From: Methylobacter sp. S3L5C
Lineage (GTDB): Bacteria; Pseudomonadota; Gammaproteobacteria; Methylococcales; Methylomonadaceae
Assembly: GCF_022788635.1 (NCBI RefSeq)
Contig: NZ_CP076024.1
Span: 1,302,001 to 1,366,000 of the forward strand
Length of the DNA stretch: 64,000 nucleotides
Direction: 5' to 3'
The position numbers and the translations under genes were made by a program. Of the stretch, positions 1-64,000 are shown piece after piece. The notes under the pieces were generated by a model, which made no database searches, was not told the DNA's origin, and saw only the letters and a list, made by a program, of their open reading frames with translations. Each line of letters opens with the position of its first letter. Within the stretch, counting starts at the first letter, position 1.

Positions 1-2318
1 TCATTTTGGCATAGATTATCTATCAAAGGCCGGAATATTTCGGTGTCACCATGCGAAAAATGACCTGAAGCGATTAGATGAATGACTTCGGCCAATTGCG
101 GATTTTTTTCGATAGTGGTCGCTGGATGATAACCTGCGCACTGAAGTTTAACGGCCTCCTTTTCGGTTAACCCAAACAAAAAGAAATTTTCGGCACCGAC
201 TTCTTCACGAATCTCTATGTTGGCACCATCCAGGGTGCCGATAGTCAAGGCACCGTTTAGCGTGAATTTCATATTACCGGTGCCTGATGCTTCTTTGCCC
301 GCCGTAGAAATCTGCTCTGATAAATCGGCTGCCGGATAAATTAGCTGGCCGTTCTGGACGTTAAAGTTAGGGATAAAAGCGACACGTAGATATTTATTAA
401 CATCCGAGTCGTTATTGATTACCTCGGCCACAGCGTTGATCAATTTAATGATGCGTTTGGCCAGAAAATAACCGGGTGCTGCTTTGCCACCGAAGATAAA
501 TGCTTGTGGCGAAATGCTAAGTGATGGATTGCGTTTAAGACGACAGTATAAAGTGATAATGTGCAGCACATTGAGATGCTGACGCTTATATTCGTGGATG
601 CGCTTGACCTGAATGTCGAATAACCAGGTCGGATTCAGTTCAATGCCGGTCTGTTTATGCAAATAAGTAGCGAGTTTTTCCTTGTTCGCTTGCTTAACGG
701 CTCGCCACTCTTGGCGAAATACCGCATCTTCGGCAAAGGCTTCAAGTTTTTTGAGCTCATTAGTCTGTGTAATCCACCCATCGCCAATCGAGCGTGTGAT
801 TAAATCACTCAGTTTGGGATTGGCCAGTACCATGAAGCGGCGCGGAGTTACTCCATTGGTTTTGTTACTGAAACGTTCCGGCCACAGTTCGTAAAAATCT
901 TTTAGCAAACTGGTGGTTAGCAGTTCGCTATGTAAAGCAGCTACGCCATTAATGGCATGACTGCCGACACAGGCAAGATGTGCCATGCGTATACGCTTTT
1001 TGCCGCCTTCATCGATTAGCGACAGTCTGGCTACGCGCTGATCGTCGCCCGGATAACGACGCCGTACTTCATCAAGAAAACGGCTGTTTATTTCGTAAAT
1101 TATTTCCAGATGTCGTGGCAGGAGTTCACCAAACAAGGGTAGCGACCAGGTTTCAAGTGCTTCCGGTAGCAAGGTGTGATTAGTGTAGCCAAAAGTGCGA
1201 AAAGTAATGCTCCATGCCGAGTCCCAGGCAAGTTGACGTTCGTCGACCAATATCCTCATTAGCTCGGCAATAGCGACCGAGGGATGGGTATCGTTAAGCT
1301 GGGCGGCAAATCGGTCGGGGAAATGTTCAAGAGGCAGACCGGCAAGTTCAAGCATATTAAGCATGTCCTGTAGTGAGCAGGAAACGAAAAAATATTGTTG
1401 TGCCAGACGAAGTTTTTTCCCGTCTTCAGGTTCGTCATTAGGATACAGTACCTTTGTGAGTGTCTCGGAAATAACTTTATCGTCCACCGCCTGGTAATAA
1501 TCGCCGGTATTAAAGGCCTGAAAGTCAAAGGATTCACAGGCTTCGGCACTCCAAAGACGTAGGGTATTGCAGGTATTAACGCGATAACCTGGAACCGGGG
1601 TATCGAAAGCCACGCCTTTGACGACATGGTGTGGTATCCATCGTTTTCGAAGAGAACCCTGATGATCATGGTAGCTTTCCGATTGCCCGCCCAAGTTGAC
1701 GTAATACGCTACATCGGGTTTGGCTATTTCCCACGGATTACCCCAGCGTAACCATTTGTCGGTGATCTCCACCTGCCAGCCATCATGAATCTCCTGATCG
1801 AAGATACCGAATTCGTAACGGATGCCGTAACCAATTGCCGGGCGCTCCAGAGTTGCCAGTGAGTCAAGATAGCAGGCGGCAAGACGGCCAAGGCCGCCAT
1901 TACCCAAGCCCGGCTCTTCTTCCAGAGCCATCAGGTCGTCAAGATCCTTGCCAAGTTCAGCAACTGCTTGCCGAATTTCAAACTCAATGCCGAGATTAAC
2001 CAGGCTGCTACCGAGCTGAGGACCCATGAGAAATTCGGCTGAAAAATAGCAAGCAACTTTTTCAGTACTGGCGCCTGTGAAATAGGTTTGTACGGAGTGA
2101 CCCCACAGGTGTTGTAGTCTGTCACGCACGGTCAGTGCCAAGGCTTTATAGTAGGAGTGTTCAGTGGCTATTTCAGGCAACTTGCCCAAGCTATAGATTA
2201 AATGATCCAGAATAGCCTTTTTTAGAGCAGCAGTACTCAAGCTGGTACGAATGTCTTCATCTACCGGTATGGCTTTATCATTTAAAGTATGACCAGTTTT
2301 CTTGTTGTTTGTCGTCAT
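1..2318 (-). CDS. glgP: Glycogen/starch/alpha-glucan phosphorylase, 3' end outside window
   Basis: Phosphorolysis of alpha-1,4-glucan to glucose-1-phosphate in the cytoplasm. The leftward frame opens at ATG 2316-2318 and runs off the left edge without a stop, so about 772 codons are present of a family usually 800-850 long. The N-terminal half carries the GNGGLGRLAACYLDS segment and GIRYEFGIF. Near the left edge is EASGTGNMKFTLNGALTIG, in which the lysine after GTGNM is the pyridoxal-phosphate lysine of the family. It lies downstream of phosphoketolase but behind a strong hairpin, so it probably has its own transcript. Identity is very secure; only the C-terminus is unseen. Confidence 0.96.
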   Translation of the reverse strand, partial: MTTNNKKTGHTLNDKAIPVDEDIRTSLSTAALKKAILDHLIYSLGKLPEIATEHSYYKALALTVRDRLQHLWGHSVQTYFTGASTEKVACYFSAEFLMGPQLGSSLVNLGIEFEIRQAVAELGKDLDDLMALEEEPGLGNGGLGRLAACYLDSLATLERPAIGYGIRYEFGIFDQEIHDGWQVEITDKWLRWGNPWEIAKPDVAYYVNLGGQSESYHDHQGSLRKRWIPHHVVKGVAFDTPVPGYRVNTCNTLRLWSAEACESFDFQAFNTGDYYQAVDDKVISETLTKVLYPNDEPEDGKKLRLAQQYFFVSCSLQDMLNMLELAGLPLEHFPDRFAAQLNDTHPSVAIAELMRILVDERQLAWDSAWSITFRTFGYTNHTLLPEALETWSLPLFGELLPRHLEIIYEINSRFLDEVRRRYPGDDQRVARLSLIDEGGKKRIRMAHLACVGSHAINGVAALHSELLTTSLLKDFYELWPERFSNKTNGVTPRRFMVLANPKLSDLITRSIGDGWITQTNELKKLEAFAEDAVFRQEWRAVKQANKEKLATYLHKQTGIELNPTWLFDIQVKRIHEYKRQHLNVLHIITLYCRLKRNPSLSISPQAFIFGGKAAPGYFLAKRIIKLINAVAEVINNDSDVNKYLRVAFIPNFNVQNGQLIYPAADLSEQISTAGKEASGTGNMKFTLNGALTIGTLDGANIEIREEVGAENFFLFGLTEKEAVKLQCAGYHPATTIEKNPQLAEVIHLIASGHFSHGDTEIFRPLIDNLCQN

Positions 2319-2433
2319 GTTCGTATCCTTGGCAACATTGTTATTAAGTTAAGTCGTTCTATAAACTTAAAGTAGCTTTTTTAAATCAGGAACGGCTAGG
2401 AGACTGTATTTAATTAATTGGGATAAAGTCGGG

Positions 2434-2468
2434 TTTTGTAGAAGCAGCTTTTAGCTGCTTCTACAAAA
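2434..2468 (-). terminator. Strong hairpin between phosphoketolase and glgP
   Basis: Two perfect 16-base arms (2434-2449 and 2453-2468) are separated by a 3-base loop. The A/T ends give a T-rich tail on either strand, so it can terminate in both directions. It sits in the 264-base gap after the phosphoketolase stop. Confidence 0.75.
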
Positions 2469-2582
2469 ATGTTTATACGCTGTTAACTATTTTTATATTG
2501 TAACAATTGGTTCTGCTTAACTTTTGATAAAGCCCTGCTAGGCGTAGCCAAAAGGTTTGCTGTAAACAGAACCTGTTTTACC

Positions 2583-4982
2583 TCAGTAAGGCCACTGCCA
2601 TTGGTCGTCTTCCGGTCTGTCTATACCATGTTCATAAGCGTAGCTTCGGCATTCAATTTGCTGGTCACGCAGCTTTTGTTTAACGTGCGCGCCGGATACC
2701 CGTAAAGTAGGAATACGATCAATAGCATCGATAGCCAGGCTGAAGCGGTCAGTTTCATTTTGAATAGCCAGTTCCAACGGCGTGTTGATGCTGCCTTTTT
2801 CCTTATAGCCACGCACATGCAGGTTCTTGTGGTTGTTACGGCGATAAGCGAGTCGATGAATTAACCAGGGATAGCCATGAAAATTAAAAATGACGGGTTT
2901 ATCCACGGTAAACAGGCTGTCGAAATCGCGATTTGAAAGGCCATGTGGATGCTCACTACTGGGCACTAATTTGTAAAGATCCACTACATTGATAAAGCGA
3001 ATTTTAATGGTTGGAAAGTTTTCGCGCAGTAATACGGTTGCGGCCAGAGCTTCTTTGGTGGGAATATCACCTGCGCTGGCCATAACCAGATCCGGTTCAC
3101 AACCATCGTCGTTACTCGCCCATTCCCAAATACTAATACCTTTGGTGCAGTGTTTAATCGCCGCATCCATATCCAGATATTGCAGATGCTTCTGCTTGTC
3201 GCAGACAATGACGTTAATGTAGTCAGTGGTTTGTAAGCAATGGTTGGCTACAGAAAGCAGACAGTTGACATCTGGCGGCAGGTAGATACGGGTTACTGAT
3301 GGACTTTTGTTAACGACCAGGTCGAGAAAGCCGGGATCCTGATGAGTAAAACCATTATGATCCTGACGCCAGACGGTAGAAGTAATCAGCAGGTTGAGTG
3401 ATGATACCGCTGCACGCCATGGCACAGCCTTGGACATGGCTAACCACTTGGCGTGTTGGTTAAACATCGAGTCAATGACATGCACAAACGCTTCGTAGGT
3501 AGAAAAAAAGCCGTGTCGACCCGTCAGTAAATAGCCTTCCAACCAACCTTCCAGCGTGTGTTCGGAGAGCATTTCCATAACCCGACCGTCTGGTGATAGT
3601 TGGCCATCGTCAGCATCTTCCGGCATAATATCCGCCATCCAGGTTTTTTTGCTGGCCTCATAAATGTCATCAAGCTTGTTGGAGCTATTTTCATCCGGGC
3701 CGAACACGCGGAAATTATTCATGTTGCCACTCATAATATCACGCAGAAATTTGCCCAATGGGCGGGTATTTTCTGCCGATATTTTACCTGGACTGGTGAG
3801 CGCAAGGGCATAATCCCGAAAATCCGGCATTCGTAAGGCTTTTCTTAACAGGCCACCGTTAGCATGCGGATTTGCGCTCATGCGGAGTGTACCTTTAGGC
3901 GCCAGTACTTTAAGTTCGGGGATTAATTTGCCCGTCGAATCAAATAATTCTTCAGGTTTATAACTACGCAGCCAGTCTTCCAGTTGCTTTAAATGTGCAG
4001 GATTTTCTTTCATTCCGGCAAGAGGTACCTGATGTGAGCGCCAAAAACCTTCGACCTTGTGCCCATCCACTTCCTTTGGACCCGTCCATCCTTTTGGGCT
4101 ACGCAAGATGATCATCGGCCAGCGTGGTCGGTTCGGGATGCCTGTGCGGCGTGCTTCATCCTGGATACGTTTGATTTCCAACACACACTCTTCAATAACG
4201 CTCGCCATCAGTTGGTGCATCGTTTCGGGATCACTGCCCTCCACGAAGTAAGGCGTATAGCCGTAGCCTTGAAACAGGCGCTCCAGTTCTTCATGGGAGA
4301 TGCGTGACAAGAGCGTCGGATTGTTTATTTTGTAACCGTTAAGATGCAATATCGGTAATACTGCGCCATCACGGATGGGATTAAGGAATTTATTGGAATG
4401 CCACGAAGTCGCCAATGGTCCGGTTTCCGATTCACCATCACCGACGACAACAGCTACCAGTAAATCGGGATTATCATAGGCAGCGCCGTAAGCATGAGAA
4501 ACACTGTAGCCCAGTTCGCCACCTTCATGAATCGAACCCGGTGTTTCCGGTGTACAGTGACTGCCTATACCGCCTGGAAAAGAAAATTCCTTGAAAAATT
4601 GCAATAAACCTTCTTCATCTTCACCTTTATTAGGGTAAATTTCTGCATAAGTACTTTCCAGATAAACGGGGGCCAACACGCCTGGAGCACCGTGGCCTGG
4701 TCCGGCCAGGAATATGGCATTAAGACCATACTTGTTAATGAGCCTGTTTAAATGTATGTAGGTAAAGCTTAGACCAGGACTTGAGCCCCAATGCCCTAAC
4801 AGCCGGTTTTTAATATGCTCAGGCTTTAGTGGTTCTTTCAATAGGGGATTATCCCGCAAATAAATCATACCGGCAGCCAGATAAGTACAGGCACGCCAGT
4901 AGGCGTTAATCCTGACTAGCTCATCCGGACTTAACGTATCAGCAACAGGGAATTGGATTATCGATTTATCAGCTGTAGTCAT
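2583..4982 (-). CDS. xfp: Phosphoketolase (xylulose-5-P / fructose-6-P)
   Basis: A thiamine-diphosphate enzyme that cleaves xylulose-5-phosphate (and often fructose-6-phosphate) with phosphate to acetyl-phosphate plus glyceraldehyde-3-phosphate (or erythrose-4-phosphate). The 799-residue length is normal for the family. Seen: HWGSSPG at residues 64-70, GPGHG at 94-98, the ThDP/Mg motif start GDGESETG at 181, and [10 protein letters not shown] near 141, all typical of XFP. In a RuMP-type methylotroph it would give a short route from pentose phosphates to acetyl units. It is the third gene downstream of the ATPase operon in the same direction; a 218-base gap from the SulP gene leaves room for a separate promoter. 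Confidence 0.96.
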
Positions 4983-5200
4983 ATAGTTATATCTCTTGAG
5001 GGTTAGATAAAATTAAAATTTAACAGACAAAATATAAGGGAAATACAGTCCAATTTTCCCTAAGTATTATGACATTTGTATTAATCTAAACGGGTTCTGT
5101 TTATTACACTACGCAGAGTGCACGATAGATGTTTACCGATTTTTGATTAACGATAACAGCGCTGCGGTTTATCTGTTTGCCTGCGCGGTAAGACTTTTGG

Positions 5201-6901
5201 TTAAGACGCTGGAGGCTGGGAATTACCACCAATGGCTTGCAACGCTTGGTAACGCTCGATTGCAGTTCGTGCGTTGAAGAGCATGCGCTCGCGGCCAAGA
5301 CGGTCGGCCAGACCGGCATGACGTACTATCTCAAGCACGCCGGGATTAAGTCCGACCAGCCATAGTGTAGCACCGGCTTCAGTCGCGCCCTTTTCACGCT
5401 CCATTAGCATCTGCAGAGCCGAGTATTCTATATCCGTTACCCGACTCATGTCTAATGCAAGTACCCGAGGTTTGTGCTGTTCGATCAATATGCCGATTTG
5501 CTCGGCCACGTACTGCACGTTGACAAAGAACAGGCGTCCCTCCGGGCGCACGATCAGCAGGCCATCAAGGGTTTCGTCATCGGGATGTTCGGATGACAGG
5601 GGACGCAGCACGTCTTTGCCGCGCTTACGGCCAATAATATATACAGGTGGGTGGGCGGCCTGGCTGGATAGGCTGACAAGTGACATGATGATTGCTATTA
5701 CGATACCTTGCAGTGTGCCAAATATGAGTACTCCCAAGCAGGCCACAATAGCCCAGCGAAACTCCATCTTCCTTACTTTGAGGATGGTGATGAATTCGGC
5801 GGGTTTTATCAGCCCTGCCGAGTAGACGATAACCACTGCTGCAAGCGTGGCATAGGGCAGCAAGCTCAGTAACGGCGAAAGTAGCAGCATGATCGCGGCC
5901 GCAGTACTAGCAGTCACCAGCGATGCTTTTTGCGACCGGCCTCCGGCAGCACGCACGACTGCAGTCTGCGTGGTGCCTCCTCCCGCAGGCATCGCGCCGG
6001 TCATTGCGCCACCCAGATTGGCAGCTCCCAGGGCAATCAGTTCACGGTTTGCATTGATCGGCGGCTCTGCACATCCGGCAAAGGCGCGCCCGGCAGCGAT
6101 TGACTCGGTAAAACTCATTAATGCGATTCCGAGTGCACCCGGTACCAACTGTTCGATCAGGGCCAGATCAGGTATCGTCAGTGACGGCAATCCTTGTGGA
6201 ATCAGGCCGACTGTCGAGACTCCCTGGGCATGCAGACTAAACAACCACGATGCAGCAATGCCGCCGCCAACGGCAACCAGAGGTGCCGGTGAATGTGGCC
6301 ATAGACGTTCCATGCTGATCAGTACGAGCAGTGTCGCAGCAGCTACTGTCAGCGTGATTAGCGAGGTTTCGGGCAACTGATTGGCTACGCTGAGAAGGTC
6401 GCGAAAGAAGCCTTGCTTGGTAATATGAATACCCAAGAGTTTAGGTGCTTGGTCGAGTACAATCACAAGACCTATTCCTGCTTTGAAGCCGGTCAGAACG
6501 GGTGTGGAAATAAAGTTGGCAACAAATCCCAGACGGAGCAACCCGGCCAGAATTAGCAACACACCCACCAACGCAGTTAGTGTGGCAACGGCGGTGATCA
6601 GTTTCGTGGGGTCGCCATCCGGCACCACCAATCCGAGCTGTGTACTGGCGAGGATACCCAAGGTCGTGGTGGAGCTGACACTGAGTACTTTCGATGAACC
6701 CAGCAGGGCGTAAACAAGCATCGGTATAAAGGCAGTATAGAGGCCCACTGCAACAGGCAAACCGGCCACCGTTGCGTATGCCATTGCTTTGGGCAGAACT
6801 ACCGCTGCGGCCGTGAGACCGGCGACCACGTCGAAGCGTAGCGCTATGTTGCCGGACTGCTTTGCTTCTGTACTGGCTGGATTGGTTTTCATTTTGATCA
6901 C
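5201..6901 (-). CDS. SulP family anion transporter with STAS domain
   Basis: Inner-membrane SLC26/SulP carrier; substrates in the family include sulfate, bicarbonate and dicarboxylates, and the sequence does not settle which. The N-terminal two thirds is hydrophobic, beginning FDVVAGLTAAAVVLPKAMAYA, the usual first SulP helix. A cytoplasmic STAS domain follows from about residue 440, with DMSRVTDIEYSAL in the position of the STAS phosphosite loop. The frame opens at GTG 6901, but ATG 6892 (MKTNPAS) is an equally possible start and no clear ribosome site separates them. Length 566 is typical. It lies between ppk2 and xfp, same strand. Confidence 0.92.
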   Translation of the reverse strand: MIKMKTNPASTEAKQSGNIALRFDVVAGLTAAAVVLPKAMAYATVAGLPVAVGLYTAFIPMLVYALLGSSKVLSVSSTTTLGILASTQLGLVVPDGDPTKLITAVATLTALVGVLLILAGLLRLGFVANFISTPVLTGFKAGIGLVIVLDQAPKLLGIHITKQGFFRDLLSVANQLPETSLITLTVAAATLLVLISMERLWPHSPAPLVAVGGGIAASWLFSLHAQGVSTVGLIPQGLPSLTIPDLALIEQLVPGALGIALMSFTESIAAGRAFAGCAEPPINANRELIALGAANLGGAMTGAMPAGGGTTQTAVVRAAGGRSQKASLVTASTAAAIMLLLSPLLSLLPYATLAAVVIVYSAGLIKPAEFITILKVRKMEFRWAIVACLGVLIFGTLQGIVIAIIMSLVSLSSQAAHPPVYIIGRKRGKDVLRPLSSEHPDDETLDGLLIVRPEGRLFFVNVQYVAEQIGILIEQHKPRVLALDMSRVTDIEYSALQMLMEREKGATEAGATLWLVGLNPGVLEIVRHAGLADRLGRERMLFNARTAIERYQALQAIGGNSQPPAS

Positions 6902-6942
6902 GTTGAGCAGAATGACGATTAATTTAAAATAGGCTCTTAATT

Positions 6943-7836
6943 CTATTCATCTTCCAGAATTTTCCGTGCTGTTTCCAAATATTTGAGTTGTTCATCATTT
7001 AGTTTGGGAAATTTTAAATCAAGATCTTGCAGGGTCGAGGTAATAATGTCTGCAACCAAGGCGCGTGTCGCCCACTTGTTGTCGGCCGGAATAATGTACC
7101 AAGGTGCCCATTTTGTACTGGTGGCGTTAAGCGCATCGTTATAAGCTGCCATGTAATCATCCCAGTGTCCCCGTTCAGCAAGGTCTGAACCTGAAAATTT
7201 CCAATTTTTCTCAGGTCGATCCAGTCGTTCCATAAAGCGTTCTTTTTGCTCTTTCTTGGAAACGTTCAGAAAAAATTTGAGAATGACGGTGCCGGTGCGT
7301 TCCAAGTGATGCTCGAATGCGTTGATGTCATCATAGCGCTCTTCCCAAAACGATTTGCCCTTTTTTCCATCCGGCAAGTTCTGGAGCAGTTCAGGATGGA
7401 CTTTAACCACGAGAACGTCTTCGTAATAAGAACGGTTGAAGATGCCGATTCGGCCTCTTTCCGGCAGGCTTTTCATGTAGCGCCAGAGAAAGTTGTGATC
7501 CAAATCCTCGCTTGAAGGCTTCTTGAAGCTGAAAACCTGGCAGCCTTGCGGATTGACGCCAGACATGACATGTTTGATAGTGCCGTCTTTACCGGCGGCA
7601 TCCATTGCCTGAAAAATAATTAACAATGAGTAACGGTTATCTGCGTACAGTAGTTGTTGAACCTGAGTTAAATCCGTCAGATTTTGTTGCAGGACCTCAT
7701 TGGCACGTGCCTTTAATTTATCCTTGCCAAGTTCTTTAAATTCCTCGGTTTGAGTCCAGCCGGTATCATAGTCTTTGAGATGGATTTTTTTTCCGGGTTC
7801 TATACGTAAAAGATCAATGTATTTTTTCTTTATCAT
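6943..7836 (-). CDS. ppk2: Polyphosphate kinase 2 family protein (PPK2)
   Basis: Transfers phosphate between polyphosphate and nucleotides in the cytoplasm. The 297-residue protein has a Walker-A-like AMDAAGKDGT at residues 77-86, NPQG at 95-98 and FNRSYYED at 133-140 in the lid/Walker B region. The NPQG form resembles the group (TIGR03709-type, class II/III) that phosphorylates AMP and/or ADP from polyP, rather than class I; that subclass call is from memory. It lies 105 bases downstream of the last ATPase gene and 41 bases before the SulP start, same strand, so co-transcription with the ATPase operon is possible. A polyP kinase next to a rotary ATPase suggests energy buffering (inference). 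Confidence 0.93.
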   Translation of the reverse strand: MIKKKYIDLLRIEPGKKIHLKDYDTGWTQTEEFKELGKDKLKARANEVLQQNLTDLTQVQQLLYADNRYSLLIIFQAMDAAGKDGTIKHVMSGVNPQGCQVFSFKKPSSEDLDHNFLWRYMKSLPERGRIGIFNRSYYEDVLVVKVHPELLQNLPDGKKGKSFWEERYDDINAFEHHLERTGTVILKFFLNVSKKEQKERFMERLDRPEKNWKFSGSDLAERGHWDDYMAAYNDALNATSTKWAPWYIIPADNKWATRALVADIITSTLQDLDLKFPKLNDEQLKYLETARKILEDE

Positions 7837-7941
7837 AATGGCTTCCGTTAAAGGATGAAGGGCCGTCTGTTATTATTCGTTATTATTTACAGAGACGTAA
7901 GCTGATGCCTAAAAATAAAAATATTTTTCGCGGGAAATCAT

Positions 7942-9756
7942 CTACGTTGCCAAACTTGCGATATAGCCATATTGGGCGGCCAGATCGACAATTTCCTTGC
8001 GGTATCGATCAAATTCAGTCGAGCCAGGTGCGCTATAGTTCCAGTTTCGGTAATGACTGGTTAGTTCGGTAAAGAAGCTTCTGCCTTCATCTTTATCCTT
8101 AAAACGATACCCGGTATCAATGAGGCTCTTTAATAGTCGAAAACTCTCAAGCTGGCGTTCTCGGGACATACAAGCATCAATTGAATCGAAAGCATCTTGC
8201 TGGAGATAAACCATGTCCAGCAACAAGGATTTTTGCCAAACGATAAAATCCTCTTCGGTGATACCTTCCTCTCCGGTAACCTGCATCATTTGATAGATAC
8301 CGTCGCCTTGAACCAGTAATTCCTGCATGGACTTGACATCGCGGACCCAGTTGACATCAATATTTTCAGTGAACCAGGCAGCAAGTTGGTCAAGATAGCG
8401 TGACCACGATATAAGTGGATCAATGGCGGGATAAAAGCGTCGATAAGCGCGGTCTGCTGATAACCCGAGAAAAGTTTTAACAGTACCCAGCGTGGCTTGG
8501 GTGACCGGTTCTTCAAAGTTACCGCCGGCAGGTGAGACAGTACCGATCATGGTCAGGCTGCCCGTGGAGCCGTCAGGACAGCGGAGCACACCGGCACGTT
8601 CGTAGACATTTTTAACCGATGAATCAAGATAGGCGGGAAACGCTTCTTCACCGGGAATTTCTTCCATGCGGCCCGAGGTTTCGCGCATGGCTTGTGCCCA
8701 GCGTGAGGTAGAGTCGGCAATAAGCAGTACGTGATAGCCCATTTGTCGAAAATATTCGCCCAAAGTAATACCGGTATAAATAGAGGCTTCGCGTGCAGCA
8801 ACCGGCATGGATGAAGTATTGCAAATAATGATGGTTCTATCCATCAAAGTCCCTCCCGTGCGAGGGTCAGTAGTTTCGGGATATTCGGTAAGCGTTTCAA
8901 CCACTTCACCGGCTCTTTCCCCACAGGCAACGATAACGACAATATCAACCGTCGAAAAACGGGCGATAAGACTTTGTAAGACGGTTTTTCCTGCACCAAA
9001 TGGACCGGGAATACAGCCCGTGCCGCCTTGGGCAATGGGGAAAAAAGTATCAATAATACGGGTTGCTGTGGTAATTGGCTCAGTGGGATAAAGGCGTTCA
9101 GCATAGTGACGGCGGATAAGGCTTTCCGGCATCGGTTTACGCACGGCCCAGCGCTGGGACATGGTCATTTCCAGCTCGGTTCCTTTGCTGGTTTTATAAC
9201 GGGCGATGACGTCTTCAACCTGTAAATTACCGCCTCTAATCCAGGTAATCTCGACAGGTTCCGGCTCATTAAAGGGTACCATGATTTTGTGCTTGAATTG
9301 GCCTTCAGGAACGGTTCCGATGGCACCACCTGGAGACACTCTTGCACCCACTGCGACTCCGGGTTCAAAATGCCATTTTTTTTCCGGATCAAGCGGCGGC
9401 ATGGTAATACCACGGGGAAGAAAAAAACCATATTTGTCGGCCAGTGTATGCAACGGATTAAGCAAGCCGTCAAAAACCTGCCCCAGTAAACCGGGACCCA
9501 ATACCGCAGACAGCATTTCTCCCGTTAGTTCTACCGTGTCACCAACCTTAACACCTCGTGTATCTTCAAATACCTGCATATCGGCAGTTCGCCTTCGCAC
9601 GCGGAGAACCTCGGCTTTAAGGCGTTCATTACCGACGCAGACATAGCCCAGTTCATTTTTCATGAGTGAGGTATTCTCATCGACCTCAATAAGTACAAGG
9701 CTTTCCAGAACGCCAATGATTTTTGCAGTTCTGGATATTGGTTGTTCAGCTGTCAT
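7942..9756 (-). CDS. atpA: V/A-type ATPase catalytic subunit A
   Basis: Catalytic nucleotide-binding subunit of the V1/A1 head. The 604-residue length and the long non-homologous insert between the N-terminal barrel and the P-loop are the V/A hallmark against F-type beta. The P-loop is GPFGAGKT at residues 251-258, followed by ACGERAGEVVE. Family proteins of the Chlamydia/Bacteroides-like bacterial group have the same size. The start overlaps the end of the upstream DUF2764 gene by 11 bases, indicating translational coupling. It is the last gene of the seven-gene operon, whereas A precedes B in related bacterial operons. Confidence 0.96.
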   Translation of the reverse strand: MTAEQPISRTAKIIGVLESLVLIEVDENTSLMKNELGYVCVGNERLKAEVLRVRRRTADMQVFEDTRGVKVGDTVELTGEMLSAVLGPGLLGQVFDGLLNPLHTLADKYGFFLPRGITMPPLDPEKKWHFEPGVAVGARVSPGGAIGTVPEGQFKHKIMVPFNEPEPVEITWIRGGNLQVEDVIARYKTSKGTELEMTMSQRWAVRKPMPESLIRRHYAERLYPTEPITTATRIIDTFFPIAQGGTGCIPGPFGAGKTVLQSLIARFSTVDIVVIVACGERAGEVVETLTEYPETTDPRTGGTLMDRTIIICNTSSMPVAAREASIYTGITLGEYFRQMGYHVLLIADSTSRWAQAMRETSGRMEEIPGEEAFPAYLDSSVKNVYERAGVLRCPDGSTGSLTMIGTVSPAGGNFEEPVTQATLGTVKTFLGLSADRAYRRFYPAIDPLISWSRYLDQLAAWFTENIDVNWVRDVKSMQELLVQGDGIYQMMQVTGEEGITEEDFIVWQKSLLLDMVYLQQDAFDSIDACMSRERQLESFRLLKSLIDTGYRFKDKDEGRSFFTELTSHYRNWNYSAPGSTEFDRYRKEIVDLAAQYGYIASLAT

Positions 9757-10411
9757 TTTTTACCTCGTTAATCAATTCTTGAAATCGGCTCTTCGCTTGT
9801 CTCGCATCTCGTGCCAGCCAAGCTTGAAGAATGTCCCATTTAAAAACGAAAGCGAATATCGCCTCAAATCCAAAACTGTTACTTTCTGCGATTCGGCTGA
9901 GTTTTTGCCAGATACTATCCATTAGCAGGCTATCAAGACCGGCTGCATCGTTAGCTTCAAGATAGCGTCGGGCTTCAGGAATCCAGGGATACACCGCTGC
10001 CAGTCCAAAGTCCTGAGTATCCCAATGCGCCGCGATAAAACCGGCCCAGCGACTGGCTCCGGAAACCTGCTCTAAAAAGGCCGACTCAAAGATCGTATTA
10101 TTTTGCCGTAAGCCCGCCAGGATTGTTTGTTGATCCATTCTAAACTCAATAAATTCGCGCAGGGCAGGCTGAGTAATTTCTTGTAACGCAGCACGGCAAC
10201 GCACGACCATTTCTTTATCGGTTTTCGGTTTGGCCAGGGACATTCGCCAGCTTACCAGTGCTTCGGCTAGAGCCAGTTGCCGAGCATCCTGAGAATCCAG
10301 GACATGCAGACGCTGCTCCAGTCGCAGACGCGTGATGGGCGATCGCTCGGCTTTTTTAAACGGCGGTAAATAAGGCAAGCTGGCGACCAGGGTAATATAG
10401 GATGTCGCCAT
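9746..10411 (-). CDS. DUF2764 family protein of V-type ATPase operon
   Basis: A 221-residue soluble, helix-rich protein beginning MATSYITLVASLPYLPPF, the usual opening of DUF2764. In chlamydial and other bacterial V-type operons a DUF2764 gene sits between E and A, exactly as here, and those operons lack a recognisable subunit C. It may act as the central-stalk cap (C/d-like) subunit; that role is inference from position. It starts 5 bases after the E stop and overlaps A by 11 bases. No catalytic motif is visible. Confidence 0.85.
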   Translation of the reverse strand: MATSYITLVASLPYLPPFKKAERSPITRLRLEQRLHVLDSQDARQLALAEALVSWRMSLAKPKTDKEMVVRCRAALQEITQPALREFIEFRMDQQTILAGLRQNNTIFESAFLEQVSGASRWAGFIAAHWDTQDFGLAAVYPWIPEARRYLEANDAAGLDSLLMDSIWQKLSRIAESNSFGFEAIFAFVFKWDILQAWLARDARQAKSRFQELINEVKNDS

Positions 10412-10416
10412 AATAT

Positions 10417-11082
10417 TTATTCGCTACCTTCAAGTATCGCCTGAAAACGCGGGATCATGCGCTGGTAGAGTAGTCTGGAAATGGCTTTGTCGGACAGATC
10501 AATTTCCAGTTTTTCCTTAACCAGGCGTACATATGCGCCACCTTCGATGTCGCTGGACGGGATAAGCTCAACTCCTTCACGCAACATCTCGCTGGATAGC
10601 GTAAGAATTGTTTGCTTGGCGCGTTCACCGAGTTTTTCGTTCGGGAGTCCCGTGAGTATCGACTCGGAGATGAGAATCTGGATTTCCTTGTCACCGATCA
10701 ATTCTTTTTCGACATGGCTTGCCAATACCAGCACAATCGCTTTAATAAATTGCTCGTCGTGGGTAGCCGATGTTACCAATCGTTGTACGAATACTTCAAA
10801 TTCGGATGATACTTTGGCCTTAAGTTGCAGCATCGAGTCGCGGGCCGAAAGCTTAAGTGCTTCCAAAGCCGCGACATTGTTGGACTCTATTTCAATGCGT
10901 GAACTTTCACGCATTCGATCAACTTCCAGTTTGGCATCTGCCAGCATTTTTGCAGACTTTACTTCTGCATCCCGTAAAATTTTATTCGCTTTTTCAGTTG
11001 CGGCCAGTACGCCTTGGTCACGGATACGGTCAACGAGGTTCTGAACGCCGGCGCCGGATTTGTTTTTTTCTTGTTCTGTCAT
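10417..11082 (-). CDS. atpE: V/A-type ATPase peripheral stalk subunit E
   Basis: Peripheral stalk (stator) subunit. The N-terminal half is a long charged helix rich in Ala, Glu and Lys (ATEKANKILRDAEVKSAKML), followed by a globular part with GGAYV..EKLEIDLS near the end, as in subunit E. An open frame extends back to 11166, but that would overlap the K gene. I take ATG 11082 (MTEQEKN) because it lies 19 bases after the K stop and has GAG upstream at suitable spacing, giving 221 residues. No separate G/H stalk subunit gene is present, as in the chlamydial-type operon. Confidence 0.9.
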   Translation of the reverse strand: MTEQEKNKSGAGVQNLVDRIRDQGVLAATEKANKILRDAEVKSAKMLADAKLEVDRMRESSRIEIESNNVAALEALKLSARDSMLQLKAKVSSEFEVFVQRLVTSATHDEQFIKAIVLVLASHVEKELIGDKEIQILISESILTGLPNEKLGERAKQTILTLSSEMLREGVELIPSSDIEGGAYVRLVKEKLEIDLSDKAISRLLYQRMIPRFQAILEGSE

Positions 11083-11101
11083 GTCATTAGTCTCGTTCAG
11101 G

Positions 11102-11548
11102 TTATTTGGGGATTCCCGCAGCCAGCACGAGAGCGAAGACAAAAGCGAAGACCGAGAAACCCTCAACTAAAGCTGCCGGTGCCAGAGAGATACCGAAAAT
11201 TTCCAGCTTGCTTTTTGATACATTGATTGATGCCGCACAGGTATCACCCTGAGCGATAGCGCCAAATAACATCGCAAATCCCGCCAGGATACCCAAACCA
11301 AAAATACCCGGAGAATTTTCGATCGTCAATTCACGGCGCAAGGCCATGGTAACGACGATCCCGTAAATAGTTTGCGAGGAGGGCATTGCTGCTATACCAA
11401 TATAGCGTCCATAGCCGCCTTCGACTTCCAGTAAAGCTCCACATGCCGCGCTGCCGGCACGAGCGCAACCCATCATACTACCTACTGCACCTAGTGCCAA
11501 AGGGGCATATAACCCTACCCAACCCAGTGCCAAAATTAACGGTTCCAT
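11102..11548 (-). CDS. atpK: V/A-type ATPase membrane ring subunit K (two-hairpin)
   Basis: The 148-residue proteolipid forms the rotor ring, with two fused helical hairpins (four membrane segments). The ion-site glutamate is Glu129 in the second hairpin (AALVEGFSVFAFV), while the first hairpin has PSSQTIYG with Gln59. Gln100 lies in GAIAQGD. Against the Enterococcus hirae Na+ ring (Thr64, Gln65, Gln110, Glu139, from memory), Ser58, Gln59, Gln100 and Glu129 fall in matching places, so Na+ coupling is plausible. GGAGG seven bases before ATG 11548 is encoded inside the I gene, which it overlaps by 13 bases. Confidence 0.93.
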   Translation of the reverse strand: MEPLILALGWVGLYAPLALGAVGSMMGCARAGSAACGALLEVEGGYGRYIGIAAMPSSQTIYGIVVTMALRRELTIENSPGIFGLGILAGFAMLFGAIAQGDTCAASINVSKSKLEIFGISLAPAALVEGFSVFAFVFALVLAAGIPK

Positions 11549-13320
11549 AAATTATCCTCCGATTGTTTAAATGGTTTATACAGGTTTCCCTCTTCTTTGA
11601 GTCCCCAATTGAAAAATTCAATAACGTTTAACCTCAGTCCGTGAATGACACCACTGGCAATGCCAAGAAACAGGTTAACCCCGTGTCCCAGAATCAGTAT
11701 CAACAAGGCGAAGAACAAGCCAACTCCCGGGTATCCTTCATAGACTCCTACCGCCATACGGTTAAATTCTATAGCCAGTGATGCTGATCCAAGACCCAGG
11801 GCGAACAGCCGGAGATAACTCAAGACATCGCCTAACGCTCCCGATAGCTTGGTCAGTCCTAACATACCCTGAACAAAACGGTTAAGAGGTTTTTCTCTGG
11901 GAGCGGTAAAACACACGATTAACAGGCCACCCATTGCCATCAAGGCAATACCAACATTTTGCAGGGTAGTCTGTGACAGTAAATTGCTAATGGCCAGTGT
12001 AAACCCTCCGCATATCATGCTGATCCATCCGACTGAAGACATCCGCTCTTGCCAATGCTCGTAACGGTAAGCATTCATTACATTGGCAAGCACAATATGA
12101 AAAACACCGATTACCACAGAAATCATCATCATTCGATTAGTGTCGGTCATTTGAAGAATATGAAGCTTTCCAGGCAAGGATGTATCGTCAGGGGTAACGC
12201 CGAAATAACTGCCAACCAGTGCGCCAAAAACCAGGGAAGCTGTGACCACCGACACCAGTAAAGGACGAAAACGGCGACCTGACGAGGAGCGCCCCATTTT
12301 TGTCCACCTGAACATTAAAAATAGCCCCATGATAGCTGCGTAACCGGCATCAGCGAGGATCATTGCAAAAAAAATGACAAAGGAAACGAAAGTGATGGCT
12401 GAGGGATCCCAAGTTCGATAACCCGGAGTCATATAAAAGGTTACCAGGTCTTCTCCAGCACTCAGCCATGACGAATTGCGCATCAGTGTTGGCGGGTTAT
12501 CTTCCGGTTGGGATACTTCCGAGACAAAGTAAAAATTCTGTTGTTTTGAATAATCTTCCAGTGCTGATAAGCCTTCAGTAGGCGTCCAGGCCTGTAAGGC
12601 AAAAGTTGAATCGTTACTATAGATCTGCGCCAATGCGTTCTGACAAACAGCAAGATCTTCAAGATGATTAATATTTTGACTGAACAAATCATGCCAGCGG
12701 GTTAAATAAGCCCGTTCTGCCTGAGCGTCTTCAATAGCCAGTTCTACGTCATCAAGTCGGGCTTCCAGTTGATGGCGTGATTTGTAGCCCAGATGAACGC
12801 GGGGAGCCGGTATATCGACAGGTTCTTCTTCGTTGATGACGATAACATAGCAAAACTGGTTATCGCGTCGGATAATTTCCCAAATAAGCGCAGATGCCTT
12901 GATTTTCGACAACTCTTTATTGGGTAATACGTAAAACCACAGTCTAAGGTTGCCCATATCTTCCAGCGAAGGCAAGACAAAGTCTCCCCAGGGACGCATG
13001 TCCTGGATACGCTTGATTAAAAAGTCACGCTCATCCGTTAAGTCATTTAAGCGATTTCTCACTTCCAGCGTTCGTTGCTGAACATCAACGGCATCGAAGC
13101 GTTGTATATCCAGAACCTGCCGTCTGCGTCGTGGATGAGTTTGCAGAAATTTCAGTGCTTCGCGTGCCCCTGCGATAGGTGCTGTATTAGCCAATGCTTC
13201 GCGCCCGGATACCAAGGGAATAATCTGCACACAACCCATACTTTGAAGATCAGTTAATAAACGGCTTTGGTCGGTACTCATACCAATAAAAGTGACTTTA
13301 TGCATATTAACAATACTCAT
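11536..13320 (-). CDS. atpI: V/A-type ATPase membrane subunit I (a-like)
   Basis: The 594-residue stator membrane subunit provides the ion half-channels against the K ring. The N-terminal 300 residues are soluble and partly coiled coil. From about residue 305 a series of hydrophobic helices follows, including LTKLSGALGDVLSYLRLFAL, whose Arg is the position of the essential stator arginine in this family. It ends GHGVNLFLGIASGVIHGLRL and NVIEFFNW, both typical of subunit I. Its start overlaps the D stop by four bases (ATGA) and its end overlaps K, so the operon is tightly coupled. Confidence 0.95.
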   Translation of the reverse strand: MSIVNMHKVTFIGMSTDQSRLLTDLQSMGCVQIIPLVSGREALANTAPIAGAREALKFLQTHPRRRRQVLDIQRFDAVDVQQRTLEVRNRLNDLTDERDFLIKRIQDMRPWGDFVLPSLEDMGNLRLWFYVLPNKELSKIKASALIWEIIRRDNQFCYVIVINEEEPVDIPAPRVHLGYKSRHQLEARLDDVELAIEDAQAERAYLTRWHDLFSQNINHLEDLAVCQNALAQIYSNDSTFALQAWTPTEGLSALEDYSKQQNFYFVSEVSQPEDNPPTLMRNSSWLSAGEDLVTFYMTPGYRTWDPSAITFVSFVIFFAMILADAGYAAIMGLFLMFRWTKMGRSSSGRRFRPLLVSVVTASLVFGALVGSYFGVTPDDTSLPGKLHILQMTDTNRMMMISVVIGVFHIVLANVMNAYRYEHWQERMSSVGWISMICGGFTLAISNLLSQTTLQNVGIALMAMGGLLIVCFTAPREKPLNRFVQGMLGLTKLSGALGDVLSYLRLFALGLGSASLAIEFNRMAVGVYEGYPGVGLFFALLILILGHGVNLFLGIASGVIHGLRLNVIEFFNWGLKEEGNLYKPFKQSEDNLWNR

Positions 13321-13946
13321 AAGGCTTCCTCTAACGCTGCTTCGGCATCCCGTCTTTGTTGCTGTTTTTTCTTGGCAAGCTTGGAAGTAATCACGCTGGC
13401 TCGTTCTGCATCGCCAAGAAAAATACGTATTTTTTGAATATTTTGCTTGGCGGTAGGGATCAGTATTTTATCGAACAGATTGACTCTTTGCTTGATTCGT
13501 CGAACGGCAAGAGACAAAATGCTTAGCCGTTGTCCGGCAATTTCGGCACGTATCCGCTGTTCTGCTGCATCTTTCAATCGTTGCACAAGATTATCAACCC
13601 ACGGTGGCGTGGCAAGTCGTGAATAGTCGGCAACGATACAGTCGATACTATCCAGAAAAGGCAGTTTTACACCGACGATATTCTGTTCAATAACTTTATA
13701 GCTTTTTAATTGTACCAGCCCCTCAAGACGAAATTCTTCATCGGCCAGCATCGGCAGCTCTTCGCCGATTCGGGTTTCCAAATCATCTACCGCAGCTTGG
13801 GCAGCGCTATAATCATCCTGCGCTTTTTGTACTTCCAGCATCAACTGTCGACGTTTTAAATCCAACGAGGGCAATAGCTTTTGGTACAGCTTTAGCTGTT
13901 CTTGCTGCTCATGTAGCTCGTGCTTGCTAAGTTTAAGCTTGGCCAT
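13317..13946 (-). CDS. atpD: V/A-type ATPase central rotor subunit D
   Basis: A 209-residue, almost wholly helical rotor shaft subunit. The N-terminus MAKLKLSKHELHEQQEQLKL and the C-terminal helix with LAVRRIKQRVNLFDKILIP are typical of bacterial/archaeal subunit D, in which N- and C-terminal helices pair as a coiled coil in the head. It starts 6 bases after the B stop and its TGA overlaps the I start. It ends with the Lys/Arg/Gln-rich KLAKKKQQQRRDAE. Confidence 0.93.
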   Translation of the reverse strand: MAKLKLSKHELHEQQEQLKLYQKLLPSLDLKRRQLMLEVQKAQDDYSAAQAAVDDLETRIGEELPMLADEEFRLEGLVQLKSYKVIEQNIVGVKLPFLDSIDCIVADYSRLATPPWVDNLVQRLKDAAEQRIRAEIAGQRLSILSLAVRRIKQRVNLFDKILIPTAKQNIQKIRIFLGDAERASVITSKLAKKKQQQRRDAEAALEEAL

Positions 13947-13952
13947 GGTGAT

Positions 13953-15320
13953 TTACGCAACTTTATATGCGGTGTCTTTTTCTTCAGACACCACCGAAGC
14001 AGGTTTTGGGTAGTATTTATCAATCAGGTTTTGTTTCATTAGCAGTTCCTTTGGCTCAAAACATTCAGATAGTGTTAACCAGCAAAGATCCAGTGCTTCG
14101 ATAACGGGAAGTGAAACGCGTGTATCCATAAACCGGTCGCGAAACAAGCCACCAAACTTGAGCAACTTGTCGTCGAAAGCTGACAGATCAAAAGCCATGG
14201 TCTGTTTTTTTTGTGCTTCCACCGCACCTGAATAAAGTCGTATCATGGTATTCATAATTTGGCCGTGATCCTCGCGCGTCGCTTTACCAACGACATGCTG
14301 TTTTAGTCTTGATAGCGAGCCGAACGGATCTATAACCCCATTATGCAGATAGAACTGCCCCTCGGTAATGTAACCGGTATTATCAGGCACCGGATGTGTT
14401 ACATCATCACCGGGCATGGTGGTTACGCTGAGTATTGTCACCGAACCTGCGCCCTTAAAATCACAGGCTTTCTCATAGCGCGAGGCAAGTTGGGTATAGA
14501 GATCTCCCATGTACCCACGCACCGCCGGGATGCGTTCCTGGGCAACTCCCAGTTCTTTCATGGCATCAGCGTAGGCGGTCATATCGGTCAGTAATACCAG
14601 CACCTTCTTTTTACCCTCAACAGCCATTTTTTCTGCTACGGCTAAAGCCATATCAGGAACCAGTAAGCGTTCAACCAAGGGATCAGATGCCTGATTGACG
14701 AACATCACGGTACGATGAAAAACACCATGATTTTCAAAAGCAGTACGAAAAAAATGATAGTCATCAAAAATCAAACCCATGCCGCCAAATACCACGACAT
14801 CAGCATTAGCCTGAAAACCGATACGAGCGAGTAGTTCGTTAAAGGGTTCGCCGGCAACTGAAAAGATAGGTATTTTTTGGCTTTCCACGAGGCAGTTGAA
14901 TAAATCGATCATGGGCACTTTGGTTTCGATCATCCGCGATGGCATGACACGCATAACCGGGTTAACCGTAGGGCCACCCACTGGAATGCGTGGATCGGTC
15001 GGTAGCTCCGGGCCACCGTCAATAGGGTCGCCGGAGCCCCTGAATATTCTGCCGAGAATATTATCCGAATAGATAACATCAAGTGGACGACCGAGGAAAT
15101 TTACTTTGGCATCGGTAGAAAGTCCTTTACCACCGGCAAATACTTGCAGGCTGACTATGTCGCGGTCAAGATCCACAACTTTGGCCAGAGACCTTTCACC
15201 ATCAATGTTTTCAATCACGGCCAGATCGCCAAAAGCAACGTCTTGTGCCCGTACACGAATGATATCACCGACTATTTCCAGCAGGCGTGTGTGAAGTATC
15301 AAATTTTTAATAATAGACAT
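13953..15320 (-). CDS. atpB: V/A-type ATPase regulatory subunit B
   Basis: Non-catalytic nucleotide-site subunit of the head, 455 residues. It lacks a canonical P-loop, as B subunits do, and has SVAGEPFNELLARIG at that place, then LLTDMTAYADAMKELG and ERIPAVRGYMGDLYTQLASRYE, classic B signatures. It is the first gene of the operon on the leftward strand, and the operon promoter should lie within 15321-15600. Related bacterial operons start with E and place A directly before B, so this gene order is rotated. Confidence 0.95.
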   Translation of the reverse strand: MSIIKNLILHTRLLEIVGDIIRVRAQDVAFGDLAVIENIDGERSLAKVVDLDRDIVSLQVFAGGKGLSTDAKVNFLGRPLDVIYSDNILGRIFRGSGDPIDGGPELPTDPRIPVGGPTVNPVMRVMPSRMIETKVPMIDLFNCLVESQKIPIFSVAGEPFNELLARIGFQANADVVVFGGMGLIFDDYHFFRTAFENHGVFHRTVMFVNQASDPLVERLLVPDMALAVAEKMAVEGKKKVLVLLTDMTAYADAMKELGVAQERIPAVRGYMGDLYTQLASRYEKACDFKGAGSVTILSVTTMPGDDVTHPVPDNTGYITEGQFYLHNGVIDPFGSLSRLKQHVVGKATREDHGQIMNTMIRLYSGAVEAQKKQTMAFDLSAFDDKLLKFGGLFRDRFMDTRVSLPVIEALDLCWLTLSECFEPKELLMKQNLIDKYYPKPASVVSEEKDTAYKVA

Positions 15321-15599
15321 TAATTAGCTCACTTTTTTCATGGCAAGAACAAAGATTCCAGTTAAATTATTATCTGTTTTGCATAAAGTTATCATCATTA
15401 CACGATCACTTACAAGAATAATATTGACCAGCTTAAGGTCACGAACACACGGTATATTTTTATATACCAATATAAACCATTTCGGTTAACAGGTTGATAT
15501 CTTCGGTAGTTGCTAATAAATAAAATGCCCAAATAACGGATTCTTTTTTTGAAAAATAGGGAGTAGGGTCAAGCCCCTCAGAAAGTGTGTTGATTTTTA
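15321..15599 (-). promoter_or_regulatory. Probable promoter/leader region of the V-ATPase operon
   Basis: A 279-base A/T-rich gene-free stretch lies directly upstream of atpB. No confident -35/-10 pair, operator or hairpin was found. The boundary with the decayed gene to its right is approximate. Confidence 0.35.
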
Positions 15600-16339
15600 G
15601 TTGGAATTGACCGCCAGCTCACGACCTAAACCCGGCATACGAATATGGATTTAAGCCTTTCGATACCGGTCATTGGTAAAGTGACAATATTGAGAAAAAC
15701 TGAGTCAGCCGATGCGGAACATTTCAAAATTGCACCTACAATTGATGCAGTCGATTGACCTGCTCAGGAAGGACGTTGCTATGCTCCTCAAGCGAGCGTC
15801 TCGTCGTCCCCGTATTTAATGACGATTATCAGTGCGGCATTTGTCCCGCCTGCAGGGTCGCTGATGAAAATATGCTTGTGCCGACTATCGACGGCAAAAT
15901 CGTTAACAAAAGCGTCCTTGGGCGCTACTGGCATCGGCAACTAAATGACCTGATGAAGCTGTAGGATTTGGTGTTCCAGCCTATTAACTTAAGGGGTTAC
16001 ACCGCTACGCATGCCATTATCCAGCATCCAGACGATGCCATTGGCATCACTGCGGTTGCCCAGTACGGAATCAAGTTTCAGCTTTGACATGGAATCGGCA
16101 TCTGCCAATTCTTTATTAGGAAACGGCACCAGCACTTTATTTTTTATACTCGACCACCGTGTATTTCGGCAGATAAAACTGATGCATTCATCATGATGAT
16201 TCGACCTTGGTTGGTAACAGTGACATTGCCCTGTCCGGTATCGAGATTGGCTAGGATGGCGAACTTTGATTCGTTAGCAGATTCCGCATTCGAATGCGAA
16301 TATGAATAAAATGGTTGCGAGTTTAACGAGGGTATTCAT
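15600..16339 (-). pseudogene. Frameshifted Yellow / major royal jelly protein-family gene
   Basis: Reading leftward from ATG 16337-16339, a signal-peptide-like start (MNTLVKLATILFIFAF) breaks, then pieces in different frames give SKFAILANLDTGQGNVTVT, HQFYLPKYTVVEYK, KVLVPFPNKELADADSMSKL, DANGIVWMLDNGMRSGVTP, and further on DAFVNDFAVDSRHKHIFISD and PAGGTNAALIV. In order, these resemble the beta-propeller of bacterial MRJP/Yellow-like proteins (PF03022). At least four frameshifts or stops separate them, and the C-terminal part past about 15750 is barely recognisable. Recognition is from memory of the family pattern. A short rightward frame at 15755-15964 is antisense to it and not a gene. Confidence 0.65.
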
Positions 16340-16516
16340 AAATAACTCCAAATTGAAAAAATCAGTTGAAACCTTACTTCATCAAAGCAGGGCTGTTAAA
16401 TGATCTTTATTCATGGTGATACTTCGGACAGTTTTGAATTGATTAAAAATAGTCTGGAAGCCTCCATCGTGGTATGTAGTCAACGACGATAACAGCCCAA
16501 CACGCCAAAGGCTTCC

Positions 16517-17938
16517 ATGTACTTAATAGAACCCATTCTGCAGCAAATGTCCAGTGTAGTAAAACCGCAACGTAAGTTTATGTTCATCTTGCTAACAACC
16601 CTGACGTATCTGCCGGGACGGTTGAATTTCCGAAACCTTGGCCGTTATAGTGCTCTGAATGAAAAAACCTTTTCGAGATGGTTTCGTCGCTCGTTCGATT
16701 TTGTTACCTTCAATTTGCTGAGCTTGAAAGATTTAACGGATAAGGGTGAATGGGTAGCAGCAATTGATGCCAGCTTTTTACCCAAAAGCGGGCGCAATAG
16801 TTACGGCCTGGACTGGTTTTGGAACGGTTCACAGGGACAGGCTGAACGCGGACTGGAAATTTCACTGCTGGCCTTGGTGGATGTAACACACAACACAGCC
16901 TATACACTGTCGGCTTATCAAACGCCCGCTTTGCCCAAAGCACCGAAGGTACCTGAAGTCGTCAAAGAGTCGACCGTAAATAGCGAAACCAAGGTGGCTC
17001 AAGATGTCGAGAAGACACCGAAGAGCAAAGCCGAGAAAACGCCCAAAGAAACCCGGATCACCCGGGTAGATAGCTACCTTGATCATGTCAAACGCGAGAC
17101 CAAGGGACTGTTAGGGAAAATCCGTTATCTGGTCGCGGACAGCTTTTACGCGAAGACCAAGTTTATTAATGGCGTGGTGGAACATGGCCTGTACGTGGCC
17201 AGTAAGTTACGGCATGATGCCGATCTGCGCTGGCTATATATCGGTGAACAAAAAGCCAAAGGTCGACTGCGCAATTACGCAGGCAAGGGTTGTTTCGATG
17301 ATTTGTGACGCTTTGATCTGGCAGGAGAAATCGATGGCCAGCGCGTCTATACCGCTGTCGTCAATGCGCTGACGTTCAAACGTAATCTGCGGATTGTCTA
17401 TATCGTGCGGGAAGAAAAAGGCAAAACCTATACGGCATTATTACTCTGCACCGACATTGACTGTGCCGCCATGGACATTCTGCGCTATTACAAGGCAAGA
17501 TTTCAGATTGAATTCGTGTTCCGCGATGCCAAGCAATACACTGGACTATGCGATTGCCAAACGACTTCGGAAGCAAAGTTGGGCTTCCATTTCAATGCTT
17601 CACTGGCCGCACTGAATTTTCTGTGTCTGGAAGACCGGCAACAGGCCGTGGAAGGTGGAAGGTGGAAGGTGGAAGGTGGAAGGTGGAAGGTGGAAGGTGC
17701 AGGCCGCAACGTCATTTCCATCGCCAGTTGGAAGACTCGTAAATTCAATGCCCATTTATTGGAAAGGTTTTCTTGCCACTTAGGGATCGACTTTACTGCC
17801 ATAAAATCTAGCCAAGGCTTTGCAGCCCTCTGTAACTATCGCCGCGAAAACTGCCCGAAGTATTGTGATAATGTATCTCGTAACTTGCTCATGCCATTGA
17901 TAAAGTTGATTTTTTTAAACTTCTATTCTATCGTTTGA
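16517..17938 (+). pseudogene. IS4-family transposase with internal stop
   Basis: DDE transposase of an insertion sequence. The frame starting ATG 16517 reads AAIDASFLPKSG (first Asp), RYLVADSFYAK (second Asp), then hits TGA at 17306-17308. The same frame continues without shift to 17938 and holds YYKARFQIEFVFRDAK, a perfect Y-x2-R-x3-E-x6-K IS4 signature. The TGA could be a single-base change from CGA. Total length would be 473 codons. A Lys/Pro/Glu-rich insert lies near residues 135-185, and a 7-bp tandem repeat interrupts the part after the YREK motif. I could not find terminal inverted repeats or a target duplication, so element ends are undefined. Probably inactive. Confidence 0.85.
17648..17696 (+). 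repeat. Heptanucleotide tandem repeat (GTGGAAG)x7
   Basis: Seven exact head-to-tail copies of GTGGAAG, followed by a partial GTG. It lies in the 3' part of the IS4 transposase frame and encodes alternating VEGGRWK. Because the unit is 7 bases, gain or loss of one copy shifts the frame. Confidence 0.95.
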
Positions 17939-18198
17939 GCCGGTTGTTTTTCTTTTTTGGCTGTTCTGGCTACTAATTCCGCTCGCTTTAACGGTTTTTG
18001 CAAGTTCCCCTATTAATTTGGATTAGTAAACTACACTATAAGTACTATGCTTACAAGTAAGTCATATCTTCTTACAAGGTACTATTAGTTTGAAGCATAG
18101 ACATTTTATCGTTAAGAAAATACGGAATACTCAGCTCCATATATATAGCAAATTATACTTAACCCTACTATTTTATCTTTTTTATACAGGACTTTTTT

Positions 18199-18705
18199 AT
18201 GTCGATTTTAAAATTAATCGTTGCTGCCGGATTACTGACTGCATCCATGGCCAGTATGGCTTCTACCAACTTGGGTACTTTGGATACTATCAATGAAGGA
18301 ACGGACTTTGGCGCCAGTAATTTAACGGGGGCTTTTTCTGAGGAATTTGTTTTTAACCTTGTCGGTGGTGATTACCTTTTTGGCCTGACAGCTACCAACA
18401 CTTTTAGTAAAACTAAAGTCGGCATCACTGATTTTACCGCGACATTGGATGGTAACGCTTTTAGTAATAGTTTGTACAATATTGCTTTAACTGCTAATAC
18501 TAAATTCAACTTTTTGTTTGGCGAAGTGTCAAGTTTGGCTTCCGGTGACCACAAACTGATAATCAGCGGTACTGGCAATAAAAGTAGTTTCGGTGGTTCT
18601 ATTGAAGTTAGTGCCATTAGTGCCGTACCTGTTCCAGCAGCAGTATGGTTAATGGGTTCAGCATTGATTGGCTTGGTATCATTCGGTAAACGTAAAAACG
18701 CTTAA
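18199..18705 (+). CDS. VPLPA-CTERM (PEP-CTERM) surface protein, 168 aa
   Basis: Small exported protein of unknown role. An N-terminal signal peptide (MSILKLIVAAGLLTASMASMAS) is followed by about 115 residues rich in Asn, Thr, Ser and Gly with no domain I know. It ends VPVPAAVWLMGSALIGLVSF then GKRKNA, the tripartite sorting tail (motif, helix, basic end) recognised by exosortases of the VPLPA-CTERM type. AGGA precedes ATG 18199 at normal spacing. It stands alone, has no riboswitch-like leader, and is closed by a strong terminator. Export, trimming and surface or matrix attachment are inferred from the tail. Confidence 0.88.
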   Translation: MSILKLIVAAGLLTASMASMASTNLGTLDTINEGTDFGASNLTGAFSEEFVFNLVGGDYLFGLTATNTFSKTKVGITDFTATLDGNAFSNSLYNIALTANTKFNFLFGEVSSLASGDHKLIISGTGNKSSFGGSIEVSAISAVPVPAAVWLMGSALIGLVSFGKRKNA

Positions 18706-18741
18706 TGATTAAACAAATACCATAGATTTACTACTTACATT

Positions 18742-18767
18742 AAAGGGCCTTTTAAAGGCCCTTTTTT
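18742..18767 (+). terminator. Rho-independent terminator after VPLPA-CTERM gene
   Basis: AAAGGGCC pairs with GGCCCTTT across an A/T loop and is followed by six T on the plus strand, 36 bases after the stop codon. Confidence 0.85.
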
Positions 18768-19305
18768 ATGGCTGGCATTTATTTAAAATTATTGAAAACC
18801 TCTCTTTTATGAAATCAATATTAATTTAATGCAGCTATTGGCTTATCAGTAACAACTTAACGCTGTTAACATGCACAAAATTAACCTGCCTGATTTTTCA
18901 AATTGGCCAGTTTTGAAAGCGCGTCAGCCAATTTTTCGGCTTATTTTCCAGCCATAAACCTTAACTCTGCCCATCTTCGTTAAAATGTCTTGCAGACTGC
19001 GAATAACAAGGTGTACCCTGCACCGCGATAACGTAAAATAAATAATAAAAAAATTTCTATCTATACTTAAATACATTATCAGTTAGGCCCTTGCCAAGAA
19101 AGTGAGAGAGTAATCCTATATAATGGATTGATAGTGGACGTTATCAATAAAAATAAAAAGCCCCCGGCACATTAAAAGCATTAATGAATATAACTTGAGA
19201 AATGATCCGGGAGGATAGGTAAGCAAGTCGCATTTTTATGGTATATTTGTTTAAATTGATAAAACTGTAAACTTTAAATAATCCTTAACCACGAGAAATA
19301 AAACC
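18768..19305 (+). promoter_or_regulatory. Long upstream region of the transketolase-like gene
   Basis: 538 gene-free, A/T-rich bases. TATAAT occurs at about 19120, but no -35 at proper spacing stands out. The stretch just before the start contains CACGAGAAATAAAACC, with only a weak ribosome site. No repeat, RNA gene or coding remnant is recognised. Confidence 0.3.
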
Positions 19306-21210
19306 ATGTCTAAATTTCCAATTGATCTTGGCGCCTATCAGCGCATTAGCCTTGATCCAAGTATTGACACACTGACTACCGAGCAAAGAGACAGTCTTAA
19401 AGCCAACATTCAGCTTTGTCGCGATGCCATTGTTTTCTTTACTGCTACCGGTGCTGCAAGAGGCGTCGGCGGTCATACCGGCGGCCCATACGATACTGTG
19501 CCTGAAGTCATGATTATGGACGCCTTGTTTCGCGGTTCAGAAGAAGCCTTCGTACCGATCTTTTTTGATGAAGCCGGACACCGTGTAGCGACTCAATATC
19601 TGATGTCCACACTAAATGGCGATCTCCCTGCTGAACGCCTGATGGAATACCGTGCGGCTCACTCTCATTTACCGGGCCATCCTGAACTGGGCTTTACGCC
19701 TGGCGTAAAATTTAGCTCCGGACGTTTGGGACACATGTGGCCTTACGTTAATGGTGTAGCGATTGCCAATCCAACCAAAACCCTATTTTGTTTGGGCTCT
19801 GACGGCTCACAACAAGAAGGTAACGACGCCGAAGCGGCACGTCTGGCCGTAGCACAACAACTGAACGTCAAGTTGATTATCGATGATAACAACGTCACCA
19901 TCGCCGGTCATCCATCACATTATTTACCGGGTTGTACAACGGCTAAAACCTTGGCAGGCCAAGGCGTCACCGTATTGGAAGGCGACGGCGAAGATCTGGA
20001 TGATTTGTATAAACGTATCTGTATCGCCGTCAACACGGATGGCCCGGTTGCTGTTATCAATCATCGCCCAATGTGCCCCGGTATTGTCGGGCTGGAAGGT
20101 TCAACCCATGGCCATGACGTTATTTCTGTAAAAGTAGCCGTTGAATATTTAGAATCTCGCGGTCAACAAGCGGCTGCCGATCACCTTAAAGAAATCAAGG
20201 CACCTAAAAATGATGCCGTATTCTTGGGTTCCAGCGATCGTTGGGATGCCAACCGTAACGTTTTCGGTGATGCTGCCGTTGAAATTATGGGTCGCCTGAG
20301 CGAAGCCGATCGTATTGAAAAAATTCGCGTTGTCGACAGCGATCTTGAAGGTTCTTGTGGTTTGTTCAAAATCCATGCAGCTTTCCCGGAAACCTTTATC
20401 TCTTCCGGTATCATGGAACGCGGTAACTTTTCTGCGGCGGCAGGTTTTGGCATGGAAGCAGGCAAACAAGGTATTTTTGGTACGTTTAGTGCGTTCCTGG
20501 AAATGCTGCTGTCTGAAATCACCATGGCACGTTTGAACAACTCCAACGTACTGAGTCATTTCTCTCATGCCGGTATCGACGACATGGCCGACAATACTTG
20601 CCATTTTGGTCTGAACAATATGTTCGCCGACAATGGCTTGAGTGACGGTTATCCGACCAACCTTTACTTTCCGGCTGATCCGCTGCAAATGAAAGCTTGT
20701 CTGGAAACTATTTTCTTTAATCCCGGCCTGCGTTTTGTTTTCTCAACCCGTTCAAAAGTACCGACTATTTTAAATACTGACGGCGAAGACTACTTTGGTG
20801 GTGACTATAAATTTGTCTCCGGCAAAGATGAAGTGATTCGTGAAGGAACGCATGGTTACATTGTCAGCTTTGGTGAGTCATTGTATCGGGCATTGGATGC
20901 TGTAGAACGTCTGAAACTGGAAGGTATTGATGTTGGTTTGATCAACAAAGCCACCCTGAATGTTATCGATGAAGACATGATGGCCAAAATTGGTAATTCA
21001 CCAATGGTCTTGGTTGTTGAATCTTTCAACCGTAAGTCTGGTTTGGGTAGTCGTTTTGGTTCATGGTTGCTGGAACGTGGCCTGACTCCAAAATACGCAC
21101 ATCTTGCCACTTATAAAGAAGGTTGTGGCGGTCTGTGGGAACAATTTCCGCATCAAGGTATTGATCCAGCCGGTATCATTGCCAAGACCAAAGAACTGTT
21201 AAAGCTTTAA
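19306..21210 (+). CDS. Transketolase-like thiamine-diphosphate enzyme
   Basis: The 634-residue protein has the transketolase order of domains: an N-terminal ThDP domain, a central pyrimidine-binding domain (FSAFLEMLLSEITMARLNNS region) and a C-terminal domain. The ThDP/Mg motif runs from GSDGS at 164 to DDNN at 193-196. His57 in GVGGHTGGP and HMW at 143-145 sit where substrate and ThDP histidines occur. It is shorter than classical TktA (about 660) and carries GSDGS rather than GDGE, so it is a divergent subgroup; the exact sugar substrates cannot be told. It stands alone between its own promoter region and terminator. A role in RuMP-cycle rearrangement beside phosphoketolase is plausible (inference). 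Confidence 0.85.
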   Translation: MSKFPIDLGAYQRISLDPSIDTLTTEQRDSLKANIQLCRDAIVFFTATGAARGVGGHTGGPYDTVPEVMIMDALFRGSEEAFVPIFFDEAGHRVATQYLMSTLNGDLPAERLMEYRAAHSHLPGHPELGFTPGVKFSSGRLGHMWPYVNGVAIANPTKTLFCLGSDGSQQEGNDAEAARLAVAQQLNVKLIIDDNNVTIAGHPSHYLPGCTTAKTLAGQGVTVLEGDGEDLDDLYKRICIAVNTDGPVAVINHRPMCPGIVGLEGSTHGHDVISVKVAVEYLESRGQQAAADHLKEIKAPKNDAVFLGSSDRWDANRNVFGDAAVEIMGRLSEADRIEKIRVVDSDLEGSCGLFKIHAAFPETFISSGIMERGNFSAAAGFGMEAGKQGIFGTFSAFLEMLLSEITMARLNNSNVLSHFSHAGIDDMADNTCHFGLNNMFADNGLSDGYPTNLYFPADPLQMKACLETIFFNPGLRFVFSTRSKVPTILNTDGEDYFGGDYKFVSGKDEVIREGTHGYIVSFGESLYRALDAVERLKLEGIDVGLINKATLNVIDEDMMAKIGNSPMVLVVESFNRKSGLGSRFGSWLLERGLTPKYAHLATYKEGCGGLWEQFPHQGIDPAGIIAKTKELLKL

Positions 21211-21275
21211 TTTAACCAGGCATTACCAATGCCTGACTCCGCATTATTCATCTAAAATAGAGCGGAGCGAAAAAT

Positions 21276-21307
21276 AAAAAGCCCTTATCTTACGATAAGG
21301 GCTTTTT
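21276..21307 (+). terminator. Rho-independent terminator after transketolase-like gene
   Basis: Perfect 14-base arms (21276-21289 and 21294-21307) with a four-base loop and a terminal T run, 66 bases after the stop. The sequence is near-symmetric and could also stop leftward transcription from the VPLPA-CTERM cluster. Confidence 0.9.
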
Positions 21308-21440
21308 TTATTGCCAAAAATTACCGGTTGGAGTTTGGAAACCGGTAAAGCCAGGTTTATGGTAAATGGAGTGCGATACAACGGGTCGTAGCCTTATTGG
21401 AGAAGTAAGACTAACAAGCAAAAGCCAATGCCCATGAAAA

Positions 21441-22142
21441 TTAACTGATGTTTTTACGACGTTTTAAACCCATTACGCCGATTATGCCGGTCAAAAATAG
21501 CCAAATTGCACCGGGTAATGGTACAGCGGCAACATCGCCCGCGCGAACAGCTAATCCGTAAAACATTTCAGACATAGGATTGTGATACTGCTCGCCAATG
21601 CCAATATCGAATTTCCACGCGTAGTTTACATAACCCGTGTACTCAGTACCCGACCAATATGAAGCTCTATTGACGTTAGTGAACAAACTATAGTTGCCAT
21701 TATTGGTCGTTGCAATGTCTTTATAATCTTTACCGCCTAATTGATTGTAATACAAATCACCCATTTGGCTACTGGTAAGGTTACCCCCATAAGCGACTAC
21801 TGGTGTTCCAGGTAAGCTCCAATCAGTAAAGCCACCCAGCGTCAAGTTGTTAACCCAAGCTTGTGCACCCCACCAAGTCATTTTGCCTGTATTGGCATTA
21901 AAGTCATTGTTGGTGAGGGTATGGGTGCCGATACTCATGATATTATGTATTATTTGACTAACCAGATTGGTATTACCTGCCGCCTGGGTTTTAAACAAAT
22001 TGGCATCAGCTGCCCAGGTGATTTTGTTGACATCGTCATAGACCATACCGCCGGTACGTGCCACTAACGCTGCTTGGGCAGTCCCGGTTGCTGCTGTACT
22101 GACCAGCAAAGCCAATACCAAGCCGTTTTTTTTATGTTGCAT
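21441..22142 (-). CDS. DUF1566 VPLPA-CTERM protein, paralogue 1
   Basis: Exported 233-residue protein. A signal peptide (VLALLVSTAATGTAQA) leads into a DUF1566/Lcl-type domain with KITWAADANLFKT, WWGAQAWVNNLTLGGFTDW and FTNVNRASYWSGTEY, spanning about residues 30-205. The tail VPLPGAIWLFLTGIIGVMGL plus KRRKNIS is an exosortase sorting signal. AGG precedes ATG 22142 by 9 bases, and a GEMM-I riboswitch lies directly upstream. It is the most downstream of three leftward tandem paralogues. The DUF1566 fold is found in surface and adhesin-like proteins; the function here is unknown. Confidence 0.9.
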   Translation of the reverse strand: MQHKKNGLVLALLVSTAATGTAQAALVARTGGMVYDDVNKITWAADANLFKTQAAGNTNLVSQIIHNIMSIGTHTLTNNDFNANTGKMTWWGAQAWVNNLTLGGFTDWSLPGTPVVAYGGNLTSSQMGDLYYNQLGGKDYKDIATTNNGNYSLFTNVNRASYWSGTEYTGYVNYAWKFDIGIGEQYHNPMSEMFYGLAVRAGDVAAVPLPGAIWLFLTGIIGVMGLKRRKNIS

Positions 22143-22173
22143 ATTACTACCTACGAAAAATTATCATTACATT

Positions 22174-22248
22174 TAACGTAACCCGGCTGACCTGTAACGG
22201 CTCCGTGGCTTTCCGTCCTTATCTTGCAATAAGTTTGGCTTGTTCATC
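22174..22248 (-). ncRNA. GEMM-I (cyclic di-GMP-I) riboswitch 1
   Basis: Leftward leader RNA 32-34 bases before paralogue 1. Seen in order: GCCAAAC, CTTATT-GCAA-GATAAG (stem with GNRA tetraloop), GGACGGAAAGCCACGG, and AGCCGGGTTAC. These match the GEMM-I consensus (GCAAAC, GNRA stem, GGACGCAAAGCC, AGCCGGGTTGCC). The position corresponding to Vc2 G20 is G, the c-di-GMP rather than cGAMP type. The consensus G-C pair at positions 21/46 is C-G here, a compensating swap. With no terminator before ATG, control is probably of ribosome access. Confidence 0.82.
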
Positions 22249-22558
22249 CATAAATCATGCACACCTAAATAAGTGAGACACGAGCATACAATTTTATTAA
22301 GCAGGTAACTTTGCTTGACCATAAATACCTATAGTATTTATGTAATTTTTAAACTACAGGCTGAAGATAACAGATAAAAATAGCGAGTCAAGCTTTGAAT
22401 TGTAACAAAATGTAACAAGCAATCTAAATATACTAAAGCAATGAACCATGCTAAAGCGTGATTCGTGACCTGCAGTGTGTTTTGATAGTACTATTGGCTG
22501 GAATTAAGCTGGATAAACTGAACAACGTGGGAAGGTGTAATTTGTAGGGCGTTGTAAA

Positions 22559-22585
22559 TCGGGTTAGGCGCTAGCCGTAACCCGA
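22559..22585 (-). terminator. Hairpin downstream of paralogue 2
   Basis: TCGGGTTA-GGC pairs with GCC-(G)-TAACCCGA around a short loop, 16 bases past the paralogue 2 stop. No clear T run, so it may be a repeat-type hairpin rather than a classic terminator. Confidence 0.5.
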
Positions 22586-22600
22586 CAAAGATACATCGAA

Positions 22601-23344
22601 TTAAACGATGTTTTTACGACGCTTTAAACCGATTAAGCCTACCAAAGCACTACCGAATAACCAGACTGCGCCGGGTAATGGCACAGCGGCAACATCGCCA
22701 GATCGAACAGCCCATGCGAAGTTCTGGTTTAGCTTACCGATGTAGGACATAGTGCCATTTGTGGTAAGGAAGAGCCACGCTTCGCCTGGACTGCTCGCAT
22801 ATTCACTACCCAACCAGTACTCAGAGCTTTGGACGTTAGTGAATATATTATAACTGCCATTATTGGTCATACCTGTACCAGCACCTGCGCCATTACCGGC
22901 ACCTGCTCCACCACTCGGTCCATTGGCAAACAAAGCTACCATTTCGCTGACGGGCGGGTTTCCACCAGAAGCTCCCTCGGTAATGATGGGTAGTCTCCAG
23001 TCAGTAAAGCCACCCAGTGTTAAATTGTTAACCCAGGCTTGTGCGCCAAACCAGGTCATTTTACCGGTGGAGGTATTAAAGTCAGCGGCGGTCAGTGTGT
23101 GACTGCCGTTAACTGCCGACGCATCATTAATAACCCCATTGTTATTTACGATAATCTCATTAACCAGATTCGAATCAGCTGCCGCTTGGGTTTTAAACAG
23201 ATTGGCATCCGCAGCCCAAGTGATTTTATTGATTTTGTCATACACCATACCGCCGGTACGTGCCTCTAAGGAGGCTTGGGCTGTACTTGTTACTATGCTA
23301 CTGGCCAGTAAAACCAATGCCAGCCTTATTTTTTTATGTCGCAT
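22601..23344 (-). CDS. DUF1566 VPLPA-CTERM protein, paralogue 2
   Basis: Exported 247-residue protein with the same plan as its neighbours: signal peptide (LALVLLASSIVTSTAQA), DUF1566 domain with KITWAADANLFKTQAAADSN, WFGAQAWVNNLTLGGFTDWR and FTNVQSSEYWLGSEY, and tail VPLPGAVWLFGSALVGLIGL-KRRKNIV. It differs by a Gly/Ala-rich insert (GPSGGAGAGNGAGAGTG) about two thirds along. The frame opens at TTG 23365, but ATG 23344 (MRHKK) has AGGT eight bases upstream, as in the other two, so I start there. A riboswitch precedes it. Confidence 0.9.
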   Translation of the reverse strand: MRHKKIRLALVLLASSIVTSTAQASLEARTGGMVYDKINKITWAADANLFKTQAAADSNLVNEIIVNNNGVINDASAVNGSHTLTAADFNTSTGKMTWFGAQAWVNNLTLGGFTDWRLPIITEGASGGNPPVSEMVALFANGPSGGAGAGNGAGAGTGMTNNGSYNIFTNVQSSEYWLGSEYASSPGEAWLFLTTNGTMSYIGKLNQNFAWAVRSGDVAAVPLPGAVWLFGSALVGLIGLKRRKNIV

Positions 23345-23375
23345 GTTGTTACCTAAAAAAAACAACTATTTAATT

Positions 23376-23451
23376 TAACGCAACCCGGCTGGCCTCTAAA
23401 GGCTTCGTGGCTTTCCGTCCTTATCTTGCAATAAGTTTGGCTTTTTTATCC
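23376..23451 (-). ncRNA. GEMM-I (cyclic di-GMP-I) riboswitch 2
   Basis: Same architecture as copy 1: GCCAAAC, CTTATT-GCAA-GATAAG, GGACGGAAAGCCACG, AGCCGGGTTGCG. The 3' core is closest of the three to consensus (GGGTTGC). It ends about 32 bases before ATG 23344. Upstream, a short hairpin CACTT-ATCC-AAGTG is conserved in all three leaders (23452-23500), suggesting that the transcript leader extends further 5'. Confidence 0.83.
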
Positions 23452-23619
23452 ATAAATCATGCGCACTTGGATAAGTGAGACACGAGCGTGCAATTTCATT
23501 AAGCAAGCATTGGCATGTTTACAAATCACAAACAAATAATAATCGATAAAAATATAATGTCCAGTGCTAAATTGTGACAAAATTATGAAAGAATTAAATA
23601 ATTATTTTAAATACACTAA

Positions 23620-23770
23620 AGCCATAAACTATACTGAGATATGAAATGCATCGCTCATGACTGGCAGGGTATTTTGGTGACGCTATTGAGTGGGGTTAAT
23701 CAGGCAGGATGCGGGATAAAAAAATTGCGCCCATTACCTCTTACATCAGCGGTAATGCGGTTTGTCAACA
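23620..23770 (-). repeat. Duplicated block upstream of riboswitch leaders (copy A)
   Basis: This block shares with 24850-24995 the strings TATTTTGGTGACGCTATT, GGGGTTA..AGGCAG.ATGCGGG and TTACCTCTT..ATCAGCGGTAATGCGGTTT. The left gap before paralogue 1 (about 22450-22500) holds a more degenerate version. It shows that the tandem duplication unit extends well beyond gene plus riboswitch. A 77-codon rightward frame in it has no recognisable product. Confidence 0.7.
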
Positions 23771-23884
23771 CGGTTGGAGTAATATGTAGGGCGTTAATAG
23801 CAAAGCGTCTTGCGCGAATGTTGGGCTTTGATCTTTTAGCGCATCAGGCTATCGCTAAGACCCACTACTTTTAATCTATCTTCG

Positions 23885-23920
23885 GCTCTGGCTCCCAAGC
23901 TGGAGCTTGGGAGCCAGAGC
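23885..23920. repeat. 17-bp-arm palindrome after paralogue 3
   Basis: GCTCTGGCTCCCAAGCT and its exact complement are separated by GG, followed by a second partial CTTGGGAGCCAAGGAGCC. It lies 37 bases beyond the paralogue 3 stop. It could serve as a terminator or be a genome-wide palindromic repeat (REP-like); no T run follows. Confidence 0.7.
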
Positions 23921-23957
23921 ACTTGGGAGCCAAGGAGCCAGTCAGTCAAGCACCGAA

Positions 23958-24557
23958 TTAAGCAGTGTTTTTACGACGATTTAAGCCCATTACACCAATC
24001 ATGCCAGTCAAGAATAGCCAGACCGCACCGGGTAATGGCACAGTGGCAACATCGCCCGAGCGAACAGCCCATGCGTAGAGATCCTTATTATACTTTTCGT
24101 CGCTCTGCTTGCCACCCTTGATATCGAAGGCCCTCGTTTTATCTTTACCGGCATCCTCGCTCGACCAGTACTTGTCGTTCTTGACGTTAGTGAATAAATC
24201 ATACTTGCTATCATCCTTATCGCCGCTATGATCCTTATCACCATTACCCCTTCCTATCTTACTCAAAACAGGGCCTAGCTGATTGGTAAATTGGTTAATG
24301 GTAGGCAGTACCCAATCCGTGTAACCGGCATAATCCAGACCGTTGGCCCAGGCTACAGCTGTTGACCACTCCATTTTACCATTGCGATCGTAGCCACTGG
24401 TTTTTGCCAGATTGGCATCGGCTACCCAAGTTATATTGTTGACATCGTCATAAACCAAATCCGTACCACGAGCAAAAAGCGATGCATGGGCAGTACCCGT
24501 TGTTGCTACGACGCCAATAATCAAGGCCAGTGCCAAACGTGTTTTTTTATGTTGCAT
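23958..24557 (-). CDS. DUF1566 VPLPA-CTERM protein, paralogue 3
   Basis: Exported 199-residue protein, the shortest of the three. Signal peptide (ALALIIGVVATTGTAHA), then NITWVADANLAKTSGYDRNG, WANGLDYAGYTDWVLPT and a shortened DUF1566 core with an Asp/Lys-rich stretch (GNGDKDHSGDKDDSKYDL) where the others are Gly/Asn-rich. Tail VPLPGAVWLFLTGMIGVMGL-NRRKNTA. AGGT precedes ATG 24557 as in its paralogues. It is first in the leftward direction, but each gene has its own leader, so they are probably separate transcripts. Confidence 0.9.
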   Translation of the reverse strand: MQHKKTRLALALIIGVVATTGTAHASLFARGTDLVYDDVNNITWVADANLAKTSGYDRNGKMEWSTAVAWANGLDYAGYTDWVLPTINQFTNQLGPVLSKIGRGNGDKDHSGDKDDSKYDLFTNVKNDKYWSSEDAGKDKTRAFDIKGGKQSDEKYNKDLYAWAVRSGDVATVPLPGAVWLFLTGMIGVMGLNRRKNTA

Positions 24558-24589
24558 ATTATTACCTATAGAAAATCATCATTAAATGT

Positions 24590-24662
24590 AATGCAGCCTG
24601 ACTGGCCATTAAGGCTCCGTGGCTTTCCGTCTTTATCTTGCAATAAGTTTTGCTTTTTTATC
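24590..24662 (-). ncRNA. GEMM-I riboswitch 3, diverged
   Basis: The same elements are present: GCAAAAC, CTTATT-GCAA-GATAAA, GACGGAAAGCCACGG. The 3' core, however, reads AGTCAGGCTGC instead of AGCCGGGTTGC, and the base after G20-C21 is A instead of C. It may bind more weakly, prefer another ligand, or be decaying. It sits about 33 bases before ATG 24557. Confidence 0.7.
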
Positions 24663-25029
24663 CGTAAATCATGCGCACTTAACTAAGTGGGACACGAGCA
24701 TACAATTTTTTTAAGCAGGGAAGCTGACCTGATTATAAGTACTTAAATTTTTTGCTGTTTCAAAACCGTAAATATAGAATAACAGATAAAAATAGTGCGT
24801 CCAGCTTTGAATTGTAACCAAATGTAACAAACATTTTTACATATACTTAAAGTGGTGGGCATGCTGTAAAGAATGAAGCGCGTCGTTGGTGACTGGCGGG
24901 TATTTTGGTGACGCTATTAAGCGGGGTTAGTAAGGCAGAATGCGGGGTAACGGGATTACGCCTGTTACCTCTTGTGTATCAGCGGTAATGCGGTTTTTCG
25001 GTTACTGTATCTTATGCAGAAACAGTGTA
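24663..25029 (-). other. Leader upstream part and duplicated block (copy B)
   Basis: Contains the conserved CACTT-AGTT-AAGTG mini-hairpin and GTGTCCCACTTA string of the three leaders, then an A/T-rich stretch. From about 24850 it holds copy B of the duplicated block described at 23620-23770. The promoter for paralogue 3 should lie here; no confident -35/-10 was identified. No gene seen. Confidence 0.5.
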
Positions 25030-25605
25030 TTACTGTTGCTGCGAACTTTGTAATTGCATTTTTACCAATTGCGCTCTTTTTTGCTTCGCACGTTCCAGTT
25101 TTTCCGCCTGTTCTTTTTCTTTACGCAGACAGTGCGCATCATAACGGCGCTTTGCCAATTGAGTACGTGCGTATTTCTGCTCGTGACTTAGGGATTGTTC
25201 TTTATCGACAGGCAGTGGCACCATAATAATACAATCTACCGGACAAGGCGCTACACACAGCTCACAACCGGTGCATTCTGAAGCGATAACGGTATGCATA
25301 AATTTTGCCGCGCCTAAAATAGCGTCAACAGGGCAAGCAGCAATACATTTAACGCAACCGATACAGTCTTTCTCAATAATAAATGCCACACTTTTAGGTT
25401 TATGTTGGCCAAATTGCGGATTAAGCGGCTTGGGACTAACGCCTAACAAAAGCGCTAATTCGATAACACCCTCGTTACCACCCGGCGGACATTGATTAAT
25501 GTCTGCAACCCCCGATGCAATGGCTTCAGCATAAGGACGACAGCCTTGAAAACCGCATTGTCTGCATTGGGTCTGCGGCAGAATGGCATTTATTTGATCA
25601 ATCAC
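25030..25605 (-). CDS. RnfB-like ferredoxin without membrane anchor
   Basis: Iron-sulfur electron carrier related to RnfB/RsxB. It starts directly at [14 protein letters not shown], with the Fe-S domain cysteines C14-x2-C17-x4-C22-x16-C39, then two 4Fe-4S motifs [12 protein letters not shown] and [12 protein letters not shown]. The hydrophobic N-terminal helix that anchors normal RnfB is missing, and a basic, Gln/Lys-rich C-terminal tail of about 60 residues is added. The start is GTG 25605; no earlier in-frame ATG supports an anchor. No rnfA/C/D/G/E lies nearby, so it probably serves another redox partner as a soluble protein (inference). Confidence 0.88.
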
Positions 25606-25707
25606 AGTATGGACTTTACCCTTGAATATTGCTGGTATAAATAACCGGATATTGTTGCATTTATTTGCAATGAAGTTTTAAATAAATTCATTGTTGTTCA
25701 AAAGACG

Positions 25708-25866
25708 GCTATCCACTTTAAACGAGACAAGCAAAAAGGCTTAATCGTCCTTAATGATAAATCATCAAAAGGATCGTTCGCTGAGCAGAGTCGAAGCGGA
25801 CAACTCGCTTCGACTCCGCTCAGCGAACGATTTAACCTTAAATTGTCCCGTTTTAAATGGGTAGCC
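25708..25866. mobile_element. MITE-like element with nested inverted repeats
   Basis: The outer imperfect inverted repeat pairs 25708-25731 (GGCTATCCACTTTAAACGAG...) with 25843-25866 (20 of 24 match). Inside, 25773-25798 and 25806-25831 form 26-base arms with one mismatch around a 7-base loop (ATCGTTCGCTGAGCAGAGTC... arm). No coding capacity. The structure resembles a non-autonomous miniature element or a large palindromic repeat. It lies in the gap between rnfB-like and the helical protein gene, which otherwise shows nothing recognisable. Confidence 0.6.
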
Positions 25867-26101
25867 AAAAATACCCAGCCGTTACCCTGTCAATAAAATA
25901 AAATCGGTGGCGCTTTCGGCAGGTTTTTTAATCATTGGATAATTGTTCCTTAAAGAGCGTAATGAAACCGGGAAAAAACCGACACTTATCTGTGGCTATG
26001 TTGAGTTTAATAAGATGATGCCTGCAATGCTGATCGGTGCTATTGTTAAGCCGTTAGAGTTAGTGGACTTTCTTTTTTTAAAATTAACAGGGAAAACTAT
26101 T

Positions 26102-26734
26102 ATGACTAAAATAAATCAACAACAGGTTAAAGATGCCGTCCGGACAGCCGTTAATTCGGGGACCAACGTGCATCAACAAGTTAAGGCGATTACCTTAACG
26201 GCACTGACATCAAGGCAACTGGATATGGATAATATCAATAGTGTCACTGAAGCAGTCGGCAAAGGTATTAATGAAGGTATAAGCACTCAGGGTGAGCAGG
26301 CCAAAGAGGTCTTTAAGCAGGCGGCCACGGCATTGGATGATGCGTTGGCAATTGCTGCGGAGGCGTCAAAACTGGCTATTGAAGAAGCAGCATCGCGAGT
26401 TACTGAATATTCTCAACATGACCTTAATGATGCCATAAAAGATTTACAAGCGATGGAAGGTTCATTTCTCGATACCTTGGCAAAAGTAGCCAAAGGCAGT
26501 AATCAGGTTATTGCTGATATTGTTAATGACTTTATTACCCATACTGCGCAAAGCGGAACCGCTGTTGGCAAACAAACCTTAATTGCTCTGGAAGCGCTGA
26601 AAGGCGTCACGCAACTAAGTAAAACCGTGCTGGTGTCCAGTACGGTTGCCACAGTATCGACCTTGGCACAGATAGGCAGCGGTATTTTATTGGGCATCGC
26701 TGAAAGTTTACAAGCAGCGCATTCCAAAAAATAA
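26102..26734 (+). CDS. Helical phasin-like protein of unknown function
   Basis: A 210-residue protein, nearly all predicted amphipathic helix rich in Ala, Thr, Val, Gln and Asp (KEVFKQAATALDDALAIAAEAS), ending in a Gly/Ala/Leu hydrophobic segment (VSTLAQIGSGILLGIAESLQ). It resembles phasins or other apolipoprotein-like proteins in composition, and may be the DUF6781 type (memory, unsure). An open frame reaches back to 25943, but ATG 26102 (MTKINQQQ) has AGGGA at proper distance. The UbiB-type kinase gene starts 15 bases after its stop, so the two are co-transcribed. Confidence 0.75.
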   Translation: MTKINQQQVKDAVRTAVNSGTNVHQQVKAITLTALTSRQLDMDNINSVTEAVGKGINEGISTQGEQAKEVFKQAATALDDALAIAAEASKLAIEEAASRVTEYSQHDLNDAIKDLQAMEGSFLDTLAKVAKGSNQVIADIVNDFITHTAQSGTAVGKQTLIALEALKGVTQLSKTVLVSSTVATVSTLAQIGSGILLGIAESLQAAHSKK

Positions 26735-26749
26735 AGGTTGCAGCATAAC

Positions 26750-28426
26750 ATGTTGTGGGAAATGTTAAATGCCGCCAGGGATCTGGGTCGGGTTCATGCT
26801 ATTGCCTCAGTTTTAATTCGCTACGGCTTTGGCGGCTTTGTTCGTAGCTTAGGTGTAGGCAAAGTCCTGGAGCGTGCAGGCAAGATACTGCATTGGCAGC
26901 AAGTGGAAGATTATGCAAAACTTGATACGCCACAACGAATGCGGCGCGTACTGGAAGATTTGGGGCCTACCTTTATTAAATTAGGGCAAATCCTGGCGAC
27001 GCGTGTTGATTTATTTCCTCCCCAATATATTGCCGAATTTGAAAAGCTGCAGGATCAGGCACCTCCTGTGCCTTTTGAAGAGCTACTTTCCCAGCTTGAA
27101 GATGATCTTGGTGGCAGTATTGATGAATTTTTTTCGGCAGTCGAAAGACAACCGCTGGCAGCCGCTTCCATTGCACAGGTTCATAAAGCCGTACTCAAGG
27201 ATGGAACAGCGGTTATTTTAAAAATTCGCAGGCCCGGCTTGCGTAAAATTATTGAAGCTGATTTACGACTTTTACAGCGTATTGTTGATATTGCCGAATC
27301 TGAATCCCCCGAATTTCGTCGCTTTCATCCGAAAGAAATCCTTCGTCAGTTTAACCAATCATTACGCCGTGAACTCGATCTTGCCGGTGAGTGTAGAAAT
27401 GCAGAACGGGTAGCCGCCAATTTAGCCGATGATCCCGATATCATAATTCCTAATGTCTATTGGCAATGGACGGGGGAAAGACTCAACGTACAAGAGTATA
27501 TTGAAGGCATTCAAGGACGTGATCTTACCGCCGTTGAAAAAGCCGGACTGGATAGAAAACTGCTGGCTGATCGCGGAACTAAAGCCGTTATTAAGATGAT
27601 TATGGAAGACGGTTTTTTTCATGCCGATCCGCATCCCGGAAATGTCTTTTATCTGGCGGGCAATAAACTGGCATTTATAGACTTCGGTATGGTTGGCCGT
27701 TTAACGGAAGAACGCAGGGAGCAAGTTGTCAGCTTGTTGTATGGCATGATTAATCATCTGCCGATACAAGTCGCCGAGATACTTGAAGACTGGTCAGACA
27801 ATATTTATACCGATGAGCAAGTGCTTACCGTTGACATAGAGGCCTTTGTTGATCAATACAGTTCGCTCTCGCTAAAAGATTTAAGCCTGACTGCAATGAT
27901 GGGTGATCTGATGGCGTTATTAAGAGATCACAAATTAATGTTGCCTGCCGATCTTGCCTTGTTGATCAAAGCTTACATTACCTTGGATGGTCTTGGGAGA
28001 CATCTTAATCCGGATTTTAATACCCTGGTTTTTGCTGCACCCTATATCCAAAAAATTATGCTGGAGCGCTACAAACCCGAGGCTATTGCCAAACGGGGAT
28101 GGCGTAACCTGCTTAGCGTCGCCGATCTTTTGACCAGCTTACCAAAAGACCTGCGTAAATTGCTGCGGGCTTCCAGAAAAGGTGCCATTCAGATCGACAT
28201 TACCGTCAAGCGCCTTGATCACTACGTTAACAACATTGATAATGCCATCAGCCGGTTGACTATGGGTATAGTCACAGCGGCACTTATTATTGGCTCGTCC
28301 ATTATCATGACGGTAAAAGGCGGACCGGAATTATTCGGCTTGCCTGCATTTGGTTTTTTAGGCTACTCTTTCGCCACGATAGGCGGTATTTGGCTACTGC
28401 TTTCCATTTGGAAAAGCGGCCACTAA
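26750..28426 (+). CDS. UbiB/ABC1/ADCK family atypical kinase
   Basis: Membrane-associated protein-kinase-like ATPase of the ABC1 family, implicated in ubiquinone and isoprenoid-lipid metabolism. Seen in order: KxGQ motif in FIKLGQILATR, the Ala-rich loop AAASIAQVHKA, catalytic loop FFHADPHPGN, DFG in AFIDFGMVG, and two C-terminal membrane helices (near TMGIVTAALIIGSSII and AFGFLGYSFATIGGIWLLL). The frame opens at TTG 26738, but AAAGG sits too close to that; ATG 26750 (MLWEMLN) is better, giving 558 residues. It is not beside ubiE/ubiJ, so it is unlikely to be the ubiquinone-operon copy. Confidence 0.92.
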   Translation: MLWEMLNAARDLGRVHAIASVLIRYGFGGFVRSLGVGKVLERAGKILHWQQVEDYAKLDTPQRMRRVLEDLGPTFIKLGQILATRVDLFPPQYIAEFEKLQDQAPPVPFEELLSQLEDDLGGSIDEFFSAVERQPLAAASIAQVHKAVLKDGTAVILKIRRPGLRKIIEADLRLLQRIVDIAESESPEFRRFHPKEILRQFNQSLRRELDLAGECRNAERVAANLADDPDIIIPNVYWQWTGERLNVQEYIEGIQGRDLTAVEKAGLDRKLLADRGTKAVIKMIMEDGFFHADPHPGNVFYLAGNKLAFIDFGMVGRLTEERREQVVSLLYGMINHLPIQVAEILEDWSDNIYTDEQVLTVDIEAFVDQYSSLSLKDLSLTAMMGDLMALLRDHKLMLPADLALLIKAYITLDGLGRHLNPDFNTLVFAAPYIQKIMLERYKPEAIAKRGWRNLLSVADLLTSLPKDLRKLLRASRKGAIQIDITVKRLDHYVNNIDNAISRLTMGIVTAALIIGSSIIMTVKGGPELFGLPAFGFLGYSFATIGGIWLLLSIWKSGH

Positions 28427-28485
28427 TTATCACCAACCTGAAAACCCTATAAGCCAGTCATGCCTTGGAAGGGCTAAAAACTGAC

Positions 28486-29007
28486 TTATTCAACTACGCC
28501 ATGTTTACAAACATCCTGAACTTTGGCGCACCAGCCAGTAATGCCATTAGCTAATTCTCCACTGCCATTGCAACGGGCGGTAGTAACAGCTTTGTGCAAG
28601 CGGGTTAAAGCAGCTTCAAGAGTCACCACTTCCTCTGGGGAATAATCATTAAATATCTGGTCAATGAAGTCCAGGTGTTCGTTAAAAGTACTTTCATATA
28701 CGGCTTCTCCTGCCATAGTCAATCGAACAATCTGACTGCGACCGTCGGTTTCCGAAGCAAGCCTTTGCACCAGTCCCTTATCCTCCAAGCGACTGATGAC
28801 ACCGGTTAAGGTACCTTTAGTAATTAAGGTTTCCTCGCCTAATTTTTTAAAAGTCATACCGGTAGTATTGCCTAAGGTGATGATAATATCGAATTGTGGC
28901 AGTGTCAGATCCAACGTATGCACATGACTTGCCGCATAGGCTAAAAAAGTCTGATGTGTCCGTAATAACTCACGAAGCACCGTTGGAAAAGTTGAGGGAG
29001 AAGTCAT
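28486..29007 (-). CDS. MarR family transcriptional regulator
   Basis: A 173-residue winged-helix repressor. DNA-binding core at about residues 45-105: PQFDIIITLGNTTGMTFKKL, then GTLTGVISRLEDKGLVQR, and the wing with TDGRSQIVRLT. Dimerisation helices flank it; the C-terminal 30 residues hold three Cys (ARC, GWC, DVC), possibly redox-sensing (inference). It converges on the UbiB gene with a 59-base gap. A near-perfect palindrome lies 13-38 bases upstream of its start, so autoregulation is likely. Rightward genes 29545-31662 are candidate targets. Confidence 0.9.
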   Translation of the reverse strand: MTSPSTFPTVLRELLRTHQTFLAYAASHVHTLDLTLPQFDIIITLGNTTGMTFKKLGEETLITKGTLTGVISRLEDKGLVQRLASETDGRSQIVRLTMAGEAVYESTFNEHLDFIDQIFNDYSPEEVVTLEAALTRLHKAVTTARCNGSGELANGITGWCAKVQDVCKHGVVE

Positions 29008-29019
29008 AGTATTTAAGCC

Positions 29020-29045
29020 TATATGGTTCTAATTAGAACTATATA
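29020..29045. promoter_or_regulatory. MarR operator-like palindrome
   Basis: A 26-base palindrome (TATATGGTTCTAATTAGAAC then TATATA) with one mismatched pair, centred at 29032/29033. Its place, symmetry and length fit an auto-operator for the MarR protein starting at 29007. Confidence 0.7.
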
Positions 29046-29544
29046 ATAGCCCTAATCACGAGTAGTCTCAATATTTTACGATAATTTGACTAAAAGTAGG
29101 TCTATTTAAATAGTTAAAACGCGCCAATTTCCCCTGTCTATCGGACCGATGTCAGCTATTTTATGCACAAGATAAGTCGGTTATCGGTTCATTGAATCGG
29201 CCATTAATACCGTTTGATGGGTTTTCCGGCAAGTCTTGCCGATAACATCGGCGACAATCGCACTAATTAAAAAACGAGGCAAGCGTACGATAAAAACAGG
29301 CCATAATCTATATAATATATTGATAATCAAAGGCAAATATTATGATAATAAATTAAAAAAGTAACCAGAAAATAAAGCGCACAAAAAAATATAGTCTGCA
29401 CTAGGACAAATATAAAGTACTAATAAGAACTTGTTGTGCTAGTATTTACCCACCTTAGCAATTAACTTAACTCTTTCTTAACCCAAAGCGCCTGTTAATC
29501 GTTAGGTAGAAATACTTTATTTATTAACCTGTGAGGCTTATCCC
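29046..29544. other. Gene-free region between marR and small exported protein gene
   Basis: 499 A/T-rich bases. No coding remnant or RNA gene recognised, and no second copy of the MarR palindrome seen. The ribosome site GTGAGG lies just before ATG 29545. The promoter of the rightward genes should be in the right third. Confidence 0.4.
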
Positions 29545-29934
29545 ATGAACACATTCAAAAAAATCCTGCTTTCTTCTGTTATGACTATATCAATAGTCAC
29601 AATGTCATTTACTGCTGCTGCCGTAGAGAAAGTATCGCATGAAGACGTTAAATCGGCTATCGACAATACCCTTGCTAAAGTAGAAGAAGCAAATACGGGG
29701 CTGGCCAATGGCACTGACAACGAAAAGCTGATTGATATGGTGACCGATGCCCGCCAATTACAAAAAGATATTTCCAACAACATATTAGATCTGAAGCGTA
29801 ATCAAGCCAGCACAGTATTAAAAAAAGCCCGTACTGCGCTTCTGAATAACGATATGGAAGCGGCTAAAGAATCATTGGCAGATGCGGTAAAACGCTATAA
29901 AACCATTCAAGACCTCTACGCCTCAAATCATTAA
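29545..29934 (+). CDS. Small exported helical protein, unknown function
   Basis: 129 residues: signal peptide (MNTFKKILLSSVMTISIVTM then SFTAAA), then about 100 residues of charged helix (VSHEDVKSAIDNTLAKVEEA, ATVLKKAR-like segments) suggesting a small helical bundle in the periplasm. No Cys, no metal-ligand clusters, no motif I recognise. GTGAGG sits eight bases before the start. It is followed by an intercistronic hairpin and an AhpD-like gene. Confidence 0.75.
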   Translation: MNTFKKILLSSVMTISIVTMSFTAAAVEKVSHEDVKSAIDNTLAKVEEANTGLANGTDNEKLIDMVTDARQLQKDISNNILDLKRNQASTVLKKARTALLNNDMEAAKESLADAVKRYKTIQDLYASNH

Positions 29935-29941
29935 AATCAAA

Positions 29942-29969
29942 GGGTGACAAGCCCACAGGCGTGTCACCC
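29942..29969 (+). terminator. Intercistronic hairpin
   Basis: GGGTGACA and TGTCACCC pair around a 12-base loop, between the small exported protein and the AhpD-like gene. There is no T run, so it may set relative expression or mRNA stability rather than fully terminate. Confidence 0.5.
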
Positions 29970-29995
29970 GCAAACGATAACAACAGGAGAAAGAC

Positions 29996-30490
29996 ATGTC
30001 GTATCTTCCCTCAAGCCCGGACCTAAACTCGTTAGCCGGTGTATTATCGAAATACCCTCGTCGGGGTATTTTGCTGTTTAAATTATTGGAAGATATGGGC
30101 AGAAGTTTTTCACCGCTCAATAAAGACAGTCGTGACTTGATCATGACTTATTCCTCGGCACTGAATAACTGCTATTTCGGTGACAACGGCCATCAAGGAA
30201 AAACCTCAGGCAATCAGGCAGTGCTGATTAAGCAGTTGCAAACCGATATGGATAACGCCAGGGTTGATGAGCAACTAAAGCCTATTCTGCGCTTTGTAAA
30301 AAAATTAACGCTTAATCCGGGAGACATAACCGCTGAAGACGCACAAACCGTATTCGATGCCGGTTGGGACGAACAGGCTTTTCTTGAGTCGGTATGTTTA
30401 TGCGCCATCGCCAATTGTATGAACCGTTTTGCCAAAGGCATAGGCACGCATACAGTAGGTACGCGTAATTTTTTAATGAATAATGCCTGA
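29996..30490 (+). CDS. AhpD/carboxymuconolactone decarboxylase-like protein
   Basis: A 164-residue all-helical protein with the AhpD-like layout: MTYSSALNNCYFGDNGH at residues 50-66, where the family has a CxxC redox pair followed by His. Here Cys59 is present but the second Cys is Gly62; His66 is kept. A second helix pair has ESVCLCAIANCMNRF. AGGAG precedes the ATG. A peroxidase-related role is likely from the family, but the missing resolving Cys argues against normal AhpD disulfide chemistry. It lies between an exported protein and a quinone-oxidoreductase-type gene near a MarR regulator. Confidence 0.72.
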   Translation: MSYLPSSPDLNSLAGVLSKYPRRGILLFKLLEDMGRSFSPLNKDSRDLIMTYSSALNNCYFGDNGHQGKTSGNQAVLIKQLQTDMDNARVDEQLKPILRFVKKLTLNPGDITAEDAQTVFDAGWDEQAFLESVCLCAIANCMNRFAKGIGTHTVGTRNFLMNNA

Positions 30491-30675
30491 TTACTGTTGC
30501 TCGTAAGCTAAAGCTCCTGACTTGGCGTGTATCTTTACTGGCTTGGTTGGCAGCCTTAATTCATATCGATCATACTTTTTTCTGTAAAATCCATATCAGT
30601 GATGCCGAATTGACTGATATCAAGGCCAATTTGTCGCATAATAATGTCTCTAACCGAGATAAAATTGGAGCTGAA

Positions 30676-31662
30676 ATGACTTTCAAAGCACTATGGGCAA
30701 CAAAGCCGGGAAACTCGATAGTAATCGAACTCAAAGAGCTTAATGACGAACAACTTATGCTAGGGGATGTGACCATCGCCGTCGAGTACTCTACCGTAAA
30801 TTACAAAGACGGTCTGGCCATCAGTGGTCGGGCACCGATAATCCAGGCCTTTCCACTGATACCCGGTATTGACCTGGCCGGTATCGTAGAAGCCTCTTCA
30901 AATTCGGCGTTTCAGACTGGCGACCGCGTTGTGGTAAACGGGTGGGCGCTAAGCCAGACTCACCACGGCGGCTATGCGCAAAGGGCTCGTGTTTGCAGCG
31001 AGTGGCTGGTCAAACTACCCGATACATTTTCGACCAAACAGGCCATGGCCATCGGTACTGCAGGATACACAGCCATGCTAAGCGTACTGGCCCTGGAACA
31101 AGGCGGCATCACTCCTGACAAGGGTGATATTTTGGTCACTGGTGCCAGCGGTGGCGTTGGCTCCATCGCCATTGCGCTACTTTCCAAATTGGGCTACCGG
31201 GTTCTGGCCTCGACGGGACGTCTGGCAGAAGCAGCATATTTAAAAAGTCTCGGTGCTGCAGAAGTACTGGATCGCTCGATACTGTCCACCCCGGGAGCTC
31301 CGCTGGGGACTGAAAAATGGGCTGGAGCCGTTGATACGTGCGGTGGAAATACGCTGGTAAACGTTCTAGCACAGACCAGTTATCGAGGCACCGTAACCGC
31401 GTGTGGTCTGGCACAGAGTATGGACTTTCCCGCATCCATGCTTCCTTTCATCCTGCGCAACATTACACTGGCAGGCATCGATTCTGTCAATGCGCCACAA
31501 CAAGCCCGCATAACTGCCTGGGAGCGGCTTGCCCAGGATCTTGATCTCGAAAAGCTTGGACTGACCACTCAAGAGATCACCCTCCAGCAAGTACCGGAAG
31601 TCGCGCAACAAATACTGGAAGGAAAAGTTCGCGGACGTACGCTGGTGAATGTAAACGCCTGA
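30676..31662 (+). CDS. YhdH/AcuI-type zinc-free oxidoreductase
   Basis: Medium-chain dehydrogenase/reductase, NADPH-dependent; YhdH/AcuI members reduce acrylyl-CoA and similar enoyl or quinone-type substrates. 328 residues from ATG 30676 (MTFKALWATK), chosen because GGAG lies 8 bases upstream; the frame stays open to 30547 with no support. Seen: VNYKDGLAI at 42-50, GIDLAGIV at 64-71, and the nucleotide-binding GASGGVGSIA at 156-165. No zinc-ligand Cys cluster. Probably transcribed with the AhpD-like gene. Confidence 0.9.
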   Translation: MTFKALWATKPGNSIVIELKELNDEQLMLGDVTIAVEYSTVNYKDGLAISGRAPIIQAFPLIPGIDLAGIVEASSNSAFQTGDRVVVNGWALSQTHHGGYAQRARVCSEWLVKLPDTFSTKQAMAIGTAGYTAMLSVLALEQGGITPDKGDILVTGASGGVGSIAIALLSKLGYRVLASTGRLAEAAYLKSLGAAEVLDRSILSTPGAPLGTEKWAGAVDTCGGNTLVNVLAQTSYRGTVTACGLAQSMDFPASMLPFILRNITLAGIDSVNAPQQARITAWERLAQDLDLEKLGLTTQEITLQQVPEVAQQILEGKVRGRTLVNVNA

Positions 31663-31762
31663 TGTTCTAAGGTATAAAGACTTTTCACCCTAATCGCAGC
31701 AAGCTCATATAATTGAAAATCATAACATCCTGTTGATAAATTGGCGTTTGGATATTTTGGTC

Positions 31763-32464
31763 TCAGGCTGTCAAATCAAATACCAATACTTCTGCCTTAT
31801 TGCCCTGCGTAATCCGGATTTGACTTTCATGCTCCAGCAATAGGGCATCGCCGGTGCTAATTTTTAGACCATTCACCTCAAGTTCTCCATAGATGAGATG
31901 AACATAAGTTTTTCGGGATGGATTTAACTTGAGGATGATTGTTTCATTACCATCAAATAATCCCGCATAAACCTTGGCATCGGCGTGAATGATTACGGAT
32001 CCATTCTCGCCATGAGGGGATGCGACTAAACGTAATAAACCCCGTTTCTCTGCAGCAGGAATTGTCTTTTGTGCGTAACTTGGGGGAATTTCTTGCACAT
32101 TGGGTTCAATCCAAATTTGCAGAAAATGCGTTTTTTGGCCTTCGGCATGATTAAACTCACTGTGCGTAACGCCTTTACCGGCACTCATCAGTTGTATATC
32201 TCCAGGAGGAATCCCTTTGATATTACCCATACTGTCCTGATGCGCAAGCTCACCCGAAAGAACATAGCTAATAATTTCCATATTACGATGACTGTGCTTA
32301 CCAAAGCCGGTACCTGCTCCAATACGGTCTTCATTAATCACCCGTAAATTACCCCACCCCATATATTTGGGGTCGTAATAACCTGCAAATGAAAACGAGT
32401 GGTAGCTTTTTAGCCAACCATGATCGGCATAACCACGTTCTTTGGATTTTCTGAGCTTGACCAT
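31763..32464 (-). CDS. Pirin family protein
   Basis: Bicupin protein of 233 residues; bacterial pirins bind a metal and some act as quercetin dioxygenases or redox regulators. Seen: the HSF..YYDPKYMGWGNLRVIN opening, metal site GFGKHSHRNMEIISY (two His, then Glu), and GKGVTHSEFNH in the second strand set. The frame reaches 32575, but ATG 32464 (MVKLRKSKERG) is the family start and lies 13 bases after the flavodoxin-like stop. It is the last gene of the yceI-wrbA-pirin group. Confidence 0.92.
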   Translation of the reverse strand: MVKLRKSKERGYADHGWLKSYHSFSFAGYYDPKYMGWGNLRVINEDRIGAGTGFGKHSHRNMEIISYVLSGELAHQDSMGNIKGIPPGDIQLMSAGKGVTHSEFNHAEGQKTHFLQIWIEPNVQEIPPSYAQKTIPAAEKRGLLRLVASPHGENGSVIIHADAKVYAGLFDGNETIILKLNPSRKTYVHLIYGELEVNGLKISTGDALLLEHESQIRITQGNKAEVLVFDLTA

Positions 32465-32477
32465 AGTAATAACCGGA

Positions 32478-33035
32478 TCAGATACCTTTAAATTTGCTTG
32501 CAACTTCGGCAATACGAACACCATACAATCTGGCCGTTTCCAAATCGCCGGCATTGACTTCGTCAGCACTGGCATCAGATGGGGTTTGCATCATGGCACC
32601 GGCAAAAGATCCGACGTAGTTGACATCGTCACGCTTGGCAGCTTTTGCATTGGATGGCATGAGACCTGTTCCTGCCCAAATACCTGAATGTTGCATAGCC
32701 AAGGTAAAGAAGTAATGAAGAGTCGAATGCTTGTCACCGTTCATGGTGGCGGAATTGGTGAAACCGGCAAATACTTTATCTTTCCACTGTTGGCTAAACC
32801 AAGGCTTTGAAGATGCATCGGCAAATTTCTTAAATTGCCAGCTTACGGTTCCCATATAAGTCGGGGAACCAAAGACAATAGCGTCGGCTTCGGTTAATGT
32901 AGCCCATTGTGCTTCGGTAATATTGCCTTCTGCATCAATTGCTATTAACTCGGCATTGGCGCCTTGGGCGATGGCTTCGGCTTGTTTAACGGTGTGGCCG
33001 TAACCACTATGAAATACCACGGCGACTTTAGTCAT
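32478..33035 (-). CDS. WrbA-like flavodoxin / NAD(P)H:quinone oxidoreductase
   Basis: Cytoplasmic FMN flavoprotein, 185 residues. The FMN phosphate loop is in FHSGYGHTVKQAEAI (residues 8-22), and FGSPTYMGTVSWQFK near 55 matches the flavin-binding loop of WrbA/NQO enzymes, which reduce quinones by two electrons and avoid radical formation. It lies 118 bases after the yceI start and 13 bases before pirin. Shared control by the divergent LysR gene is likely. Confidence 0.88.
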   Translation of the reverse strand: MTKVAVVFHSGYGHTVKQAEAIAQGANAELIAIDAEGNITEAQWATLTEADAIVFGSPTYMGTVSWQFKKFADASSKPWFSQQWKDKVFAGFTNSATMNGDKHSTLHYFFTLAMQHSGIWAGTGLMPSNAKAAKRDDVNYVGSFAGAMMQTPSDASADEVNAGDLETARLYGVRIAEVASKFKGI

Positions 33036-33153
33036 AAAAGTTGTCCTGAAAAATATAAAGGTAATTATTTTATTTCTTTACTGCTGCTCTGGATAACCCT
33101 CAATCGGTAACTGAACTGCCAATTACCGTCGTGGTTATTTTTCGATAAGGAAA

Positions 33154-33720
33154 TTATTTTTTAACGGCTTCAACCGAGATAGTCAAAGTTACATCGTCAC
33201 CAACATTTGGTGCATATTTACCCATATTAAAGTCAGTACGTTTAACAACGGCTGTCGCATTCGCTCCACAAGCATCCTTGTTAAGCATTGGATGCAGCAT
33301 GCACTGGAAAGATGTTACCGTCAAAGTCACCGGCTTGCTGATTCCTTTAAGCGTTAGCGTACCATCAACCGACGACACTTTATCACCATCAAAATTGACT
33401 TTGCTGGAAGTGAAGTTGGCGGTTGGATACTTGGTAGTATCCAAAAAGTCGGCACCCTGTATATGTTCGTTAAACAAGGCGTAACCGGTATCGACTGAAG
33501 TCGTGTCAATAATGACACTGACAGAACCCGTTTTCGCCTCACGATCAATAACGATATTGCCGGAGGTCTTGTCGAACCGACTTAACTGCGTAGAAAACCC
33601 AAAGTGGCTGTAAGAAAAACGCGGATAGGTATGAGTACCGTCGATGACATAAGTTTCGGATGCGGCGAGAACCGGAGTTGAAATAACTGCTGCGAGGATC
33701 AAAAAAGTAATACGTTTCAT
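33154..33720 (-). CDS. YceI family periplasmic protein
   Basis: A 188-residue lipocalin-like protein; YceI proteins bind polyisoprenoids such as ubiquinone-8. Signal peptide MKRITFLILAAVISTPVLAA, then YVIDGTHTYPRFSYSHFGFS, the standard YceI opening, and DTTSVDTGYALFNEHIQGAD. Two Cys near the C-terminal third (QCML, DACGAN) may form a disulfide. It is the first gene leftward from the LysR-facing promoter region (33721-33883). Confidence 0.92.
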   Translation of the reverse strand: MKRITFLILAAVISTPVLAASETYVIDGTHTYPRFSYSHFGFSTQLSRFDKTSGNIVIDREAKTGSVSVIIDTTSVDTGYALFNEHIQGADFLDTTKYPTANFTSSKVNFDGDKVSSVDGTLTLKGISKPVTLTVTSFQCMLHPMLNKDACGANATAVVKRTDFNMGKYAPNVGDDVTLTISVEAVKK

Positions 33721-33860
33721 GGTAGGGCGCCTTATAAGAGTAAAATAAAAAATGACATTATTTCCTGGTACTGATCAGAAAATGGAACTTGATTAGTTAA
33801 CGTAGTGCTATTTAACCGCGTACTAAAGTGATAAAAAAGTATAATAATTAACTAATAATG

Positions 33861-33875
33861 ATCCAATTATTGGAT
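33861..33875. promoter_or_regulatory. LysR-type box (ATC-N9-GAT palindrome)
   Basis: A perfect 7-base-arm palindrome ATCCAATTATTGGAT, 9 bases before the lysR ATG and within the lysR/yceI divergent region. ATC-N9-GAT with dyad symmetry is a classic LysR-family recognition motif. Being so close to the start, it could also block lysR translation initiation or transcription (autorepression). Confidence 0.65.
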
Positions 33876-33883
33876 AGGTATCA

Positions 33884-34795
33884 ATGAGCCCACATATTAC
33901 CCTGGAGCAATGGCGATCTTTGATCGAAGTTGTGGACGCTGGCGGTTACGCGCAAGCGGCGGAAAAACTTTGTAAAAGCCAATCGGCAGTCAGCTATGCC
34001 GTACAAAAGATAGAATCCTTACTAAATGTCAAAGCCTTTGAAATTCAGGGCCGCAAAGCCATCCTCACACCGACCGGACAAATGCTCTATCGGCGTGCAC
34101 TGGCGCTGGTGGGTGAAGCCAATGATTTGGAACGGGCAGCACATAAGCTTTCCGCCGGATGGGAAGCCGTTATCACCATCGCTGCTGAAATCCTGTTTCC
34201 CTCTGATCTGCTATTGACCTGCCTTCAGAGCTTTGCTCAGGAAAGCCCTGCTACACGAATCGAATTGATTGAATCAGTATTAGGCGGAACCTCAGATGCG
34301 CTACTCAACGGGACGGTAGATTTGGCAATTTCGCCCCAGCTACCGCCAGGTTTTTTAGGTAACGTCTTAATGAGAATACGTTTGCAGGCTGTAGCTCATG
34401 CCGATCACCCGCTTCATCATCAAGGTCGGGAATTAAGTTATCGGGACTTACGGGCATATCGCCATATTGTGATTCGGGATTCAGGAGGCAAGCGCGACCA
34501 ACGTGCGGTGTCTGTCGAGGTTGATCAGCGTTGGACAGTGAGCCAGGTTGCTACATCAATTCAGGCAGTCTCCATGGGGTACGGCTTTGCCTGGTTACCC
34601 GAAGAACATATTAGTGAAGAACTACGAACAGGGATACTAAAGCCGTTACCTTTGAGGGAAGGCTATACGCACGAAGTACCTCTCTACCTGATTTTGGCAA
34701 ATCCTGACTTTGCAGGGCCCGGGGTAAGGCGACTGGCGGATATTCTAACGGAATCAGTAAGCGCTAAAAAAAACAAGACTAGCCATTACCAGTGA
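33884..34795 (+). CDS. LysR family transcriptional regulator
   Basis: 303 residues. Winged helix-turn-helix at residues 1-65 (ITLEQWRSLIEVVDAGGYAQ, CKSQSAVSYAVQKIESLLNV) and a periplasmic-binding-like effector domain from about 90 on. GGATAGG precedes ATG 33884. It is divergent from yceI-wrbA-pirin, the usual arrangement for an activator of that set; the effector is unknown but quinone or electrophile stress is a reasonable guess. Confidence 0.93.
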   Translation: MSPHITLEQWRSLIEVVDAGGYAQAAEKLCKSQSAVSYAVQKIESLLNVKAFEIQGRKAILTPTGQMLYRRALALVGEANDLERAAHKLSAGWEAVITIAAEILFPSDLLLTCLQSFAQESPATRIELIESVLGGTSDALLNGTVDLAISPQLPPGFLGNVLMRIRLQAVAHADHPLHHQGRELSYRDLRAYRHIVIRDSGGKRDQRAVSVEVDQRWTVSQVATSIQAVSMGYGFAWLPEEHISEELRTGILKPLPLREGYTHEVPLYLILANPDFAGPGVRRLADILTESVSAKKNKTSHYQ

Positions 34796-34966
34796 TAAAC
34801 CGCTGCCATGAAAAAATAGTGCCTGAAGACAGCTACCAGCCAAAGCAAAAGTGCCAGCTCGATAACTTTTAGAAGAGATAGTTTCTGTCGATCAAAAAAG
34901 CTGAAAAGGTGTCTGACGTTTCCGGTTTGTTGTAACTACGGCACTTGGTAATTTCTTTCAACAAGC

Positions 34967-34997
34967 AGCCCGGACTCGGCAAAACTTCATCCGGGCT
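34967..34997 (-). terminator. Hairpin after the LFG-repeat protein gene
   Basis: AGCCCGGA and TCCGGGCT pair around a 15-base loop, 19 bases past the leftward stop at 35016. The rest of 34796-35015 shows nothing else. Confidence 0.5.
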
Positions 34998-35015
34998 ACT
35001 TAACGTCATTAGCGG

Positions 35016-36623
35016 TTACTTGATTTTACCAAACAGGCTTTTAAGTTTTCCAAGTTGACCTTTAGCCGGAATCACTGGCGGTTGTTCGACAGCCAGTGGA
35101 GCAGGTGCTGGCTGAGTTTCTGCTTTAGCTTGTTTTGTCTCTTCAGGTTGCTGCTTTGAGCCAAACAGGCTTTTAAGTTTTCCAATTTGGGCTTTAGCGG
35201 GAGTCGCTGGCGGCTGTTCCAGTGTCGCTGAAGCAGGTTGAACTTTCGTTTCCTCTTGTTTTATCTCTTCGGCTGGCTGGCTTATATCACCAAAAAAATA
35301 ATTTTTATTTCCAAATTGATTTTTAGTCGCACTAAACGGCAAACTTTCTGTAGCTACTGGAGCAGGTTGAATTTTTTCCTCGACCTGTTTTTTTTCAACG
35401 AAAACCGGGTCTACTTTAATCGGCTTTTGACTAGTGCTTCCAAACAGATTTTTAAGCTTTCCAATCCTGCTTTTAGCGGGACTCACTGGCTGTTGCTTCG
35501 CTGGTGCAGGCTCAACTTCCGGTTTATTCTGCTTTATTGCCATAACTTCCGGCTCTGCTTTAACAGGTTCCTGGACGGTTTTTCCAAACAAGCTGTTACT
35601 CTTTTCGGCTGTTTCACCCGCTGGTTGTTTAACCGGGCTAACTGGCGGTTGTTCGACGACAACTACTGTCGGTGCAGGTGAGATAACTTCATCGGTCTTT
35701 TTTAATTCAACCAATGTTTCTTTTTCGTCCGGCTTTACGAGCGCAGGCTGTGCTTGCCCTTTAACCGGATCAACTGACTTGGCTTTTTCCAACTGTGCAA
35801 TCAAAGTGTCTTTAGTCGTTATTTTTTCTTCCAGGTGCGTTAACTGCTGCTTGGTATTAACCAAATCGAGGGCTTGCTGTTCCAGTTCGGTAAGACGCGC
35901 CAATTCAGACAGATGTTTTTCCAGGGTTTTGGATAAAACCTGTTGAGCCTGATCCTGTTGCTGTTGCAACAACAATTTTTGCTCTTCAAACGCCTGTTCC
36001 AGTTTGGAAATCTGACTGGTTTGGGCAGCAAGAATTGTTTGCAAGGTATCAATGAGGGCTTCCGTTCCAACACGTCTTGCCGTTTCAGCCTGAAAAGATT
36101 GCTGCAACTCGGCTTTCGTCTGCTGCTCGCTACGCAAACGTGTTGTTAACAGATTAATAACTCTATCGTGTTGTTGCCATAAGCCATCTGCTTTAATATC
36201 ACCCATTAACGGTACCGGGCGCTCGCCAAGATCAAAACTGGTTGCCAAGGTTTGAATAACGCCGGCAATCTCCTTATTACGTTGTGAAAGCTGCTCTTCA
36301 ATCTTTTCGGCTCGCTCAGCTTCATTTTGGGCAGACTGCCGGTCTTTTTGCATTTGCTCGGTATTGGCAGCCAATTCCTGCTGCATTTGCTGCGTTTGTT
36401 GTTGCGCGGCATTAATTGCAGAGTTGAGCTTATTTTGCTCTTCAAGATGCGAGTTTTCACTGACTATAATTTGGTTCTTTAAAGAACCAATCTTGATGCT
36501 ATAAATAATCGCCGTCAGCAACCAGGCCAGTATCGCTATAGCCAGGGTGTACAAAGGATTGTTCTGGGCCAGTAGAATCCAGTCAGAAATAGTGGCTTTA
36601 ATAATAGGTAAGTAAGTTTCCAT
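35016..36623 (-). CDS. Membrane-anchored coiled-coil protein with five LFG repeats
   Basis: Not recognised as a known family. From ATG 36623 (METYLP; the frame opens earlier at a TTG) it has 535 residues: one N-terminal membrane helix (LYTLAIAILAWLLTAIIYSI, about 23-43), a long coiled coil rich in Gln, Glu, Ala and Leu to about 270, and a Pro/Lys/Glu-rich tail. In the tail a motif recurs at about residues 340, 381, 431, 474 and 518, best form PAKxQxGKLKSLFGS, spaced 41-50 residues by Pro-rich linkers. The last copy is the C-terminus. The layout suggests a cytoplasmic tether whose repeats bind a partner (inference). It stands alone. Confidence 0.85.
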   Translation of the reverse strand: METYLPIIKATISDWILLAQNNPLYTLAIAILAWLLTAIIYSIKIGSLKNQIIVSENSHLEEQNKLNSAINAAQQQTQQMQQELAANTEQMQKDRQSAQNEAERAEKIEEQLSQRNKEIAGVIQTLATSFDLGERPVPLMGDIKADGLWQQHDRVINLLTTRLRSEQQTKAELQQSFQAETARRVGTEALIDTLQTILAAQTSQISKLEQAFEEQKLLLQQQQDQAQQVLSKTLEKHLSELARLTELEQQALDLVNTKQQLTHLEEKITTKDTLIAQLEKAKSVDPVKGQAQPALVKPDEKETLVELKKTDEVISPAPTVVVVEQPPVSPVKQPAGETAEKSNSLFGKTVQEPVKAEPEVMAIKQNKPEVEPAPAKQQPVSPAKSRIGKLKNLFGSTSQKPIKVDPVFVEKKQVEEKIQPAPVATESLPFSATKNQFGNKNYFFGDISQPAEEIKQEETKVQPASATLEQPPATPAKAQIGKLKSLFGSKQQPEETKQAKAETQPAPAPLAVEQPPVIPAKGQLGKLKSLFGKIK

Positions 36624-36813
36624 AAATACGTTTCTCAATAAAAAATAACGGTAATATATTGATTTAGTGGTGATTTTATTTTTTTATTTACTGCCATATA
36701 CCTTAATGGCGAGTCCACATTAACTTAAATATTTGTCTTTAAGAGCCCGTCCATAAACTCAACTTGTCAAAAATTTGAAATTTTTTGTACACTGCTGTTT
36801 AGTAAAAATCACC

Positions 36814-37350
36814 TTAAAACTCAATACCCTGTTCGGCTTTAATGCCCTGCTGAAAGGCATGTTTTATCATAGTCATTTCAGTCACCGTATCGGCAATTTC
36901 AATCACTTCGGGTGCAGCATTGCGACCGGTCATAATTAAATGTACCCAGGATGGTTTTTCATTGCGAATAAAATCCGCAATTTCCTGACCGGAAATCCAC
37001 TGATAGCCGCAACAATAATTAATCTCGTCCAGTAAAACCACATCAAATTCTTCAGAAAGAATTTTCTGTTTGCTAAGCTCCCATATTTCCCGACTGGTTT
37101 TAATATCCTGTTCAGGATTTTTGGTATCCCAGGTAAAACCGTCACCCAAAGCATGCCATTCAATGTTATCAAAACGTTCTGCGGCTTTTTGTTCGCCCGT
37201 TTGCCATTGCCCTTTTATATACTGAATAACACAGACTTTCATATCCCAACCTGCGGCACGAAAAACCATGCCTAATGCACTGGATGATTTGCCCTTACCT
37301 TCACCGGTATTAACTACAACCAGTCCTCGTCGTCTATCTCTCGATTTCAT
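36814..37350 (-). CDS. cobO: Cob(I)yrinic acid a,c-diamide adenosyltransferase
   Basis: Adenosylates the corrinoid cobalt with ATP in B12 synthesis or salvage (CobO/CobA/BtuR family). P-loop NTGEGKGKSS at residues 14-23, then GWDMKVCVIQYIKGQW, FDVVLLDEINYCCGY (Walker B) and HLIMTGRNAAPEVIE, all diagnostic. I start at ATG 37350 (MKSRDRRRG, GGAATGG upstream), giving 178 residues; the frame is open to 37425 and E. coli BtuR is slightly longer, so an earlier start is possible. It is divergent from hemL with a 132-base gap. Confidence 0.93.
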   Translation of the reverse strand: MKSRDRRRGLVVVNTGEGKGKSSSALGMVFRAAGWDMKVCVIQYIKGQWQTGEQKAAERFDNIEWHALGDGFTWDTKNPEQDIKTSREIWELSKQKILSEEFDVVLLDEINYCCGYQWISGQEIADFIRNEKPSWVHLIMTGRNAAPEVIEIADTVTEMTMIKHAFQQGIKAEQGIEF

Positions 37351-37482
37351 AAACCATTCCGTAATTTGATTAAGTAGTAATAAGGTAAATACTTTATTAG
37401 TAGAGAACGCATTGAACGCTTTCAATCATGATAAAGTTACCCTATTCTTTACGCCATTCATTGTAACCTTAAAAAAGAAATT

Positions 37483-38763
37483 ATGACCGAAGCAACTGTT
37501 TTATTTTCCAATGCCAAGCAAGTTATTCCCGGCGGCGTAAATTCGCCAGTACGCTCGTTTAACGGCGTAGGCGGCACACCAGTTTTTATTGACCATGCCC
37601 ATGGCGCTTATGTCTACGATAGTTCGGGCAAGCGTTATATTGATTATGTCTGCTCCTGGGGGCCGATGATTTTAGGCCATGCGCATCCTGACGTTATTGC
37701 TGCGGTTAAGCAGGCTGCTGAAAAAGGCCTGAGTTTTGGCGCACCAACAGAAATTGAAACACAAATGGCCCGGCGGGTTTGTGATCTGATGCCATCGATT
37801 GAGTTGGTCAGAATGGTCAGTTCCGGCACCGAAGCGACCATGAGCGCCATTCGCTTGGCCAGAGGTTATACGGGGCGGGATAAAATTGTTAAATTTGAAG
37901 GCTGTTATCACGGCCATTCGGATTCCTTATTGGTTAAAGCAGGTTCTGGCGCCCTGACTTTTGGAGTCCCCAGCTCACCGGGCGTACCCGCATCGGTTGC
38001 TGCAGACACGCTAACCTTAACCTATAACGATAGTGAATCGGTTAAGGCTTTATTTACCGAATTAGGTGAACAAATCGCCTGTATTATTGTTGAACCGGTC
38101 GCCGGTAACATGAACTGCATTCCACCAGTACCGGGTTTTCTGGAAACCTTGCGTCAAGTCTGTGACCAATATGGCAGCATACTGATTTTTGATGAAGTGA
38201 TGACCGGGTTTAGGGTCGGTCTACAGGGCGCACAAGGGGTTTACAACATCAAGCCGGATTTAACCACACTGGGTAAAATTATCGGCGGCGGTATGCCGGT
38301 CGGTGCTTTTGGCGGACAACGTAAAATCATGGAACATCTTGCTCCTCTGGGACCGGTGTATCAAGCGGGTACTTTGTCCGGCAATCCTGTTGCCATGGCG
38401 GCCGGACTAAAAACACTGGAATTAATCGCCCAACCCGGATTTTATGAAGCCTTATCTGCAAAAACCGAAACTCTGACTGCCGGCTTAAAAGAACGTGCTC
38501 ATCAGGCCGGTATTGCCATGACTACCAACAGTGTTGGCGGTATGTTTGGTTTATTTTTTAGCCCGGAACAGCAAGTGACGACCTTTGCTCAGGTTATGCA
38601 ATGTGATCAGGCTTTATTTAAACGCTTTTTTCATGCCATGCTTGAAGCTGGTATTTATTTGGCTCCTTCAGCCTATGAAGCCGGTTTTATTTCGGCAGCG
38701 CATACCGATGAAGATCTGAATAAGACGCTGGATAGCGCAGAAGCGCTGTTTAAAAGTTTATAA
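37483..38763 (+). CDS. hemL: Glutamate-1-semialdehyde 2,1-aminomutase
   Basis: Converts glutamate-1-semialdehyde to 5-aminolevulinate, the tetrapyrrole precursor, with PLP. 426 residues as usual; the PLP lysine is Lys265 in [27 protein letters not shown] at 17-26 and [20 protein letters not shown] are signature stretches. A purine-rich AAAAAAGAAA precedes the ATG. Facing cobO, it groups two tetrapyrrole genes, heme/B12 entry and corrinoid adenosylation. Confidence 0.97.
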
Positions 38764-38829
38764 TCCGGTCAGAAAACGACTTTTACCAATATTGTACTGG
38801 TTGGTTTTTACAGCTTGCGGGATAAAAAG

Positions 38830-38855
38830 AAGGCACTTGGTTAGCCAAGTGCCTT
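38830..38855 (+). terminator. Rho-independent terminator after hemL
   Basis: Perfect 11-base arms (AAGGCACTTGG / CCAAGTGCCTT) with loop TTAG and trailing T, 67 bases after the hemL stop. From here to 39113 there is no gene; a small hairpin (GCAACTT...AAGTTGC) lies near 39040-39067. Confidence 0.85.
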
Positions 38856-39113
38856 TTCGAGGGGAACACACAGGAGAGGTCAAGCATTTATAATACATAT
38901 AGCAGTTACTATGCCAATAGCACCTAAGCCCTCGTTTCATATAGGTCGACTTACCAATTCAGGTATTCTTGTTTATCTGTTCAAACATTTTCTGCCCTAT
39001 TTTTAAGCAGCAGTTGCTGTATTAGTGTCCTAATTTGGTGCAACTTTACGTTACTTTAAAAGTTGCAGGAAATTGCTCACAAAGCTTCAAATTTGATCGG
39101 TCATTTTTAAAAT

Positions 39114-39974
39114 TCAATTACAAAACAATCTATCACAGACTTGTAGCGCTACTTTAGGCGAAAAGGATGACTCTATCGCAATTAGCATGGCGATACGCAC
39201 AGTATTTGCTAACCAAATAATAATTATCCCGAAAGGAAAAAGCCAGAAGGCTTGCGGAAAACGTAGCTCCTTTTTGAACAGCCAAAGATAGATCTCGAGA
39301 AATATGGTAATCAGGGAAATACCTTCCAAACTCGAATAAGAGGAAAATATTTCAACCTGAAAAGAGGCTGTACCCAATAAGAAAATTTCCGGTTGAGAGA
39401 CAAGTTCCGAATAAAACCAGCCGAGCAGTAAATAAACAAGCTGCATTGTGGGTTTAGCCAGATTGTTCCAGAATTCTTCTTGATCGAGGGGGTTTTCTTG
39501 TCGACCGAGCATTCCTAACAGCATCCAGGCGCAAATTCCCAGCACACAACCCATGAGTAATGCTATATACTCCTGGCGAATCAGTCCTAACCAAAAATGA
39601 CCTGGAACCAATGCAAGCAACCATAGCATCAATGTTACTCTGGTCAGCGTAAACCAACCTGCAAACCAAGAGGCCGAGAGATGCTCAGGGTTGGTGGGGA
39701 TGCCGAAAATGAGTTCAGTGACAACCGCGAATGCAGCAAAAGCGAGGAGGTGACATATCAGCCAATACATCCAGCGATGTTCACATGACTGCTCCTGTAA
39801 ATCACTTAGAATCCCCTTAATCCGAGGGCTGAGAATAAGTAAAAAAGCGCTAATAATCCACAGGCCTGCCGGCCAAATCTCTTTCGAAAAATTAAATATC
39901 CACTTGGACCAATTGATATTATTCACCAAAAGAGGTGAGAGGAGTTGGGGTGCTTCATGCCGTGTGGTTATCAC
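39114..39974 (-). pseudogene. Truncated, catalytically dead exosortase (XrtE-like)
   Basis: A 286-residue multi-pass membrane protein (GTG start 39974) related to exosortases, the membrane peptidases that process PEP-CTERM-type tails. YSSLEGISLITIFLEIYLWL followed by FKKELRFPQAFWLFPFG and WLANTVRIAM is the region that in active enzymes reads C-S-G-x-E-G then NxxRI. Here the catalytic Cys codon is Tyr (TAT) and the Gly is Ser. The frame stops right after SPKVALQ, before the conserved His segment and any C-terminal CPBP-protease part found in the XrtE/VPEID type. The Arg is kept. It borders IS remnants, which likely caused the truncation. Assignment to XrtE is from memory. Confidence 0.72.
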
Positions 39975-40065
39975 TATAAGTTCAATAGACTGTAATCGCG
40001 TAGCGCCACCATCTTAAAATATTCTAAATGCACTGGTATCCTTTAGTTTTTTTTGAGGATATCTT

Positions 40066-40370
40066 ATGGCATTAACTGAACAGCAACTAAAAAATATAAA
40101 AACATGGCAAGCGCGTGGCTCTTCGCAAACAGCTTATTGCCAAGCACATGGATTGAATAAAAAAAGTTTTCAAGATGGTTTAGCAATTATTAAGCACTTT
40201 CCCAAGCAATGGCATCTTCGTTGATTGCAATTGACGTTACACAACCGATTATAACTCCGCCGGCGATAAATGAACCCTTGGGGCTACGGTTAGTCAATGG
40301 GCTCTCATTGGAGCTGCTTGTTAACACCTCGCCGCGCTGGCTTGCGGAGCTATTGCAATGCCCGGATTAA
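40066..40370 (+). pseudogene. IS66-family accessory gene tnpA, frameshifted
   Basis: Two overlapping frames together look like one IS66 TnpA: 40066-40224 gives MALTEQQLKNIKTWQARGSS..AYCQAHGLNKKSF, and 40209-40370 gives EPLGLRLVNGLSLELLVNTS then PRWLAELLQCPD, the usual TnpA C-terminus. A frameshift near 40210 separates them. The end overlaps the tnpB start, as in IS66 elements. Confidence 0.75.
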
Positions 40371-40576
40371 TAACAGATCCTATCGCTATTTGGTTGGCGG
40401 TCGAGTCCGATGACATGCGGCGTGGCATTGACGGCTTGTCAATGATTGCTCAAGAAGCTTTGGGTAAGGTACCTTTCTCAGGTGTCGTCATCGTGTTCAG
40501 CAACCGCCCCGGTAATCGCATCAAAGTGTTGCTCTGGTATGCTACTGGCGTATGGCTGTGTCAACGTCGCTCCTGA
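40358..40576 (+). pseudogene. IS66-family tnpB, 3' end lost
   Basis: 72 codons of a protein normally about 115 long: IWLAVESDDMRRGIDGLSMI, PFSGVVIVFSNRPGNRIKVL and LLWYATGVWLCQR match IS66 TnpB. It breaks off after WLCQRR exactly where the IS1595-type element begins. The continuation is not found on the far side of that element. Confidence 0.85.
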
Positions 40577-41621
40577 TTAGCAAGATGCTTCAGCTGACCG
40601 AAGCCATACCTCTGAACGAGGCCCAATGGCAATAGCCGCGACAAGAAGACGCGATGGAAGCTTATCGAGTTGGAAGCGGCGATTGAAGCGATAGGCAAAT
40701 GCTGCCAAATAGCGCGAGGTGTATTTTGCGAAACCAAAGGCATGATAAGCACCACCCAAGCTAGTTTTTAGATTACCTAATATCGTATTAATCCAAAGAA
40801 AGTCCGGCATATCTTTGGGTTTTCGACCGCCGACTATAATAGCCCGATGCTGGCACCCAGCCTCGGATACCGCCGCAAAACAGCTCAAGCCATCAGAAAG
40901 CACGGAGCAGCCAGGTGCAAGGTTGGTTTTAGCCCAGTCAGCAATGGCTTTTTTAGTGAAGCCGGAGACCGGTGTTAATTTGATGCGTAAAGGATGACCA
41001 TCGTCATCAAGTGATAACGCAGCAACAAAAGGTACCTTATTTTCGGAACCCCGCCCGGCTTTTCCACCACTGAGTTCGCCACCGAAATATGCGTCATCAA
41101 TTTGAACTTGGCCACTGAGGGTATAACGTGTTTCACGCTCAGACATGGCTTCCATCAATTTATGATGAATGAGCCATGCCGTGGGATAACTGACCGCCAA
41201 ATATCGTTTCAGAGCCAGCGCAGATAAACCAGTCTTGGTCTGGCTGATTAGGTAGATCGCCAGAAACCAAATAGTGAGTGGTAGCTTGGTGCTTTGGAAG
41301 AGAGTCCCTGCGATGAGCGACGTTTGGTGTCGACAAATCTGACACTGGAAAGTGTTGTGCGATCCGACTTTAAATACGCTGTGACCGGTATGACTACAAT
41401 AACTGCAAACGAAACCTTGAGGCCATCGTGCTTGCTTTAACGCCGCTTCGCATTGTACTTCAGTACCAAATTGTTTGAGAAACTCAGGCATAGATAAGCC
41501 CGGTTGAAACTGGATACGATTCATTGACATGACACGACCCTCTTTTTAATGGGCTGAATTCAGAATACTCCAACTTTTGGCGCAATGAGTAGACTTGGCT
41601 GAAATACATTGCTAATCAAGA
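40571..41621 (-). mobile_element. IS1595-family insertion sequence
   Basis: An intact transposase gene flanked by inverted repeats: 40571-40594 (TCCTGATTAGCAAGATGCTT...) and 41598-41621 match at 19 of 24 positions. It cuts the IS66 tnpB. I see no matching 8-bp target duplication, and the right flank does not continue tnpB, so a later rearrangement is likely. The outer ends could extend a few bases. Confidence 0.75.
40577..41530 (-). CDS. IS1595-family transposase, full length
   Basis: A 317-residue ISXO2-type DDE transposase. N-terminal zinc ribbon FVCSYCSHTGHSVF and FQCQICRHQTS, then the catalytic region with QIDDAYFGGELSGGKAGRGS (first Asp), VLSDGLSCF (second Asp) and FLWINTILGNLKTSLGGAYH, where this family has Asn/His-type residues near the third acid. 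No frame break, so it may still be active. Confidence 0.92.
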   Translation of the reverse strand: MSMNRIQFQPGLSMPEFLKQFGTEVQCEAALKQARWPQGFVCSYCSHTGHSVFKVGSHNTFQCQICRHQTSLIAGTLFQSTKLPLTIWFLAIYLISQTKTGLSALALKRYLAVSYPTAWLIHHKLMEAMSERETRYTLSGQVQIDDAYFGGELSGGKAGRGSENKVPFVAALSLDDDGHPLRIKLTPVSGFTKKAIADWAKTNLAPGCSVLSDGLSCFAAVSEAGCQHRAIIVGGRKPKDMPDFLWINTILGNLKTSLGGAYHAFGFAKYTSRYLAAFAYRFNRRFQLDKLPSRLLVAAIAIGPRSEVWLRSAEASC

Positions 41622-41690
41622 AAATTTATAACGCTTGGCCTATACGCCCCACCAAATCAAATTTTTTTTAAGTACTCTTAACGTAATCAA

Positions 41691-42818
41691 TCAGACTCCC
41701 TTGACTAAAGGAAGTCTGGGTACAGAAAATCCCGCACGCCGTTGACGAATTACCGCAGCCAAATAAATCCACGGCGATTGTTGACGAATACAGCGGGTTT
41801 CAATAACGCTGATCAGAACCGCGAAAATTCTCGTGCCATCTTCGGTTCGTGTACCATGACAAATACTTCTTAAAATCACCCAATGACGTAATGCTTGCTC
41901 AGCCTCGTTGTTGGTCAGAGGTAAATGTGGATGTGCCAATACCTGAAAAATAGCCTCCCAGTCGTTGAGCATTTCTCTGGCTAATGCACGTGCCTTGGTA
42001 TGTGTCACCGACGCACCCATTACTTCACAGGTACTCCGGTAATCTGATAGAGCGCTTTGATAAGTGATCGATAGCGCCTGATCTGGCGGCATTTCCCGAG
42101 CCGCATAAACTGCCTTAATCAGAGTGCCCAGCAGCAAGCCTGTCTGTTCGCCAAACAAGCGTGCCGCCATGTCCAGACTGTCTTTTAACCCTTCGGCCTT
42201 ACGTATCAGGTGTGCCTAACAACGAAGGCGCTTGAGGTAATAGCGGTAAACTTGCCAACCGTCACTCATTAGCCAGCCTTGAAAATGGCTACTTAATACA
42301 TTGGTCAGTAATTCTGAGTTTCGATTGGCGATTCAGTAAACGACTACATCAACTGTTTCAAAGGCGGTATAGGCTTTCCGGTATCTGGCTTCAATTCACG
42401 GTCACAGCGTACGCAATTTTCCGGATAATGATGCGCTTCTGCAGTAACTTCTATCTTTTGCTAGCGTCCATTACAGGGCGGTCCAAGTTGTTTGCCCGCT
42501 TTCCGTTTGTTGCCTCATCTGCCTCGGCCGGTGCTTTTTCTTCGGATTCGGTTTTCGATGCGTCTTCGGTGTCCAGGACGCGATCATCTTCGCCAGAAAA
42601 TCCATCCTGCCCTTGTTGTTGCTCCTGACCTTCATCGCAGGTGTTAGTCTATCACTACTGGGTGGCCCGTGAGCTATTCCGCGATGTTTGTCTCAGCCGC
42701 TCCCTCGCTTCTTTTAAGTCGTAGAGTAGTTTGACGGATAATCGACGCAGAACTTCCTCTGGCAATTGCAGCAATTTTCTTCAGTTAATTGCAGTAGATT
42801 GTGGTCACTTAATCTCAT
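41691..42818 (-). pseudogene. IS66-family transposase tnpC, decayed
   Basis: The C-terminal 159 codons (41691-42170) read in one frame: HTKARALAREMLNDWEAIFQ and HPHLPLTNNEAEQALRHWVI then RSICHGTRTEDGTRIFAVLI, the IS66 end. Upstream, the same protein continues in other frames (MRLSDHNLLQLTEEN from 42818, then IANRNSELLTNVLSSHFQGW, RYYLKRLRC, AHLIRKAEGLKDSLD) with several stops. Its strand is opposite to the tnpA/tnpB remnant, so the two come from different copies or an inversion. Confidence 0.85.
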
Positions 42819-42984
42819 GGGAAATAACACAGCACTTTTTTAACCAAATTTTTAGGTTTTTGACGTGGGGACTGAATAATTACGTCTGATATTGCCATCT
42901 GAGGGTATATTTATTTGTGGAAGTTAATATACCTGCCAAAAAAAATTGGATGTCAACCAACCCCGTTGAATCTTACGGACAATA

Positions 42985-43019
42985 AAAAACCCGCTAAGCC
43001 TTGCGACTTGCGGGTTTTT
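42985..43019 (-). terminator. Terminator after tRNA-Cys
   Basis: AAAAACCCGC pairs with GCGGGTTTTT around a 15-base loop. On the leftward strand it follows tRNA-Cys by about 30 bases and ends in T. Confidence 0.8.
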
Positions 43020-43050
43020 GTATTTCTTTGACTCTGTCTGAATTCACCAG

Positions 43051-43124
43051 TGGAGGTTGCGGGCGGAATCGAACCGCCGTAGATGGCTTTGCAGGCCACT
43101 GCATAACCATTTTGCTACGCAACC
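43051..43124 (-). tRNA. tRNA-Cys (GCA)
   Basis: A 74-nt cloverleaf on the leftward strand: acceptor GGTTGCG/CGCAACC, D-arm with TAGCAAAATGGTTATGC, anticodon loop CTGCAAA (GCA), T-arm GGCGG-TTCGATT-CCGCC, discriminator T and encoded CCA. Confidence 0.97.
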
Positions 43125-43139
43125 ATAAAGGTGAAATAG

Positions 43140-43165
43140 AAAAGCCGCGATATTTCGCGGCTTTT
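43140..43165 (-). terminator. Hairpin between tRNA-Gly and tRNA-Cys
   Basis: Perfect 11-base arms (AAAAGCCGCGA / TCGCGGCTTTT) with a 4-base loop, leaving TTTT on the leftward strand. It looks like a true terminator or a processing signal inside the two-tRNA unit. Confidence 0.8.
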
Positions 43166-43177
43166 CTATTTGTATAT

Positions 43178-43252
43178 TGGAGCGGGAAACGAGATTCGAA
43201 CTCGCGACCCCAACCTTGGCAAGGTTGTGCTCTACCACTGAGCTATTCCCGC
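43178..43252 (-). tRNA. tRNA-Gly (GCC)
   Basis: A 75-nt cloverleaf on the leftward strand: acceptor GCGGGAA/TTCCCGC, D-arm TAGCTCAGTGGTAGAGC, anticodon loop TTGCCAA (GCC), T-arm CGAG-TTCGAAT-CTCG, encoded CCA. It lies upstream of tRNA-Cys. Confidence 0.97.
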
Positions 43253-43306
43253 TTTGAATTTATTCAGCTATTATAGGGATTATTAAAATACTGTCAAACT
43301 TTATTT

Positions 43307-43840
43307 TTATTGAATGTCAATTGCCAAAGCCCACGCTTCGTTACCTTTACATTCACCGTCTTCGATTCTGACTTTAGCATAGGTTTTTTGTTTGCCATAA
43401 GCATCTGCAAACTCAAGTACAGAAACAGGAGTGCCTTGAGCAATATGCTGACAAGCGCCGGATCTGTCTTTCTCTTCGGTATCATCATAAGCCGAAATTG
43501 CACCAGGCGTTACTACCAAACGAACGGTTGCTGCAGCATCATAAGCATTGGCGCTTTTCAATGTATAGCGTTGACCAATAGCGAGATCTTTAAGAGCGGG
43601 TCCGGAGATAGTGGGCTTTGAGCTGTCATCGCCCATTGTCATCAATAAAACAAGCAAAATGACTACTCCACCAATGCTGCCAAAAAATACTTTTGGATTG
43701 GTTTCTTTTAAACTTAAGAATGAAGAAACCAAGCTGCCTGCCGTATTTTTTGCAGAATCTGCAGGCTGTGTAACATTTTCATCTTGGGCTATTTCTTCTT
43801 GAACGATTTCTTCTTGTTTGGTGTTTTCTTCATTACTCAT
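43307..43840 (-). CDS. Single-pass membrane protein, unknown function
   Basis: 177 residues: an acidic N-terminus (Glu/Gln/Asp-rich, about 1-30), one membrane helix (VFFGSIGGVVILLVLLMTMG, about 51-70), then an extracytoplasmic beta-rich part with two Cys (SGACQHI, DGECKGN) and a SH3-like look (GQRYTLKSANAYDAAATVRL). No family recognised. Its leftward transcript would run into the tRNA genes 54 bases on. Confidence 0.75.
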   Translation of the reverse strand: MSNEENTKQEEIVQEEIAQDENVTQPADSAKNTAGSLVSSFLSLKETNPKVFFGSIGGVVILLVLLMTMGDDSSKPTISGPALKDLAIGQRYTLKSANAYDAAATVRLVVTPGAISAYDDTEEKDRSGACQHIAQGTPVSVLEFADAYGKQKTYAKVRIEDGECKGNEAWALAIDIQ

Positions 43841-44176
43841 CTCTTATCCTCATAGTGGTGTAATTTTATTTATTATATTGATGAATCATTGGCCAATGCC
43901 TTATTTAAGTATTCCCGGGTAACAAGTAAGCACTCTTGATGTTATCAATCTACGACTATTCAAAAGCAGATTGATCACTTACTAATACCTATACTTAATA
44001 GGTCAACTTACCACGATCAAAAAAATTTTCAAGTGCTTTGTGACTATTGTCCATCAGATTTAACATTAAAAATGCTAGGGTATTTTTTTAAAGGATCATC
44101 ATTTGTTATTTTTGCATGATGCGCTTCAGAGTCTTCAGCACATCCTACGAGTAAACTTTACTTATTACGAGTTGCC
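43841..44176. other. Gene-free stretch
   Basis: 336 A/T-rich bases between the single-pass protein start and the ABC permease stop. The promoter of the leftward 43307-43840 gene should be in its left part; no operator, repeat or RNA feature recognised. Confidence 0.4.
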
Positions 44177-45043
44177 TTAGCCCCCGCCTTTTTTTACCAT
44201 CATGCCTTTTGATGGATTATAGCCAATGATGGCTGCTGTCATAAAAACCAGAAAAGCGACCAAGGTAAAGATAAAAGCCTGTTCGTTAAATTGTCCGTAC
44301 AGGGCAAAACGGATTAATTCAACGGCTTGTGAAAATGGGTTATATTGCGCCAGTTTACTCAGCAACACACTGGATTCTTGCATTTTCCATAAAGGATAGA
44401 GTGCTGTCGACATAAAAAACATTGGAAAAATGACAAAATTCATCACGCCGGCAAAATTTTCCAGTTGTTTTATAAAGGATGACAACAATAATCCCAGTGC
44501 TCCCAGCATTAATCCGGACAGTATTAAGGTTGGTAATACCCATAAATAGCCTTGCCACGGTGCATGGATGTCATAAAACCAGGCAATACCCAAAAATACA
44601 TAAACCTGTAAGATGGACACGCCCGTTCCTGCCAACAATTTACTGAGTAATAAAAACCAACGCGGTAATGGACAGACCATCAGTATGCGCATACTGCCCA
44701 TTTCCCGATCATAAACCATGGATAATGAACTCTGCATACCGTTAAATAACTGAATCATACCAATCAGCCCCGGCGTTATATAAACTTCATAAAGAATATA
44801 GGTTTCATAGGGAGGGGTGATGGCAAGGCCCAAGGCTGCCCTAAAGCCGGCCGCGAAGATAAACAACCAGACCAAAGGCCTGACCAGCGCGGAAATAAAG
44901 CGTTCACGTTGGGTAACAAAACGCCATAATTCCCGTCCGATAATGCCCCACATGGCTCGCCAATAATGCAGAATGTTTACGCTGGATGTTCCTGTCTTGC
45001 GTCCTTTGGGTGAAGGCAAATCCGCTTCCCGCTGATTAGTCAT
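44177..45043 (-). CDS. ABC-2 type permease of PQQ-associated system
   Basis: Inner-membrane permease, 288 residues with six hydrophobic segments in the ABC-2 arrangement (GRELWRFVTQRERFISALVR before the first; FAGVMNFVIFPMFFMSTALY late). The ORF starts four bases inside the end of the ATPase gene. It is the last of four leftward overlapping genes that match the ABC system found beside PQQ-dependent alcohol dehydrogenases. The transported substrate is unknown. Confidence 0.9.
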   Translation of the reverse strand: MTNQREADLPSPKGRKTGTSSVNILHYWRAMWGIIGRELWRFVTQRERFISALVRPLVWLFIFAAGFRAALGLAITPPYETYILYEVYITPGLIGMIQLFNGMQSSLSMVYDREMGSMRILMVCPLPRWFLLLSKLLAGTGVSILQVYVFLGIAWFYDIHAPWQGYLWVLPTLILSGLMLGALGLLLSSFIKQLENFAGVMNFVIFPMFFMSTALYPLWKMQESSVLLSKLAQYNPFSQAVELIRFALYGQFNEQAFIFTLVAFLVFMTAAIIGYNPSKGMMVKKGGG

Positions 45044-45780
45044 GCCTGATCTCCTTGCGTCAAGTTGTAAAAAGCATCTTTTATCGATGCCGTATTGGTT
45101 ATTTTAAGAACTTCGTCTACGGTATCATTGGCTTTAATTTGGCCTTTATGGAGAACGATTAAATGATCATCGGGATAAATTTCATCAATTAAATGACTGG
45201 CCCATAAAACCGCCAGCTTTTCATCAGCCGCCAAATGATGTACATACTCAACAATAGCCAAGCGGCTAGGTACATCCAGACCGACAGTCGGTTCATCCAG
45301 CAACAATAACGCCGGTTTATGCAGTAATGCCCGGGCAATTTCTACGCGTCGTCGATGTCCGCCATTAAGCTGGCGTATTTTCTCAAAACGTCGGTCAAAC
45401 ATGTTCAGACGTTCCAATTCCTGTTGAATCCGTTGCATGGCCAGTTTACGTCCCAAGCCATGCAAGGCTGTGTGATAACGTAAATTTTGCATGACCGTTA
45501 AATCCATATCCAGGGTGGTTTGCTGAAAAACCACGCCCAGTTTTGTTAATGCTTGCCGAGTTTGCTGTTTAATATCAAAACCACATAACTCGATACGGCC
45601 TTCATGGCTATCGTACAAGCGCGTAATCAACGAAAATAACGTACTCTTTCCAGCGCCGTTAGGACCTAAAAGTAGCGTACATTCACCGGCATGAATTTTA
45701 AAGTTAACCTGATCAAGTGCCTTCTTGCCACTATAAGAGAAACTCAAATCCTCGATGGATAATGCGATGGGTGTCTTCAT
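45040..45780 (-). CDS. ABC transporter ATP-binding protein of PQQ-associated system
   Basis: 246-residue ATPase: Walker A LLGPNGAGKSTLFSL, Q-loop VVFQQTTLDMD, signature region LNGGHRRRVEIARALL (NGGHRR in place of the common SGGQ), Walker B ALLLLDEPTVGLD and WASHLIDE switch His. The altered signature GGHRRR is typical of the PQQ-linked branch (memory). Both ends overlap neighbours by four bases (ATGA). Confidence 0.93.
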   Translation of the reverse strand: MKTPIALSIEDLSFSYSGKKALDQVNFKIHAGECTLLLGPNGAGKSTLFSLITRLYDSHEGRIELCGFDIKQQTRQALTKLGVVFQQTTLDMDLTVMQNLRYHTALHGLGRKLAMQRIQQELERLNMFDRRFEKIRQLNGGHRRRVEIARALLHKPALLLLDEPTVGLDVPSRLAIVEYVHHLAADEKLAVLWASHLIDEIYPDDHLIVLHKGQIKANDTVDEVLKITNTASIKDAFYNLTQGDQA

Positions 45781-46745
45781 GGTTTTACCGCAACGCCCCA
45801 GGGATAATTACCGACGCCAATCGATTTAGTCACCGTTTGACTATCCAGATCAATAATCGAAATATCATTACTGGTACCGTTGGTGGTATAGAGACGCTTT
45901 TGATCGGGAGAAAAAGCCAGATTCCAAACCCGTTGACCAACCAATAGCGTTTTTTCTACAGCAAAGGTTTTGGCATTAACGACCGCCACACGGTTTGCCG
46001 GCCCCAAAGCTACATAGCCTCTATTGCTGTCTTTATCAATGATGACGCCCACCGGCTGAATTTTATCGGCAGTAACACCGGCAACTTCAAACTTGATCGT
46101 CTTGATGATTTGCTTGGTCTTTACATCCAGAATCATTAAGGTCCCAGCCATTTCTGAAGTTACCCATAATTGTTGGCTATCTGCTGTAAAACCAACCGCA
46201 CGCGGACGGGGATCAACCAGAGTATTTTCGACGATAGTATTGGTTTTGGTATCAATCCAGTGCACCATATTGGTGGTTTCTGAAGCACTGATCAGCCACT
46301 TGTTATCGGGGCTAACGATAATTCCTTCAGGTTCGACGCCGACCTTGATTTGTTTGACGGCTTTTTTGCTGGCAATATCAATTACCGTGACCAAGCTGTC
46401 ATCTTCGTTTGACACATAAATCTTGTCACCGGCAGGATTTAACGCAAAAGTCTCCGGATCATCGCCCGATGGCAATTGCCCGACTTCTTTCAGCGTCTCG
46501 GCATCAATAATTTTTATAGTATTGTCATCGCTGGTCGCGATATATAAAAATTTGTTATCCGGGCTGATAGTAATCCCTCGGGGACGTTGACCTATGGGTA
46601 CTGTTTTGATTAATGTTCCCGTTATCGGATCAACCACGGCCAGCGCATTGTCTTTTTCCAGCGTGACAAAAACGCTTTCAGCCTGAACGGTTCCGGTTAA
46701 TGCCAGCGCTAAAAATAACCCAAAGTTCTTCTTTTTCATTATCAT
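45777..46745 (-). CDS. PQQ-associated YVTN beta-propeller protein
   Basis: Exported 322-residue seven-bladed propeller; YVTN-type repeats (FLYIATSDDNTIKIID, KIYVSNEDDSLVTVID, RLYTTNGTSNDISIID). Signal peptide NFGLFLALALTGTVQA. Two candidate starts, ATG 46745 (directly after the preceding stop) and ATG 46739 (MKKKN); GGGAT upstream fits either. In PQQ-linked clusters this protein is thought to bind or sense in the periplasm beside the ABC exporter (role uncertain). Confidence 0.9.
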   Translation of the reverse strand: MIMKKKNFGLFLALALTGTVQAESVFVTLEKDNALAVVDPITGTLIKTVPIGQRPRGITISPDNKFLYIATSDDNTIKIIDAETLKEVGQLPSGDDPETFALNPAGDKIYVSNEDDSLVTVIDIASKKAVKQIKVGVEPEGIIVSPDNKWLISASETTNMVHWIDTKTNTIVENTLVDPRPRAVGFTADSQQLWVTSEMAGTLMILDVKTKQIIKTIKFEVAGVTADKIQPVGVIIDKDSNRGYVALGPANRVAVVNAKTFAVEKTLLVGQRVWNLAFSPDQKRLYTTNGTSNDISIIDLDSQTVTKSIGVGNYPWGVAVKP

Positions 46746-47942
46746 TTATTTATCCCATTTGCATTGCGATTCAGGTTGATCATAACCCAAGGTATCCAGT
46801 TCGGTTTTTGGATGCAAAAAGCCTTCAATGGGTGCCACCGCCACCAATGACCTCGGTGCTGCCAGCAAAACCGGTTGCCGCAACTGACCGTCCCAAGAGC
46901 GAAAAGACAACGGATTGCCGGTGTAGCCATTTAAGGCAAACGCATCGCTTAACAGGTAAGCTTTAACGGGAATCAGATCAACGGACTGACTGCGGGTAGC
47001 TGCTTCACCAATCGCTCTAAGGGCTAAATAAGCGGCATAATCCTGCTCTTCCATCCAGCGTCCGGCTTTTTCTTTGAAGCGGTTTTGTATCTGTACAGCG
47101 CCCCATTGCTCATGCGTTCTATGCCATGATGTAGCAATCAATCCCTGAGTCCCTATCACCGGTCTTGGAATCCAGGTGCGATAGTCAAGATATTCGCCAA
47201 ATTGGCCTTGTTCATCAGCGACTACCAAGACATCATAATCATCCTCTGCCTGGGTAAATACCGCTACATCCGATTGCGCGGTACGCCGTGCGTCATAAGT
47301 ATGCTCCCAGGTTTTTTCTGCCACTATTTTCATGCCAAAACGCTTGGCTGCGCGTTTGACGGCATCGGCAAATAAACGATCTTCCTGGGTAGATCCAATG
47401 ATTAGAAACCACTTGGTCCAGCGTTTCTTCATCATATATTGCGCCAAGGCATCGGCACGCATCGCTCTGCTGGGCAAAATATGCAAAACATTATGCCGGC
47501 ACTGCTCATTGCGCAACGCATCATCGACCGTCGCCACATCAAATAACAGCATTTGCCGGGCAGCAGGCAAATCAGCGATCAGGTTTAATTGCTCAGCCGG
47601 CAAATTAACGACGACATACTGAAATTTTTTACTAATTTCTTTAGTAAAAGTATCGATAACATTACCGTCTACCGGCACAATAAATTTGCTTAATTGATAG
47701 TGCTGGCCGGTAAATTCACCAGTCGTATTATCATCATCAATACCCAGTTCTGCGCCGAACACACCTTTGTTTTTAATAAAGGCATCCAGATTGGATAATG
47801 GCGGCGGCACGTTTTGATCCTGGCTTAAATAAGCAATGGCAATGGTTTGTTTGGCTTTCGCAGAAACAACTCCTATGCCAACTAACTGAATAATTAATAA
47901 AACAGTCACCATTATCCGAACAGGCTGATTAATTGATCGCAT
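46746..47942 (-). CDS. PQQ-associated ABC substrate-binding protein
   Basis: 398 residues, periplasmic type I binding fold (branched-chain amino-acid receptor-like). Signal segment VTVLLIIQLVGIGVVSAKA, then TIAIAYLSQDQNVPPPLSNL, HILPSRAMRADALAQYMMKK, KWFLIIGSTQEDRLFADAVK and a C-terminal WDGQLRQPVLLAAPRSLVAV segment typical of the PQQ-dependent alcohol dehydrogenase system protein. First gene of the operon. No PQQ dehydrogenase or cytochrome c gene is adjacent. Confidence 0.9.
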   Translation of the reverse strand: MRSINQPVRIMVTVLLIIQLVGIGVVSAKAKQTIAIAYLSQDQNVPPPLSNLDAFIKNKGVFGAELGIDDDNTTGEFTGQHYQLSKFIVPVDGNVIDTFTKEISKKFQYVVVNLPAEQLNLIADLPAARQMLLFDVATVDDALRNEQCRHNVLHILPSRAMRADALAQYMMKKRWTKWFLIIGSTQEDRLFADAVKRAAKRFGMKIVAEKTWEHTYDARRTAQSDVAVFTQAEDDYDVLVVADEQGQFGEYLDYRTWIPRPVIGTQGLIATSWHRTHEQWGAVQIQNRFKEKAGRWMEEQDYAAYLALRAIGEAATRSQSVDLIPVKAYLLSDAFALNGYTGNPLSFRSWDGQLRQPVLLAAPRSLVAVAPIEGFLHPKTELDTLGYDQPESQCKWDK

Positions 47943-48141
47943 TATTCCTCAACAATAAAAAATTCATTTTTTTCATTTTAACGGATTCATAAACTTTTTT
48001 TTGGTTTTTACAAAAGTTTATAGCGAGTGACCGGTTAACTAAAACTTGATAGCACAGCTTAATTCACGCAAACTTTGGTCATTATTATTTTTTCCAGTCC
48101 GGCTTTTTAAGTTGAGCCTGGTATGTACAGGCTGATCTAAA

Positions 48142-48966
48142 ATGACATCAAGTATTTTAAGTGCAATAACTCTCTATCCGGTAAAGTCCTTGGCGGGCAT
48201 TAGTGTAAGCAGTTGGCCGGTTGTTAAGACGGGACTTTTGTACGACAGAAAATGGATGTTGGTTGACGCCGCCGGACATTTTTTAAGTCAGCGCAAGTTA
48301 CCAAAAATGGCTTTAATCAAAACAGCATTAACCGAGAGCCACTTAATCTTGTCTGCATCCGGAATGGCAAGCCTGTCATTACCGTTGATACCCACTGATG
48401 GCGATATTATTAGCAGCACGATATGGCATGACCAATGTGAGGCACGAAGCGTATCAAAAGAAGCGGATCAATGGTTAAGCTATTTTTTAAAGCTGGATTG
48501 TCGGTTGGTTTATCAGCCTGCCGAGATGGTAAGGCCGGTTGATCCGCGTTACGCCGATGCGACTGACAATGTATCTTTTGCTGACGGCTTTCCATTTTTG
48601 ATTATTTCAGAAAACTCACTGACGTCATTAAATCAGGCAATGAACTTAAATTTATCCATGGCTCGCTTCAGACCCAATCTGGTTATTTCCGGTTGCGTTC
48701 CATATGCAGAAGATAGCTGGAGAGAAATCAGTATTGGCACTATTGATTTTAGGCTCACCAAGCCTTGCTCACGTTGCTCGGTTCCGGCCATTGATCCGGA
48801 AACTGCACAAACTGGAAAAGAACCGCTGACAACGCTCAACCGCATCAGAAAGTGGGAGAATAAGATCTACTTTGGACAAAATGCCCTGCATAATCAGCTT
48901 GGCACCTTAACCGTGGGCGATGCGCTACACGTTAAAGCAACCGGCGTAAAACAACCGCCGATTTAA
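48142..48966 (+). CDS. MOSC domain protein (YcbX-like)
   Basis: 274 residues: N-terminal MOSC_N barrel (LSAITLYPVKSLAGISVSSW, GLLYDRKWMLVDAAG) and a C-terminal MOSC domain with KPCSRCSVPAIDPETAQTG, whose Cys is the molybdenum-cofactor sulfur ligand position. YcbX-type proteins reduce N-hydroxylated bases with partner electron carriers. No C-terminal ferredoxin domain is fused, unlike E. coli YcbX. It is divergent from the PQQ-associated operon with a 199-base gap. Confidence 0.92.
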   Translation: MTSSILSAITLYPVKSLAGISVSSWPVVKTGLLYDRKWMLVDAAGHFLSQRKLPKMALIKTALTESHLILSASGMASLSLPLIPTDGDIISSTIWHDQCEARSVSKEADQWLSYFLKLDCRLVYQPAEMVRPVDPRYADATDNVSFADGFPFLIISENSLTSLNQAMNLNLSMARFRPNLVISGCVPYAEDSWREISIGTIDFRLTKPCSRCSVPAIDPETAQTGKEPLTTLNRIRKWENKIYFGQNALHNQLGTLTVGDALHVKATGVKQPPI

Positions 48967-49004
48967 CTTGGCGAGATAAATTAACTGTTTACCGAAGGGC
49001 ATGC

Positions 49005-49520
49005 TTATTTTACAGCACCCAAAGTTTTAGTGATTTTTTCAGTAATATCTTCTACGCCTTGTGTGACTATTTTTTTCTCGCCGCCCTTAACTTCATAAAG
49101 ATATTCGCCAGAAAGCCCTTCTGTTTTAACATCAACCAAATGCGCCATCAGATAAAAAAACAAAAAACTGGGTTTGTGCAGTCTTCCTACTATCACATAA
49201 TCGGCGGCAAATTTTTTGCCAAGTTGAGCTGCAACATCCGGATGATCAAAAAGATAGCCCACTCCGGCATTGGCTTGTTGTTGGGCATCTTGGGGTATGG
49301 AGACAATGTCGTAACCTGATTTTTTAAGCTCGTTTTCCATGAGCGGTTTAATTGAAGCAGTGCGGGTTACTTCTGCAGGTATGCCCGGGGCAAGTGTCAT
49401 ATCTTTTAATTCAAAATCCAGAACGGCTATACGCGGGTTGGCGGATACATTGGTAAACCCCATGCATAATAAGAGCGCAAAAATAAAGTAGTGCAATTTA
49501 ACAATTTTATTCTTTTTCAT
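49005..49520 (-). CDS. DUF3280/DUF2380-like exported protein
   Basis: 171 residues: signal peptide (LHYFIFALLLCMGFTNVSAN), then RIAVLDFELKDMTLAPG and RTASIKPLMENELKKSGYDI, the pattern of a small exported family I recall as DUF3280 (or DUF2380); AADYVIVGRLHKPSF follows. The fold resembles the GNA1162/CsgG-like N-terminal domain (inference). It converges on the MOSC gene with a 38-base gap. Confidence 0.78.
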   Translation of the reverse strand: MKKNKIVKLHYFIFALLLCMGFTNVSANPRIAVLDFELKDMTLAPGIPAEVTRTASIKPLMENELKKSGYDIVSIPQDAQQQANAGVGYLFDHPDVAAQLGKKFAADYVIVGRLHKPSFLFFYLMAHLVDVKTEGLSGEYLYEVKGGEKKIVTQGVEDITEKITKTLGAVK

Positions 49521-49806
49521 AAGTTATAATCCCGATGAATTAAAGTGCTGAATGGATAAGCAGTGGACTGATAGCAATTATCCAAATTTGGCTTTGTCAT
49601 TGTGCTGCAAAAAGACAGTATAACCTTTTAAGTGCCGATAAAAATTGCTCATTGGGGAAAATAAAAGCTGAAAGCTGATGGTGTCGCTGGTGTTTACTTT
49701 GTTGTGGTTGGTGTTTGCAAGTCTTTATCTTTGCCTGTTTTAAATGGATGAACTGAATAATTTGGTCTGAAGCGCTGTAACTTTAATTAACATCAAAGGA
49801 AAATCA

Positions 49807-50502
49807 ATGTTGCCTCATCATTACGAAACTCACCGGACTCATCGCATTGGCTGGCTGCGTGCTGCTGTTTTAGGCGCAAATGATGGTATTGTTTCGACCG
49901 CCAGTTTAATTGTAGGTATTGCCGCCTCTCATGCCGCGCATAACGATATTGTCCTGGCGGGTGTGGCAGGACTGGTTGCCGGAGCCATGTCGATGGCCGC
50001 CGGTGAATATGTGTCAGTTAGTTCACAAGCCGATACCGAAAATGCGGATTTGGCGCGTGAACGTAAAGAGCTGGATGAAAATATTGATCATGAACAAAAA
50101 GAGTTACAAGCTATCTATATAGCGAGAGGGCTTGATGCTGTTCTTGCCGGACAAGTCGCACAGCAGTTGATGGCGCATGATGCGTTGGGTGCACATGCCC
50201 GTGATGAGTTGGGTATCTCGGCAACCGGAGCCGCTAGGCCCGTTCAAGCGGCATTGACTTCGGCAGCCACTTTTTCGATTGGTGCCGTGTTGCCGCTATT
50301 AATAGTTATGTTTGGCCCTAATGAGAACTTAATTATTTTGGTGTCATCGGCCTCTTTGCTGTTTTTGGCCTTGCTGGGCACGTTGGCGGCTTATACCGGT
50401 GGCTCTGGTATTATTAAGAGCGCTTTTCGGGTAACTTTCTGGGGCGCATTGGCGATGGGTTTAACCGCAGGTGTTGGTTCGGTTTTTGGTACAGTGGTTT
50501 AG
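49807..50502 (+). CDS. VIT1/CCC1 family transporter
   Basis: 231-residue membrane protein of the vacuolar-iron-transporter family, which moves Fe2+ and/or Mn2+ out of the cytoplasm. RAAVLGANDGIVSTASLIVG and GAMSMAAGEYVSVSSQADTE are signature helices; the Glu-rich cytoplasmic metal domain (ADLARERKELDENIDHEQKE) follows, then three C-terminal helices. AAAGGAA precedes the ATG. Stands alone. Confidence 0.93.
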   Translation: MLPHHYETHRTHRIGWLRAAVLGANDGIVSTASLIVGIAASHAAHNDIVLAGVAGLVAGAMSMAAGEYVSVSSQADTENADLARERKELDENIDHEQKELQAIYIARGLDAVLAGQVAQQLMAHDALGAHARDELGISATGAARPVQAALTSAATFSIGAVLPLLIVMFGPNENLIILVSSASLLFLALLGTLAAYTGGSGIIKSAFRVTFWGALAMGLTAGVGSVFGTVV

Positions 50503-50681
50503 CTTATAGTATGTGTCTGGTTTTAAAAACCAATGCCCACGAAAAGCACGAAAAATATCTGTTGGAAGCTTTATTCCGATGGGCTCTCTTTAGCCGACAA
50601 CAGGCTTTATGGTAAAGTGGCGTTTGGGGTGGCTCTAAAAAGAATGACGGCACCTGCTGGCAGCATAACTAATATTATTAA

Positions 50682-52388
50682 ATGATGAACACTATAAAAC
50701 AATTACTGATACCTAAAATCGAGATGTGGTTAGGGCTTTTTTTGCTGTTATTACTCTTGGCTACTCAAAGTGCCTTTGCTGCAGAGATTAAGGTTTCTGT
50801 GGATCGTAATCCGGTTAGTTTGGATGAGTCTTTTCAGATTACCTTTACCGCAACCGAGTCACCTGACGATGATCCCAGTTTTGGCCCGTTGCAACAGGAT
50901 TTTTCCATACTCAGCCAAAGTAGCGGTAGCAGTTCATCATGGGTTAATGGCAAATCCAGCAAGACGGTGCAGTGGAAGCTTAGCGTCATGGCTAAACAGG
51001 CGGGCGACCTGGTGATTCCTGCGGTGAAGTTTGGCAAGGATGTAAGTCAGTCGATTACTATTCGGGTGACTGACAAGACAGCCAATAAAGCCGTCAGTAA
51101 CGATGAGGAATTGTTTATAGAAGTTGAGGCGATACCGGAAAACCCCTATGTACAATCTCAGGTTTTTTATACCTTGCGTTTATATACCAGAGTTGACATT
51201 TCTCAGGCCAGGCTCAACGAGCCTGAGCTTTCAGATGCGGTCATTGAACGGTTAGGCGAAGACAGTAATTATAATACTCAGGTTAATGGTGTTAACTATT
51301 CCGTGACCGAACGAAAATATGCTTTTTTCCCGCAAAAAAGCGGTAAATTAACCATTAAACCGTTGTTATTAACTGCGGAAGTGTTAACCGGTAGCCGCCC
51401 GGGTTTTAATGGTTTTTTTAATTCGCAGACCAGTAAAACCAAAAACGTTGAATCCAAAGCGATTACGCTGGATGTAAAACCGGTACCGGCATCTTTTACC
51501 GGAAAGCATTGGCTATCATCAGAACAACTGGTGCTAAAGCAGGACTGGTCGGGTGATATTCAACAAATGAAGGTTGGCGAGCCACTGACCAGAACTTTAA
51601 CTTTAATTGCAAAAGGTACAACGGTTGGTCAACTTCCTGAATTAAATACCACCAATACCAATGATCAGTTAAAAGCTTATCCAGACCAACCGGTATTACA
51701 GGAGCAGAAAAAAGTCGATGGTCTGCTGGCTTTCAGGGAAGAAAAAATCGCTTTGATTCCTTCAAAGGCAGGCAGCTATACATTGCCGGCGATAGAAATC
51801 CCCTGGTTTAACACTCAAAGCCAAAAAATGGAAATCGCCAAAATTCCGGAAACAACATTGACTACGCTTGCGGTTGCTACGCAGACGGTCGCCATTGAAC
51901 CGGCGGTTACCCCGGCAACACCACAAAAAGTTGCAACCGGCCCGGTTATTAATAGTCCGCAAGAAACGAATATCTGGTTATGGATTTCTGTATTTTTGGC
52001 CGCAGGTTGGCTAATAACGGTCGTTATTTTCTTAACCAAACGCACGGTTAAAAAACCGGTTATTGAAAATGATGATGCCGACATCAGTTTAAAGGCATGT
52101 ATTAAGAACTTAAAAAAAGCTTGTGCCAATAACGATGCGCTGGCGGCTAAAGATGCCTTGCTTGAATGGGGACGGCAAAAGTTTAATGCGACCAATCTTG
52201 GTGCCATTGCCGGCTTTTGTGATGCCCGCTTAAGAGACGAAATTCTGCATTTAAACCATGCCTTATACGGTAAAGAAGTCGGCCAGTGGCAAGGCAAAAA
52301 ACTGTTTCAGACTTTTACTGAAAATAAAGCCCTGGAAAGAATTACTACGTCTGTGGATAAAAGCCTGGAACCGCTTTATCGATTATAG
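50682..52388 (+). CDS. batD: BatD family protein
   Basis: 568-residue exported protein: signal segment (WLGLFLLLLLLATQSAFAAE), then several Ig-like beta domains with VSVDRNPVSLDESFQITFTA and NPYVQSQVFYTLRLYTRVDI, typical BatD, and a C-terminal helix (IWLWISVFLAAGWLITVVIF, about residues 430-450) with a cytoplasmic tail. BatD normally works with MoxR and the VWA proteins BatA/B; none is in this window, so it is an orphan copy or separated subunit. Closed by a hairpin. Confidence 0.9.
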   Translation: MMNTIKQLLIPKIEMWLGLFLLLLLLATQSAFAAEIKVSVDRNPVSLDESFQITFTATESPDDDPSFGPLQQDFSILSQSSGSSSSWVNGKSSKTVQWKLSVMAKQAGDLVIPAVKFGKDVSQSITIRVTDKTANKAVSNDEELFIEVEAIPENPYVQSQVFYTLRLYTRVDISQARLNEPELSDAVIERLGEDSNYNTQVNGVNYSVTERKYAFFPQKSGKLTIKPLLLTAEVLTGSRPGFNGFFNSQTSKTKNVESKAITLDVKPVPASFTGKHWLSSEQLVLKQDWSGDIQQMKVGEPLTRTLTLIAKGTTVGQLPELNTTNTNDQLKAYPDQPVLQEQKKVDGLLAFREEKIALIPSKAGSYTLPAIEIPWFNTQSQKMEIAKIPETTLTTLAVATQTVAIEPAVTPATPQKVATGPVINSPQETNIWLWISVFLAAGWLITVVIFLTKRTVKKPVIENDDADISLKACIKNLKKACANNDALAAKDALLEWGRQKFNATNLGAIAGFCDARLRDEILHLNHALYGKEVGQWQGKKLFQTFTENKALERITTSVDKSLEPLYRL

Positions 52389-52423
52389 GAGCTTTGTAAA
52401 CTCGCATTAAATCTTAAACAGCA

Positions 52424-52480
52424 TCACCACGAAGACACGAAGGACACGAAGAAAGAAAAAACTTCGTGTCTTCGTGGTGA
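52424..52480 (+). terminator. 19-bp-arm hairpin after batD
   Basis: TCACCACGAAGACACGAAG and its exact complement surround a 19-base loop that repeats GACACGAAG. It is 36 bases past the batD stop and 31 before trmN6. Probably a dispersed repeat serving as terminator. Confidence 0.65.
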
Positions 52481-52510
52481 ATAAAATAGTTAAGTCAGCC
52501 GTACCGCACT

Positions 52511-53224
52511 ATGTCAATCTTCCGCTTTCAGCAGTTTTCTATTATACAGCGACAATCAGCGATGAAGGTTTGCACGGATGCCGTTTTATTTGGCGCTATG
52601 GCTCCGGTCAGTCGTGGTGACAGGGTTTTGGATATTGGTGCGGGCACAGGAGTATTGTCCTTGATGGTAGCTCAATTGGGAGCTGCACAGGTAACGGCGG
52701 TAGAATTAACACAACCAGGTTATGAAGAAGCCAAGTTAAATTTCGATAACAGTCCCTGGGCTGATCAGCTCGAAGCCGTGCATCAGGATATTCAATGTTT
52801 TGCCCGTTCTGCCGGACGTGAATACGACCTGATTATTTGCAATCCGCCATTTTTTGAAAATCATAGCAAGACCACCGATGCGCTGAGAAAGGTCGCCAGA
52901 CACAATGATAAGTTGCCGTTTACCGAGTTAATTAACAGTGCCGATCAATTACTCGCCAGTCAGGGTTTGTTTTACCTGTTACTGCCGATGCATGCCGTAG
53001 AAAAATTTGTTGAAGCGGCCTTAGTGGCGGGTTTTTATTTAAGCCATCAAACTGATTTTCGTGGCTATGTTCATAATAATGCCAAGGTTTCCGCGCTGAC
53101 TTTTAGCCGTACAGTTAGTGTATTGGTTGGATCGTTAATGACAATTTACGAATCTCACCGGGTTTATTCGAAAGCAAGCGAGGCTTATTTGTCGCCCTTT
53201 CTGTTAAGATTTGCCAAGGATTAG
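52511..53224 (+). CDS. trmN6: tRNA1(Val) A37 N6-methyltransferase
   Basis: SAM-dependent enzyme that methylates A37 of tRNA-Val (YfiC/TrmN6). 237 residues; starts FRFQQFSIIQRQSAMKVCTD AV-type as in the family, SAM motif DIGAGTG at 41-47 and catalytic NPPF at 111-114. C-terminal SRTV..YESHRVYSKASEAY matches the family tail. Single gene. Confidence 0.92.
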   Translation: MSIFRFQQFSIIQRQSAMKVCTDAVLFGAMAPVSRGDRVLDIGAGTGVLSLMVAQLGAAQVTAVELTQPGYEEAKLNFDNSPWADQLEAVHQDIQCFARSAGREYDLIICNPPFFENHSKTTDALRKVARHNDKLPFTELINSADQLLASQGLFYLLLPMHAVEKFVEAALVAGFYLSHQTDFRGYVHNNAKVSALTFSRTVSVLVGSLMTIYESHRVYSKASEAYLSPFLLRFAKD

Positions 53225-53382
53225 CAGGGAATAACGAAGCTTAAGATCGAAGTGTGTGGAGGATAAGATGAGTAGTTATTTTTTGTGAGTTGCATTAACG
53301 GCATAGTTTTTGGGGTAGGGCAGTTGTTTTTTAAGTTGGATAGTTTTTGCAACACATCCCTGTGTTGCGACTATTCATTAAA

Positions 53383-53778
53383 TTATCTGACGACTTTGTG
53401 TCCGCGATTACCCATACAATTGTTATAAGAACTTTTGTATTTTTCTTCAGTGCTTAGACCTTTATAGGCACCACCACCAAAGCCGCCACCGGCAGCGCCT
53501 ATCGCTGCACCCATGCCCGGACTTCCGGTAAATGCACCAATAATGGCACCGCCAGCCGCACCAAGTAAAGCACCTGTTCCAGCGCCTATAGCGGTTTCTT
53601 TGGTAGTTCCACCCGATGCCTGATCTGCCAGCTGCTTACATTCAGCCATATCCTGGTTAATACGATAAGCATTAGGATCATTATATGAATCGACGGTGGG
53701 TTGGTATCCGCCATAGCTATAGCAACCCGAGAGCAATATGCTGCCGATAAAAACGCTACTGATTGTTAATTTTTTCAT
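53383..53778 (-). CDS. Glycine-zipper lipoprotein
   Basis: 131 residues with a lipoprotein signal ending LLSGC (acylated Cys near residue 19), a spaced pair of Cys (AECKQL, NNCMGN), and an uninterrupted glycine-zipper stretch (AIGAGTGALLGAAGGAIIGA) as in outer-membrane lipoproteins of the SlyB/17-kDa type. Function in the envelope is unknown. A small hairpin (GCAACACA/TGTGTTGC, 53349-53368) follows its stop. Confidence 0.85.
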   Translation of the reverse strand: MKKLTISSVFIGSILLSGCYSYGGYQPTVDSYNDPNAYRINQDMAECKQLADQASGGTTKETAIGAGTGALLGAAGGAIIGAFTGSPGMGAAIGAAGGGFGGGAYKGLSTEEKYKSSYNNCMGNRGHKVVR

Positions 53779-53848
53779 ATCGATTACCTCATAAAATTTT
53801 TTCGAAGTTTATCAGCTAACTATGAACGAAGTATGAATATTTTCTCGC

Positions 53849-56341
53849 TCATAGTTCTCTTAAGATTCGTAGTGGAGATTTATTAAGCACATGCCTTACG
53901 CCCCAGCATCCTGCGATGCCAACGGATAGAGCCCCTGTAACAGGTATTATTGCCCATAAATATAAATCGGGATGATATTCTATAGCCATCACTTGCGTAT
54001 ATAAAACATAAATAATGGCTTCTGAAATAACCACAGCCAACACGCCGGAAATTAGTCCAAGTGTGCCAAATTCAATAATATGCGTTGTTCTTAATAAGGA
54101 ACGGTTCGCGCCCAGCGTTCGCATTAAAGCGCCCTCATAAATTCGCTCGTCCAAGGTAGCATAAACAGCGGCAAACAACACGGTAAATCCAGCCATTAAG
54201 GCAAAGTAAAGCAAGTAGTTTATGGCTTGTGTTAATTGAGTCAAGATGGTTTTAAATTGCTTTAAAATTAAATCAACTTCCAGAATGGTGGTGCCGGGAT
54301 ATTTTTTTACCAGTGTATTTAAGGAATTTTTTTGTGATTCAGGTAAATAAAAGCTGGTGATAAAAGTGCTGGGATAGGCATCCAGAGTTCCTGGTGAGAA
54401 AACCATATAAAAATTAGGTTTCATTGTATCCCATCTCAGTTCACGAATACTGGTCACCGTCGCATTAATTTGTTGGCTGCCAACAGTAAATTTTAAAAGA
54501 TCGCCGAGTTTTATTTTCAGGCTGCCAGCCAATTTTTGTTCAATAGATACTTGCCCCGGTTGTTGATTACTCCACCAGTTTCCGGCCACCAGTTTATTTT
54601 CTTCGGGTAGATCCTGGGTCCAGGTGAGGCTTAATTCTCTATGCGTGGCATTTTCGCCTTGCGAATCTTTGCTGACAATTTGCTGGACAGGCGTGTTGTT
54701 GATTTCTACCAGACGACCTTTAACCACAGGATAAAATTGGCTACCATTAATATTTTGCTGTTGCAGTTCTTGTTGAAAAGCCGCTTTTTGGTCGGGAAAA
54801 ATATTCAGCGCAAAATGATTAGGTGCGTTATCTGGTAATTGCTTTTGCCAGTTATCGATTAAATCGGTACGTACCGTAAAACTGAGTACCATGGCAACCA
54901 AAGTAATACTAAAAGCCAAAATCTGGCTGACGCTGGCGCGACTATTTCTTAACAAGCCTTGCAGTCCAAAACGCCAGGTCAAGCTCATGGCTGGCAGCCA
55001 TTTACTGGCGATATTTAACAAGGCAACAGTCAGCAAGCCCAACACCAACAAAGTCAGTAGGCCAACGCCTAAAATGCTTATCGTCATTTTTAGGTCATCG
55101 GTATATTTCCATATTAACAGACCAATAATACCAATGGACAAACCGTATATCAGCCATGCGCTGCTGGGTACAGGTTCCAATTCCCGGCGTAATACCCGTA
55201 GTGGAGACACTTGTTTAAGTCGCAACAGCGGTGGCAAGGCAAAGCCTAATAACGTGGCCATACCGATGATAAAGCCAAATAAGACGGCCAATAATCCGGG
55301 GCTGGCGACTTGTTGCGGGAGTAATTCTCTTAATAAATAGAATAAACCTTCTTGTGTAAACCAGCCCAACAAGCAACCTATGCCACTGGCTAATAATCCC
55401 AAAACAATAAATTGGCTGCTATAAAGCCAGAGAATTTCATTTTGCTTACAACCTAGACAGCGTAACAGGGCAATGGCATTAAAATGTCGCTCGGTATAAC
55501 GGCGGGTCGCCATGGCAATGGCGACACCAGAAATTAAAATAACCAGGGTACTGGATAATCCCAGATAACGTTCTGCACGATTTAACGCTGAGCCCAGTTC
55601 AGGACGATCGTCATGAATATCCAGCAGGCGTTGCGAAGGATTTAATTGCGGTTTAAGCCATTGTTTGAATTCAGCCAGGGCTTTCGCTTCACCACTGAAT
55701 TGAAAAAAGTAATGTACACGACTACCCGGCTGGACTATGTTGGTATCGTGTAAATCTGCCATATTAATCATGACGCGCGGTGAAAAGCTGTAAAGATCAC
55801 CTTTTTTATCGGGTTCGTAGGTAATGATATGGGTGATGGTCAGTTGTTTTTCACCGACGGTTATCGGATCACCTAATTTGAGTTTAAGTGCCGAAAAAAT
55901 ACGTTTTTCAAGCCAGGCTGTGCCTTGCTCCGGGCCTTTATGACTAACGGTTTCGGTAGAATAATCTGCAGTTGTCGTTTTTAAAAAACCACGCAGGGGA
56001 TAACTGGCGCTGACGGCTTTGATACCTGACAGTAACAGTTCATCATGTTCAATTAATACGCTGGAAAATTCTGCCGTTTGTGCTTGTGCCAAATCCAGTT
56101 GGGTTGCTTTGGCTAACCATTCAGTGGCTATCGGGGCAGGGCTGGAGATGACTAAATCGGCCGCCAAAAATTCGGCAGCTTGATTGGTCATGGTGCGTTG
56201 CAAACGATCAGAGAACAGGGCAATAGCGGTTGAACTGGTGACGGCAATAATTAATGCCAGTATTAATATGGTTAATTCACCCGAACGGCTATCACGCCAT
56301 AACAACCGTAGCGCCAGATTAAAGCGGCTCATACCATACAC
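53849..56341 (-). CDS. ybbP: FtsX-like ABC permease (YbbP)
   Basis: Inner-membrane permease, 830 residues, with FtsX-type helices at both ends and in the middle (LTILILALIIAVTSSTAIAL near the N-terminus; VILISGVAIAMATRRYTERH around 260; LLYFALMAGFTVLFAAVYAT near 705) and two large periplasmic domains. Its start overlaps the YbbA-type ATPase end by 13 bases. The ybbA-ybbP pair divergent from tesA is the enterobacterial arrangement; a lipid or lipoprotein export role is inferred. Confidence 0.93.
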   Translation of the reverse strand: MYGMSRFNLALRLLWRDSRSGELTILILALIIAVTSSTAIALFSDRLQRTMTNQAAEFLAADLVISSPAPIATEWLAKATQLDLAQAQTAEFSSVLIEHDELLLSGIKAVSASYPLRGFLKTTTADYSTETVSHKGPEQGTAWLEKRIFSALKLKLGDPITVGEKQLTITHIITYEPDKKGDLYSFSPRVMINMADLHDTNIVQPGSRVHYFFQFSGEAKALAEFKQWLKPQLNPSQRLLDIHDDRPELGSALNRAERYLGLSSTLVILISGVAIAMATRRYTERHFNAIALLRCLGCKQNEILWLYSSQFIVLGLLASGIGCLLGWFTQEGLFYLLRELLPQQVASPGLLAVLFGFIIGMATLLGFALPPLLRLKQVSPLRVLRRELEPVPSSAWLIYGLSIGIIGLLIWKYTDDLKMTISILGVGLLTLLVLGLLTVALLNIASKWLPAMSLTWRFGLQGLLRNSRASVSQILAFSITLVAMVLSFTVRTDLIDNWQKQLPDNAPNHFALNIFPDQKAAFQQELQQQNINGSQFYPVVKGRLVEINNTPVQQIVSKDSQGENATHRELSLTWTQDLPEENKLVAGNWWSNQQPGQVSIEQKLAGSLKIKLGDLLKFTVGSQQINATVTSIRELRWDTMKPNFYMVFSPGTLDAYPSTFITSFYLPESQKNSLNTLVKKYPGTTILEVDLILKQFKTILTQLTQAINYLLYFALMAGFTVLFAAVYATLDERIYEGALMRTLGANRSLLRTTHIIEFGTLGLISGVLAVVISEAIIYVLYTQVMAIEYHPDLYLWAIIPVTGALSVGIAGCWGVRHVLNKSPLRILREL

Positions 56342-57018
56342 CCGGCATCCAGTTGAATGCTGCGTTGACAGCGAGCAGCTAAAAGATGATCGTGTGTTAC
56401 CAGAATCAGGGTGGTCAGATTTTCACTATTCAGTTCGAAAAGTAAATCGGTAATTGTCGCACCGGTTTTGCTGTCCAGGTTGCCGGTAGGTTCATCGGCA
56501 AAAAGAATCGCCGGTTTGGTAACAAAGGCTCTGGCCAGCGCAACGCGCTGCTGTTCGCCGCCAGAAAGTTGTCTTGGTGTATGCGATAAACGGTGCGACA
56601 AACCCACCCGATGTAATAAAGCCGTCGCCGCGGTTTTAGCCTGTTTATTACCGCTTAATTCCAGGGGTAGCATGACGTTTTCCAGTGCGGTGAGGCCATG
56701 CATTAATTGGAATGATTGAAAGACAAAGCCAATCAGCTCATTGCGTATGGCTGCCCTGCCATCTTCGTTCATGGCGGTTAATAGTTTACCGTTAAGGCTG
56801 ATTGATCCCGAACTGGGGGTATCCAATCCCGCCAACAAGCTTATTAAGGTAGATTTTCCTGAGCCGGATTCGCCAACAATGGCAATGCTTTCACCAGATT
56901 TGATTATCAAATCTATCGATGACAATATATGCAATGTTCCTTCGGAAGTGATTACCGATTTACTCAGGTCTTGGGTTACTATAATGTTGTTTGATATTTG
57001 CTTAATTTGAGTTTGCAT
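56329..57018 (-). CDS. ybbA: ABC transporter ATPase (YbbA, LolD-like)
   Basis: 229-residue ATPase from ATG 57018 (MQTQIKQ): Walker A IVGESGSGKSTLISL, Q-loop FVFQSFQLM, signature LSGGEQQRVALARA, Walker B ILFADEPTGNLD, switch LVTHDH. This is the LolD/MacB-type family. The frame stays open to 57078, but that would run into tesA; the chosen ATG still leaves only one base between the two divergent start codons. Confidence 0.93.
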   Translation of the reverse strand: MQTQIKQISNNIIVTQDLSKSVITSEGTLHILSSIDLIIKSGESIAIVGESGSGKSTLISLLAGLDTPSSGSISLNGKLLTAMNEDGRAAIRNELIGFVFQSFQLMHGLTALENVMLPLELSGNKQAKTAATALLHRVGLSHRLSHTPRQLSGGEQQRVALARAFVTKPAILFADEPTGNLDSKTGATITDLLFELNSENLTTLILVTHDHLLAARCQRSIQLDAGCMV

Positions 57019-57019
57019 A

Positions 57020-57628
57020 ATGCCTAGTTTTTTATTTGCTGTAATAGTTTCATTAATATCCCTGTCTGCTATGGCCAAGCCACCTATAATAGTAGTTTTA
57101 GGTGATAGTATTAGTGCTGGTTATGGAATTGAAGTTGAGGAAGGTTGGGTTGCTTTACTACAAAAAAAACTGCTTGAAATTAACAGTCGTTACCGTATCA
57201 GCAATGCCAGTATCAGTGGCGATACCAGCGCAGGTGGGCTGGCGCGTATCGACCAAATTTTAACCACACATAAGCCCGGTTTTGTATTACTGCAACTGGG
57301 CGCGAATGATGGCTTGCGTGGTTTGTCACCCGTACAAATGAAAAGTAATCTTGCCGAAATTGTTCATCGTGCCCAAAAATCCGGATCAAAAGTGATTTTG
57401 CTGGGGATGAAAATTCCACCTAATTACGGTAAGCGTTATGTTGATATGTTTTACAATGTTTATCCGCAATTGGCTAAAGAGCTGGATATTCCTATTGTCC
57501 CTTTTATTCTCGAAGACGTGGCGTTGAAAAAAGACTTGATGCAAGCTGATGGATTGCATCCAAATGCCAAAGCACAGCCAGTCCTTGCAAAAAAAATTGA
57601 GCCTTATCTTTTTCCTTTACTTAAATAA
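57020..57628 (+). CDS. tesA: Arylesterase / thioesterase TesA
   Basis: Periplasmic GDSL hydrolase (acyl-CoA thioesterase I, protease I, lysophospholipase L1). 202 residues: signal peptide MPSFLFAVIVSLISLSAMA, GDSISAGYG with Ser30, LQLGANDGLRG (block III Asn) and DGLHPNAKAQ (catalytic Asp-His). An in-frame stop at 57008-57010 makes ATG 57020 the only start. Its promoter must therefore lie within ybbA. Confidence 0.95.
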   Translation: MPSFLFAVIVSLISLSAMAKPPIIVVLGDSISAGYGIEVEEGWVALLQKKLLEINSRYRISNASISGDTSAGGLARIDQILTTHKPGFVLLQLGANDGLRGLSPVQMKSNLAEIVHRAQKSGSKVILLGMKIPPNYGKRYVDMFYNVYPQLAKELDIPIVPFILEDVALKKDLMQADGLHPNAKAQPVLAKKIEPYLFPLLK

Positions 57629-57641
57629 ACGAGAGCTACTG

Positions 57642-58070
57642 ATGTCAGTATTAACATTGAAACATGCAAATCTTATTATAAACACCGCTGTCCATATAGC
57701 GAGAGAATTAAATCTGGCACCCTTGACAGTTGTCGTGCTGGATGCCGCAGGTCATGTAAAAGCCCTGCAAAGAGAAGATGGTGCCAGTATGATCAGGCAA
57801 CAAATTGCCACGGCAAAAGCTTGGGGTGCGGTTAGCATGGGTGTATCATCTCGCAGTTTGGCAGGCGTAGCTGCACAACGACCTGATTTTATAAATGCTT
57901 TAATCAATATTTCTGATGGAAAAATAATGCCGGTTCCTGGTGGCGTTCTTATTCGTGATTCTGAAAATAATCTTATTGGTGCTGTCGGTATCAGTGGCGA
58001 TGTGTCTGATCAGGATGAGCGCTGTGCCATCGAAGGGATAGAGGCGGTGGGCTTTTTTGCTGTGGTTTGA
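57642..58070 (+). CDS. GlcG/HbpS family heme-binding-like protein
   Basis: 142 residues from ATG 57642 (MSVLTLKHAN; GAGAG upstream), 13 bases after the tesA stop. VVVLDAAGHVKALQREDGAS, TAKAWGAVSMGVSSRSLAG and PVPGGVLIRDSENNLIGAVG are hallmarks of the GlcG/HbpS fold, known as heme-binding or sensing in some members. No signal peptide seen, so cytoplasmic. Co-transcription with tesA is likely. Confidence 0.88.
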   Translation: MSVLTLKHANLIINTAVHIARELNLAPLTVVVLDAAGHVKALQREDGASMIRQQIATAKAWGAVSMGVSSRSLAGVAAQRPDFINALINISDGKIMPVPGGVLIRDSENNLIGAVGISGDVSDQDERCAIEGIEAVGFFAVV

Positions 58071-58139
58071 GATTAATCTATAGATTGGCAATTGTGACTA
58101 CTCAGTTATTAAAAAATGAGGGCTGAGATGCCACAAACT

Positions 58140-58182
58140 CACAGAGTATCAAATAAATTTCCCTGTCATTTGATACTCTGTG
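58140..58182. terminator. Bidirectional hairpin between glcG-like gene and tatC
   Basis: Perfect 15-base arms (CACAGAGTATCAAAT / ATTTGATACTCTGTG) with a 13-base loop between convergent genes. Confidence 0.75.
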
Positions 58183-58236
58183 TAGTAACGGATGCAGATA
58201 GTGAAGATTGTTGCTGAGGACGGATTCATTAGAGAT

Positions 58237-59043
58237 TTAATCTTTTTGCTTTCCTATCTTGTTTAACTTGGATTTCGGTTCGCTATCTTCAGGGTAGTTA
58301 ACATCAGTGCTTTCTTTAGGCACAAATAAACGTGAACATAACAAACCTACTTCAAATAATATCCACATTGGTAAGGCGAGCAAGGTCTGCGAAATAGGAT
58401 CAGGCGGCGTTAAAAATGCAGCAATAACAAACGCTGCAACAATGACATAAGGACGTTTTTCAGCAAGACTGGCTTGGGTTACCAAACCTGTCCAAACCAT
58501 GACAATGGTAAATATGGGTACTTCAAAACAGATGCCAAAGGCAAAAAACAAGGTTAAAACAAAATCCAGATACTTGGTAATATCCGTCATTATTGCAACA
58601 CCCTCAGGCGCGGCAGCTGTTAAGAAGCCAAATACCAACGGAAAAACGACAAAGTAAGCAAAGGCCATACCCAGATAAAACAGAAATGTACTGGCAATCA
58701 ATAGCGGAAAAATCATCCGCCGTTCCCGCTTATACAGGCCGGGTGCTACAAATGCCCAAAATTGGTAAAGAATAACAGGGATTGAAATAAAAACTGCGAC
58801 AACCAGTGCCAACTTAAACGGCGTAAAAAAAGGCGATGCCACATCAATAGCAATCATCGTGCTATTTTTTGGCATGTGTTTCATTAACGGTCCGGCGAGG
58901 ATACTGTAGATTTGGTTAGCGTAAGCCGATAAACCCAAAAACACCACTAATACGAATACGACGACTTTTAACAGGCGATTACGCAATTCAATCAGGTGAC
59001 TGATAAAAGGCTGCGCAGCCTCTTCGAAACTATTCTGGCTCAT
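58237..59043 (-). CDS. tatC: Twin-arginine translocase subunit TatC
   Basis: Core receptor of the Tat pathway for folded proteins. 268 residues with six membrane segments; SHLIELRNRLLKVVVFVLVV, FVAPGLYKRERRMIFPLLIA, FGICFEVPIFTIVMVWTGLV and KRPYVIVAAFVIAAFLTPPD are the conserved blocks, including the Glu in FEVP. The start overlaps tatB by 14 bases. Confidence 0.97.
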   Translation of the reverse strand: MSQNSFEEAAQPFISHLIELRNRLLKVVVFVLVVFLGLSAYANQIYSILAGPLMKHMPKNSTMIAIDVASPFFTPFKLALVVAVFISIPVILYQFWAFVAPGLYKRERRMIFPLLIASTFLFYLGMAFAYFVVFPLVFGFLTAAAPEGVAIMTDITKYLDFVLTLFFAFGICFEVPIFTIVMVWTGLVTQASLAEKRPYVIVAAFVIAAFLTPPDPISQTLLALPMWILFEVGLLCSRLFVPKESTDVNYPEDSEPKSKLNKIGKQKD

Positions 59044-59356
59044 GGGGTGGCTTAACTTTTTCTAAAGATTCTTCCGGCAAGGCGGCAAGTGAGTCTTTAA
59101 TAGACTTTGCGGCATCAGTAGTCTCGTTGATTGCGGCATGAAATTCCTCCAGCTCCAACTGTTCTTTAAATATCTGGCGGATTTCTTCTTCGTGTAGTTC
59201 CTGTTTTATTTCTGCCTTGACAGACGCCACCATCGCGCGTGATTTACCTATCCAGAAACCGACAATTCGCGCCACTTTGGGTAATCGTTCGGGACCTATA
59301 ACCAATAAACTGACCAAACCGATCATAATAAGCTCGGAAAATCCTACATCAAACAT
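59030..59356 (-). CDS. tatB: Sec-independent translocase subunit TatB
   Basis: 108 residues from ATG 59356 (MFDVGFSELIMIG), one base after the tatA stop: an N-terminal helix with the conserved Glu8, the Gly-Pro hinge (LLVIGPERLP), then an amphipathic helix and charged tail. The frame is open to 59392 but overlaps tatA, so the internal ATG is right. Binds TatC to form the signal receptor. Confidence 0.95.
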   Translation of the reverse strand: MFDVGFSELIMIGLVSLLVIGPERLPKVARIVGFWIGKSRAMVASVKAEIKQELHEEEIRQIFKEQLELEEFHAAINETTDAAKSIKDSLAALPEESLEKVKPPHEPE

Positions 59357-59357
59357 A

Positions 59358-59579
59358 TCAGACTTTTTCGTTTTTCTTTGAAGTGATTTCACCTTCTATG
59401 GTTTCACTTTCATCTTCAGTTTCAGCGTGTTTTTTTTCTTCTTCACCTTCTTTAACGGAGGCACGAAAACTTTTAATAGCTCCACCCAGATCTGCGCCTA
59501 TATTGCGCAGTTTTTTTGTACCAAAAAGTATAATAACAATAACCAATATAACTAATAATTCTTTAATACCGATGCCCAT
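59358..59579 (-). CDS. tatA: Sec-independent translocase subunit TatA
   Basis: 73 residues: MGIGIKELLVILVIVIILFG membrane helix, the FGTKKL hinge, then LGGAIKSFRASVKEGEEEKK amphipathic helix and acidic tail. Forms the Tat pore. First of tatABC; downstream of hisE with a 421-base gap, so probably its own promoter. Confidence 0.96.
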   Translation of the reverse strand: MGIGIKELLVILVIVIILFGTKKLRNIGADLGGAIKSFRASVKEGEEEKKHAETEDESETIEGEITSKKNEKV

Positions 59580-60000
59580 TTCTTACTCCAGTGATCTGTA
59601 AATATTATCGAATGTTGCCTTTCATCCCATGCTCTTGGCGGGATATGGGAGTATTTTGTATAACGATGAGTTTACCAAAATTATAATGCACATTTTTAAG
59701 CAACGACTATTAAGTTATCTTAATAAACTGATTACGCCACTGCGTTTGCCCTACCGGATATTTTAGAATACTTGTTAAGTATAATAAAACGCTATTATTA
59801 GATTACACCATCTTTAAAATTGATGGGCAAGATGTTTCAGTCAGTGCTGTATGGGCGCGTCTGTGCTTGGCACTCAGGGCAACCACATGGAATCGCCGTT
59901 ACGGTCATTGATATCCATGTCGATACTGGTTGAGGTTTCTTGCCAATCAGGTCCAATGTTGGGGTTTCAGCGAAATACGTGACAAAGAGTAAGTCGCTAA
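59580..60000. other. Gene-free region between hisE and tatA
   Basis: 421 bases, unusually long for the conserved his-tat junction. A 37-codon rightward frame near 59823 (MGKMFQSVLYGRVCAWHSG) has transposase-like flavour but no motif that I can assign; it may be a remnant of an insertion. The tatA promoter should be in the left half. No RNA feature recognised. Confidence 0.35.
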
Positions 60001-60330
60001 TTATTGAGTCTTTACCGTATTACGTTGTGCTTTCTCATCCAGACCGGACAAGCCAAAACGGCGTTGCAGTTCTTGCAGTACATCATCCGGGCCCAAGCCT
60101 TGGTCGGCAAGTAATACCATGCAATGAAACCACAAATCGGCCATTTCATAAATAATCTGTTGTTTATCGCCATCTTTAGCAGCGATAACGGTTTCTGTCG
60201 CTTCTTCGCCTATTTTTTTCAGGATAGTATTTAGGCCTTTTGCATAGAGACTGGCTACATAAGACTTATCTGCTGACTCCAGCTTACGCTGTTCCAGAAT
60301 ACCGGCTAATTGTTGTAATGCTTCATTCAT
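60001..60330 (-). CDS. hisE: Phosphoribosyl-ATP pyrophosphatase
   Basis: Second step of histidine synthesis: PR-ATP to PR-AMP plus PPi. 109 residues, all helical, with [14 protein letters not shown] (Glu-rich metal site) and [15 protein letters not shown] separate gene rather than fused to hisI. Overlaps hisI by 8 bases. Confidence 0.95.
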
Positions 60331-60718
60331 TTTTTTTATACATGGTTTTAGGATCTTTCAACACCGGTTCAACAGCTTGCCATTGGCCGTCAATCAGGCG
60401 ACGATAAAAACAGCTTTCGCGTCCTGTGTGGCAAGCAATGCCGCCTTCCTGTTCAATTTTAAGCAGGATAACATCCTCATCACAATCCAGAAACAATTCC
60501 ATAATTTTCTGTCTGTTACCTGATTCTTCGCCCTTGCGCCATAATTTGTTGCGTGATCTTGACCAGTAAACCGCATAACCTTCCGAGGCGGTTAACGCTA
60601 AGGATTCACGATTCATCCAGGCAAACATGAGTATTTTTCCGGTGTCAGCTTGTTGCGCAATAACCGGACAAAGACCGTCTTCAGTCCAGCGTATGGCATC
60701 CAGCCACGAAATACTCAT
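60323..60718 (-). CDS. hisI: Phosphoribosyl-AMP cyclohydrolase
   Basis: Third step of histidine synthesis, opening the PR-AMP ring; zinc and magnesium enzyme. 131 residues: [45 protein letters not shown] (metal Asp/Cys) and [10 protein letters not shown] (zinc Cys). Four-base overlap with hisF. Confidence 0.96.
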
Positions 60719-61488
60719 AAGCGCATCTCTATGCCGCGTGCAGCCATATGTTCTTTGGCTTGTTGAATAGTGTATTCGGCAAAGTGAAAAATACTGGCTG
60801 CCAAAACGGCATCGGCTTTACCTTTAATTACACCATCAGCCAGATGATCCAGATTACCGACACCGCCTGAGGCAATAACAGGTACAGCGACCGCTTCACT
60901 AATCGATCGGGTTAGAGGCAAATCAAAGCCCTCTCGGGTACCGTCTCTGTCCATACTGGTTAACAGAATTTCACCAGCACCATAGGTAACCATTTTTTGC
61001 GCCCAGCCAATGGCTTCTATGCCGGTAGATTTACGTCCGCCATGAGTAAAAATTTCCCAACGATCAACTTCGCCTGGTTGACTGACTTTCTTGGCATCTA
61101 TGGCGACAACAATACATTGCGAACCGAAACGATCTGCGGCTTCGCGAACAAATTCAGGATTAAATACGGCAGCGCTGTTAATGCCGACTTTATCCGCTCC
61201 TGCATTGAGCATACGGCGAATGTCGTCCAAGGTTCTGATACCACCGCCGACTGTCAACGGAATAAATACTTCACTGGCAACCTGCTCAACGACATGCACA
61301 ATCGTGTCTCGGTTATCATGAGTGGCAGTAATATCCAAAAAAGTAATTTCGTCTGCACCTTCGCGGTCATAGCGTCTGGCGATTTCTACAGGATCGCCGG
61401 CATCACGAATATCAACAAACTTGACACCTTTAACCACACGGCCGTCAGCGACATCCAGGCAGGGAATAATACGTTTGGCCAGGCTCAT
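60715..61488 (-). CDS. hisF: Imidazole glycerol phosphate synthase cyclase subunit
   Basis: Cyclase half of IGP synthase, 257 residues, (beta/alpha)8 barrel. Catalytic Asp in [15 protein letters not shown] and in [13 protein letters not shown]; phosphate loops GGGIRTLDD and ASGGVGNLD. It works with HisH encoded two genes upstream. Four-base overlap with hisA. Confidence 0.97.
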
Positions 61489-62225
61489 GAGGCACTAAAA
61501 GATTCGGCCAGTTTTTCCGCTTCGGCAAAATCCAGGGTGCCTTCATAAATCGCACGTCCGGTAATTGCGCCCATAATGCCTTGGTAAGCTACTGCGCCCA
61601 AAGCTTTAATATCATCAATGTTGGTAATGCCACCCGAAGCAATGACCGGGATTTTAATGGCTCTGGCCAAGCGTGCTGTGGCTTCAACGTTGACGCCTTG
61701 CATCATGCCGTCTCTGGAAATGTCGGTATAAATAATAGCCTCTACACCATCTGCTTCAAAGTGTTGTGCCAAATCAATGACATCATGTTTTGACAGTTTT
61801 GACCAGCCGTCAATCGCCACTTTACCATCTTTTGCATCCAGTCCAACGATGATGCGGCGCGGATATTCCATAGCCATATCCCTGACAAAATGGGGTTCAT
61901 TAACGGCCTTGGTGCCAATAATGACATATTCCACGCCGGCATTTAGATAAGCCTGAATAGTCTCTTCATCACGAATACCGCCACCAATTTGAACCGGAAC
62001 ATGAGGGTAAGCGGCGACTATGGCATGGATGATATCGGCATTAACGGGTTTGCCCGCAAAGGCGCCATCCAAATCGACCAAATGAATTCTTTTGGCGCCA
62101 GCGGCAACCCATCGACCGGCAACAGCCACGGGATCATCAGAAAAAACCGTATTATCGTCCATACGTCCCTGACGTAAACGGACACATTTGCCTTCTTTCA
62201 AATCAATAGCGGGAATTAACAACAT
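61485..62225 (-). CDS. hisA: ProFAR isomerase (HisA)
   Basis: Amadori isomerase of histidine synthesis, 246 residues from ATG 62225 ([17 protein letters not shown]). GGATTCAG upstream supports this start over the longer frame to 62273, which would extend into hisH. Asp8 and the Asp in [10 protein letters not shown] are catalytic; [10 protein letters not shown] and ASGGITNID bind phosphate. Confidence 0.96.
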
Positions 62226-62254
62226 AGATACTGAATCCTTAACGACGGGTAATT

Positions 62255-62896
62255 TTAAACTTGGCCATTCCAATGCAAAAAGTTGTTAAGCAGTTGTAAA
62301 CCAACCGCTTGACTTTTTTCCGGGTGAAATTGTACGGCAAAAACATTATCTTTAGCCAAAGCACAGGCAAAAGCATCGGGATATTCGGTAGTCGCCGCAA
62401 TCTCTGCGCTGTCATCAGGTATTGCATAATAACTATGCACAAAATAAAAACGACTGTTTTGCGGGATATTGTCCCATAACGGGTGAGGCAGAAAATGTAC
62501 CTGATTCCAGCCCATGTGGGGGATTTTTAGCTTATTTGCTTGGCTATCCTGTAACCCCTCTGAAAAACGCACGACATGCCCGGGAAGAATATCCAGGCAT
62601 TTCGTGTTACCGTTTTCTTCGTTATCGGTCAATAACGCCTGCATGCCCAAGCAAATGCCCAGAAACGGTTTCGTTTTGGCGACGCTTTGGATAACTGCAG
62701 ATAAGCCGGATTGATTAAGCGCTTGCATACAATCGCGTATTGCCCCGACACCAGGAAAAACTACGCGATCGGCTTGTAAAATTAGCTCTGGATCGGCAAC
62801 AATTTGTACGTCCACATCCGGTGCGGCGTGTTGAAGGGCTTTTGCAATTGAATGCAAATTACCCATTCCATAATCAATAACAGCGACAGAAGACAT
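62255..62896 (-). CDS. hisH: IGP synthase glutaminase subunit
   Basis: Class I glutamine amidotransferase feeding ammonia to HisF. 213 residues; catalytic triad Cys82 ([10 protein letters not shown]), His191 and Glu193 (QFHPEKSQ). [12 protein letters not shown] opening is typical. Sits 29 bases after the hisB start and before hisA. Confidence 0.97.
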
Positions 62897-62925
62897 AAGA
62901 CAAATTCAAGTTTCAGGATTTAAGG

Positions 62926-63519
62926 CTAAAGACTGCCTTTGGTGGATGGCATTATACCTGCCATTCGCGTATCGGCGGTAATCGCCATGCGTATGGCTCG
63001 GCCCAGAGCTTTAAATATGGTTTCTGCAACATGATGCGCATTGGCACCTTTCAAGTTGTCAATGTGCAAAGTAACGCCGGCATGATTGACAAAACCCTGA
63101 AAAAATTCTCTGAACAAATCCACGTCAAAACGGCCTATCATGGCTTTTGGGTATTTAACGTCATAGAACAGGCCGGGGCGACCGGAAAAATCAATAACCA
63201 CTCTGGACAAGGCTTCATCCAAAGGAACATATGCATGTCCATAACGATAAATACCTTTTTTATCGCCAATTGCCAGAGCAAATGCCTGACCTAAGGTAAT
63301 GCCGATATCTTCAACCGTGTGATGGGCATCAATTTCCAAATCGCCTTTGGCATTAATGTCCATATCAATCAAACCATGCCGGGCGACTTGATCAAGCATG
63401 TGATCAAGGAATGGTACGCCAGTTACAAATGAGGCTTTACCCGTTCCATCCAGATTGATGCTAATTTTAATTTGAGTTTCGAGCGTATTGCGCTCGACTT
63501 CAGCGATTCTTTGAGTCAT
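62926..63519 (-). CDS. hisB: Imidazoleglycerol-phosphate dehydratase
   Basis: Manganese enzyme of histidine synthesis, 197 residues, stand-alone form (no fused phosphatase). [26 protein letters not shown] (His66-His67, Glu70) and [17 protein letters not shown] are the two metal-ligand repeats. First his gene here; operon order hisBHAFIE. Confidence 0.97.
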
Positions 63520-63897
63520 GGATTTTCAATTATAGGGGAGAGTATATAGCCATTTTTTGCTTATCAATGGTTGATAAAACAGCTGGCAGAAAAGAGTTGC
63601 ACTGGGTATCCATTCTACCTGTTAACGGGGTAAAAAAGTATCCATAAGTTGAAAGGAATTTCAGGAAAAATTGCCTGGAAAAGCATTGATGTCTTGGCTT
63701 TTTTGTTCGTTCTGCTCTAAAAGTCTTTTTGATAATTGCTTATTATTTCGTCTCTCTATAAAAGACTCATCGACTTATGCTGATGCTAACGTGATACTTG
63801 GTCATATCAGCATCAGCATAAATGGACACATCAAAAGTATTGCAGGTTGGATTACACTAGCATGTAACCCAACCTACAAAAGATAAGCGCTACAAAA
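63520..63897. other. Gene-free region between typA and hisB with two hairpins
   Basis: 378 bases. Hairpin one: 63776-63787 pairs with 63809-63820 (TATGCTGATGCT arm). Hairpin two, likely the typA terminator: CAGGTTGGATTACA near 63842 pairs with TGTAACCCAACCT ending about 63876, 22 bases past the typA stop. A rightward 71-codon frame across them has no recognisable product. The his promoter should be near 63530-63650. Confidence 0.6.
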
Positions 63898-64000
63898 TTA
63901 GTTCTTGCCGGCTCTTTTACGTTCGTTTTCAGTCAACAATTTTTTGCGTAAGCGAATGGACTTGGGCGTAACTTCAACCAGTTCATCTTCAGCAATAAAT
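63898..64000 (-). CDS. typA: GTPase TypA/BipA, C-terminal end only
   Basis: The last 33 codons before TAA 63898-63900: FIAEDELVEVTPKSIRLRKK then LLTENERKRAGKN. EDELVEVTPKSIRLRKK is the invariant C-terminus of the ribosome-associated GTPase TypA/BipA. The rest lies beyond the right edge. Confidence 0.93.
   Translation of the reverse strand, partial: FIAEDELVEVTPKSIRLRKKLLTENERKRAGKN

Follow-up and report, generated by a model that had tools for sequence, protein, structure and literature searches.

Within the window, that is, the whole 64 kb stretch of DNA analysed here, three tandem genes for exported surface proteins are each preceded by their own class-I cyclic di-GMP (c-di-GMP) riboswitch aptamer with its contact bases intact, and the same pairing of aptamer and tail-bearing gene is enriched across the genome. 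In the wider family of such leaders, the 3' edge of the aptamer is complementary to the ribosome-binding region that follows it. We regard as reasonably probable a model in which each gene forms a separate cassette with a promoter of its own, a class-I c-di-GMP riboswitch and, as its product, an exported Lcl_C-domain protein that ends in an exosortase-type tail. Tandem duplication would have produced these cassettes, which would belong to a genome-wide set of GEMM-I aptamers that mostly lead tail-bearing surface proteins. Without c-di-GMP, the 3' edge of the aptamer, including C92, would pair with either the ribosome-binding site or the start codon, so that translation is blocked; c-di-GMP would pull this strand into the aptamer and turn translation on, and the proteins would then pass through Sec and be handled by an XrtD-type exosortase.

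A GEMM-I riboswitch had been proposed in the preliminary description to lead each of the three tandem surface-protein genes, a proposal exposed to the lack of any reasonable match to RF01051 (c-di-GMP-I, GEMM-I); instead, cmscan of the entire window returned exactly three matches that exceed the gathering cut-off (35 bits), one per gene and all on the minus strand. Copy 1 (22174..22249) scores 53.6 bits (E 1.1e-7), copy 2 (23376..23451) 54.0 bits (E 9e-8) and copy 3 (24589..24663) 37.6 bits (E 9.1e-4), with one, two and five non-standard pairs, respectively, in the printed RF01051 alignments. The ligand-contacting bases, which we take to be G20, A47 and C92 in Vc2 numbering, read G, A and C in all three copies and, at a fixed offset, in 13 of the 15 aptamers of this genome. 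The leader motifs described earlier are present: GCNAAAC occurs as GCCAAAC in copies 1 and 2 and as GCAAAAC in copy 3, and a GNRA-capped P1b stem with a GCAA loop is found throughout, containing a C-A mismatch in copy 3; the 3' core is likewise there, except that copy 1 reads GGGTTAC and lacks the expected GC ending. The second arm is shortened in the RF01051 alignments (positions gapped in copy 2, 8 letters for 19 model positions in copy 1, mostly gaps in copy 3), and the 11-nt tetraloop receptor, an optional feature of this arm in c-di-GMP-I riboswitches, was not found in the three copies. Short second arms are also modelled in RF03167. Judged by its sequence, the copy 3 aptamer is probably damaged and would respond weakly or not at all; because its match is so much weaker (37.6 bits, against 58.3 for its syntenic counterpart in Methylobacter psychrophilus), control of all three genes alike is doubtful.

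In every cassette, 31 nt separate the aptamer from the ATG, which corrects an earlier estimate of about 33. The encoded proteins, all on the minus strand and defined from the ORF list and profile searches, comprise 233 aa (copy 1, 21441-22142), 247 aa from the ATG (copy 2, 22601-23344) and 199 aa (copy 3, 23958-24557), and all three pass the Pfam Lcl_C (PF07603) cut-off of 34.9 bits (36.6, 47.9 and 48.6). The ORF program lists the copy 2 frame from an upstream TTG, and the copy 2 protein entered the TIGR03370 and Pfam profile searches without its first Met. An N-terminal export signal, a P-x-P motif, a hydrophobic stretch and a basic end can be read from the translations, and the tail is visible by eye in all three as VPLPGA(I/V)WLF followed by RRK (VPLPGAIW in copy 1, VPLPGAVW in copies 2 and 3), a pattern present in 4 of the 100 window ORFs of at least 70 aa, including all three cassette proteins. 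The assignment of these tails to the VPLPA-CTERM class holds in part. In its favour, the tail architecture resembles that of the VPLPA-CTERM/XrtD system, and the genome encodes a VPLPA-specific exosortase of the XrtD type (TIGR04152, scoring 590.9 bits where the cut-off is 400); on the other side, the tails read VPLPG and fall below the cut-offs of both TIGR03370 (VPLPA-CTERM; 17.9, 16.0 and 17.1 against 25.35) and PF07589 (PEP-CTERM; 15.4, 18.8 and 15.0 against 20.7). Among solved structures, no match was found for the copy 3 protein, the sole one of the three compared, and plasmid records matched only the neighbouring rsxB gene.

The arrangement recurs beyond the window. Twelve of the 15 GEMM-I aptamers in the genome lead a tail-bearing protein, with 36 tails found in all (hypergeometric probability 1e-24 to 8e-23 for an assumed total of 3500-5000 genes). 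With 4000 genes assumed, collapsing leaders at 80% aptamer identity leaves 9 groups, 6 of them wholly tail genes (p 3e-11), and collapsing at 70% leaves 6, of which 3 are wholly tail genes (p 1e-5) and 5 include at least one. In one M. psychrophilus genome, five such cassettes occupy the syntenic position, and tail genes led by aptamers occur in 10 other genera of the methanotroph family; upstream of one 46%-identical relative, no GEMM-I match was found within 196 nt. Since the pairing recurs across the genome and among relatives, a single biofilm signal probably governs much of the coat of the cell. More tentatively, and at somewhat less than even chance, much of the family's exosortase-sorted surface proteome may constitute a direct c-di-GMP riboswitch regulon, in which each gene has its own aptamer and a translational ON platform built from the aptamer 3' edge and the gene's ribosome-binding site, aptamer and gene duplicate, diverge and decay together as one cassette, and many surface proteins are tuned separately to one messenger. 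PEP-CTERM proteins are numerous, and most have no known function; if the proposal is true, a third of the tail-bearing proteins found in this methanotroph (12 of 36) would be under the direct control of one second messenger and would belong to the surface-attached or aggregated state.

Upstream of each aptamer, on the same strand, lies a promoter-like site recognised by consensus match only: TTGACT-16-TATCTT preceded by TG in copy 1 (22364..22391, 114 nt before the aptamer), in a stretch conserved among paralogous leaders; TGGACA-16-TATTAT in copy 2 (23536..23563, 84 nt before); and a weak TGGACG-16-TATTCT in copy 3 (24776..24803, 112 nt before), which was absent from a stricter promoter scan. 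Directly 5' of the aptamers, small minus-strand hairpins (CACTT/AGGTG at 22262..22275 for copy 1; CACTT/AAGTG at 23464..23477 and 24676..24689 for copies 2 and 3) recur in most of 16 paralogous leaders, and stems of at least 5 pairs were counted in 53 of 70 leaders, compared with 35 in each shuffle. The hairpin was nevertheless rejected as a conserved part, given marginal pair counts (84% of cells are paired, a level reached by 24 of 500 shuffles) and a marginal covariation score (reached by 40 of 500).

The minus-strand spacers, each 31 nt long, suggest how the aptamers could be coupled to translation. In copy 1 (22143..22173), which includes a ribosome-binding site, the 3' part can pair with the aptamer 3' edge including C92; in copy 2 (23345..23375), the 3' edge can engage the ribosome-binding site and ATG in a helix; and in copy 3 (24558..24588), the ATG region can pair with the 3' edge. 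Folded alone, the 3' tails reach -5.7, -9.7 and -4.4 kcal/mol, respectively. When the whole leader is folded, the minimum-energy structure contains the sequestering helix in copy 2 only and lacks it in copies 1 and 3. Across 54 dissimilar leaders, complementarity between the 3' edge and its own ribosome-binding region amounts to -4.99 kcal/mol, compared with -3.82 for permuted pairs (z -5.1; 4000 permutations produced no value as low), and targets from -6 onward give z values of -1.5 to +1.4; this points to translational control. In only 61% of leaders is the own pairing stronger than the average over the other pairings, which means that the signal comes from a subset. Between the 5' and 3' strands of P1, no complementarity was found in ten windows (z -0.7 to +2.3), and this helix was rejected as switching partner for want of an own-pair signal. 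A transcription-terminator platform was rejected as well, since of eight terminator-like sites (shuffled sequences yield 4.6, sd 2.5) none falls in the interval from an aptamer to the start codon it precedes; one five-pair match (24608-24594) falls inside aptamer 3 and the remainder lie elsewhere. The copy 2 spacer has a U-run without a preceding GC-rich stem.

Translation is most likely switched on by c-di-GMP, a direction that we infer and that accessibility modelling does not confirm. Repression by the same riboswitches, for instance through a hairpin of 3' edge and ribosome-binding site that stacks on the bound aptamer, appears unlikely, with perhaps one chance in several. It is consistent with the location of the strongest complementarity, mostly just 3' of C92 (B-8 to B+6) and outside most of the aptamer, and the modelling favours neither sign: modelled binding raises ribosome-binding site accessibility by +0.045 in true leaders and +0.038 in chimeras (sd 0.014), with shifts above 0.1 upward in 14 and downward in 5 of 44 true leaders. 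Against repression, C92 joins the downstream helix more than in dinucleotide-shuffled sequences (mean probability 0.66 versus 0.46; 44 leaders, p 4e-4), which suggests that the helix competes with ligand binding. In addition, Vc1 of Vibrio cholerae, also a class-I c-di-GMP riboswitch before the gene of a secreted surface adhesin, gbpA, is described as activated by c-di-GMP (PMC4744006). The Vc1 leader itself is unlike those of the window. To our knowledge, GbpA is not an exosortase substrate.

Recognition of 3',3'-cGAMP by the aptamers, as by GEMM-Ib of Geobacter, or the undefined ligand preference of the c-di-GMP-I-GGC variant (RF03167) is very improbable. The short second arm is shared with RF03167, this model outranks RF01051 at all three sites once matches below cut-off are admitted, two other aptamers of the genome exceed its cut-off, and A20 occurs in some relatives' aptamers (L056, L059, L159). 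However, GEMM-Ib has A at position 20, which was not found in the window copies, all three having G; at the A47 position, the RF03167 consensus calls for G and all three copies carry A; and their RF03167 scores (50.0, 48.3 and 32.7 bits) lie below its cut-off of 59. The retention of G20, A47 and C92 thus argues for c-di-GMP over both cGAMP and the GGC variant, and these core bases together with the cut-offs led to rejection of either identity for the three copies. The genome has 27 GGDEF matches. That the leaders are relics, copied along with their genes by tandem duplication and regulating nothing today, is improbable to a lesser degree. The low score and five non-standard pairs of copy 3 would fit such decay, as would two further aptamers of the genome, L005, which is followed by an opposite-strand ORF and has no gene of its own, and L006, with U at the C92 position. 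The contact bases and near-regular pairing of copies 1 and 2 speak against it, as do the better conservation of aptamers than of their coding sequences (83-91% identity in DNA for the aptamers, 58-67% for the coding sequences) and the aptamer-led tail genes in 10 other genera.

The linkage of c-di-GMP riboswitches to PEP-CTERM genes is itself already published for Methylophaga nitratireducenticrescens GP59 (PMC12530212), to which the present genome adds a new, larger example. According to that 2025 report, four of seven such riboswitches (Ribo4-7) are each adjacent to a VPLPA/PEP-CTERM gene, with three of the four spaced about 1 kb apart; its authors tie Ribo4-7 to exopolysaccharide and the planktonic-biofilm choice, and three of the four transcripts were higher in biofilm, whereas Ribo5 was higher in planktonic anoxic cultures (PMC12530212). 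Relative to that account, the present case differs in its organism, in the share of aptamers involved (12 of 15), in the duplicating Lcl_C array of three or five copies and in the proposed expression platform. With three copies here, five in the relative and one weakened, this array provides a natural series for riboswitch duplication and decay.

The preliminary description held that GEMM-I riboswitches stand ahead of three tandem surface proteins, and an Rfam scan of the entire 64-kb window bears this out: three c-di-GMP-I aptamers (RF01051) score above the gathering threshold, all on the minus strand (copies 1, 2 and 3 at 22174-22249, 23376-23451 and 24589-24663), each followed by a gene for an exported protein whose start codon, ATG, comes after a 31-nt spacer in all three cassettes, and the only other Rfam matches are two tRNAs. 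The encoded proteins, of 233, 247 and 199 aa, all pass the Pfam Lcl_C threshold; their C-terminal tails consist of VPLPGA[IV]WLF followed by a hydrophobic stretch and a final RRK. Their designation as VPLPA-CTERM proteins is correct by motif in the form "VPLPA-CTERM-like", whereas strict membership is not upheld by score, the three tails falling under the TIGR03370 and PF07589 cut-offs. The genome encodes a VPLPA-specific exosortase (TIGR04152, 590.9 bits). Near the array of aptamer and tail-gene cassettes, a fourth tail-bearing protein (18199-18705, plus strand; FxDxF family score 49.9 versus 50) lacks a GEMM-I leader.

Genome-wide, all 15 GEMM-I aptamers of Methylobacter sp. S3L5C exceed the cut-off, and their downstream regions hold 11 complete tail-bearing ORFs by the tail pattern, two "open" ORFs (exceeding the sequence stretch) and two cases of none. 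A twelfth aptamer, at locus L002, leads an ORF exceeding its stretch whose tail is visible and matched by the tail profile at 1950705-1950776; the L012 aptamer leads a TPS-domain protein of filamentous-haemagglutinin type; and at L013 no ORF of at least 70 aa begins within 400 nt of the aptamer, the next beginning at +434. The orphan aptamer of L005 (1501-1579; G000:C1:1154419-1154497) has no gene of its own, an opposite-strand ORF, which we take to resemble an IS transposase, following within 65 nt.

The tail profile, built from 22 tails that include aptamer-led ones of this genome and its relatives and may thus favour that tail kind, identifies 36 genomic tails when matches with E up to 0.1 are admitted, 12 of them behind aptamers; TIGR03370, with an E limit of 0.01, gives 20 matches, 11 of which are over its cut-off. 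With assumed gene totals of 3500-5000, the hypergeometric probability of the aptamer-tail association is 1e-24 to 8e-23. Merging leaders at 80% aptamer identity leaves nine groups, six wholly tail (p 3e-11), and at 70% six groups, three wholly tail and five with at least one tail (p 1e-5); at 65% all leaders fall into one group, so that significance testing is impossible.

At E up to 0.001, and counting this genome in each set, RF01051 occurs in 11 of the 35 genomes searched in the genus; for the family the figure is 69 of 121, and for the class 65 of 370. Downstream genes were scored for 170 aptamers (173 minus exact duplicates), a non-random sample of the best-scoring loci per search plus 54 hand-picked stretches, 14 of them chosen mostly for closely spaced matches; two places, both open, are counted twice (L083/L128, L085/L126), and both L160 aptamers precede a single gene. 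Within this sample, other genus members (n = 32) contribute 16 tail, 7 no tail, 8 open and 1 none, other family members (n = 94) 43, 14, 32 and 5, and genomes outside the family (n = 29) 0, 15, 12 and 2, respectively; aptamer-led tail genes outside the genus span 10 genera. In an extra-family set of 20 chosen matches, many of them low-scoring and with the 500-base L200 left out, the tail pattern recognizes one (L203). Since two further extra-family proteins, L184 (VPEAQ) and L197 (VPLPP), are seen to be tail-ended by eye only, the pattern under-calls. The aptamer-tail link is strongest in the bacterium's own family, and is not exclusive to it.

Large proteins with similar starts (L012, L058, L078, L082, L085, L152, L157) form a second GEMM-I target class within the family; L012, the only one scanned, carries the TPS secretion domain. 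Many top-scoring family aptamers (about 70-80 bits; L061, L065, L067-L070, L072, L074, L077) lead long open ORFs with similar starts, not visible tails. Additionally, L205 (197-931), from an uncultured Methylococcaceae genome, holds a 46%-identical homologue, in whose 196 upstream nt no GEMM-I match was found.

In literature drawn largely from journals outside subscription, a c-di-GMP riboswitch ahead of PEP-CTERM genes was met only in PMC12530212, which describes Methylophaga: four of seven such riboswitches precede PEP-CTERM genes, with spacings of about 1 kb among three of the four, and of these four three have higher transcript levels in biofilm and one in planktonic anoxic cultures. Two other papers mention riboswitches along with PEP-CTERM or exosortase terms but do not link them, and VPLPA-CTERM appears in a single paper of this literature. 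For Geobacter, the accessible part of PMC10599522 reports PEP-motif genes GSU1943 and GSU1944 and, separately, GEMM-I-led gsu1945 and gsu1948, and draws no connection between them in that part; because the locus numbers are adjacent, GSU1943-GSU1948 of Geobacter sulfurreducens may hint at a third occurrence. The arrangement in the window is real and a good example, extending a known arrangement and opening no new kind.

At the syntenic place in G002, the genome taken as Methylobacter psychrophilus, five aptamers each precede a tail gene, between a transketolase-like gene and rnfB, and the five-aptamer array is present on a contig of M. psychrophilus Z-0021. The long flanks are 89-96% identical between the window and G002, and the array proper mostly 70-88%. 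Among the three window copies, identities are 83-91% for aptamers, 58-67% for coding sequences and 41-56% for proteins. Further clusters of aptamers and tail genes occur at G057:C100, G035:C65, G071:C367, G082:C1 (about 410 kb) and a second G002 contig, G002:C66. These comparisons indicate that the array evolves by cassette. Copy 3 scores 37.6 bits, and its printed alignment contains five non-standard pairs; copy 2 has two, and the partly elided alignment of copy 1 shows one. The G002 counterpart of copy 3 scores 58.3 bits, and copy 3 has probably weakened in the window's lineage.

Regarding the ligand, the positions taken as contacts, G20, A47 and C92 in Vc2 numbering, read G, A and C in all three copies. 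An RF03167 (c-di-GMP-I-GGC) identity was rejected: that model overlaps the same places, yet under its cut-off. At fixed offsets, GAC is found in 13 of the 15 aptamers of the genome, the exceptions being L006 (U at C92) and L012 (CAT); these offsets are one base off for RF03167-derived coordinates, which accounts for most CAC, CAA and CAG readings. The organism very likely makes c-di-GMP, since its genome has 27 GGDEF matches. L006 (G000:C1:4683054-4683128) carries its U although it is over the cut-off and ahead of a tail protein. Position 20 is A in relatives' aptamers L059, L056 and L159, whose preference may be shifted towards cGAMP; L059 is the G002 counterpart of L002, which has G there.

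Promoter-like sites lie 84-114 nt upstream of each aptamer, within a stretch conserved among paralogous leaders; because the whole region gives 20 such matches versus 10.2 (sd 3.2) in shuffles, single matches prove little. A pairing test covered 77 leaders (70 tail, 7 open) drawn from 30 genomes, comparing how well each leader's segments pair with its own start region and with those of other leaders, for 13 segments against three targets. The best own-pair signal joins the aptamer 3' edge, which includes C92, to the ribosome-binding region (window -10..+6, z -6.6; neighbouring windows -5.2 and -2.8), the next best negative values being -2.6 or weaker, several on the control target. Among 54 leaders less than 80% alike (26 genomes, overlaps excluded), the signal is z -5.1, strongest at B-8 to B+6, and targets from -10 onward give no own-pair signal. 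Furthermore, in 44 short-spacer leaders the mean probability that C92 is paired downstream is 0.66, and dinucleotide shuffles give 0.46 (p 4e-4); for pairing between the ribosome-binding site and the 3' edge the corresponding values are 0.35 and 0.23 (p 0.0015).

Folding the 3' tails of the window copies in isolation places C92, in each, in a helix covering part of the ribosome-binding site or ATG; among the whole-leader folds, only that of copy 2 has this sequestering helix in its minimum-energy structure. These results agree with a model of translational control in which ligand binding and sequestration of the ribosome-binding site compete for the aptamer 3' edge, which would make an ON switch. 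Because modelled accessibility gain is +0.045 for true leaders versus +0.038 (sd 0.014) for chimeras, own pairing beats the mean of others in only 61% of leaders, and P1 complementarity was not seen in the own-pair test, the ON sign is one that we infer. According to PMC4744006, Vc1, ahead of the adhesin gene gbpA, acts as a positive switch.

Elsewhere in the window, an exosortase E-like fragment (39114-39974, minus strand) scores 65 bits with TIGR04162, under the cut-off of 150, and 32.7 bits with the general exosortase model TIGR04178, over its cut-off of 23; it looks truncated, since the match spans positions 117-276 of the 516-position model. About 600 bases away lies an IS-type transposase-like ORF. 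On the plus strand, two ORFs (16517-17308 and 17405-17938) match successive parts of IS701/IS4-type transposases and thus represent a split transposase.
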